From the NCBI GenBank assembly GCA_003222205.1, contig QHVC01000107.1, positions 1-38,728 of the forward strand: a DNA stretch of 38,728 nt. Reading direction: 5' to 3'. The DNA comes from Gemmatimonadota bacterium (GTDB lineage: Bacteria; Gemmatimonadota; Gemmatimonadetes; Gemmatimonadales; GWC2-71-9). Position numbers and translations under genes: made by a program. Below are positions 1 through 38,728 of the stretch, in pieces (within the stretch, counting starts at the first letter, position 1; the number at the start of each line of letters is the position of its first letter). The notes under the pieces were generated by a model, which searched no databases, was not told the DNA's origin, and saw only the letters and a list, made by a program, of their open reading frames with translations.

Positions 1-737
1 CCGACGCGCGCGAGTTGGCGAGCAGTCGCGCGGAGCCGGTGTCGGAAAAGGAGAAGACCGCGATCAGCCGCGACGCCGCGATCCTGATCTTGGCGTTCGC
101 GCTTGGCTATACGCTGCTCGGGTACGACCTGGTGATGTCGCTGGCGCACAAGTGGGTGAGCAACCTGTACGGCGCATTCTATTTCATGGGCAGCTTCCTC
201 GCCGCCTTGATGGCGACCGCCGTCTTCGCCATCGCGATGCGCCGCCGCATGGGGTTGGGCGCGCTCTACTCCGCCCGCCAGCAGCACGACCTCGGCAAAC
301 TGTGCTTCGGGTTCACCGTGTTCTGGGCGTATCTGATGTGGTCCCAGTTCCTGGTGATCTGGTACGGCAACATGCCGGAAGAGACGTTCTTCGTCTTCTA
401 TCGGTTGTGGGGCCCGTGGCGGCCGGTCGGGACCGCCGTGTTCCTGCTCGTGTTCGTGATCCCGTTCATCGGCCTGCTCGGCGTCAAGCCGAAGCAGTAC
501 GCTCCGACCATGGTGGGCTTCGCGCTCGTCAGCCTCGTCGGGATCTGGCTCGAGCGCTACCTCGAAGTCGTGCCCTCGATCAACGGCGGCGCCGGACCCG
601 CGATCGGGCTGCCGGAGCTGGGCGTGACGGCGCTCTTCGGAGGCCTGTACCTCCTTTCGATCGCCTGGTTTGCCGCCCGCCGGCCGATGCTGTCTCCGCG
701 CCTCGCCGCCGACACCCTCGAACGCGAACAGCATTGA
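1..737 (+). CDS. actF: Alternative complex III quinone-binding subunit ActF-like (5' partial)
   Basis: The reading frame is open from base 3, so the gene starts before the window; the TTG at 15 in the ORF track is probably internal. The visible 240 or so residues are an integral membrane protein with about six hydrophobic helices. Phrases such as GYDLVMSL, FYFMGSF and FVFYRLWGPW resemble the C-terminal half of ActF, the NrfD-like subunit of alternative complex III (quinol:electron-acceptor oxidoreductase). This subunit sits in the inner membrane and helps form a quinol site. The full family is about 400 residues, so roughly 60 percent is seen. Two blue-copper lipoprotein genes follow on the same strand, which fits a cupredoxin as electron acceptor. 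The alternative ActC is less likely given its position at the end of a cluster and its size. The family is recalled, not searched. Confidence 0.8.
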   Translation, partial: DARELASSRAEPVSEKEKTAISRDAAILILAFALGYTLLGYDLVMSLAHKWVSNLYGAFYFMGSFLAALMATAVFAIAMRRRMGLGALYSARQQHDLGKLCFGFTVFWAYLMWSQFLVIWYGNMPEETFFVFYRLWGPWRPVGTAVFLLVFVIPFIGLLGVKPKQYAPTMVGFALVSLVGIWLERYLEVVPSINGGAGPAIGLPELGVTALFGGLYLLSIAWFAARRPMLSPRLAADTLEREQH

Positions 738-775
738 GGGGTATGTTTCTCCCGGGAACGATCATGGGAGGCACG

Positions 776-1147
776 ATGAAGCGGTTGCTGGTTCTATTCG
801 GAAGCGCGGGGATCGCGTTCGGCATCGCGTGCAGCAGCAACCCCAGCGGCAACGGGAACGGGTGCGAGTCGACGGGCGCGAACGTCACGGTCAACGCCCT
901 GGACAATCAGACCTTCGACAAGACGAACTTCACCATCTCCGCCGGGTCGAGGGTTTGCTGGCAGAATTTCGGCACGCTTTCTCACACGGTCACTGCGAAT
1001 GCGAACGCGCAGGACACGACCTGGAAGCTCGATGCTCAGCTGAACCCCGATCTCATCGTGCTGTACTCGTTCGGCAAGCAGGGCGTCAACTACACCTACT
1101 ACTGCAAAATCCACCCCGGCATGACCGGCACGATCCAAGTCCGCTGA
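776..1147 (+). CDS. Cupredoxin (type-1 copper) lipoprotein
   Basis: This 123-residue secreted protein has a hydrophobic N-terminus ending at a cysteine (GIACSS), so it is probably a lipoprotein. The copper ligands are visible: a His in SHTVT, then Cys, His and Met in YYCKIHPGM. The CxxHxxM spacing is the short ligand loop seen in amicyanin. The start at 776 is chosen over upstream in-frame ATGs because GGGAGG lies about 5 bases before it and the signal peptide begins there. It follows the actF-like gene by 38 bases and could be the electron acceptor of alternative complex III, as auracyanin is in Chloroflexus. That role is inferred from position. Confidence 0.85.
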   Translation: MKRLLVLFGSAGIAFGIACSSNPSGNGNGCESTGANVTVNALDNQTFDKTNFTISAGSRVCWQNFGTLSHTVTANANAQDTTWKLDAQLNPDLIVLYSFGKQGVNYTYYCKIHPGMTGTIQVR

Positions 1148-1166
1148 ACTTGCCCGCGGACGGCGC

Positions 1167-1198
1167 CAGGGGCTCCGGCAATCCGGCCGGGGCCCCTG
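1167..1198 (+). terminator. Hairpin after the first cupredoxin gene
   Basis: CAGGGGC at 1167 pairs with GCCCCTG at 1192, and an inner CCGG pairs with CCGG. No T-run follows, so it may be a weak terminator or an mRNA-stabilising hairpin between the two cupredoxin genes. Confidence 0.4.
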
Positions 1199-1262
1199 AG
1201 ACGTCTTGAGGGGTAGGACCGGGCATCTCGGCAGTCCCCTAGTGCAACCTGTGGAGGCGATC

Positions 1263-1622
1263 ATGCGATTGGCGATGTTCGTCGGGATCGCGGCGGTGCT
1301 GGCGCTGGCGACATGCAAGGATTCCTCCTACGGGACGGGCGGGGGATGCACCCCCACCGCGACGCAGGTGTGTATGGTCTCGAGCACCTTCAGTCCGCTC
1401 AATCGCACCGTGACCCACCCCGCTACGGTGCAGTGGATCAATGGGGACGGCATTACCCACACGGTCACGAGCGATCCCGGCTCCGCCGAGACCTACGACC
1501 AGACGGTCGTCGGCGGGGGCACCTTCTCCTTCACGTTCAATAATGCGGGAACGTACACCTACCACTGTACGATTCACGGAGCTCCCGGGACCCGAATGCA
1601 TGGAACGATAACGGTGAACTGA
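1263..1622 (+). CDS. Cupredoxin (type-1 copper) lipoprotein with long ligand loop
   Basis: This 119-residue secreted protein has a hydrophobic leader ending LALATC, a plausible lipobox. The copper ligands are His in ITHTVT, then Cys and His in YHCTIH, and Met in TRMHG. The ligand loop is CxxHx6M, longer than in the preceding cupredoxin (CxxHxxM), so the redox potentials or partners may differ. The ORF track begins at a TTG at 1206, but ATG 1263 with GGAGG about 6 bases upstream and a leader starting MRLAMF is much better. Likely a periplasmic, membrane-anchored electron carrier. It is the second of two cupredoxins after actF and is followed by a strong terminator. Confidence 0.83.
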   Translation: MRLAMFVGIAAVLALATCKDSSYGTGGGCTPTATQVCMVSSTFSPLNRTVTHPATVQWINGDGITHTVTSDPGSAETYDQTVVGGGTFSFTFNNAGTYTYHCTIHGAPGTRMHGTITVN

Positions 1623-1643
1623 GGAGAGCCCCCGGCACGAGCG

Positions 1644-1674
1644 AGCGCCCGGAGCGGACCACGCTCCGGGCGCT
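1644..1674 (+). terminator. Strong hairpin terminator of the actF/cupredoxin operon
   Basis: A perfect 13-bp stem (AGCGCCCGGAGCG with CGCTCCGGGCGCT) encloses a 5-base loop 22 bases after the cupredoxin stop. The tail TTAGCTT is only moderately T-rich. It separates this operon from xdhC. Confidence 0.7.
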
Positions 1675-1706
1675 TAGCTTCCGGCCATGGAAGAGATCGG
1701 AGCCTG

Positions 1707-2696
1707 ATGAACATCTGGCGGGTCGCTGCGGACCTTGCCCGCACGAGCGGCGCGGGCGCTCTGGCGACGGTCGCGCGCACCGCTGGCAGCACGCCGGTCC
1801 CCGCCGGGACCAAGATGCTGGTGAGCGAGGGTGGGCGACTGCTCGGGACAGTGGGGGGTGGCTGCGTGGAAGCGGACGTGCTCCGCGCCGCGGGCGAAGC
1901 GCAGACGCGGCGACGGCCCGCCCTGGTCACCCACCATCTCAACGCCGACCTCGCCGGCGACCTTGGCCTCTCCTGCGGCGGCACCGTCGAGATCTTCGTC
2001 GAACCGCTGGTCGCCGACCCCGAGTACGTGGCGGCGCTCGAGGCCGCCGCAGCCGCGGACGCCGGCGTGGTCACGACGGCGACCGCGTGGGATGTTGCCG
2101 CCGGACCCTTCAAGACCTTCGAGCCGCTGCCCCCCGGCGCCGAGCCGGGGGTTCCGGCCGCGCTCTCGGCCGACCGCCGCTTCGTCGTCGAGCGGTTCGC
2201 CCTCGCCCCGCGCGTGCTCGTGTTCGGTGCCGGCCACGTCGGTGCTGCCATCGCGCGCGCGGCGGCGGCGGCGGGGTTCCGGGTGGTGGTCGTTGACGAC
2301 CGCTCGGAGTACGCCGACCCCGGCCGGTTCGGGGGCGAAATGACGGTGCTGGCCGGCGGAGTGGAAGACGCCCTGACGCGATTCCCGCTCACCGCCCGCG
2401 ATGCCGTCGTGGTCGCCACGCGCGGGCATCGTCACGACGCCCTGATCGTCGAGCGGGTGGCGCCGTCCCCGGCGGGTTACGTCGGGTTGCTGGGGAGTCG
2501 CCGCAAGCAGGCGGTGCTCACCAAGGCGCTGACGGCGGCCGGTGTCCCGGCCGAGAGTCTGGCGCGCATTCGCGTCCCCGTCGGCCTGGCCATCGGCGCC
2601 GAGACGCCGGAAGAGATCGCCGTAAGTGTGGCCGCGGAGCTGATCGAGTGGCGGCGGGCGGGGACGGGCAGAGTCGGGCGGAGTCGGGCAGGGTAG
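1707..2696 (+). CDS. xdhC: XdhC family protein (molybdenum-hydroxylase maturation)
   Basis: The 329-residue protein has the two XdhC/CoxF parts: an N-terminal domain with TPVPAGTKMLV and GTVGGGCVE, and a C-terminal Rossmann domain beginning VLVFGAGHVG with an acidic VVVVDDR at the end of the second strand. YVGLLGSRRK and IGAETPEEIAVS are typical late motifs. XdhC proteins bind molybdenum cofactor and protect or deliver the sulfurated cofactor to xanthine-dehydrogenase-type enzymes. No such hydroxylase is in the window, so the client is unknown. ATG 1707 has GGAG a few bases upstream. The last codons run into a long hairpin shared with the convergent anti-sigma gene. Confidence 0.88.
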   Translation: MNIWRVAADLARTSGAGALATVARTAGSTPVPAGTKMLVSEGGRLLGTVGGGCVEADVLRAAGEAQTRRRPALVTHHLNADLAGDLGLSCGGTVEIFVEPLVADPEYVAALEAAAAADAGVVTTATAWDVAAGPFKTFEPLPPGAEPGVPAALSADRRFVVERFALAPRVLVFGAGHVGAAIARAAAAAGFRVVVVDDRSEYADPGRFGGEMTVLAGGVEDALTRFPLTARDAVVVATRGHRHDALIVERVAPSPAGYVGLLGSRRKQAVLTKALTAAGVPAESLARIRVPVGLAIGAETPEEIAVSVAAELIEWRRAGTGRVGRSRAG

Positions 2697-2732
2697 TGCC
2701 CGTCCCAGCCCGTCTCTGCCCGACTCTGCCCG
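2666..2732. terminator. Bidirectional hairpin between convergent xdhC and anti-sigma genes
   Basis: GGGCAGAGTCGGGC (2666-2679) pairs perfectly with GCCCGACTCTGCCC (2718-2731), extended by one outer C-G pair. Inside are further copies of the GAGTCGGGC unit and a smaller GGGCA/TGCCC pair. The left arm covers the last codons of xdhC. The right arm ends just before the anti-sigma stop, so it can serve both directions. Confidence 0.65.
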
Positions 2733-2735
2733 CCC

Positions 2736-3767
2736 TTATTTCACCAGTTCCAGGAGTTTCGACAACGAGTCAGTCCCCAACGGTCCCGCGATCTCGACCC
2801 TGAGCGGTCCGACGAACCGGGCCAAGCGCTCCACGCGCTCCACGCGCTCCCGCTCGGCGGCGCGCTGCCGCTGAAACTGATAGCCGCGCGCGGCGGCGGA
2901 GTCGGCGGCCGCCGCGTCCGCTCGCCGCTGGAACAGCTGGATCACGAGCGTCGAATCGATCACCTGCTCGACGAGCACCACGCCGTCCGCGTACGGGCTC
3001 ATGCGCATGTCCTTCACCGGTACGCCGGGGATCGTCGCCGGCTCGGTTCCCAGCATGCGAGAGGCCGAGCCGCGCTGAATGACCGGCCACGTGCTCGACA
3101 TCACCGGCTCGGCGCGCGCCCGCTCCATGACCCGCGCGGCGCCGGTCGCGACCATGCCGTCCACGGTGATCGGCACGGCGGGCGTCGGCGCCGCCCCCCT
3201 GACCGCCGGTGGACGGGCGCTCGTGGCGATGGACGGGGTGAGGATCGGAACGACGCCGGACGCGGCGTTCGTGGACGGAATCAAGGAATCGGCGCGCGCT
3301 CGCTCAGCGGCGCCCTGACCCTGCTCGTGCAGCGGCCCGCTACGACTCGCCGGCGCGTGTGGCTGGGCCATCGGACGTGGCTCGTCGGTCGAGCGCTGCA
3401 GGGTGGCAACCGCCTGCGGAACGGTGTCTCGCTCGGCGAACGCCGCGAATTCCTGCCGCGCTTCTCGACCCCGCAACATCCACCCCAGCCCGACTGCGAG
3501 CGTGATGCTCGCCGCCCACGCGATCGGCCACCGCACCCGCCACCAGAGCGGCCGCCGCCGCAGCTCGTGCAGCGGTGGGGCGGCTCGCTCGGCCGGCAGC
3601 GCCAGGGCAAGCAGCGCGTCGGCGCGAGCGATCAGCGCCCGCGCTTCGGCCAGCCGCTCGCGGCACTCCGGGCAGCTGGCCAGATGGGCGTCCACCTGGC
3701 TCCGCTCCGCAGGCGGCAGAGCTCCGTCCAGGTAGGCGTGCAGCGTGCCTTCATCCACGTGCGACAT
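2736..3767 (-). CDS. Zinc-finger anti-sigma factor, membrane-anchored
   Basis: The 343-residue protein starts MSHVDEGTLHAYLDG and has an HxxxCxxC zinc-binding anti-sigma motif at about residues 28-35 (AHLASCPEC). One membrane helix follows at about 80-97 (WPIAWAASITLAVGLGW), then a 245-residue alanine-rich periplasmic region of unknown fold. Such proteins hold an ECF sigma factor at the membrane until a signal is sensed. ATG 3767 is preferred over GTG 3779 because GAGGAG stands 5 bases before it. It overlaps the end of the sigma gene by 17 bases, so the two are translationally coupled. Confidence 0.85.
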   Translation of the reverse strand: MSHVDEGTLHAYLDGALPPAERSQVDAHLASCPECRERLAEARALIARADALLALALPAERAAPPLHELRRRPLWWRVRWPIAWAASITLAVGLGWMLRGREARQEFAAFAERDTVPQAVATLQRSTDEPRPMAQPHAPASRSGPLHEQGQGAAERARADSLIPSTNAASGVVPILTPSIATSARPPAVRGAAPTPAVPITVDGMVATGAARVMERARAEPVMSSTWPVIQRGSASRMLGTEPATIPGVPVKDMRMSPYADGVVLVEQVIDSTLVIQLFQRRADAAAADSAAARGYQFQRQRAAERERVERVERLARFVGPLRVEIAGPLGTDSLSKLLELVK

Positions 3768-4260
3768 GCGTCTCCTCACTTCCGACCTCGTAGGCCTCCA
3801 CCAGCCGCCGCCGCGCCCGGGCCAGCGTCGTACCGACGGCGCCCGGCGCGAGCCCGGTCTGGGCGGCGATCTCCTCGTACGGCAGCCCGGCGTCCCACAG
3901 CAGCAGGACCTCCCGGTCTCGCGGCGTCAGCTCCTCGAGCGCGGCGCGGACGCGGGCGCGGCGGGCCTCCAGGTCGATCGCTTCTTCGGGCTCGCCGTGC
4001 TCCCCGGTCGCCGCTGGCTCCGCTTTCAGCAGCGTCAGGTGCCGGCGCTCGCGGAGTCGCCGCCGGCCCTCGTCCCGCGCCAGATTGGCCGCGACGACGA
4101 ACAGCCACCCCCGCGGGTTGGCCGGTCGGTGCACCAACGCCCGCGCGAACGCCTCTTGCGCGAGATCCGCCGCGCGCTCGGCGTCCCAGACCTTGCGGTA
4201 CAGGAAACGCACGAGTGCGTGGTAGGTCGTGCGATAGATCTCGGCGAGATCGTCGGGCAC
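3751..4260 (-). CDS. ECF-type sigma-70 family RNA polymerase sigma factor
   Basis: The roughly 169-residue protein has region 2 (YHALVRFLYRKVWDAERAAD then LAQEAFARAL) and region 4 (LEELTPRDREVLLLWDAGL then YEEIAAQTGLAPGAVGTTLARARRRL), and lacks regions 1 and 3, as ECF sigma factors do. The ORF track starts at 4347, but its first 29 codons are just a read-through of an intergenic GCGGAATTC-type repeat. GTG 4260 (VPDDLAEIY) with GAGGA just upstream is the likely start. Its stop lies within the anti-sigma gene, and a VIT/VWA gene precedes it on the same strand, so the three may form a stress-sensing unit. The regulon cannot be read from here. Confidence 0.87.
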   Translation of the reverse strand: MPDDLAEIYRTTYHALVRFLYRKVWDAERAADLAQEAFARALVHRPANPRGWLFVVAANLARDEGRRRLRERRHLTLLKAEPAATGEHGEPEEAIDLEARRARVRAALEELTPRDREVLLLWDAGLPYEEIAAQTGLAPGAVGTTLARARRRLVEAYEVGSEETHVARG

Positions 4261-4266
4261 GTTCCT

Positions 4267-4363
4267 CAATTGCGGAATGCGGAATTCGGAATGCGGAATT
4301 GCATCTCCCGGGTTTCGAACTCCCCGCCACAATTCCGCATTCCGCACTCCGCATTCCGCATTG
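4267..4363. repeat. Imperfect inverted repeat of GCGGAATGCGGAATT units
   Basis: The left arm (4267-4301) and right arm (4330-4363) are near-perfect reverse complements of about 34 bases, with one indel and few mismatches, around a 28-base spacer. Each arm is built from repeats of GGAATGCGGAATT. It lies between the VWA stop and the ECF sigma start and would form a long hairpin in their shared transcript. It looks like a mobile palindromic repeat. Confidence 0.8.
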
Positions 4364-4374
4364 CTCTCCAGCTC

Positions 4375-6540
4375 CTATCCACGAAAGCCCCGCACGATTC
4401 CCTCCAGCTCCCCTGTTCCCCACGCCGTCTTCCCACCTTCTTGAATCTTGATGCTCACCCGCGCGCCGGCCACCAGCACGGCGGGCTCGAGGGCCGCGGG
4501 CTGCACCAGCTCGGGCAGCGCCCGGAGCAGGGCGAAGTAGGCGTCGCTGTACGGCGCCACCGTCACGACGCGCAGCGAATCGCCGTGCCGCAGGTCGGTC
4601 CACACGCTGTCGCGCCGTTCAAATACCCGCGCGCCCACGCGCTGGATCGCGCGGCCGCGGGCGGCCTGCTGGGCCAACGTCGAATCGGCCCGCGCGCCAG
4701 CGGCGGTGACGGTGATCGCATCCAAAGAGACGCTTCCCCGGAAGGCGGCTTGCTCCCGCGCCCGTTGCACTGCTGGGGCTCCGGCCTGGTCTTGCGGCAT
4801 CTGCCGCAGGATCACGCCGTCCACAGCCACGTTCGGCTCCTGCACGAGATACGACGTGTACTCGGTGAGGATGCCGTAGCGCAGCGCCAGGCGCTTCAGG
4901 GATTCCAGCACCTCGGGGTTGGGCCCGTGGAGACGGATCTCTTGCGCCAGCGCGCCGGCCCGGCGGGCCGCCCACAGCTGTTCGATGAACCGCGCCTGCG
5001 GTGCCTCGGTGGAGAAGTCGGCGCTGGCGCTGAACCGCTCCGTGCGACCCGCGCGACGGCCGCTCACCGTCACGGTGCGCTCGCCGTTCCCGGCGCCGCG
5101 ATACCGGCCGAACACGACGACTTCGTCGTTGGCGAACAGGTCGGGCAAGCGGTCCGGCTGCACGTCGTACAGCTCCGCGCCATCGGCCGACAGGTTGAGG
5201 TCGGTCATGACAGGGCTGGCGAGCTTGGCGGCGAGGTCGCCGACGGCGGTCTCGATGTTGCCGCCGGGGCGCACGTACTCCGTCGCGCCGCGGGCGCGCT
5301 CGGTGAGGCGGTCGAGGAGATAGGTGTTGACGTCGAAGCCGAGCCCGAAGGAGAACACCCGGAACGCGCCGCGGTGCTGGTCCGCTGCATCGGCGATGCG
5401 CTCGGGGCTCTGCTCGCCGACTGTCGGCAACCCGTCCGTCAGAAACACCACGACGCCGAGCGCGCCGTCGGCCGGGGGCTGGCTGAACGCTTCATCGAGC
5501 GCGCCGGCGATGTTGGTGCCTCCCTCCGCCTCGAGCCCGCGTACCCACGACTCGGCGTCGCGCCGGCTCTCGGGTGTCAGCGCCGTCCATTCGGCGCGAT
5601 AGCGCCGCACGCCGCTCGAGAACGCCACCAGGCGGAAGCGGTCCCCCGCCCGCAGCGTGCCGAGAATCTGGATTAAGGCGGCCTGCGCCTGCGCGATCTT
5701 CTCTCCGGACATCGAACCTGAGACGTCCAGCACGGCGACCACGTCGCGATGCAGCGCCGCGGCGTCGGCTGCGGCGCCCGGCGAGAGCAGTAGCATGAAA
5801 TACCCATCCTCTCCCGGCGGCCGGTGCGTGACGAGCGACAACCCGACGGTGCGCGCCGCCAGCGGCAGGTACAGCTCCACGTCGCCCGTGGTTGCCGAAT
5901 CGGCGAGGGTCACCTCGAGGCGGCCGTCGTGGCGGGTGCTGCGCACCTGGTGCGTCGGCGAATACGGATCGCCGAAGGCGGTGCCGCTGTCGGTGGCGAG
6001 GCGGAAGCTCCGCGGGGCCGTGACCGGACCGTTCGGATACCGAAACCGCCACGCGTCCCCGACGCGGTCGAGCACCTGGGTATACCGCAACGTGATCTTG
6101 CGCGTCTCGCCCGGCGCGATGGGGAACACCCGGGCGCGCACCAAGCCATGGCCGGCCAGCTCGATCAGCGCCGGATCCCGGCGTCGCCGCACGATCATCT
6201 CGTAGATGTTGCGCGCCTGACTGGCGTCCATCATCTCGCCCCGCAGCTCCTGATCGCCTTGCCACAGCGAGTAGTCGGTGAACACGGCCTCGCCGGGGAG
6301 CGGATAGAGGTACGCGGCTTCGTCGAGCAGCGGCCCGGCGTTCCGGAACCACTCCTCGACGGTCACGCGTGCCACGCGGCCTGTGACGGCCACCTGCACG
6401 GCGGTGCGAACCTTCTCGACCCGGCCGACGGGGATCGGGCGAATGGGAACGATCGGCTCGATCCACCCCTGGGCGGCGAGTGGGGTGGTGAGGGCGGCGG
6501 CGAGCCAGAGGGCGCCGAACCGGTGAACGAGCGTACGCAT
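4375..6540 (-). CDS. Secreted VIT and von Willebrand factor A domain protein
   Basis: From ATG 6540 the product is 721 residues with a cleavable signal (LWLAAALTTPLAAQ). The VIT domain follows (VTVEEWFRNAG, AAYLYPLPGEAVFTDY, ARNIYEMIVRRRRDPALIE, ARVFPIAPGETRKI). A VWA domain then carries the metal site DVSGSMSG, a later Thr and LTDGLPTVGEQ. The remainder includes LKRLALRYGILTEYTSYL, typical of bacterial VIT/VWA proteins. The ORF-track start at 6630 adds 30 residues without signal character. The function is unknown; such proteins are thought to mediate metal-dependent adhesion or envelope assembly. It is upstream of the ECF sigma/anti-sigma pair and divergent from a small cupin gene, leaving about 98 bases for both promoters. 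Confidence 0.87.
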   Translation of the reverse strand: MRTLVHRFGALWLAAALTTPLAAQGWIEPIVPIRPIPVGRVEKVRTAVQVAVTGRVARVTVEEWFRNAGPLLDEAAYLYPLPGEAVFTDYSLWQGDQELRGEMMDASQARNIYEMIVRRRRDPALIELAGHGLVRARVFPIAPGETRKITLRYTQVLDRVGDAWRFRYPNGPVTAPRSFRLATDSGTAFGDPYSPTHQVRSTRHDGRLEVTLADSATTGDVELYLPLAARTVGLSLVTHRPPGEDGYFMLLLSPGAAADAAALHRDVVAVLDVSGSMSGEKIAQAQAALIQILGTLRAGDRFRLVAFSSGVRRYRAEWTALTPESRRDAESWVRGLEAEGGTNIAGALDEAFSQPPADGALGVVVFLTDGLPTVGEQSPERIADAADQHRGAFRVFSFGLGFDVNTYLLDRLTERARGATEYVRPGGNIETAVGDLAAKLASPVMTDLNLSADGAELYDVQPDRLPDLFANDEVVVFGRYRGAGNGERTVTVSGRRAGRTERFSASADFSTEAPQARFIEQLWAARRAGALAQEIRLHGPNPEVLESLKRLALRYGILTEYTSYLVQEPNVAVDGVILRQMPQDQAGAPAVQRAREQAAFRGSVSLDAITVTAAGARADSTLAQQAARGRAIQRVGARVFERRDSVWTDLRHGDSLRVVTVAPYSDAYFALLRALPELVQPAALEPAVLVAGARVSIKIQEGGKTAWGTGELEGIVRGFRG

Positions 6541-6638
6541 GAGACCCAAGTCCTGGTGCGAGATACCAGGAGAGACGCCCGGCCCCCGCCCCCTTGCACA
6601 GGGTTGCGGGAACGCCTTGACGGGGCACAAGTTCCGTC

Positions 6639-6995
6639 GTGCCCCGCTATACGCTGCGGCGTCTCCACAAGCTGCCCTCGAGGGACGAAGGGCTGCGACG
6701 CTACACCGTGCTCAACACCCCCGGCATGCTCGTCGGCTTGAGCGTGCAGCACGAAGTGATGCGACCGGGCGCCGAGGCCCCGGTGCAGGTGGAGGACGAG
6801 CGCGGCACGCTCGTGTTCACGCTGTCGGGGCGCGGCGTGATGGAGCTCGACGGCGACCGGGTCGAAGTCGCCGCCAACGATCTGGTCCATATCCCCCCGG
6901 CCGTGCCCTACGGGATGAAAACGCTGGGCACGAGCGACTGGACGTACATGGTGGTGCAGGGGCCGGCGGCAGCGGTGCGGGCGGCGACCGGCTAG
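6639..6995 (+). CDS. Small cupin-fold protein without canonical metal ligands
   Basis: The 118-residue protein has the pattern of a single cupin barrel: a strand pair ending TLVFTLSGRGVMELDGDRVEV, then NDLVHIPPAVPYGM. In typical cupins motif 1 holds HxH and E and motif 2 holds H. Here those places read PGAEAPVQVEDERG and VPYGMK, so the usual metal histidines are absent. It may bind a ligand without metal or be structural. The start is a GTG at 6639 with no clear Shine-Dalgarno, so it is less certain. Its TAG stop shares a CTAG palindrome with the convergent rhodanese-MBL gene. Confidence 0.68.
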   Translation: MPRYTLRRLHKLPSRDEGLRRYTVLNTPGMLVGLSVQHEVMRPGAEAPVQVEDERGTLVFTLSGRGVMELDGDRVEVAANDLVHIPPAVPYGMKTLGTSDWTYMVVQGPAAAVRAATG

Positions 6996-8146
6996 GCGGC
7001 CCCGGGCACCGCGCACTGATTGGGGCCCGACTCGAGGACCTCGGCGTCCGCGTCGGAGAGCTCGAGCAGGCCCAAGTTGGCGAGCTTGATGCTGCGGTAC
7101 GCGTCGGGAGCGGCCGGCGCGTGGTCGGCGACCCAGCGCAGGAACGCGGTCTTGTCTTGGATGGCAGCCGCCACGTTGGTCGCCGCGACGACGTCGAACC
7201 GCGCCGCGACGCTGCGATCCGCGCGCCGCTCGGATTCTCCCGCATAGTGCGCGGGGAGGACGAGGAGCTCCCCGGGCCACGAGCGGCGCACGCGCTCGAG
7301 GCTCGCCCACAGCAGTCTCGCCCACGCGGCGGTCTTCCCCCCCAGATCCGGCCGGCCGATGGACTGGACAAAAAGGAAGTCTCCCGTGAGCGCCAGCCCG
7401 TCTTCGGCGACCAGCGCCACGCTGCCCAGCGTGTGGCCCGGCACGTGGTCCACGCGCAGCGTCGCCCGGCCCAGGGCCAGCTGATCCCCGTCGGCGAGAG
7501 GCCGATACGCGAAGCGGCCCGGCGCGTCGTCGTAGGGAGAACGGGCGTCGTCGGGATGCACGTAGTAGGGGACGTTCCACCGGGCGGCGGCGAGGCAGGC
7601 GCCGCTCAGGTAATCAGCGTGCATGTGCGTGTCGGCGACGCCGATCGGTCTGGCTCCATGTTCTCGCAGCAGCGCTTCGTAGCGGTCCACATGGCGGCCC
7701 GGATCCACGATCAGGGCTTCGCCGTCGCTCACCAGCACGTAGCTCAGCGCCCCCGTGCCGACGCGGTCGAGCTGCAGCACGCGCTCGAACGACGGCGTGG
7801 GCGTGAGCGAGCGGGTTACATACACGGTCTCCCACGCCGCCATCCCGCCCACGACCGAGTACGCCTCGACGCCCTTGTCGCGCAGGAACGTGGTCATCTG
7901 CTTGCTGCTGTTGCCGTGGCCGCAGATGACGGCGACGGGTGTTCCCGGAGCGAGGCCGAGTGCGTCGAGGGTGGGGAGTTGATACAGGCGCGAGCCGGGC
8001 AGCGCCTTGAAGTCGAGGGCGGCACCGAAGGCGACGCGGCCGCGGGCGACCTTCTCCGGGGCGCGGATGTCGAGTACTTGCACCCGGTCGCCACGGTCGA
8101 GCCGCCTGGCCAGCTCGTCCGGCGGGATTTGAGGGAGGTCCGGCAT
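6992..8146 (-). CDS. Rhodanese-MBL fold fusion, persulfide dioxygenase-like
   Basis: The 384-residue protein has an N-terminal rhodanese domain (VQVLDIRAPEKVARG; active-site cysteine in VICGHGNSS, about residue 80-90) and a metallo-beta-lactamase domain with THMHADYLSG, HVPGHTLGS, LTGDFLFVQSIGRPDL and LPAHYAG. This resembles ETHE1/CstB persulfide dioxygenases, which oxidise glutathione or other persulfides to sulfite. The iron ligands (first His of HxHxD, His of PGHT, Asp of TGD) are present. The last HxHxDH histidine is Tyr, consistent with a mononuclear site. ATG 8146 is preferred, since the ORF-track GTG 8230 precedes the terminator hairpin of the next gene. The substrate is inferred. Confidence 0.82.
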   Translation of the reverse strand: MPDLPQIPPDELARRLDRGDRVQVLDIRAPEKVARGRVAFGAALDFKALPGSRLYQLPTLDALGLAPGTPVAVICGHGNSSKQMTTFLRDKGVEAYSVVGGMAAWETVYVTRSLTPTPSFERVLQLDRVGTGALSYVLVSDGEALIVDPGRHVDRYEALLREHGARPIGVADTHMHADYLSGACLAAARWNVPYYVHPDDARSPYDDAPGRFAYRPLADGDQLALGRATLRVDHVPGHTLGSVALVAEDGLALTGDFLFVQSIGRPDLGGKTAAWARLLWASLERVRRSWPGELLVLPAHYAGESERRADRSVAARFDVVAATNVAAAIQDKTAFLRWVADHAPAAPDAYRSIKLANLGLLELSDADAEVLESGPNQCAVPGAA

Positions 8147-8198
8147 CGGGAGTAGTGTCGTGGGCAGTGGAGTCGTACGCAATGGGTGTCGCAAACGA

Positions 8199-8223
8199 AC
8201 GGCCCCCCGATCTGGGGGGCCGT
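8199..8223 (-). terminator. Rho-independent-like terminator of the barrel gene
   Basis: A 10-bp GC-rich stem (ACGGCCCCCC with GGGGGGCCGT) encloses a GATCT loop, 27 bases after the stop of the minus-strand barrel gene. On the minus strand the tail reads GTTCGTTTGC, moderately T-rich. Confidence 0.7.
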
Positions 8224-8249
8224 CGCTCACACCGTCTCGTCCTGGACTT

Positions 8250-9383
8250 CTACCGCAGCGGCATCGTGGCGCCGAACATCAGGCCAAAGGTGTTGGTCGC
8301 CAGGCCGAGGTCCTTGTTCTGCTTCAGCATGACGTAGTTGGCTTCGACCCGGCCGCCGAACGCACCGGCCAGATGGAAGTGGTACCCCCACGCCACGTTG
8401 AGGCCAGGTTGACTCACCGAACCCTTGGCCGGGTCGTTGAAGTAGCCTGATCCGGGTGTGGCCTTGGTGTAGACGAGATTGCCGCCCGCCGCCGCGTACC
8501 ATCCACCCGAGACTGCGTAATCGAGCCGCGCCGAGATGTTGGCGGTGAATGCGGTCGTTCCCTGCGACTGGATGCGGTGGATATCGATCCCCGGCTCGAC
8601 GGCCAGCTTCCGGCCGGCGGGGAAGATCGCGAACATCGTCGGGGCGACTGAGAGCACGACGGGACCGAGGATTGATGTCGTGAGACCGCCCCCCCAACCC
8701 GGGAACGACAGGATCGTGATGTCGCCGGCGCCGGAGCCGATGGCGTGAATGTGACTGTAACCGCCCTGCACCCCGATGACGCGATCCCACGCGCTCGTCG
8801 AGCGCGCGGGACGCGCCGTCGCGCCACCGCTGGCGCGCGCCGACACGCCGAACAGCAGGGAGTACACGTTCGCCGGGCCGATGAGGTTGGCCTTCTTGGT
8901 GGTCTGCCAGTTGGCCTCGACGCGGCCGTTCATTCCGCTGGCGAGATGGAGCCGGTAGCCCACAGCCGCCTGGATCCCGAGCTGGGACTCGTGTTGTCCG
9001 CCCGCGTCCACGTAGCCGAGGGTACCGCCCGCCGCTGCGTAGATCTTCGGCGTGAGCGCGTAATCTGCACGGACGCCAAGTGTGGCCAGCGAGAAGGTCG
9101 TGCCGCCGGCGCTGAGCTCTGCCGAGCTAAGCGTCGGCTCGATGGCGATCTTGTCGCGCCAGGGAATGATCGCGAAGATCCCTCCGTAGCTGTGATTCAG
9201 CGGGCTGAGGCTGAAGCTCGGGACGTCGAACAGATCGACGTGATCCTTGGCGCCGCTGCCCGATGGCTTGAACCGGGAGAACCCGCCCTGAATCCCGATC
9301 TCGCTCTGCCACGATCCACGCTGCGCTTGCGCGCTCGTCACGGCGAGCAGCGCCAAGCCCAGTATCACGGTGACTCTCTGCAC
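8250..9383 (-). CDS. Outer-membrane beta-barrel-like protein with internal duplication
   Basis: From GTG 9383 the product is 377 residues, with a signal peptide (VTVILGLALLAVTSAQAQ). The start is fixed by AGGAGGG 7 bases upstream; upstream ATGs in the ORF track have no such site. Two homologous halves of about 165 residues follow. Each opens IG(I/V)QGG(F/Y)S, has an IEPT/VEPG segment, a strand pair (R)ADYAL.../RLDYAVS..., YAAAGG, and ends with GRVEAN followed by a final barrel-like strand. Alternating hydrophobic and glycine-rich strands suggest a small outer-membrane barrel, or two. No family name is recognised. The upstream gap is shared divergently with a cupredoxin gene. Confidence 0.75.
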   Translation of the reverse strand: MQRVTVILGLALLAVTSAQAQRGSWQSEIGIQGGFSRFKPSGSGAKDHVDLFDVPSFSLSPLNHSYGGIFAIIPWRDKIAIEPTLSSAELSAGGTTFSLATLGVRADYALTPKIYAAAGGTLGYVDAGGQHESQLGIQAAVGYRLHLASGMNGRVEANWQTTKKANLIGPANVYSLLFGVSARASGGATARPARSTSAWDRVIGVQGGYSHIHAIGSGAGDITILSFPGWGGGLTTSILGPVVLSVAPTMFAIFPAGRKLAVEPGIDIHRIQSQGTTAFTANISARLDYAVSGGWYAAAGGNLVYTKATPGSGYFNDPAKGSVSQPGLNVAWGYHFHLAGAFGGRVEANYVMLKQNKDLGLATNTFGLMFGATMPLR

Positions 9384-9530
9384 GGTGAACCCTCCTGTTG
9401 CTTTGTTGGACATCGGGGCCCCGAAAACGGCCGAAAACTGGCTAGGAACCCTCGGTGGAGCCGCGCCCAATTTCGGTGTTTCTTCAGATAAATCAATGGC
9501 TTAATGGGTTTGAACCCGGGGCGGACGTGC

Positions 9531-9556
9531 GGGCCCTCCCGTTTTGAGGAGGGCCC
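9531..9556 (+). terminator. Orphan plus-strand hairpin terminator in a divergent gap
   Basis: A perfect 9-bp stem (GGGCCCTCC with GGAGGGCCC) has an 8-base loop and the tail TTTCATATT. No plus-strand gene ends nearby (the last ends at 6995). It may end an unannotated small RNA or insulate the cupredoxin promoter. The rest of the 9384-9620 gap shows only this hairpin, the palindrome at 9564 and a Shine-Dalgarno at 9607. Confidence 0.55.
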
Positions 9557-9563
9557 TTTCATA

Positions 9564-9581
9564 TTGTGAACGCGTTCACAA
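9564..9581. promoter_or_regulatory. Perfect 18-bp palindromic operator upstream of cupredoxin gene
   Basis: TTGTGAACGCGTTCACAA is fully self-complementary and contains TGTGA-N6-TCACA, the CRP-type half-site arrangement. The centre also resembles LacI/GalR-type operators. It is centred about 48 bases before the ATG at 9621 and probably controls that gene. Which regulator binds is not known. Confidence 0.6.
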
Positions 9582-9620
9582 ACGCTTATCCCGCAAACAT
9601 TTCCCCGGAGGAGTGCGGCA

Positions 9621-10082
9621 ATGCGGTTGACAGCTTTCGGCGCGCTGCTCGCCCTCGGCGCCCTGGCGTGCGGCGGCGAGAAAAAGGCGGACCAGACGCA
9701 GACCCAGACCTCGGCGGCGCAGCCGGCCGCCACCCAGCCGGCGGGCCCGGTCGTCGAGGTGAAAATGACGGGCAACGGCAGCACCCAGGCGACGTTCGTC
9801 CCCACCGCGATCACGATCGCGCCGGGCACCACCGTGCGCTTCGTCAACGTCTCGGGCGGTCCCCACAACATCGCGTTTTACGGGGACTCGATCCCGGCGG
9901 GCGCCGCCGCCGCGCTGAACGCCGGGATGGCGAACCGTCAGGACAACCTGTCGGGACCGTTTCTCACCACGCCGAACGAGAACTACGACGTCTCGTTTGC
10001 GGGTGCGCCGACGGGGGTTTACAAGGGGTACTGCCTGCCCCACGTGGCGCTGGGCATGAAGGTCACGATCACCGTGAAGTAA
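9621..10082 (+). CDS. Plastocyanin-like cupredoxin lipoprotein
   Basis: The 153-residue secreted protein has a leader ending LGALAC, a lipobox, then a Gln/Thr/Ala/Pro-rich linker to about residue 45 and a type-1 copper domain. Ligands are His in GGPHNIAFYGD, then Cys, His and Met in YCLPHVALGM. CxxHx4M is the plastocyanin spacing. ATG 9621 has GGAGGAG 8 bases upstream. The gene is single, flanked upstream by the orphan terminator and an 18-bp palindrome, and downstream by a strong terminator. It is probably a periplasmic electron carrier whose partner is unknown. It is the third cupredoxin in the window, each with a different ligand-loop length. Confidence 0.86.
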   Translation: MRLTAFGALLALGALACGGEKKADQTQTQTSAAQPAATQPAGPVVEVKMTGNGSTQATFVPTAITIAPGTTVRFVNVSGGPHNIAFYGDSIPAGAAAALNAGMANRQDNLSGPFLTTPNENYDVSFAGAPTGVYKGYCLPHVALGMKVTITVK

Positions 10083-10095
10083 GTCGGCGAGCCTG

Positions 10096-10114
10096 CCCCG
10101 AGCGAAGCGAGGGG
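10096..10114. repeat. REP-like palindrome CCCCGAGCGNAGCGAGGGG, copy 1
   Basis: CCCCGAGCGAAGCGAGGGG is a short imperfect palindrome just after the cupredoxin stop. A second copy with one central change lies inside the ceramide-synthase-like gene at 19708-19726. Confidence 0.7.
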
Positions 10115-10137
10115 GACGGCTGGACCGATTGATCTCT

Positions 10138-10170
10138 AACGGCCCCGGCATCCCGGGGCCGTTTGGTTTT
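10138..10170 (+). terminator. Rho-independent terminator of the plastocyanin-like gene
   Basis: AACGGCCCCGG and CCGGGGCCGTT form an 11-bp stem around CATC, followed by TGGTTTT. It lies 55 bases after the stop and before the kinase gene. Confidence 0.85.
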
Positions 10171-10231
10171 CGCCGTCCGATTTGACATCGCCTGCGGATG
10201 CCGGGATGTTTGCCCGCCGAGACCTTCGAGA

Positions 10232-12880
10232 ATGAATCCCTTCCTGGAACGACTGCAGCAGGCGGTCGGCCCCCGCTATCACATCGACCCCGAGGTCGAC
10301 GTCGCGAGTGGAGGCATGGGCATGGTCGTCCGCGCCCACGACACGCAGCTCGACTGCCCCATCGCGATCAAGGTGCTCCGTCCCGAGCAAGCCACGGCGG
10401 CGGCGGTGCAGCGGTTCCTGCGCGAGGCGCAGATCCTCGCCAATCTGCCCCACCCCAACATCGTCCCGATCCGGGACTACGGCTCGAGGCACGGCATCTA
10501 CTTCTACATCATGCAGTGGCTCGACGGCGAGACGCTGGCGCAGCGACTCGCGCGCGGCCGTCTCTCGATGCGCGAGACGCGGCAGTTGGCCGACGGGCTG
10601 CTCGAGGCGCTCGCCGCGGCTCACCACCACGGCGTGATCCACCGGGACGTGAAGCCGAGCAACGTATTCCTCGTGGACGGCCGCGCCGTGCTCACGGATT
10701 TCGGCGTGGCCACGGCACGCTCGCGCTCGGGGGAGAAGTTGACGGAACCAGGCGCGTTGATCGGGACGCGCGAGTACATGGCCCCGGAGCAGATCGCTGG
10801 CGACGTCACCCCGCGCAGTGACGTCTACTCCGCCGGCATCGTGTTGTACGAGGCGCTGACCGGGCGGGAATGGCGAGTCGTGGACGCCCCGGAGCGAGCT
10901 GATTGGTCCGGCGTGCTGCCGACTCTACGGGTGGTGCTCCAGAAAGCTGTTGCCTGGGCGCCGGCGGACCGCTGGGCCGACGCGGGCGAGTTCCGAAAAG
11001 CGTTGCTCGCCGCCTTCGACCCCGCGCCCTGGCTCAAACGGGCCGCGTGGAGCGTGGGGATCGGGTCTCTGGCGGTTCTGGGGTGGATCATCTTGGCGGC
11101 CCATCGCTCGCCCGGCATCTGCCTCGGCGACTTCAAGGTGCTGGCAGGACCTCCTGCCGTCGCAGACTCGGTACAGCGGTGGATGTTGGGCAAACTGACC
11201 GGGTTCACCGATTTCCAGGTGCGCACCGGCAGCGGCTGCTCCCTGGATGTGGCTGGCTGGCTCAGTGTCGTGGGCGAGTCCCTGCATCTGCAAACGCGAC
11301 TGCCGAGCGGGCCGCTCCCCCTCGTGGCAGCCACGACGAACGACTGGTCGCGGGTCGCGGAAGCTGCGGTCGATCAGATCGTCACCCGGCTGTGGTACGA
11401 GGACAATCCCCTGGGGCAGACATTCCCGCCCCTGCCGGTCACCGCCCAGGGCAAGCTGGCGGAGCTCAAGGCCGAGCGACTCCAGGCGGCGGGCCGCTGG
11501 ACTGAGGCGCTGGCGGCGTACCTCGAAGCTGAGGCGATCGACACCACCTGCTGGCTGTGCGCGTGGCGCATCACCGACGTGCAGCGCTGGCTGGGGCAGC
11601 CGCTGGTCGCGGTGGAGTCGCGCAGCTACCTCGCCCCGGCGCATCTCAAGACGTTCCCCTCGCAGTACCAGAGCCTCATCCACGCGGGTGTGGTGCCGAT
11701 GCCTGAGCGACTCGACACCCTGCAGCGTGCGGTGCGGGACCGGAGCTTCTTCCTGGCGTGGTTCCACCTGGGCGACGAATTGTTCCACCGGGGACCGATA
11801 TACGGGCACGCGCGGCGCGAGGCAGTGGAGAAATTCGAGCGGACGGTCCACCTGCGGCCCGATTACGCCCCGGGATGGGAGCACCTCGCCTACATCCGGA
11901 TTGCGGAAGGAGACTCCGCCGGCGCGCTCGCCGCGCTCGATACGTTCAAGCGGCTCGGTGATTCCACGGACGCGATGTCCGGCGTGCTCCAGGCCTTTCA
12001 CGAGGTCGGCTTTGCCTGGCGCTTTCTCGCTCCCGCGTTCGCCGCGCGCGTGACCCAGCAGGTGGTCGAGAGGCCCGTGGTGCAGCGGTTCCCGGGTCTC
12101 GCTGCCGGACCGCGACTGCTGCCGACGGTGGACGCCCCAGCGGGCGCCGTCTGGTTGGGGAATCACTTCGCCGGGTCGGCCGGGAGCACCGAGCTCCGTC
12201 GCTCCGGGCTGATCGCCGCGACCGCCGGCTGGCTCGCGTTGGGCCGCGTGGATTCGATGCAGGCCACCGCGGCACGGCTGCGCGCGGCGTTCCCGGAGCC
12301 CGCCATCGCCCGGTTCGTGGCGCAGTTGTCCGCTGCGGTCGCGATCTTCGACCCCGGCGCGATCGTCGATCCGATCCGCGGCACGTGGCTCGACGCCCTC
12401 GCCGGTCGCCGCGCGCCTCCCGCCCCGCCCGGGCCGGTGCGCCGGCTGCTGAGTGCGGACTCCCTCGCACGGGCGGGCGACCTGCGCGGGGCCCTCGCGG
12501 CCTCGGCGCCGCTCGCGGGGGACTCGGCCGCCCAGGATGCGGACGTCTTTCTGCGCACGGCGTTGTTCCTGCGGCGCGCCGAGTGGGCGGGGAACGCCGA
12601 TAGCGTCGAGCTCGCACGCCGCATCCTTCACTGGCACGAGCAGTCCTCGCTGGAGGGCTGGCCGACCGGCGACCCGCAGCCCAACGATGTGGATTGGGCA
12701 TTCGGCACCCTGGCCCGCTGGCGGCTGGCTCGCCTGCTTGACCGCGCGGGGGCGTCGGACCGCGAACGGTGCGACGCGTACGGCAACGTGGCCCGCTTGT
12801 GGCGCGGCGGCGACGCGCTCCATGCGGCCCGTGCCGACACCGCCGCCACGCGTTATCGAGAGCTCAAGTGCCCGGCGTGA
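10232..12880 (+). CDS. Membrane-anchored Ser/Thr protein kinase with TPR-like C-terminus
   Basis: From ATG 10232 the product is 882 residues. The Hanks-type kinase domain spans about residues 15-265: glycine loop SGGMGMVV, Lys47 in AIKVL, Glu65, catalytic HRDVKPSN (137-144), DFG (156-158), APE (184-186), so it should be active. A membrane helix follows at about 273-290. The roughly 590-residue remainder holds helical repeats resembling TPRs ([34 protein letters not shown]) and lies on the other side of the membrane. The ORF-track start at 10163 falls within the preceding terminator tail. It overlaps the BTAD/AAA regulator gene, suggesting a signalling pair. Confidence 0.88.
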
Positions 12881-14772
12881 TCACCTGCAACACCCTCGGG
12901 CCCGTGCAAGTCCTCCTGGACGGGACTGCCGCACCCCGCGAGCTGCAGTGGCGCAAGCACCTGGCGTTGCTCGTCTACCTGGCACGGTCCCCAAAGCGCG
13001 CTCGCACGCGGGAGCACTTGATCGGCCTCCTCTGGGGGGACAAGCCCGAGGAGAACGCCAGGCGGTCGTTGAGCGTGGCGCTCGAGTTGCTGCGCCGTTT
13101 CGCGGGGAAGAGCGGCATCACGACCGATCACGGGCAGGTGCGCCTGGCGCCCGACGCCGCGCGCCTCGACACCGAGCGCTTCGAGGAGGCAGCGGGCCGG
13201 CAGGATTGGGGCGCCGCCGCGGCGCTGGTGGCGGGGGAGTTCCTCGAAGGGTTCGCCGTTCCCGGCGCGCCGGAGTTCGAGCATTGGCTCACCGCGGAGC
13301 GCTCGCTGTGGCGGGAGCGGGCGGTCGAGGCTTTGGCGCGCCACGCTGCCGCGCTGCTGACGCGCGGGGACGCGGCCGGGGCGGTGGACGCGGCGCACCG
13401 GGCCGTCGACCTCGACCGCACGTCCGAGTCGGCTGCCCGGATGCTGATGCGCGGTCTCGCGGTAGCGGGCGACCGCGGCGCGGCGCTTGAGGCGCACGCC
13501 CAGCTCACCGCGCGGCTCGAGGAAGTGATCGGCGCCGCTCCCGCCACGGAGACCCAGACGCTGGCCGATCGCATCCGCAGCGCGCGCGCGTGGCGCGCGC
13601 CGTCGGCCCCCTCCCGGAGCCCGACGGTTCCGCTCCGCCGTGCGCCGCTCATCGGGCGCGAGGCGCCGCTGACTCGGCTGCTCGAAGTCTGGGCGGCATG
13701 CCGTCAGGGGCCGCGCAGCGGGATCGCGGTGATCGCCGGCGATGTGGGGCTCGGGAAGACGCGGCTGCTCGAGGAGCTGGTGACGCGGGCGCGCCTCGAC
13801 GGCGCGTTCGCGGTGACGGTGCGCTCGGTCGAAGCGGACCGCGCCGTGCCGTGGAGCGGGCTGCTGGGGCTGGCGCGTGGGGGGCTGGGGGAGGCCCCCG
13901 GGCTCGCCGCCGCTCCCGCGGGCGCTTTGGCGGCGGTGGCGGGGCTCGCGCCGGAATGGGCGGAGCGCTTCGCCGCGGCGGTGCGCGGCGTTGCGGTGGC
14001 GCCGCTGCCCCACGCGCTGAGCGACGTATTGCGCGCCATCGTCGAGGAGTCCCCGCTGGTGCTCGCTTGTGACGACGCGCACTGGCTCGATCGGGACACT
14101 GTCCTCGCGCTGAGTGCGGCGTCGCGCGACCTCGCCCGCGCGCCGCTGCTGCTCGTCTGCACGGTGGCTCCCGAACCGCCCAGCCCGGAGCTGGACGAGC
14201 TGCGCACGCGGCTCGGCCGGGACCAGCCCGGCGTCGCCGTGACGCTGACCCCGCTGAGCGCCGCGGCGCTGCGCGAGCTCGGTCATTGGGCGTTGCCCGC
14301 GTACGGCGATGCGGAGCTGGACCGGGTCACGCGCCGCATCACGACCGACTCGGCCGGTCTGCCGCTCCTGGCGGTGGAGCTCCTCCTCGCCGTCGCGCTG
14401 GGGCTGGATCTGAAATCGACTGGCGGCGCCTGGCCGGAGCCGTTCAGGACCCTGGACCAGAGCTTTCCGGGAGACCTGCCGGATGCGATCGTGGCGGCGA
14501 TCCGCGTCCGTTTCCGGCGCCTGACCTCGGATGCGCAGACGGTGCTGGCGGCGGCGAGTGTGCTGGGGGACCGGGTCGAGGCCGACCTGCTGGCGCGCAA
14601 GACCACGCTCCCTGCCGACACGGTGTGGACCTGTCTCGACGAGGTTGAGCGCGAAGGCTGGCTCGTCGCCGAAGGACGGGGCCTCAGCTTCCGGGCACGG
14701 GTGATCCGGCAGGTGGTGGCCCGTGACATGCTGGGGGCGGTGCAGCGGCAGCGACTGCTGGAGGAGAGCTGA
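12868..14772 (+). CDS. BTAD-type regulator with AAA ATPase domain
   Basis: The 634-residue protein begins with a winged-helix part ([28 protein letters not shown]), then a bacterial transcriptional activator (BTAD) helical domain to about residue 225. An ATPase of the STAND/AAA16 kind follows, with Walker [10 protein letters not shown], Walker [13 protein letters not shown] and a C-terminal helical part ([24 protein letters not shown]). Relatives usually carry a long TPR tail, absent here. Start choices are GTG 12868 (GAGAG upstream) or GTG 12877 (GTGA overlap with the kinase stop); either overlaps the kinase gene, so translation is coupled. It may be a phosphorylation target or output of the kinase. 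This is inferred. Confidence 0.83.
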
Positions 14773-14819
14773 CCGCGCCGCTTGCGCCCGTCGCCTCCCC
14801 TTAGCGATTGTTGGCGACC

Positions 14820-16247
14820 ATGGCCGGCCGGAAAGTCTGCTTCGTCCTCGTCGACGGCGCGCGCGCCGACGTGGTGCGGGACCTCCTGGAGCGGGGCGAC
14901 CTGCCCAACCTCGCGTGCCATGTGGTGGAGCCGGGCGGTCTCACCGTCGGCACCTCGGTGTTCCCATCCACCACCGGCGTGGCCTACCTCCCTTTCCTTT
15001 ATGGAGTCTATCCCGGGACGGCGAACATCCCGGGGATCCGCTGGCTCGACCGAGCAGGGGCCACGGGGGATTGGCGGGCCCAGTGGCGCGCCGCGCGCAG
15101 CTACTGCGGCGTGCAGGCGGGGTGGCTGAACCGCGACCTCGAGACGGGGCCGTCCATCTTCGAGCTGGTGCCTGAGAGCGTCGCGCTGTGCACGCCGCTG
15201 ACGCGCGGCTTGCGAGCCGGGGCGGGCCGGCTCACTGCGGCGCGGGCGCTGCTGGGCAGCCTCGCGCACTACGTCGGCACGTATCAGGTGCTCGACGATG
15301 CCGTCGGCGACGCCTGGGTCCACGCCGCCGCCGAGCCGTGGCGGTTTCTGTTCGTGGTCTTCCCCGGCCCGGACGGTCTGACGCACCTGCTCGACCCCTT
15401 CCATCCGCGAGTCCTCGCCGCGTATCGAGCGATCGATGCGGCCCTGGGCCGCTTCATGGCGCGGGCGGCTCGGTCCGGCGAAGTCCCCGCGATCTTCGTC
15501 GCGGCGGATCACGGCGGCAGCGTGATGCGCGAGCACTCGGATATCGCCCTGGAGCTGGAGGCGCTGGGGTGGCGCACCCTGCGTCACCCGGTGCACGTGT
15601 GGCGCCGGAAGGCGCGGGCCGCGACGATGGTGTCGGGAAATGCGAGCGTACAGATCTACTTCGAGCCGCGATCCGGACGCGCGACGGCGCTTGCGGAGCC
15701 CGACCTCCCGGCGGACGTCGTCGCGCACCTGCTCGCGCTGCCGGCGGTACGCCTCGCTGCGTGGCGGGATGGGACCGGAGGCGTGACGGTGGCCACGAGC
15801 GCGGCGCGGGCGCGGCTGCGGGACGTGAACGGACGCGTCCGCTACGAACCGGCGAACGGTGATCCGCTCGGCCTGGGGCCCGAAGCGCTCACGGCCGACG
15901 ATCGCGATCTGCTGGGTCGCACGCTCTCCGGCGAGCTGCCGGACGCCCCGCGCCAGCTGCTGCAGTTGTTCCGCTCCCAGCGGGCCGGTGACCTCGTGCT
16001 CGCCGCGCGGAATGGATCGGACTTCCGGGGGCCGTGGGAGATTCCCGAGCACAAGTCAGGGCACGGCAGCCTCATCGCCGAGCACATGGCGGTGCCGATC
16101 GCGGCGAGCGTGCCGTTGCCCGAGGCGCCGCTGCGCACCGTCGATCTGATGCCCACGATGCTCGAGCTCCTCGGCGTTCCCGTACCTCCCGGTCTCGACG
16201 GGGTACCGTTCTCGCGCCTCGCGCAGGGCGTCGGGGTCGGCGCCTGA
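14820..16247 (+). CDS. Alkaline phosphatase superfamily (NPP-type) phosphodiesterase
   Basis: The 475-residue protein has the two-metal layout of type I phosphodiesterase/nucleotide pyrophosphatases: Asp in FVLVDGARAD, nucleophile Thr in VFPSTTG, Asp and His in FPGPDGLTHLLDP, Asp-His in AADHGGS, and the late His in KSGHGSL. No clear signal peptide is seen. ATG 14820 (MAGRKVCF) is preferred over TTG 14808; no strong Shine-Dalgarno is visible. Relatives hydrolyse phosphodiester bonds in nucleotides or lipid headgroups. A VTT/DedA-like gene overlaps or follows, and the next genes, convergent, form a sphingolipid operon, so a lipid substrate is possible but unproven. Confidence 0.82.
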   Translation: MAGRKVCFVLVDGARADVVRDLLERGDLPNLACHVVEPGGLTVGTSVFPSTTGVAYLPFLYGVYPGTANIPGIRWLDRAGATGDWRAQWRAARSYCGVQAGWLNRDLETGPSIFELVPESVALCTPLTRGLRAGAGRLTAARALLGSLAHYVGTYQVLDDAVGDAWVHAAAEPWRFLFVVFPGPDGLTHLLDPFHPRVLAAYRAIDAALGRFMARAARSGEVPAIFVAADHGGSVMREHSDIALELEALGWRTLRHPVHVWRRKARAATMVSGNASVQIYFEPRSGRATALAEPDLPADVVAHLLALPAVRLAAWRDGTGGVTVATSAARARLRDVNGRVRYEPANGDPLGLGPEALTADDRDLLGRTLSGELPDAPRQLLQLFRSQRAGDLVLAARNGSDFRGPWEIPEHKSGHGSLIAEHMAVPIAASVPLPEAPLRTVDLMPTMLELLGVPVPPGLDGVPFSRLAQGVGVGA

Positions 16248-16300
16248 GCGGGGTCTGGGCCGCCCTCACCAAGCGACGCGGCACGCCGCATTGGGATGCG

Positions 16301-16942
16301 GTGCTGCGCGGCACCGGGATCGTCGCCGCGCTCGCCATTTATCCCACGCTGCGCTGGCCCAACGTCGCCGGGATGGTCGCGTTCCTGTGCATCACCATCT
16401 TCCTCCACGGGCCGCTGGCCCCGCTGTTGCCGGCGGCCCACGAGGCCGTCCTGATGGTGACGGGGCGGGTGTACCCGCCGCTCCTCGTGGCCATCGTGGG
16501 CATCGCGGGGACGCTGTACATGGAGTACATCAACTATCACCTGTACCGCGCGGCGCTGTTGCATCCCAAGCTCGAGCGCACGCGCCAGTCGCGGCTGGTC
16601 CGCCGCACCGTCGCGTTGTTCGAGAAGGCGCCGTTCTTCTGCGTGTGGCTGTGTTCGTGGAGCCCGCTGCCGTACTGGGCGGTCCGCTTTCTCGCGCCGC
16701 TCTCGGGCTACCCCGTTCGCCCGTATCTCGTGGCCACGTTTCTGGGACGGGCGCCGCGCTATTACGTGCTGGCGTTGTTCGGCGAGTTGTTGCCGGTGTC
16801 CACCCTCGCGCTGGCGGTGATCACCGTGGTGATGATCGGCATTGCGGTGGCGATCGCGGCGGTGCGGAGTCGCGTGGCGACTCGAGCCGAGCCCGCGGCG
16901 CCCGCGGATCTAGCGGGAGACCTCGAGCGCGCCCACGACTGA
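16301..16942 (+). CDS. VTT/DedA-like membrane protein
   Basis: The product is at least 213 residues with about five hydrophobic segments. The stretch PVRPYLVATFLGRAPRYYV followed by ALFGELLP matches the VTT (SNARE-associated/DedA) signature. Such proteins act in the inner membrane as lipid scramblases or undecaprenyl-phosphate/phospholipid transporters. GTG 16301 is the first standard start that does not overlap the phosphatase gene deeply. The frame remains open upstream, and a CTG at 16244 would give a 4-base CTGA overlap with the phosphatase stop and add 19 residues. The 3' end overlaps the convergent PAP2 gene by 33 bases. Confidence 0.75.
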   Translation: MLRGTGIVAALAIYPTLRWPNVAGMVAFLCITIFLHGPLAPLLPAAHEAVLMVTGRVYPPLLVAIVGIAGTLYMEYINYHLYRAALLHPKLERTRQSRLVRRTVALFEKAPFFCVWLCSWSPLPYWAVRFLAPLSGYPVRPYLVATFLGRAPRYYVLALFGELLPVSTLALAVITVVMIGIAVAIAAVRSRVATRAEPAAPADLAGDLERAHD

Positions 16943-17833
16943 GACGGCGGGTTGCGGCCGCCGCTCCGGCAACCACTCCGTCACCACCAGAATCAGTCCC
17001 GCGACGACGAGACCACTCAGGGCGTCCACGCCGTAGTGGAACTGACCGTACACCACGCCGAGCACCAGGCCGACGGTGACGGGCAGCAACGCGAGCCCGA
17101 GGGGACGCCAATAGCGCACGGCCATCCCCGTGGCCACGACCGCGCCAGCCACGTGGGAAGAGGGAAACGCCGCGCCCCAGGAGTCGCCCATGTCCAGGAC
17201 CCACTGCGCGGCGCGCGCGGGCCACACGTGCGCGGCGGCGTTGCTGGGGAGGTCGAAGGCGTAGCGCGGCCCGGCGACCGGGAAAAAGAGAAACACCATG
17301 TAACAAAGGAAGAACGTCACTGCCAACGCGAGAATTGTCCGGCGGGCCTGATCGCGCCGCCCGCTCACCCACAGCCCGAACGGCGAGCCGTACAGGATCA
17401 CGACGTACATCAGGTAGCAGGCGTGCAGGATCCACGACAGCCGCAGGTTGGGCATCTCGCGGATCCAGCGGTAGGAGACTTCGGACCCGAAGACCCACGT
17501 TTCCAGCCGCTGCACGGTCCAGTCGTTCTGGAACCCCGCGTTGAGCGTCAGGACCCCGACCTCGGCGTACAGCGCCGGCAGCAGCAGCATCGGATACCAG
17601 TCGCCGAGGGTCCGGCCCACCGGGCCCCGCGAGCGCGCCCGAGGAGCCAGCGCCACGAGCACCAGCAGGAGCGCGTTGGCGAGCAGCAGCCACCACTCCC
17701 CGGGGACGCCGTCGGACCGCAACGAGAGCAGCACTGCGATCGTCGCCGCCACCACGTAGACGATGGTGGCGAGGTCGACCGGCTCGTACGGCGCCAGCTG
17801 CCCTCTGAGTCTCCCGGTCTCTACGAAAGCCAT
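16910..17833 (-). CDS. PAP2-superfamily (Aur1/inositolphosphotransferase-like) membrane enzyme
   Basis: From ATG 17833 (GGAG 7 bases upstream) the product is 307 residues with about six to eight membrane segments. The PAP2 catalytic signatures appear late: AFPSSHVAGAVV and VYGQFHYGVDALSG, giving the two histidines and the aspartate. FPSxH...HYxxD is the form seen in the Aur1-like PAP2_3 subgroup, not the KX6RP-type soluble phosphatases. Aur1 and sphingomyelin synthases of this superfamily move a phospho-headgroup onto ceramide. It overlaps the end of the CerR-like gene by 13 bases, so it belongs to the ceramide operon and is a candidate headgroup transferase or lipid phosphatase. Activity and donor are inferred. 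Confidence 0.83.
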   Translation of the reverse strand: MAFVETGRLRGQLAPYEPVDLATIVYVVAATIAVLLSLRSDGVPGEWWLLLANALLLVLVALAPRARSRGPVGRTLGDWYPMLLLPALYAEVGVLTLNAGFQNDWTVQRLETWVFGSEVSYRWIREMPNLRLSWILHACYLMYVVILYGSPFGLWVSGRRDQARRTILALAVTFFLCYMVFLFFPVAGPRYAFDLPSNAAAHVWPARAAQWVLDMGDSWGAAFPSSHVAGAVVATGMAVRYWRPLGLALLPVTVGLVLGVVYGQFHYGVDALSGLVVAGLILVVTEWLPERRPQPAVSVVGALEVSR

Positions 17834-18795
17834 CCGTGGCTCCGGTACCATTCCGCCGTCCGTTGCAGGCCCGCCTCCAGGGCGGTTTCCGCGCGCCACC
17901 CGGTATCTCGCGTGAGTGCGTCCGGGCGACAGGTCCACGCGGGCGCCAGGAATTCATTCGCCTTGTCCGCCGACAAGACTGTGGCCCGTCCGGTGAGGTG
18001 CACGAGAGAGCCGATCACCCACAGCAGGCCGCGGGCGACCGGTCCGGGAATCGGCACGATCCTCACGGCGCGGCCCAGCGCCCGCCCGATCGCCATCACC
18101 AGCTGCCGGCTCGTCGTCGCCGCGGCGTGCGCCGCGAAATAAGTGTTGCCGACGGCCGCCGCCGTCACGCCCGCAGCGATCAGGCCGTGGGCGAGGTCCC
18201 CGGCGTATACGACCGACAATTCCTGCGATCCGTCACGGAACACCGGCGCGACCCCCCGGCGGGCGGCCGCGAACACCCTCAGCAGCTCCCGATCCCACTC
18301 GCCGTAGACTACCGGCGGCCGGACGGTCGTCCACGGCACACCTCCCGTGCGCACGACGAGCTCCCCGGCGAGCTTACTGCGCCCGTAGTCCGTGACCGGG
18401 GCGGGGGGGCGGCGCTCGTCGATCGGCTGGCCCGGCCGCGAGGGGCCCGCCGCGGCGATCGACGAGACGTACACCACGCGGGGGGGACGCGGGGCCGCGG
18501 CGGCGGCTTCGAGGACGCTCGCGGTCCCGTCCCGGTTCGCCGCCATGAACTCGGACAAGTTGCGGGCGGCGATCCGTCCCGCCAGGTGATAGACGACCTC
18601 GGCATCGGCACAGCCCTCGCGCAGAGCGTCGGCGGCGTCCAGGTCACCCCGCACGATCCGTACCGCCCGCCACCCCAGGGCCGCGGCCTTGGCGGGCGAA
18701 CGCACCAAACACGTCACCCTGTCGCCGCGGGCCTGGAGGGCGCGCACCAGGTGAGCGCCGACGAAACCGGTGCCCCCGGTGACGAAGACGTTCAC
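17821..18795 (-). CDS. cerR: NAD(P)-dependent epimerase/dehydratase, CerR-like ceramide reductase candidate
   Basis: The 324-residue protein is an extended short-chain dehydrogenase: TGGTGFVG at residues 6-13, catalytic SS at about 111-112, and YxxxK at Tyr137/Lys141 (DYGRSKLAGE). GTG 18795 overlaps the TGA of the upstream gene as GTGA; the longer ORF-track start is read-through of that gene. In Caulobacter CerR, an epimerase-family enzyme, reduces the 3-oxo group of 3-oxoceramide after N-acylation. Linkage here to a serine palmitoyltransferase and a bCerS-like gene supports the same role. On sequence alone it could be a sugar or steroid epimerase. Confidence 0.8.
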   Translation of the reverse strand: MNVFVTGGTGFVGAHLVRALQARGDRVTCLVRSPAKAAALGWRAVRIVRGDLDAADALREGCADAEVVYHLAGRIAARNLSEFMAANRDGTASVLEAAAAAPRPPRVVYVSSIAAAGPSRPGQPIDERRPPAPVTDYGRSKLAGELVVRTGGVPWTTVRPPVVYGEWDRELLRVFAAARRGVAPVFRDGSQELSVVYAGDLAHGLIAAGVTAAAVGNTYFAAHAAATTSRQLVMAIGRALGRAVRIVPIPGPVARGLLWVIGSLVHLTGRATVLSADKANEFLAPAWTCRPDALTRDTGWRAETALEAGLQRTAEWYRSHGWLS

Positions 18796-19907
18796 AGGGA
18801 CCGATCGTAGATCCGGTAGGTCTTGTACGGCCGGAAGCCGAGGCGCAGCATCCCGTTGACCATGGCGGCATTGTCCTCGAGGACCCAGCCGCCCTCGCCC
18901 CAGCGGAACCCTTTGGCGGTGCCTTTTTCCCAGATCCACTGGTACATCAGGGCGTCGACGCCGGTGTGCCGGTACTCCTTGAGGGCCCCGAGCAGCAGGA
19001 TGCGCACGCGGGAGATCTTACGGGCGTGCCAGAGGATCATGGGCAGGCCGTACACGCGCCCCGAGGGGTTGTGTTTCAGCGCGACATTGAAGTCGGGGAG
19101 GGCGACGGCGAAGCCGATCGTCTCCCCACGCAGCTCCGCGAACGCGATGAGCTCCGGGACGACGATGGGTTTGAGCTGCTTGGCGAGGTGGTCGATCTCC
19201 TCGTCGGTGAGCGGGACCGTGCCCCAGTTCTGCTCCCACGCGGCGTTGTAGAGCCGCTTGATCGTCTCCACTTCCTCCCGGAACCGCTTCAGGTCGAGCG
19301 CCCGCAGGGTAATCCCCTTGCGGGCGGCAACGAGCTTGGCGCCGCGCACGAGCCGCTCCGGCATGTCGGTGCCGGTGGACTCGTAGCAGATGAGGTCCTT
19401 CGCCTTGCGGAAGCCCGCGCGCTCGGTCAACCGGACGTAATACGAGGGGTTGTGAGACATCATCAGGGTGGGTGGCGTGTCGAAGCCCTGGACGAGCAGA
19501 CCGCACTCATCGTTGAGGGACGGGCTGGCGGGGCCGCGCATCGTCGTCAGGCCCTCCTGGCGGAGCCACGCTCCCGCCGCGTCGAACAGCGCGTTGGCGA
19601 CCTCCTGGTCGTCGACGCACTCGAAAAAACCGTAGAACCCGACGCGGTCGTTCCAGGTCCGGTTGTGTGCGTTATTCTTGATGCCCGCAATCCGCCCGAC
19701 CGTCCGACCCCTCGCTCCGCTCGGGGCCCGTGCGAGGAAGTACTGCGCGCTCGCATGCTTCCAGAACGGGTTTTTCTTCGGGGAGAGCAGCGTGCGGACG
19801 TCCATCCGCAGCTGCGGCACCCACAGCGGGTCGCGGCGGTAGTGTTGGTAGGGAAACGCGATGAACCGGTTGAGGCCGTGCCCGTCACTGACGGGCACGA
19901 TCTCCAC
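18792..19907 (-). CDS. bcerS: GNAT-fold acyltransferase, bacterial ceramide synthase (bCerS) candidate
   Basis: From GTG 19907 the product is 371 residues. The N-terminus (FIAFPYQHYRRDPLWVPQL, then LLSPKKNPFWKHA) and VGRIAG belong to a family annotated as GNAT N-acetyltransferases, which as I recall includes the Caulobacter ceramide synthase that joins an acyl-CoA to 3-oxosphinganine. A second half (FAELRGETIGFAVALPDFN, ALKEYRHTGVDALMYQW, GGWVLEDNAAMVNGMLRLGF) looks like a second acyltransferase-like lobe. Starts considered are GTG 19907 and TTG 19916, which would overlap the upstream stop as TTGA. Residues 61-67 (APSGARG) are encoded by a REP-like palindrome inserted in frame. Context gives the strongest support for function. 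Confidence 0.76.
   Translation of the reverse strand: MEIVPVSDGHGLNRFIAFPYQHYRRDPLWVPQLRMDVRTLLSPKKNPFWKHASAQYFLARAPSGARGRTVGRIAGIKNNAHNRTWNDRVGFYGFFECVDDQEVANALFDAAGAWLRQEGLTTMRGPASPSLNDECGLLVQGFDTPPTLMMSHNPSYYVRLTERAGFRKAKDLICYESTGTDMPERLVRGAKLVAARKGITLRALDLKRFREEVETIKRLYNAAWEQNWGTVPLTDEEIDHLAKQLKPIVVPELIAFAELRGETIGFAVALPDFNVALKHNPSGRVYGLPMILWHARKISRVRILLLGALKEYRHTGVDALMYQWIWEKGTAKGFRWGEGGWVLEDNAAMVNGMLRLGFRPYKTYRIYDRSL
19708..19726. repeat. REP-like palindrome copy 2, inside the ceramide synthase gene
   Basis: On the minus strand this reads CCCCGAGCGGAGCGAGGGG, 18 of 19 bases identical to the intergenic copy at 10096. It lies in frame within the bCerS-like gene and encodes APSGARG between the YFLAR strand and the RTVGRIAG strand. 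Confidence 0.75.
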
Positions 19908-19912
19908 CGCGC

Positions 19913-21130
19913 TCAAATGACCCCCAGCTCCTTGCCGAGCCGGGCGAACGCCTCGAGCGCTTGGTCGATTTGGTCCGCGGTGTGGGTTGCCATGAGGCTG
20001 GTGCGCAGCCGGCACTGCGACGGCGGCACCGCGGGGGGCACCACCGGGTTGGTGAACACGCCGGCGTCGAACAGCTGCCGCCAGAACAGGAACGTCTTCT
20101 CGAGCGGGCCGATGAGCACCGGGATGATCGGCGTCTCGGTGGGACCGATATCGAAGCCGAGCGCGCGCAGTCCATCCTGCAGGCGCCGCGTATTCACCCA
20201 CAGCCGCTCGCGACGCTCAGGCTCCTGCTGCAGCACGCGCAGGGCGGCAAGCACGCCGGCGGTGTTTGCGGGCGGCAGCGCGGCCGTGAAGATCATCGGG
20301 CGCGCGTGGTGCTTGAGGTAGTGGATCACGCTCTCGGATCCGGCGGCGAAGCCTCCGATCGAGGCGAGCGACTTCGAGAACGTCCCGACGATGAGGTCCA
20401 CCTCGTCGGTCACGCCGAAGTGGGCGGCGGTGCCGTCCCCCTTGGGGCCCAGCACGCCGACCGAGTGGGCGTCGTCGACCGCGAGGGCGGCGCAGAACCG
20501 CTGCGCGACCTTGATCAGCGCCGGGAGATCCGCGATGTCGCCTTCCATGGAATAGACGCCGTCCACGATGATCATCACGCCGGTGTTCGAAGGGACGCGC
20601 CCCAACTTGCGCTCCAGCCCCGCGAGGTCGCCATGGTTGAACCGCACGGTCTCCCCGTGCGACATCTTGGCCCCGTCCACGATCGAGGCGTGGTCCAGCT
20701 TGTCGAGGAAGACCAGGTCGCCCCGGCCCACGAGCCCGGAGATCACGCCGAGGTTCGCCTGATAGCCCGTCGAGAAGACGAGGCAGGATTCCTTGCCGAA
20801 GAACTCCGCCAGCTCGGTCTCGAGACGCTCGTGGAGGTCGAGCGTCCCGTTCAGAAAGCGGCTCCCCGTGCAGCCTGAGCCGTAGCGCTCCAACGCGGCC
20901 TTGGCGGCGGCGAGCACATCCGGGTGGTGGGTGAGCCCGAGATAGTTGTTCGAGCCCATCATGACCCGGGGCTCGCCCTCGATGACGACGACGGTGTCTT
21001 CGGACTGCGTGATCGGCTTGAAATAGGGATACAGCCCCGCGGCCTGGATCTCGCGCGCCCGGGTGAAGGATCTGCATTTGTCGAACAGCGCGATGTGCTG
21101 CAGGGTCTCGGTTCGCACGAAGGCACGCAT
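19913..21130 (-). CDS. spt: Serine palmitoyltransferase (alpha-oxoamine synthase)
   Basis: The 405-residue PLP enzyme has GSNNYLGL (59-66), CTGSRFLNG (about 87-95), HASIVDG with stacking His147, DDAHSVG (Asp219, His222), and PLP-binding Lys253 in GTFSKSLASIGG. The length and motifs fit alpha-oxoamine synthases. The close relatives Kbl, BioF and HemA share them, but the LYPYFKPI N-terminus and the linkage to bCerS- and CerR-like genes point to serine palmitoyltransferase, which condenses serine with palmitoyl-CoA or -ACP. ATG 21130 opens with MRAFVRTETL; no strong Shine-Dalgarno is visible. It leads the operon. The bCerS-like gene starts at or within 6 bases of its stop. A PAP2 gene is divergent, with about 106 bases between. 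Confidence 0.87.
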   Translation of the reverse strand: MRAFVRTETLQHIALFDKCRSFTRAREIQAAGLYPYFKPITQSEDTVVVIEGEPRVMMGSNNYLGLTHHPDVLAAAKAALERYGSGCTGSRFLNGTLDLHERLETELAEFFGKESCLVFSTGYQANLGVISGLVGRGDLVFLDKLDHASIVDGAKMSHGETVRFNHGDLAGLERKLGRVPSNTGVMIIVDGVYSMEGDIADLPALIKVAQRFCAALAVDDAHSVGVLGPKGDGTAAHFGVTDEVDLIVGTFSKSLASIGGFAAGSESVIHYLKHHARPMIFTAALPPANTAGVLAALRVLQQEPERRERLWVNTRRLQDGLRALGFDIGPTETPIIPVLIGPLEKTFLFWRQLFDAGVFTNPVVPPAVPPSQCRLRTSLMATHTADQIDQALEAFARLGKELGVI

Positions 21131-21236
21131 CCCAGTTGGAAGGTCGGTACAGCTTAGCCGGGGGTGCCGAAAATCGCAAGGCGGCGCAGGCCCACGAGTT
21201 AGCGCGACCGCGCCCCGGGCCGTAAGTTTGGCTCCC

Positions 21237-21941
21237 GTGCTCGGACGCGCCACCGCCCCGGTCGCCGCGCTCGCCGCTGTGGCGATTCGACTTGCAGCCC
21301 AGGCCCCCGCATACCGTTACGGCTGGGGAGACGCGGCCACGACCGCTGGGGCGGTGGCCGTCGCGCTGCTGCCGTCCGCGCTGCGATTGCCGAGCCTGCC
21401 GCCGCCGTGCGCTCCCTGTGATCCCGCCGCCTTGTGGTCCATCGATCGCCGAGTCCTGGGCGCCGATTCGCGCGGCGCCGGCACCGCAAGCGACCTGACG
21501 CTGGCCGGCGTGGTCGGGATCGGTGGCGTGTTCGCGGTGGGCGGCGCGCCGCCGGGCGTCGCCCGCGGCGACGCCGCCGTCTACGGTGACGCGTTGGCCC
21601 TGACGTTCGCGGCCACCAACTGGACCAAGGCGCTCGCGCACCGCAGCCGCCCCGTGTTGTATACCTCCGGCGCGACGGCCGCCGCCGGTGTCCGCGACAA
21701 CCGGCTGTCGTTCCCGTCGGGGCACGCCGCGCTCGCGTTTGCCGCGGCGACGAGCTACTTGGTCCTCGCCCGACGCCAGCACTTGCGCCACGGGACCCGC
21801 AACGCGGTGTTGCTGTACGTGGGTGCGGCGAGCGTGGGCGCACTGCGGCTCGAGGCGGGCCGGCATTTCCCCACCGACGTCCTGGGCGGGGCGGCGCTGG
21901 GCAGTGCCGTCGGCTGGCTCGTGGCTCGATTCCACCCGTGA
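21237..21941 (+). CDS. PAP2-family phosphatase
   Basis: The product is about 234 residues with a hydrophobic leader (VAALAAVAIRLAAQA) and the full PAP2 signature: KALAHRSRP (KX6RP), FPSGHAAL, and RLEAGRHFPTD (RX5HX3D). It probably dephosphorylates lipid phosphates or diphosphates at the outer face of the inner membrane or in the periplasm. GTG 21237 is chosen so that the signal begins at the N-terminus; TTG 21228 is possible. The ORF-track start at 21063 lies inside the divergent spt gene. Its TGA overlaps the GTG of the permease gene as GTGA. It may act on sphingolipid or undecaprenyl intermediates; this is not shown. Confidence 0.8.
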   Translation: MLGRATAPVAALAAVAIRLAAQAPAYRYGWGDAATTAGAVAVALLPSALRLPSLPPPCAPCDPAALWSIDRRVLGADSRGAGTASDLTLAGVVGIGGVFAVGGAPPGVARGDAAVYGDALALTFAATNWTKALAHRSRPVLYTSGATAAAGVRDNRLSFPSGHAALAFAAATSYLVLARRQHLRHGTRNAVLLYVGAASVGALRLEAGRHFPTDVLGGAALGSAVGWLVARFHP

Positions 21942-23341
21942 GCGAGCGTCCCACCTCACCCGCCGAGCTGCCCCGCGTCATGGGACTGCGCGACGTGGTG
22001 CTCTTCAACATCACGGCCATCGTGGGCCTGCGCTGGCTCACGACGGCAGCCAGCCAGTTCGGGGTCGCGGCGCTGCCGCTGTGGGTGGTCGCGATGCTCG
22101 TGTTCTTCATTCCCTCCGCGCTCGCCGTGCGCGAGCTGGCGGACATCGACCCCGGCGCCGGCGGCCTGTACCGCTGGGTGAGTCGGGCGTTTGGGCCACG
22201 TCAAGGCTTCCTCGCGGGGTGGGGGTACTGGGTCAACAACCTCTTCTATTATCCGTCACTGCTGGTGGCGACCGCCGCGATTGCCGCGTACATCGGCGGC
22301 CCCCGTTTTGTCCACCTGGGCGATGACCGGGGCTTCATCGCCGCGGTGGCGCTCGTGGGGCTGTGGCTCGCGGTGGGGCTGAACGTCGTGGGCCTCCGGG
22401 TGGGCAAGTGGCTCCAGAACCTCGGCGGCTTCGGCACCTGGCTGCCGGCGCTGATCTTCGTGGCGCTCGCGGCGTGGGTCGTCGTCACGCGCGGCAGCGC
22501 CACGCGGTTCACGACGGCCGGGCTGGTCCCGGCGCGCTTCGATTTCCCGTCCATCAACCTGTTCGCGACCATGACGTTCGCCTATGCGGGGCTGGAGTTG
22601 GCTCCGTCGCTCGGCGGGGAGATCCACGATCCGGCGGCGACGCTGCGGCGCGGCGTCCTGCTCTCGAGCGCGGCCATCGTGGCGATCTACCTGCTCGGGA
22701 CGGTGGCGATGCTCGTGGCGCTGCCGCGCGAAACCGTGAGCATCACCAACGGCATGCCGCAGGCGACGGCCGCGTTGGTCGCGCGTCTGGACGTGCCGGG
22801 GCTGGGGTGGGTGGCGGCAATCGTGGCGGCGTTGCTGGTGCTCGGCAACGTCGGCGGCGTGGGCGCGTGGCTCGCCGGCTCGGCGCGGCTGCCGTACGTG
22901 GCTGGCATCGGCGGCGCGTTGCCCCCGGCGTTCGCGCGCGTCCACCCGCGGTGGCGTACGCCGTACGTATCGCTGCTCGTCCAGGGAGGTCTGGCGACGG
23001 TCTTCGTGGTCTCGAGCCTCGTGGGCACGAGCGTGACCAGCGCCTACCTCGTGCTCACGCAGACCACGCTCATCCTCTATTTCATTCCGTATCTCTACGT
23101 CTTCGGGGCGTACCTCAAGCTGCGGCGGCGGCGGACGCCGCTCACGGTCGCCGTCGGCGTGGCAGGGTTGGTCGCGGTGGCGTTCTCGATTGTCCTGGGG
23201 TTCGTTGCGCCTCCGGGAGAGGCACACCCGTGGTGGTACGAGGCGAAAGTGGTGGGCGGCGTCGCCGTGTTTATGGCGTTGGGGTGGCGGCTTGCTCCAG
23301 CAACTCCACCACCCGCCGCCGCAGCTCCGCGTGCCGCTTGA
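21938..23341 (+). CDS. APC-superfamily amino acid permease
   Basis: The 467-residue protein has about 12 membrane helices. The first unwound helix reads NITAIVGLRW, followed by ELADIDPGAGGLYRWVSRAFGPRQGF, a typical APC signature (substrate-binding GxG region and helix 3). Mid-protein FAYAGLELAPSLGGEI corresponds to helix 6. It should import an amino acid or amine, coupled to protons or by exchange; the substrate cannot be told. GTG 21938 overlaps the PAP2 stop by 4 bases, so the two are coupled. The Pro/Ala-rich C-terminal tail overlaps the convergent ModE-like gene by 71 bases. Confidence 0.85.
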   Translation: MSERPTSPAELPRVMGLRDVVLFNITAIVGLRWLTTAASQFGVAALPLWVVAMLVFFIPSALAVRELADIDPGAGGLYRWVSRAFGPRQGFLAGWGYWVNNLFYYPSLLVATAAIAAYIGGPRFVHLGDDRGFIAAVALVGLWLAVGLNVVGLRVGKWLQNLGGFGTWLPALIFVALAAWVVVTRGSATRFTTAGLVPARFDFPSINLFATMTFAYAGLELAPSLGGEIHDPAATLRRGVLLSSAAIVAIYLLGTVAMLVALPRETVSITNGMPQATAALVARLDVPGLGWVAAIVAALLVLGNVGGVGAWLAGSARLPYVAGIGGALPPAFARVHPRWRTPYVSLLVQGGLATVFVVSSLVGTSVTSAYLVLTQTTLILYFIPYLYVFGAYLKLRRRRTPLTVAVGVAGLVAVAFSIVLGFVAPPGEAHPWWYEAKVVGGVAVFMALGWRLAPATPPPAAAAPRAA

Positions 23342-23612
23342 CGAGCTCGCGTGCCTCGGCGGTCAGCGTCGATGTCCCGCCCCGAGGTCCCCCCGCGCGC
23401 GACGCCACCGCCGCGGCGCCGAGGGCGCGCTCCAGCTGCTGGATCCTGGCCCACGCCGTCCGGTAGCTCATCCCCGCACCCTTTGCGGCTTCCTTAATCG
23501 AGCCGGCGCGCTCGATGGCTTCGAGGAGCCGTACCTCCGCATCGCCCAACAGGTATGTCCCGCTCCGCTCGAACCACACGCCCGCGCGCGGGACGAGGTC
23601 GGTGAGCATCAT
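23271..23612 (-). CDS. ModE-like winged-helix regulator (DNA-binding domain only)
   Basis: The 113-residue protein matches the ModE N-terminal DNA-binding domain: LLEAIERAGSIKEAAKGAGMSYRTAW then ARIQQLERALG, and a LysR-like wing (GGPRGGTSTLTAEARELV). ModE proper has C-terminal molybdate-binding TOBE domains, missing here, so metal sensing must occur elsewhere or not at all. ATG 23612 has GAGGAG 5 bases upstream. It follows the tupA-like gene by 17 bases on the same strand and probably regulates tungstate or molybdate functions. Its last 71 bases overlap the permease gene on the other strand. Confidence 0.8.
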   Translation of the reverse strand: MMLTDLVPRAGVWFERSGTYLLGDAEVRLLEAIERAGSIKEAAKGAGMSYRTAWARIQQLERALGAAAVASRAGGPRGGTSTLTAEARELVKRHAELRRRVVELLEQAATPTP

Positions 23613-23629
23613 GGCGTCTCCTCACGCCG

Positions 23630-24425
23630 CTAGTCGACCGCGGTACAGTCGCCCGCCCGGCGATCGAACGCCGGGGAGCCGTCCGGGAGGCGCCACGAGA
23701 GCAGTGCCTCACGCCACGTCCTCATCGCCCACGCGGCGAATGCGCGCGCGGCGGGATGCGGAGCCGGCTGCCGGACGACGTACAACGTGTAAGGATTGCG
23801 AAGCAGACTATCCGCGGTAAAGAGGGTGCGCAGCCCCAGGTCAGGGGCACGGACGAACGTCGGCAGGTCGGCTATGGCGTAGGCGCCGCGCTCGGCGGCG
23901 AGCTGCAGGGTCGTCATCTGATCTGCGCCGGATTCGACGTACCATGCCATGCCTTGCGGCCGCACGCCGGCGGCGGCCCACAGCGCCAGTTCCTTCACAT
24001 GCGTCCCCGACGAGTCGCCGCGCGAAACGAACCGCGCTCCCGCATGGGCGATGCGGGCGAACGCGTCGGCCGCCTGTCGCGCGCGCGCGACGCCCGCCGG
24101 ATCGCCCGGCGGCCCCACGATGGCGAACCGGCTGGCGACGAGCGGACAGCGCAGCAGTACGTGGCCCGCGAGGATCCGCGCTTCGAGGGATGGCGCGTGC
24201 GTGATCACCACGTCGAGGTCGCCGCGCGCCGCCGACTGGAGGATCTGTCCCGAAGGCCCGATCACGGTGACGACGCGCGCCCCGGTCCACCGCGCGTCGA
24301 CGACGTCGAGCGCGCCGGACTGTTGCACGGTGTACGTCGTGCCCACTCGCAAGGGGCGCGGCGTGCTGGTGCAGGCCGCGAGCGCGGCGCACATTAGCGC
24401 CCCTACGATTCTCCGGAGTGCTGTC

Positions 24426-24427
<2 letters not shown>
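23630..24427 (-). CDS. tupA: TupA-like tungstate/molybdate-binding lipoprotein
   Basis: The 265-residue lipoprotein (leader ending ALAACTS) has TupA landmarks: TTYTVQQSG near the N-terminus, RGDLDVVITHAP, FAIVGPPGDPAG, FVSRGDSSGTHVKELALWAAAG, WYVESGADQM and GAYAIADLPTF. TupA proteins bind tungstate, some also molybdate, in the periplasm and pass it to the TupBC importer. No permease or ATPase gene is adjacent: downstream is only the ModE-like regulator and upstream a divergent peptidase. ATG 24427 has AAGGAAG about 8 bases upstream and overlaps the start codon of the divergent peptidase gene. The substrate preference is inferred from family motifs. Confidence 0.85.
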
Positions 24428-26761
<2,334 letters not shown>

Positions 26762-26765
<4 letters not shown>

Positions 26766-27337
26766 GGCTCGGCGGACTCTCCCCCCCGCACGGGGAGGCC
26801 GATCTGTCCGGCCCACTCGTCGGTGAGCTCGAACGTTCTGCCCATGTCGAAGCGCAGCACCCGCAGCCGGCGGGCCAGGTCCTTGAGCGCCCAGGTGACG
26901 ATGCGCTGCACCTCTACCGAGGACCATTGGCCGAATTCGTTGTGACTGAGGTCCGCTTGGAGCGCTTCGGCGATCCGCGCGGCGGAGCGGCCATGGGGCC
27001 CTTGGGGGGTGGTCGGGGTCGCCAGGGTCACGGGCGCGGGTCGCGGTGTCTTGCGGGGCGTTTCGCCGTCACCCCACAGCAGCCACTCCAATGTGACACC
27101 GGTCACGCCCCGATCTTGGGCTTTGACCACGATCAGCCGGGCGATATCCGCGGGAAACTTCTTACGCTGAGGCCACTTCTTGACGGCGGCTTCGGTGACC
27201 GGCGGACCGATTTCGGCAGCAAACTGCCGATAGGTCAGCGAGATGGCCTCCCAGGGACTGAAGAGGTCCAGGAGGATCGCGAGCCGCTCAGCGACGGGTC
27301 CCTGTTTGGGTCTGTTTCGGTCCTTGACAGATGACAA
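26762..27337 (-). CDS. XRE-like helix-turn-helix regulator
   Basis: The 191-residue protein has a helix-turn-helix near residues 30-75 (LTYRQFAAEIG, TEAAVKKWPQRKKFPADIARLI) followed by TLEWLLWGDGE, a form common in Cro/C1-type regulators. The C-terminal part (about 125-191) is basic and helical with no family recognised. The start is a TTG at 27337; the codon five positions upstream in frame is TAA and no ATG occurs near the N-terminus. It is divergent from the sigma-54-type regulator, with 106 bases between, and may control it and itself. Its stop shares a CTAG with the S9 gene. Confidence 0.65.
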
Positions 27338-27433
27338 GGTGGCCCCAGATTAGTGACGCGAAAGTGCCCCGTTGGCACCGAATAACTGGCTCCGACCGGC
27401 ATAAGGTGTCGCGCATTAAGGCCCTTGTCAAGG
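27322..27433. promoter_or_regulatory. Divergent control region with inverted CCTTG/CAAGG pairs
   Basis: CCTTG and CAAGG occur 8 bases apart at 27322-27339, and again as a tight palindrome CCTTGTCAAGG at 27423-27433. Both are followed by GTGG, giving CAAGGTGG twice. A GTGCC-N5-GGCAC pair lies between (27364-27378). The second CAAGGTGG also serves as Shine-Dalgarno for the gene at 27444, so operator function is tentative. Confidence 0.4.
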
Positions 27434-27443
27434 TGGTTCCTCC

Positions 27444-28811
27444 GTGTCGCGTCTGCGCGTAATCGCAATCTCCGAGGCGTTCAGCGGATTCTGGAACGAT
27501 TTTGCCAAGGACCTCGGGGTCGCTATCGACCTCCTCGCTCCGGCGGACCCCGTCACCCCGAGCCCCGAGACGGTGGCCGTCATCGTCGCGGCGGGCGGGG
27601 CGGAGCGGGACGCGATCAAGTGGCTGGAGAGTCACCGCGTGCCGCCGGGGTTGCCGACGCTGGTCGTCGGCACCGATACCGGGCGGCGCACGGCGATGCA
27701 GCTGGTCGCCCGCGGGGCGAGCGACTACTTCGCGCTTCCGGACGACCTCGAGATTTTCCGCAGCGCGGTGATGGCGGCGCGTAACGGCGACCGCTCGCGC
27801 GCGGCGGCGGCCTCGCACCGAGCCGCGGATGCGTTCGCCGGCATCGTGGGCGAGAGCCAGGTCCTCAAGAAGGAGCTGGCGCGGGCGGCCCGGCTGCTGC
27901 CGCACCGCAGCGCGCGCGCGCTGATCGTCGGGGAGACGGGGACCGGCAAGGAGTTGCTGGCGCGGGCGATCCACGCGGGCGGGCCGCGCGGTGGCGCTCC
28001 CTTCGTGGCGGTCAACTGCTCGGCGTTTCCGGAGCACCTCATCGAGTCGGAGCTGTTTGGGCACGAGCGCGGTTCCTACACGGACGCGTACGCGGCCAAG
28101 CCGGGCCTGTTCGAGGTCGCGGACACCGGCACGTTGTTCCTCGATGAGATCGGCGACCTGCCGCTCAGTCTCCAAGCGAAGCTGCTGCGCGTGATCGAGG
28201 ACAACGAGATTCGCCGGGTCGGCGGGACGAAGTCCCGCACGGTCGACGTGCGCATTCTCGCGGCGACGAACGATGATCTCGCCGAGCGCGTGCGGACGGG
28301 GAGTTTTCGGGAGGATCTCTTCTTCCGGCTGAGCACCGTCGTGCTCGGCCTGCCGCCGCTACGGGAGCGGGGCGATGACATCCTGCTCCTGGCGGAAGCG
28401 CTGCTCGAGCGGCTCGCCGCCGAGCATCGGCTGCCGGTCCCGACGCTGACCCCCGAGCTGCGCCAGCGTCTCCTCGCCCACGCCTGGCCGGGGAACGTCC
28501 GGGAGCTGAAAAACGCCCTGGAGCGGGCCCTGCTGCTGTCCCCGCCTGGCGAGCTGAGCCCCGAGGAATTGCTGCCACCGGCGTCACCCCGAGCCTCCGG
28601 CGAGGGGCCGATCCCTTTCCCAGCGCCGCTGCACCAGATCACGACCGCCGCGGCGCGCGCGACGGTGCAGATGTGCGGCGGCAATCGTAGCGAGTCGGCG
28701 CGGCGGCTGTCGATCTCCACGCGGCGGCTGCGGCGGTTGCTGAACGGGGACGGGGATCTCGAGGAGGAGATGGAGGAAGCCGTCGTGCGGGTGTCGAGCC
28801 GGCGCTCCTAG
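27444..28811 (+). CDS. Sigma-54-type AAA+ regulator with pseudo-receiver and altered GAFTGA loop
   Basis: The 455-residue protein has a receiver-like N-terminal domain (about 1-115) without the acidic pocket or phospho-Asp: the expected strand reads VAVIVAAGG. The AAA+ domain (about 130-370) has Walker A GETGTGKE (163-170), Walker B LFLDEIGDLP, arginine region FREDLFFRLS and HAWPGNVRELKNALERA. The sigma-54-contact loop is GSYTDA (210-215) instead of GAFTGA. A Fis-type HTH ends the protein (ATVQMCGGNRSESARRLSISTRRLRRLL). GTG 27444 has AAGGTGG 7 bases upstream. It may not activate sigma-54 normally. A strong terminator follows, so it is not co-transcribed with the lipoprotein array. Confidence 0.87.
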   Translation: MSRLRVIAISEAFSGFWNDFAKDLGVAIDLLAPADPVTPSPETVAVIVAAGGAERDAIKWLESHRVPPGLPTLVVGTDTGRRTAMQLVARGASDYFALPDDLEIFRSAVMAARNGDRSRAAAASHRAADAFAGIVGESQVLKKELARAARLLPHRSARALIVGETGTGKELLARAIHAGGPRGGAPFVAVNCSAFPEHLIESELFGHERGSYTDAYAAKPGLFEVADTGTLFLDEIGDLPLSLQAKLLRVIEDNEIRRVGGTKSRTVDVRILAATNDDLAERVRTGSFREDLFFRLSTVVLGLPPLRERGDDILLLAEALLERLAAEHRLPVPTLTPELRQRLLAHAWPGNVRELKNALERALLLSPPGELSPEELLPPASPRASGEGPIPFPAPLHQITTAAARATVQMCGGNRSESARRLSISTRRLRRLLNGDGDLEEEMEEAVVRVSSRRS

Positions 28812-28876
28812 GCGCTCGCGCGGGCCGCCTGGCTCGCTCCGACCCACTCAGGGACGAAACGACCCACCGCCTACCG

Positions 28877-28898
28877 GGGCCCCGTTCGGGGCCCTTTT
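28877..28898 (+). terminator. Rho-independent terminator after the AAA+ regulator
   Basis: A 7-bp stem GGGCCCC/GGGGCCC with loop GTTC is followed directly by TTTT. The remaining gap to 28983 should hold the promoter of the lipoprotein array, but no clear consensus is seen. Confidence 0.8.
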
Positions 28899-28982
28899 CG
28901 CAATCCCCTACATCGCAACGACCTGAGCGCATGCGTTCGCGCCGGACGGCGAGGAACGCTTCCTGCATTCCTCGTCGGCACG

Positions 28983-29576
28983 ATGAATCCGGAGCATCGC
29001 GCGGCCGTCCGCCGTTCCTTCACGCCGCTCGCGTTGCTTGCGGGCGCGATCGCGGCGGCACTGAGCTGCGCCGACCCGTCGCCCCTCGGCGTCCCAGCCT
29101 TTCAGAGAGGTGGCAAGTGGACGCCCCCCCCTACGTCCACCGGCGGGTCAGCCCTGGTCGTCTGCTCGCAGACCTACGACTCCGTAACCCAGGTGATCGG
29201 ACCCGCGGGCGGGCTCATCGCCGTCGGCCACCACTTTCTGTGGGTCGATTCGATGGCGCTCGCCGACACGGTGCGGATCACTGCCGTGGCGCCGGCGGAC
29301 ACCGTGCGGTGGGTGCGCTTCCAGCCCGACGGCCTCCAATTCAAGACCAACGGCGCCGGTTGGTCGGCGATCCTCTATACGAGCTTCAAGGACTGCGGCG
29401 TACCGACGGCCGATACGCTGCGGATCGCGCAGGTCACCGACTCGCTGACCATCATCAGATACTTGCGTGCGCCCGACTCCACGTGGGTGCGGGTCAAAAA
29501 GAACGCGTGGAGCCAGGCCAATCAGTATGTCGCCGGGGTGCTGCACCATTTCTCCCAGTACGCCGTCACGTGGTAG
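28983..29576 (+). CDS. ZU5-like lipoprotein, array copy 1
   Basis: The 197-residue secreted protein has a leader ending ALSCADPS (lipobox), a short Pro/Thr linker, and a ZU5-like beta-sandwich: YDSVTQVIGPAGG, FLWVDSMALADTVRITAV, VRWVRFQPDGLQF. A Cys before YDSV (VVCSQ) and one in KDCG recur in copies 2-4 and may form a disulfide. The C-terminus is HHFSQYAVTW. ZU5-type domains are structural in other proteins; the role here is unknown. It is the first of seven tandem paralogs and probably the first gene of a long operon after the terminator at 28877. The start lacks a strong Shine-Dalgarno. Confidence 0.75.
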   Translation: MNPEHRAAVRRSFTPLALLAGAIAAALSCADPSPLGVPAFQRGGKWTPPPTSTGGSALVVCSQTYDSVTQVIGPAGGLIAVGHHFLWVDSMALADTVRITAVAPADTVRWVRFQPDGLQFKTNGAGWSAILYTSFKDCGVPTADTLRIAQVTDSLTIIRYLRAPDSTWVRVKKNAWSQANQYVAGVLHHFSQYAVTW

Positions 29577-29583
29577 GAGCCAT

Positions 29584-30162
29584 ATGAACTGGAATCGCAT
29601 ACTGGTCCCGCGGTGGTTGCTGGGGCTCGCGCTGGCGGTCGCCGTGACCGCGGCCGTCCTGAGCTGTGCGGACCCGTCGCCGGTCGCGGTGGTTCCCCCG
29701 GCGCTCACCGCTCAAAGGGCCGCTGCCCACGGCCTGATCTCGTGTACCCCGCTCCCCTACGACTCGGTCACCAAGGTGATCGGGCCCGAGGGGGGATGGC
29801 TGGTCGCGAGCGGGCACGTGCTGTTGGTCGATTCGCTCGCCTTAAGCAGCCCGGTGAGCATCACGGCCGTGGCGGCGTCGGACACGCTGAACTTGGTGCG
29901 GTTCCAACCTGAGGGCCTGAGATTCAAGCCGGGGACCCACGGCATCGGCGCACTGGTCGCGACGAACCTCGACAACTGCAACGTACACCCCAATCAGGTG
30001 CTGCAGGTCGCCCACGTCTCCGACTCATTGAACATCCTCGACTTCCTGCCGTCGGTGACGGGGTCCGATTCGGTCGTCGTTACGAAGTACAAGACGTACC
30101 TGGGGTCTCTGTGGGTCGGCGGCCTGCTCCGCCACTTCTCGAACTACGCGGTAGCCTGGTGA
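29584..30162 (+). CDS. ZU5-like lipoprotein, array copy 2
   Basis: The 192-residue protein has a leader ending AVLSCADPS, almost the same as copy 1, then SCTPLPYDSVTKVIGPEGG, LLVDSLALSSPVSITAV and LVRFQPEGLRF. The second conserved Cys is in DNCNVH, and the C-terminus is RHFSNYAVAW. Copies 1 and 2 are the closest pair by eye. The start ATG 29584 has AGGAG 5 bases upstream, embedded in the stop of copy 1 (TAGGAGCC), so only 7 bases separate the genes. It is outer- or inner-membrane anchored through the lipid; function unknown. Confidence 0.77.
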   Translation: MNWNRILVPRWLLGLALAVAVTAAVLSCADPSPVAVVPPALTAQRAAAHGLISCTPLPYDSVTKVIGPEGGWLVASGHVLLVDSLALSSPVSITAVAASDTLNLVRFQPEGLRFKPGTHGIGALVATNLDNCNVHPNQVLQVAHVSDSLNILDFLPSVTGSDSVVVTKYKTYLGSLWVGGLLRHFSNYAVAW

Positions 30163-30173
30163 GGGCGCGGTCC

Positions 30174-30686
30174 ATGAACCTGAGGCATCTCTGGTACTCA
30201 GCACTGTTGGCCGCCGGGCTGCTCGGGTGTGACCAGCCCGGGCCCGCCGCTCCCGACGGGCCTGCTCGCAATCTCGATGCCAGCTGGAGCGACTCCTCGA
30301 CCGGTCTGGTGCCGTGCCGGCCGCTGGCGTACGACTCGGTCACCCAAACGGTGGGATTCTTCGGGGCGGTGCTGCGCGTGAGTCGGCACACGCTCATCAT
30401 TCCGCCGCTCGCACTGACGCACCCCGTCCAGATCACCGTCGTCGTTCCGTCGGACACAGTGAACGTGATCCGGTTCGAGCCGGAAGGGCTCGTCTTCAAC
30501 TATCCGGTCATGCTCACGATGAGCTACGCGAACTGCAATGCGAGCTCCTTCACCGACCTGCGGAAGATCGCGTACACCACCGACTCCCTGCAGATCCTCG
30601 AGTATGAGCCGTCGGCGGACGATGTCTTTGGCAAGAAAGTCACCGCGCGGCTGGCTCATTTCTCGCTCTATGCCGTGTCTTACTAA
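30174..30686 (+). CDS. ZU5-like lipoprotein, array copy 3
   Basis: The 170-residue protein has a leader ending AAGLLGCDQ, a canonical lipobox. The domain reads PCRPLAYDSVTQTVGFFGAV, LIIPPLALTHPVQITVVV and VIRFEPEGLVF, close to the standard ZU5 form, with a paired Cys in ANCNAS. YTTDSLQILEYE leads to the C-terminal AHFSLYAVSY. It is the shortest intact copy because the linker after the lipobox is short. It starts 11 bases after copy 2. Function unknown. Confidence 0.77.
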   Translation: MNLRHLWYSALLAAGLLGCDQPGPAAPDGPARNLDASWSDSSTGLVPCRPLAYDSVTQTVGFFGAVLRVSRHTLIIPPLALTHPVQITVVVPSDTVNVIRFEPEGLVFNYPVMLTMSYANCNASSFTDLRKIAYTTDSLQILEYEPSADDVFGKKVTARLAHFSLYAVSY

Positions 30687-30746
30687 ACACTCGTGCGCCC
30701 CGTTCCCCTGGTTCGAGCAGCGCTCGCGCGCAGCAGGAGGATCCTC

Positions 30747-31325
30747 GTGAAGTTCGCGCAGCACCTACGGTACTCGGTGTGGCTTGTCGCCGCGGTCGTC
30801 GCGGTTTCGAGCTGTGGAGATCGCACGGCGACCGGTCCCGCGATTCAGGCCTCCGCCAGCACGGCGGCGCAGGGTCCGGCGGCCGAGCGGGCCGTAAAGA
30901 ACGGCGGCAAGCGCACCGGGTTACTGCGGTGCGCCGCGGCGTCTGAGGATGATTCCGACGAGGAGTCCGAGGGCGAGCCCGAGAGCGAAGTGCTCGGTCC
31001 CGAAGGCGGGACGATCGGCGCGGGACCGGCCAGCCTGGTAGTCCCACGGGGTTCGCTCACGGATACGGTGACGATCACCGTGGAGGTCACTGGCGATACG
31101 GTGCGCGCCGTGCGGCTGCTGCCGCAGGGGCTCGTATTCCAGCAGCCCGCCTACCTCGTGTTGAGTTACGGCGACTGCAAAACCACCGGGAACAGTCCGA
31201 AACGCATCGCCTATACGAGCGACGCCTGGACGATCCTCGAGTACGAGCAGTCGTGGGATGATCCGCACAACAAGAAAGTTACCGGCGAGCTGAACCACTT
31301 CTCGAATTACGCTGTGGCCTGGTAG
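30747..31325 (+). CDS. ZU5-like lipoprotein, array copy 4
   Basis: From GTG 30747, with AGGAGG 6 bases upstream, the product is 192 residues. The ORF-track start at 30693 lacks such a site. The leader ends AVSSCGD. An acidic linker (SEDDSDEESEGEPESE) precedes the clearest ZU5 match of the array: VLGPEGGTIGAGPASLVVP, GSLTDTVTITVEV, VRLLPQGLVF. Cys residues in LLRCAA and GDCKTT match the pair in copies 1-3. YTSDAWTILEYEQSWDD leads to NHFSNYAVAW. The acidic linker is unique to this copy and could bind cations. Confidence 0.78.
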   Translation: MKFAQHLRYSVWLVAAVVAVSSCGDRTATGPAIQASASTAAQGPAAERAVKNGGKRTGLLRCAAASEDDSDEESEGEPESEVLGPEGGTIGAGPASLVVPRGSLTDTVTITVEVTGDTVRAVRLLPQGLVFQQPAYLVLSYGDCKTTGNSPKRIAYTSDAWTILEYEQSWDDPHNKKVTGELNHFSNYAVAW

Positions 31326-31350
31326 GACACCCATGGACTTGGAGACTGGC

Positions 31351-32034
31351 ATGTCGATGCGCCCCCTTGCCCTGATCCCGCTCGCGCTCGCGCTCGTGCT
31401 GTTCGCGGCGGGATGCTCCGACGAGCGACATCCGACCGCCGTCGAGCCCCCGGGCCCGCATTTCCTCCGGTGGGCGGGGAACACCGCCCCGCTGTTCACG
31501 ACCGGCGATACCTCCTTGCCGGCCAGCGACGTCGGATTTCCCATGGCGTCCCTGTCCGATGGTGGGCTCAGCCTCGATCGCAACTCGGCGACCTTCTGGG
31601 CGGTGCGCGGCGAGCAGCGCTCCATCCAGATCAATTACCTGAGCTTCACCGGGGACACCAGCTCCCCGTTCCTGCGCCTGACGATCACCGATCCGGTCTA
31701 CGTGCCGGGTCGCGGCGACCTCGCGCCGGGTGATTCGGTCGAGATCACGGTGACGATCGATCCGTCCACCATCAAAGTGTCGCTCGATCCGACGGGCACG
31801 TTGTTCGGAGATCCGGCCCAGCTGCAGATCTCCTATGGCGGCGCCGACGGGGACCTGAACGGAGACGGTGTCGTAGACGCGACCGACGCCGCGATCGAGC
31901 AGCAGTTGCTGGGGTTGTGGTATTGCGAGGGAGAAGGATGCGCCTGGACCAAGATCCCGGCGACCCACTCTCTCGCGGACAAGGCGTTCACCGCGGCGTT
32001 GGCGCACTTCTCCCTCTACGCTGTGTCCTTTTAG
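31351..32034 (+). CDS. Array copy 5: lipoprotein with dockerin-like calcium loop
   Basis: The product is about 227 residues with lipobox FAAGCSD. ATG 31351 (GGAG 7 bases upstream) is preferred; ATG 31333 would add 6 residues. This copy has diverged: the core reads SIQINYLSFTGD, FLRLTITDP, DSVEITVTIDPSTIKVSLDPTGTLF, and then DLNGDGVVDATDA, a DxNxDGxxxxxD loop as in a dockerin or EF-hand half. It ends AHFSLYAVSF like the others. A single calcium-type loop between the sandwich and the tail is shared with the last copy. The role, perhaps calcium-dependent assembly, is inferred. Confidence 0.75.
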   Translation: MSMRPLALIPLALALVLFAAGCSDERHPTAVEPPGPHFLRWAGNTAPLFTTGDTSLPASDVGFPMASLSDGGLSLDRNSATFWAVRGEQRSIQINYLSFTGDTSSPFLRLTITDPVYVPGRGDLAPGDSVEITVTIDPSTIKVSLDPTGTLFGDPAQLQISYGGADGDLNGDGVVDATDAAIEQQLLGLWYCEGEGCAWTKIPATHSLADKAFTAALAHFSLYAVSF

Positions 32035-32042
32035 GGAGCGAC

Positions 32043-32207
32043 ATGCGTTTCTCGCTCCGGGTTTGCACGCCTAACGCCTCGATCGGAGGTGGGGCCGGTG
32101 GGATGGTAGGACGGGACGGTCCAGCCCGGCCGGCGCCATGGACGCATCCGAGCCCGGCGGTCGATCCCACCGTCCGGCATTGTTCGAACTACGCGGTGGC
32201 GTACTGA
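32043..32207 (+). pseudogene. Remnant of an array lipoprotein (internal deletion)
   Basis: After copy 5 a Shine-Dalgarno (GGGAG) and ATG 32043 open a 54-residue frame. The middle is Gly/Pro-rich and unlike the family, but it ends VRHCSNYAVAY, matching the HFSNYAVAW tail of intact copies with His-Phe altered. It seems to be a paralog that kept its start and its last codons and lost the domain between. It could still be translated as a short peptide. Confidence 0.6.
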
Positions 32208-32245
32208 TGCCGCGCGGGATGGGGTCCTTCACGGAAGGAGTGGGA

Positions 32246-32896
32246 ATGACGTCTCGACATTGGTGGCTGCTGGCGATCCCGGTGGGGCTGGTCGTGGCCG
32301 CCTGCCGCGATGCGACCGCGCCGCTCTCCCCGCGCGACGAGGTCGGCCCGCAGACGAACTACGTGACCGGCCCGCCGGCGAATTACGCGGCGGATTGGTT
32401 CACGCCGTGCATCCTCCAGCAAGCGGCGGATGCGCCGCCGCTCGAGACTTACCAGGTCTCCGTCTGGGTCCGCCACGACCGGGAGACGAACGTCGCGGTC
32501 AACTACCAGTCCGGCGATCCCTACCTCAGCTTCCGCATTCCCCGCTTCGGCCTGATGTGGGCTCCCGACGGGTCGCGGTTCCAGGGGAGCGATTCGGTCC
32601 TGGTGACGCTGACCCTCGATCCCGTCAACCTCTCCGTGACCTTCCAGCCCTCCGGGCTGGTGTTCTCCACCGTGTTCGCGGCGCAGCTGGTCATGTACTA
32701 CGACCACGCGAATCCGGATCTGAACGGCGACGGCGTCGTGAATTGGACGGACGCGTTGTTGAAGCTGCGGCTGGGGATCTGGGGGACCAGTGAGAGATCG
32801 CCGCGATGGTTCAAGGTCGCGTCGAGGAACAACACGTCACAGCAGTTTGTAGCGGGCTACATCTACCACTTCTCGCTGTACGCGGTGTCGTATTAG
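32246..32896 (+). CDS. Array copy 6: lipoprotein with dockerin-like calcium loop
   Basis: From ATG 32246, with GGAAGGAG 5 bases upstream, the product is 216 residues; earlier in-frame ATGs have no comparable site. The leader ends GLVVAACRD. The core (YQVSVWVRHDRETNVAVNYQ, YLSFRIPRFGLMW, DSVLVTLTLDPVNLSVTFQPSGLVF) parallels copy 5. DLNGDGVVNWTDA is the calcium-type loop, and the tail is YHFSLYAVSY. Copies 5 and 6 form a subfamily distinct from copies 1-4. It is followed 49 bases later by the TPR gene on the same strand. Confidence 0.76.
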   Translation: MTSRHWWLLAIPVGLVVAACRDATAPLSPRDEVGPQTNYVTGPPANYAADWFTPCILQQAADAPPLETYQVSVWVRHDRETNVAVNYQSGDPYLSFRIPRFGLMWAPDGSRFQGSDSVLVTLTLDPVNLSVTFQPSGLVFSTVFAAQLVMYYDHANPDLNGDGVVNWTDALLKLRLGIWGTSERSPRWFKVASRNNTSQQFVAGYIYHFSLYAVSY

Positions 32897-32945
32897 TGAA
32901 CGTGCGGACGCTGAGCACATTCCCGAGGGTTGGGGGAGACACACG

Positions 32946-35051
32946 ATGGACACGTCGTCACTCGTAATCGACAAAGCGCGGCAGCTCTCCGCCGCCGGCC
33001 ACCACGCCGAGGTCGTTGAGTACCTGGGCACACGGACGCAGGGGGAGCTCGAGCAGTCGGCGAGTCTCGCCTTGCTGTACGGGACCGCGCAGGCGCGGCT
33101 GGGGCGCCACGACGAAGGCCAGCGCTGGCTGGATCGGGCGTTGGACCAGGCGCACCAACGGGATGAGCAGGCCGTCAAACGGCACGCCCTGAACGCGCGG
33201 GGCGCGCTCGCCCTGATGAGCGGGCGCATCGACGAAGCCGCGGAATACTGCACGCGGGCCCTGATGGCCGCGAGCGGCGACGGCGACCTGGCCACGACGG
33301 CGCGCTGCTCGAACAACCTGGGGATCATCAGCAACCTGCGCGGGCGGCACGCGGAGGCGATCGGCTCCTGGGAGATCGCCGTGGCGGCCTTCGAGCGCGC
33401 CGGGCTGCCGCAGGGGGTGGCCGAGTGCCGCCACAACCTGGCGATTTCGTATCGCGAGCAGGGGGCGCTCGACCGCGCGCTGGCGGAGGCCGACCAGGCC
33501 GTCGCCCAGGCCGAGGCCGCCGGTGATCGCATGCTGTGGGCCATGACGCTGCGGGGGCGGGCGGAAATCCGCGTGGCGCGCGGCGAACTGGGGTTGGCGC
33601 AACGCGAGCTGGATCTGGTGCGCGAGATCCGCACCCGTGTGCCGAACCCCGTCCACGAAGCCGAGGATCTGCGGGTCGCGGCGTCGCTGCTGGCGGCCGA
33701 GGGTCAGCTGCTGGCAGCCGAGCGGGCGCTGCGCGAGGTGATCGGGCGGGCAGGGGCGCAGGTGGTGCCGCAGGTGGTGGCCGAAGCCCAGCGCGACCTG
33801 TGCCTGGTTCTGCGCCGCAGCGGCCGCAACGCGGACGCGCAGGCGGCGGCCCGCGCGGCCAGGGCCATCTTCGCCCAGCTCGGCGCCGAGCAGGAGATTC
33901 GCAAGCTCGCCAGCCTGGAGTGGGGCGACGAGTTCGCGGCCGAGCTGCGCGGCTCGCTGGCGCCACTGCACGCGGCGCAGGAATTGGCCGACGCGGGGCG
34001 CTACGCCGAGCTGCTCGCGTATCTGGGCGAGCGTCCGCAGACCGAGGTCGAGCAGTCGCCGATGCTGGCCCTGCTGAGCAGCATCGGGCACAGCCGGCTG
34101 GGCCGGCTGGACCTGGGCCAGCAGTGGTCGCAGGTGGCGCTGTCGCGGGCGCGCGTGCAGGGCGATCGCCGGCTGGAGCTGCGGGCGCTCAACGTCTGCG
34201 GCGCCATCGCGCTGGAGCGGGGCGGCATCAACGAGGCCACGTACTTCTTCACGCGGGCGCAGGAAGAGGCGATGCAGGACAACGACATGGCCACGCTCGG
34301 CAAGTGCGCCAACAACCTCGGCATCATCGCGAACATGCAGGGGGAGTACGGCCGGGCCGTGGGATCGTACACCCGGGCGATCGCGGCGTACCAGGCGGCC
34401 CGCTTCGAGGTGGGGATCGCCGAGGCGCAGCACAATCTCGCGATCGCATACCGCGAGCTGGGCAAGCTCGATGACGCGATGCAAACCGCCGACGCGGCGG
34501 TGCGCGAGGCGGAGCGGCTCGGCGACCCTCGGCTCCGGGCGCAGGCCTTGGCAGGACGGGCGGAGATCCGGGCCGTCCGCGGCGAGCCCGAGCTCGCCGT
34601 CCTGGAGGCGGAGGGCGCGCTCGCCATGCACCGGGACCTGCAGGACTTGGTCCTCGAGACGGAAGACATGCGCATCCTCGCCGTCGGACTGGGGATGACC
34701 GGCAAGGCCCAGGAGGCGACCGCGATGTTCCGCGAGGTGATCGACCGCGCGACCGAGCACGGGCGGCCCTTGCTCGTCGCCGTCGCCCAGCGCGATTTCG
34801 CGTATCTGCTGGCCCGCGAGGGCGATTTCGCGGGGGCGCGGCAGGCGGCGAACGCGGCGCGCGCGACGTTCCACCGGCTGGGGGCGAGAGTGGAGATCGA
34901 GAGACTGGATGCGTTGCTGGCGCATCCGGAGTTCGGGGCGCCCGACCTGGCCAGCTCGCGCTCGGAGACTCCGTCGCCGACCGAGGGTGCAGACGCAGGG
35001 CTTCCACCTCAGGGGATCCCGACTCCGAAGAGCGAGAGGCTTGATCGATGA
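32946..35051 (+). CDS. Large TPR protein made of two duplicated halves
   Basis: The 701-residue helical protein has no signal or membrane segment. It consists of TPR-type repeats (CSNNLGIISNLRGRHAEAIGSWEIA, CRHNLAISYREQGALDRALAEAD). The first half (about 10-330) is repeated in the second (about 345-680): the YLGTRTQGELEQS and YLGERPQTEVEQS segments, and SNNLGIISNLRG and ANNLGIIANMQG, correspond. It has no enzymatic domain. GGGGGAG lies 9 bases before ATG 32946. The next gene has the same kind of TPR module fused to HD-GYP, so this may be its scaffold or partner. Cytoplasmic location is inferred. Confidence 0.82.
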   Translation: MDTSSLVIDKARQLSAAGHHAEVVEYLGTRTQGELEQSASLALLYGTAQARLGRHDEGQRWLDRALDQAHQRDEQAVKRHALNARGALALMSGRIDEAAEYCTRALMAASGDGDLATTARCSNNLGIISNLRGRHAEAIGSWEIAVAAFERAGLPQGVAECRHNLAISYREQGALDRALAEADQAVAQAEAAGDRMLWAMTLRGRAEIRVARGELGLAQRELDLVREIRTRVPNPVHEAEDLRVAASLLAAEGQLLAAERALREVIGRAGAQVVPQVVAEAQRDLCLVLRRSGRNADAQAAARAARAIFAQLGAEQEIRKLASLEWGDEFAAELRGSLAPLHAAQELADAGRYAELLAYLGERPQTEVEQSPMLALLSSIGHSRLGRLDLGQQWSQVALSRARVQGDRRLELRALNVCGAIALERGGINEATYFFTRAQEEAMQDNDMATLGKCANNLGIIANMQGEYGRAVGSYTRAIAAYQAARFEVGIAEAQHNLAIAYRELGKLDDAMQTADAAVREAERLGDPRLRAQALAGRAEIRAVRGEPELAVLEAEGALAMHRDLQDLVLETEDMRILAVGLGMTGKAQEATAMFREVIDRATEHGRPLLVAVAQRDFAYLLAREGDFAGARQAANAARATFHRLGARVEIERLDALLAHPEFGAPDLASSRSETPSPTEGADAGLPPQGIPTPKSERLDR

Positions 35052-35073
35052 GGGAGGGCCAAGTGAGGTCCAA

Positions 35074-36720
35074 ATGACGGCCGCGCCGCTCGTCGCTTCC
35101 GCCCGGCCCCGCGGGCGTGCGCGCGCGGCGGCGTGTGCGGCGCGCCCCGCGGCGGACCTGCTCATCGACGCTCGCGCCCTGGAGCGCGCCGGGTGCATCG
35201 CTGAGGCGGTCGCGTCCTACGAGGCGTCGATCCGCGCGGCGGGAGGGGCGACGGCGGACCGGGCGGTGCTGGCGGAAGCGCTACGCCGCCTCGCCGTGGT
35301 CCGGCACCGCTGCAGCCGGTCGGCGGAAGCGCGGCGGCTGGCCCACCGCAGCTTCACCGTGGCGCGCCGGGCGGGCAGCGACGTGCTCGCCGCCGAAGCC
35401 CTGAATACGCTCGGGGGGATCGATCTCGAGGCCGGCCCGCTCGACCGCGCGCGCAGTCAGTTCCTGCGCGCCGTGCGGCTGGGGGGCTCGAGCCTCGAGT
35501 TGCGGGCCCGGGTCGAGCAGAACCTGGGGATCGTCGCCAACATCCAGGGCGACTTCGACGATGCGCTGGCCTGCTACACGCGCTCGCTCGAAGCGTACAA
35601 GCGTTGCGGCGACGAGCACGGGTGCGCGATCGCGTACCACAACCTCGGCATGGTGAGCGCGCAGCGGCGGCTCCTCGCCGACGCGGACCGCTACTTCACG
35701 AAGAGCTACGAGATCGCCGCCCGGACGGGCGACACGTACCTGGAAGGGCTGTGCCTCCTCAACTACGCCGACGTCTACTTCCAGCGCGAGCGCTACGAGG
35801 AGGCGCGCCAGAATGCGGAGGCGGCCCTGGCCCTGCTCGACCGCATCGGCGGCGACGTGGTCAAGGCGCAGGCGTACCGCATGCTCGGCATGGTCGCCCG
35901 GGAGACCGGCCACACGGGTCTCGCCGAGTCGCGGCTGCGCGCCGCGATGGCCCTGGCCGTGCGCGCGGGATCCGTGCTCAACGAAGCCGCCGCGTGCCGC
36001 GAGCTGGCCATCCTCTACCAGGCGCAGGGCCGCAATCAGGACGCGCTGGCGCTGCTGAACCAGGCGCACGCGCTGTTCACGCGGCTCGATGCGCGCGCCG
36101 ATCTGGTCAACGTCGACGCGAAGGTGGCCGAGCTCGAGGCCACCTACCTGGCCGTCGTCAGCGAGTGGGGGAAATCGATCGAGTCCACCGACACCTACAC
36201 CTTTGGGCACTGCGAGCGGGTCGCGAACCGTGCCGTCGCCGTGGCGCGGGCGCTGGGATTGGACGAGCGCGAGCAGACCACGATCCGGATCGGCGCCTAC
36301 CTCCACGATCTCGGCAAGGTGCGCATTCCACCGCACATCCTCAGCAAGCCCGGCCCACTGACGCCCGACGAATTCGCCGTGGTGCAGATGCACCCGACGT
36401 GGGGCATCGAGCTGCTGGCCGAGATCCAGTTTCCCTGGGAGATCCAGCCGATCATCCGCTGGCATCACGAGCGCTACGATGGGACGGGCTACCCCGACCA
36501 GCTGCGCGGCGACGCGATTCCGGTGGCCGCGCAGATCGTCGGCATCGTGGACGTGTACGACGCCTTGACCACCACCCGTCCCTATCATCCGGCGCTGGCC
36601 CCCGCGGAGGCGCTCGCGGAGATCGGACGCTGGCGGGACTGGTGGTCGGAGGCGGTGTACGAGGCGTTCCTTGCCTCGGTACCCTCGTTTCAGGTCGCCG
36701 CGCCGCAGCTCGTCGCCTAG
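35074..36720 (+). CDS. TPR/HD-GYP protein, probable cyclic-di-GMP phosphodiesterase
   Basis: From ATG 35074 (GAGG 5 bases upstream) the product is 548 residues. About 30-340 is a TPR array (QNLGIVANIQGDFDDALACYTRS, YHNLGMVSAQRRLLADADRYF) similar to the preceding gene. About 360-530 is an HD-GYP domain with GHCERV (His379), HDLGK (411-415), MHP (His440), HHERYDGTGYP (464-474) and DVYDALTTTRPY. All catalytic motifs are intact, so hydrolysis of cyclic-di-GMP is likely. No receiver domain is present, so input probably comes through the TPR part. It ends the long co-directional run that begins with the lipoprotein array. Confidence 0.86.
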   Translation: MTAAPLVASARPRGRARAAACAARPAADLLIDARALERAGCIAEAVASYEASIRAAGGATADRAVLAEALRRLAVVRHRCSRSAEARRLAHRSFTVARRAGSDVLAAEALNTLGGIDLEAGPLDRARSQFLRAVRLGGSSLELRARVEQNLGIVANIQGDFDDALACYTRSLEAYKRCGDEHGCAIAYHNLGMVSAQRRLLADADRYFTKSYEIAARTGDTYLEGLCLLNYADVYFQRERYEEARQNAEAALALLDRIGGDVVKAQAYRMLGMVARETGHTGLAESRLRAAMALAVRAGSVLNEAAACRELAILYQAQGRNQDALALLNQAHALFTRLDARADLVNVDAKVAELEATYLAVVSEWGKSIESTDTYTFGHCERVANRAVAVARALGLDEREQTTIRIGAYLHDLGKVRIPPHILSKPGPLTPDEFAVVQMHPTWGIELLAEIQFPWEIQPIIRWHHERYDGTGYPDQLRGDAIPVAAQIVGIVDVYDALTTTRPYHPALAPAEALAEIGRWRDWWSEAVYEAFLASVPSFQVAAPQLVA

Positions 36721-36740
36721 CGACCGCCCCTCCCCCGCGA

Positions 36741-37910
36741 CTAGAACGCGCCGATGTTGAAGGGCGCGCTTTCCGCGCCTGCCAGGCCCGGGGCGCTCAC
36801 CACCAGCGTATAGCCGTTTCCGAGCTGATCGATACTCAAGTCCGAAAACGTCGCGACGCCGTTGACCGCGACGACGGTCTTCGTGCCGGAGAGGGTACCG
36901 GGCAGGAGCAGGCCACCGTTGTGCCCGATCGCGATCGTGATCGCGCCGGTGAACCCCGTGAGCGGATTGCCCTGATCGTCCACCGCGGTGACCTGCACGG
37001 CGGGCCTGATGGTCAGGAATGGCAGCGTCGTCGTCGGCTGGACGGTGAACGCGAGGCGCGTCGTAGCGGGATTGAGCGCGACAACGGTGGCGAGCCATGT
37101 GCCGGGTGCGCCCGTCGAGTCGAAGAACCACGTCCACTGCGGATCGACCGCGCCCGTGGCGGCCTGCACCAGATACTCCGCGTCACCCTTCATCTGCGCG
37201 TCGTCCGCTTCGTTGACCGTGGCGAACCCCGCCGGCGTGGCGAGGCCCACCACGTGGTTCGACATCGTGACGCCGAACGCCAGCGCCCCCGTGTTGACCG
37301 GAATCGAACCGGGATCCGCGATCGTGGAGGAGGTCCCGGCGCCCGAGGCCGAGTGTCCGGGGCCCAGCGCCAGCGCGGTCGCCGAGCTCACGCCGCGCCA
37401 TGCCGAGAGGAGGACACCGCCCTCCGCGATGGAGTTCGAGAAGATGGCGTGCACGGCGAGGATCGAGTCGAAGCTCGTGCTGGTGTCGGGGAAGTTGCGT
37501 ACGTTCGTCGCCACATAGGTGGCCATGGAAATGCCGCCCAGGGTGACGTAATCGATCAGCGTGTAGGTGTTCCCGACCGGCGTCTGCGCGGCGTCGCTCA
37601 AATGGTCGGTCACGGTGGTGATGGTGTTGGTCGAGCCGACCCAGAAGAAGGTCGCGACAATGGCGTCGCCGACGTGCGGGTTTTGCGGGTCGAACCCCTT
37701 GCCGACGTGGGTACCGCCGTTGCCCCAGGGGATCGCGTCACCGAACACGCCGTTCTGCTGGTCGAGAGTGATCCCCGACCCGGTCGCGCTGGCCAGCGTG
37801 GGAGCGCGCACGGCGTGCGGTTGGGGACTGACGGCGTCCCGGCAGCTTGCGGCCAACAGCGAAAGAATGAAAAGCCGCGACAGCGACGCGGCGGTTGTTT
37901 TATGAAACAT
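36741..37910 (-). CDS. Secreted lipoprotein with C-terminal invasin-like Ig repeat
   Basis: From ATG 37910 the product is 389 residues with leader SRLFILSLLAASC (lipobox). The middle part (about 40-275) is a beta-rich region of unknown family, with VGDAIVATFFWVGSTN and a late TWLATVVALNP. The C-terminal 95 or so residues form an Ig-like repeat: LAFTVQP, RPAVQVTAVDDQGNPLTGFTG, LSGTKTVVAVNGVATFSDLSID, GYTLVVSAPGL. Such repeats occur in surface and adhesin-like proteins of environmental bacteria. The ORF-track start at 38033 adds 41 residues without signal character. It is convergent to the HD-GYP gene with 20 bases between and no terminator seen. Confidence 0.77.
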   Translation of the reverse strand: MFHKTTAASLSRLFILSLLAASCRDAVSPQPHAVRAPTLASATGSGITLDQQNGVFGDAIPWGNGGTHVGKGFDPQNPHVGDAIVATFFWVGSTNTITTVTDHLSDAAQTPVGNTYTLIDYVTLGGISMATYVATNVRNFPDTSTSFDSILAVHAIFSNSIAEGGVLLSAWRGVSSATALALGPGHSASGAGTSSTIADPGSIPVNTGALAFGVTMSNHVVGLATPAGFATVNEADDAQMKGDAEYLVQAATGAVDPQWTWFFDSTGAPGTWLATVVALNPATTRLAFTVQPTTTLPFLTIRPAVQVTAVDDQGNPLTGFTGAITIAIGHNGGLLLPGTLSGTKTVVAVNGVATFSDLSIDQLGNGYTLVVSAPGLAGAESAPFNIGAF

Positions 37911-38120
37911 GATCCGCTTCTTGTTGAGGGTGCGCCATACGTTACTCGCCTGCGATGTTGCGCAAGGCCCGGGCCAGGGTGTGGCCTGGGTCTGTGCTCC
38001 GGGTCGCGCCGCGGGTGCCCCAAAGCGCGGCATCGGCGCAACGTGGGGGTGAGATATGGTGCAGCGCGGAGTTTGGCCGGCGCGGCAACGCGGTTAAGTT
38101 TGAAACGGGCAGGTGTTTGC

Positions 38121-38193
38121 GGGGCGGTAGCTCAGCTGGGAGAGCACCTGGTTTGCAACCAGGGGGTCGTGGGTTCGAATCCCATCCGCTCCA
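38121..38193 (+). tRNA. tRNA-Ala (anticodon TGC)
   Basis: The 73 bases fold as a tRNA: acceptor GGGGCGG with CCGCTCC (one G-T pair), D-arm GCTCAGCTGGGAGAGC, anticodon stem CCTGG/CCAGG with loop TTTGCAA (anticodon TGC at 38154-38156), and T-arm TGGGTTCGAATCCCA. CCA is not encoded. The gap 37911-38120 upstream shows no other gene. Confidence 0.97.
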
Positions 38194-38214
38194 TACCTCG
38201 TGGCTCGTCGGACC

Positions 38215-38728
38215 CTACGACGTGAGACGATGGACGACCTTGACGACCAAGGCGCCGTTGAGCGGCCGGGACAAGGCCTGAAGCTCCGGGAACCGGAACC
38301 GCGCAAGCGGATGGGTCGTGTACCCCGAGTTCCACACCACGAACACATCGTCCCCGATGACGGGGATCCAGTGAAACCGCACGTTGAAGTCGACGCGCTC
38401 GCTTTCGTTGTCGTACTGGACGAACGCGAGCAGGCTCGCGCGGGTGTTGAAGTCGTATTCCAACCGATTCAGCAACAGCAGGGCCGTGAACCCTGCGAGC
38501 GGGAGCCGGGCCGTCGTCCGGGTGAGGTCGGTGCTCACGATCACATGCCCGCCGCCGCGCCACACGACGTTCAGCTCGAGGTCGGTGCTGCGACCGCCGT
38601 AGAACCGGCCCCAGTTCGCGAACGCGCCGAAGCCGAGGGGACGGCCGGACGACATGAAATACTGCAGCTCGTAGCGCGACCACCAGTAGCGTCCGGGTGG
38701 GACCTTCACCTGCCGAAAGATGTCAAAC
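38215..38728 (-). CDS. C-terminal part of a DUF5916-like outer-membrane protein (5' partial)
   Basis: The frame is open to the window edge (codons before the GTG at 38709 read FDIFRQ), so the start lies beyond 38728. The visible 171 or so residues show alternating beta strands: PPGRYWWSRYELQY, FGAFANWGRFYGGRSTDLELNVVW, FNTRASLLAFVQYDNESERVDFNVRFHW, then GDDVFVVWNSGY. This resembles the C-terminal barrel of DUF5916 proteins, which have an N-terminal carbohydrate-binding-like domain. The family assignment is from memory of the pattern. It lies opposite tRNA-Ala, 21 bases away. Confidence 0.7.
   Translation of the reverse strand, partial: FDIFRQVKVPPGRYWWSRYELQYFMSSGRPLGFGAFANWGRFYGGRSTDLELNVVWRGGGHVIVSTDLTRTTARLPLAGFTALLLLNRLEYDFNTRASLLAFVQYDNESERVDFNVRFHWIPVIGDDVFVVWNSGYTTHPLARFRFPELQALSRPLNGALVVKVVHRLTS

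Follow-up and report, generated by a model that had tools for sequence, protein, structure and literature searches.

The protein reduced by alternative complex III (ACIII) has been established for few organisms only, and one such partner, the copper protein auracyanin, is membrane-tethered. Roseiflexus ACIII has been described as transferring electrons to auracyanin, and the same transfer has been proposed in Chloroflexus (PMC8552683, PMC3150298). Within the Gemmatimonadota, a 2022 survey found ACIII by KEGG in <10% of genomes; its matching passages name no acceptor, and auracyanin and plastocyanin go unmentioned in its text (PMC9426454). In the open-access passages that matched ACIII together with cupredoxins, plastocyanin or blue copper proteins, no cupredoxin genes directly behind actF are described for a nonphototroph, subscription journals being mostly outside this coverage. 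We analyzed a complete contig of 38,728 bases (C2; here, the window) from the draft genome of a Gemmatimonadota bacterium (2.97 Mb, 217 contigs, estimated completeness of 98.6%), in which two cupredoxin genes, cup1 and cup2, follow actF (Table 1). This arrangement probably represents a respiratory ACIII with dedicated lipid-anchored cupredoxins that would carry its electrons to a terminal oxidase.

The 5' end of the window falls within actF, so that the upstream act genes lie outside it. A second contig of this genome, C136, to which an NrfD search led, encodes residues 1 to 215 of ActF; both pieces were recovered in the ActF search, and the reverse complement of C136 shares an exact 170-base overlap with the start of the window, giving a joined ActF of 403 amino acids. 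The gene order on C136 is ActA (with five CxxCH heme motifs), ActB, ActC, ActD and ActE (with one CxxCH motif). The best matches to solved structures are 8k9e_A for ActA (7e-26), 6lod_B for ActB (7e-140), 6f0k_C for ActC (8e-135), 6f0k_D for ActD (6e-15), 6f0k_E for ActE (1e-16) and 6f0k_F for ActF (6e-25). The partial frame in the window matches ActF of Rhodothermus marinus and the ActF subunits from the three remaining solved ACIIIs; its match to ActC is only weak. Relatives, e.g., G018, carry an unbroken actA-to-actF order on single contigs, which supports the join. The ACIII operon is complete, with actABCDEF in order and every subunit closest to its solved ACIII counterpart, in keeping with the set that defines ACIII (pentaheme ActA, Fe-S/MopB ActB, NrfD-like ActC and ActF, ActD and monoheme ActE). 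The initial annotation, which had recognized an ActF-like C terminus ahead of the cupredoxins and assigned it to ACIII, was therefore correct in both respects. A second NrfD match in the genome (contig C127) was rejected as an ACIII ActC, as it belongs to a separate molybdopterin/Fe-S complex. ActF was found at an E value of 1e-30 or better in 92 of 101 sampled genomes of the same taxonomic order, compared with the published KEGG-based figure of <10% for ACIII in Gemmatimonadota genomes. An xdhC-like gene (molybdenum hydroxylase maturation) is kept right after the ACIII block in many genera.

Table 1. Positions of the features discussed, numbered from the first base of the window
Feature	Position	Strand	Remarks
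actF, 3' part (residues 160-403)	3..737	+	truncated at contig end; phmmer match to 6f0k_F, E 6e-25
Ribosome-binding site before cup1, purine-rich	766..771		GGGAGG
cup1, lipoprotein-type cupredoxin, 123 aa	776..1147	+	His70, Cys110, His113, Met116 (CxxHx2M); 38 bases past actF
Strong GC hairpin in the cup1-cup2 interval	1167..1198	+	z -3.4; no T-run
Ribosome-binding site before cup2, purine-rich	1253..1257		GGAGG
cup2, lipoprotein-type cupredoxin, 119 aa	1263..1622	+	His66, Cys102, His105, Met112 (CxxHx6M); 115 bases past cup1
Strong GC hairpin 3' of cup2, 14-pair core	1643..1675	+	z -4.2; no T-run
xdhC-like gene	1707..2696
cup3, plastocyanin-like lipoprotein, 153 aa	9621..10082	+	CLPHVALGM (CxxHx4M)

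Both cupredoxins have intact ligand sets, and their C-terminal copper loops (YYC-KI-H-PG-M in cup1 and YHC-TI-H-GAPGTR-M in cup2) are exactly those initially described. Against the Pfam Copper-bind model, cup2 scores 33.7 bits (cutoff, 21.2). The more divergent cup1 exceeds the cutoff in the whole-genome scan alone (24 bits; E value of 1.2e-4) and has no match when searched against Pfam by itself; its identification rests on that scan and on structure models. AlphaFold models of both proteins, built from a 17-sequence alignment, have core pLDDT values of ∼95 and retrieve amicyanin and plastocyanin structures in foldseek searches at E values of ∼1e-7 to 1e-6; as modeled, cup1 and cup2 have a cupredoxin fold. 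The purple cupredoxin of Nitrosopumilus (5fc9) is also among the best fold matches, and the designation "blue" is therefore an assumption. Auracyanin is absent from the sequence matches of cup1, cup2 and cup3, and auracyanin B (1qhq) ranks 46th in the cup2 fold search. Each N terminus consists of a short charged segment and a hydrophobic stretch followed by a cysteine (FGIA-C and LALAT-C). The boxes FGIAC (cup1) and LATC (cup2) each deviate from the strict lipobox consensus at one position; the presumed lipobox cysteine, the His, Cys, His and Met ligands and a tryptophan are nevertheless invariant in all 17 divergent aligned relatives. These features suggest that cup1 and cup2 are periplasmic, lipid-anchored type 1 copper proteins, presumably with copper bound.

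Presumably, cup1 and cup2 are cotranscribed with the act genes. The initial annotation placed both genes before a terminator: strong GC hairpins do follow cup1 and cup2, but neither has a T-run, and a consensus terminator scan of the plus strand called nothing there or elsewhere. The hairpin behind cup2 possibly marks the end of the operon; that which separates cup1 from cup2 counts against the reading of both proteins as dedicated ACIII partners.

The position directly behind actF (the slot) was compared across relatives: the DNA 3' of actF was extracted from two collections, and profiles representing the slot cupredoxins and cup3 were run against it. The relatives identified by ActF are metagenome-derived Gemmatimonadetes genomes, most of which bear soil-depth sample names. 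Where ActF is at least 60% identical, 25 of 27 genomes have a cupredoxin directly behind actF, with all four ligands in 24; the genes lie on the same strand as actF, mostly at gaps of <140 bases. When near-identical loci were merged, the automatic count for this group was 22 of 24, a cupredoxin in L179 (in a long open frame) having slipped past the position filter. No slot cupredoxin was found in 47 distinct loci at 41 to 59% ActF identity or in 14 at ≤40%. In several of the 41 to 59% loci, the gene after actF is either xdhC or one that we take, from our own reading of its sequence, to be carboxymuconolactone decarboxylase-like. Each close genome has 3 to 11 PF00127 matches, and we estimate the probability of chance adjacency to actF in one genome at ∼0.2% (assuming ∼3,000 genes). 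This conservation across the clade makes a role for the cupredoxins as ACIII partners likely.

The slot protein is nonetheless dispensable: it is absent from two genomes of genus g31 (G030 and G051) with intact ACIIIs, and the copy in G040 (L089, 8077 to 8466) has lost its Cys and second His ligands (YHSTVQ...), which suggests that it is heading for decay or a copper-free role. Slot occupants form two clades, split at 100/99 support, and members of genera g15 and g25 carry either type or both. The two clades thus interchange within genera, and the slot outlasts any single protein; the change of occupant may reflect replacement or differential loss from an array. Tentatively, and as a broader proposition that is rather less secure, the ACIII of this clade could be a quinol:cupredoxin oxidoreductase of aerobic, nonphotosynthetic respiration with a cupredoxin as its dedicated but exchangeable last partner, the slot being refilled repeatedly from different families. 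The lipid-anchored cupredoxin is perhaps a tethered seventh subunit of ACIII.

The initial annotation had inferred two redox tunings for the cupredoxins of the window genome. Most genomes have a single copy, and the His-to-Met spacings of slot proteins (2 [n = 14], 4 [n = 6], 9 [n = 5], 6 [n = 2] and 7 [n = 2]) vary freely between close relatives; in G018, the relative with the same cup1-cup2 pair, they are 4 and 2 versus 2 and 6 in the window genome. In engineered sites, loop length tracks reorganization energy, and two variants of equal length lie 120 mV apart in potential (PMC7480511). Tuning by loop length was rejected, as the lengths are not conserved and length is a poor predictor of potential (PMC7480511).

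A third copper protein gene, cup3, is present in the window and is absent from the initial annotation. Its best match is a chloroplast plastocyanin (E value of 9e-14), but it scores 65.2 bits against the NCBI plastocyanin equivalog TIGR02656, below the cutoff of 87.85, and is therefore plastocyanin-like only. Its CxxHx4M loop is constant in complete copies among relatives. Of the close loci that could be tested, 14 of 16 have a cup3 gene downstream of actF on the same strand, as do 26 of 36 loci at 41 to 59% identity; none of nine far loci does, and cup3 is never on the opposite strand among the loci scanned. The distance from actF is 2 to 11 kb in many relatives and 2 to 3 kb in many of the 41 to 59% loci. 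Genus g31, which lacks cup1 and cup2, retains cup3, and its synteny with ACIII extends over much of the family, including genera with no cupredoxin in the slot. As a candidate carrier, cup3 is at least the equal of cup1 and cup2, although its position downstream of ACIII may be inherited synteny. Extended to the slot, this would make cup1 and cup2 surface lipoproteins unrelated to ACIII in function. A block of xdhC, anti-sigma, sigma and von Willebrand genes is likewise conserved in the clade, with which cup3 may ride along, and the two-clade pattern could in part have arisen by differential loss from a tandem array present in an ancestor. Two cupredoxin clades occupying one slot within single genera are, however, unlike passive inheritance of a single gene, and we regard mere synteny of cup1 and cup2 as very improbable.

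The remainder of the respiratory chain bears on where the electrons of ACIII could go. A search for the cytochrome b of bc complexes (PF00033) found none in the window genome at its estimated completeness, whereas it was positive in 8 of 14 control genomes; a competing bc complex was rejected on this basis, which leaves ACIII as the sole complex III found in the genome. Cyclic photosynthetic electron flow was likewise rejected, since no photosynthetic reaction center was found in the window genome, nor in any of the 12 close genomes searched. Nitrous oxide reductase was rejected as a recipient: NosZ is absent from the window genome, which has only weak matches covering the CuA-type C-terminal region of the model (two of these fall within CoxB genes), and a true NosZ occurs in G038 alone of the 12 close genomes. 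The G038 gene (G038:C142:11622-13361) is complete and belongs to the Sec-dependent class of nosZ (TIGR04246).

Two heme-copper oxidase loci lie elsewhere in the genome, away from ACIII: a caa3 type on C41, with CuA and a fused cytochrome c domain, and an aa3 type on C133, with CuA only. The latter locus (L053, 5367 to 14386; G000:C133) also encodes a 572-amino-acid cytochrome bd-like membrane protein, di- and monoheme cytochromes c and a 239-amino-acid cupredoxin-like protein (CNVHGWM), and it recalls the bd-like oxidase cluster of Nitrospina (PMC3578206). In the favored scheme, menaquinol would be oxidized by ACIII, electrons would pass through the heme subunits ActA and ActE to the tethered cupredoxins, and these would reduce either the CuA-only aa3 or the caa3 oxidase; both the direction of flow and the recipient oxidase are predictions.

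Alternatively, ACIII could pass electrons to c-type cytochromes or directly to an oxidase supercomplex, the slot cupredoxins being accessory or a side branch and cup3 the main copper carrier, if any. Contig C104 encodes a small cytochrome c, several other cytochromes c are present in the genome, and both the C104 protein and the cytochrome c fused to caa3 count against the cupredoxins as acceptors, as does the survival of genus g31 with cup3 but no slot cupredoxin. The C104 gene, however, sits directly behind a pyrroloquinoline-quinone dehydrogenase-like gene (presumably a quinoprotein dehydrogenase, from its opening residues) and not near ACIII or an oxidase, and the maintenance of the cupredoxin slot in nearly all close genomes also speaks against this alternative. 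Precedents exist in R. marinus, in which ACIII reduces HiPIP or cytochrome c, and in Flavobacterium johnsoniae, in which it reduces aa3 even without ActE (PMC8552683). On balance, we consider transfer to cytochromes or directly to an oxidase rather unlikely. The initial proposal that the cupredoxins accept electrons from ACIII thus survives with reservations: the conserved slot and the failure to find a cytochrome b or a reaction center favor it, whereas the small cytochrome c, caa3 and a genus with an empty slot do not. As a reading of gene order, it is well supported, although a conserved neighborhood does not by itself prove physical contact.

A further alternative, that the cupredoxins are copper-handling or oxidase assembly factors of the AcoP, CopI or CopC type rather than carriers, draws on the cupredoxin AcoP, which gives optimal cytochrome c oxidase activity (PMC4059628), and variable metal loops would fit a weak redox constraint. 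This seems improbable, as the H-C-H-M type 1 set is invariant in the alignment (17/17), with one ligand-less exception, and the genes adjoin those of ACIII, which is without copper, rather than oxidase genes. In addition, the CopI model gives only 20.5 bits on cup3 (cutoff, 280) and does not match cup1 or cup2.

Because one clade has a gene for a candidate acceptor immediately after the operon, the identity of the acceptor can be addressed with small, readily expressed proteins. If the cupredoxins are the partners of this complex, copper-based electron transfer from ACIII extends beyond phototrophs. Individually, the three proteins resemble known cupredoxins in part. cup1 shares with amicyanin, which takes electrons from methylamine dehydrogenase, the CxxHx2M spacing and has amicyanins among its best folds, but identity is ∼20% and the score is far below the equivalog cutoff. 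cup3 resembles plastocyanin (Pfam Copper-bind) in its CxPHx4M loop but is lipoprotein-type and occurs in a genome without a reaction center. AcoP of Acidithiobacillus ferrooxidans is likewise a single-domain respiratory cupredoxin, although it is tied to cytochrome c oxidase and not to ACIII (PMC4059628). The complex itself has all six subunits and the actABCDEF order of the ACIIIs of R. marinus and F. johnsoniae; the acceptors there are HiPIP, cytochrome c or aa3 directly (PMC8552683), while here cupredoxin genes follow actF. As in Chloroflexus and Roseiflexus, ACIII occurs with small single-domain cupredoxins as proposed acceptors, with two copies in a single genome. Unlike in the auracyanin system, the cup genes directly follow actF, encode lipoprotein-type proteins with a CxxH(x2-x9)M loop, have amicyanin, plastocyanin and purple cupredoxin as best folds and belong to a group in which the 12 close genomes searched are without a reaction center. 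The arrangement therefore appears to be a variation on the auracyanin-type pairing with ACIII, in bacteria that lack a reaction center.
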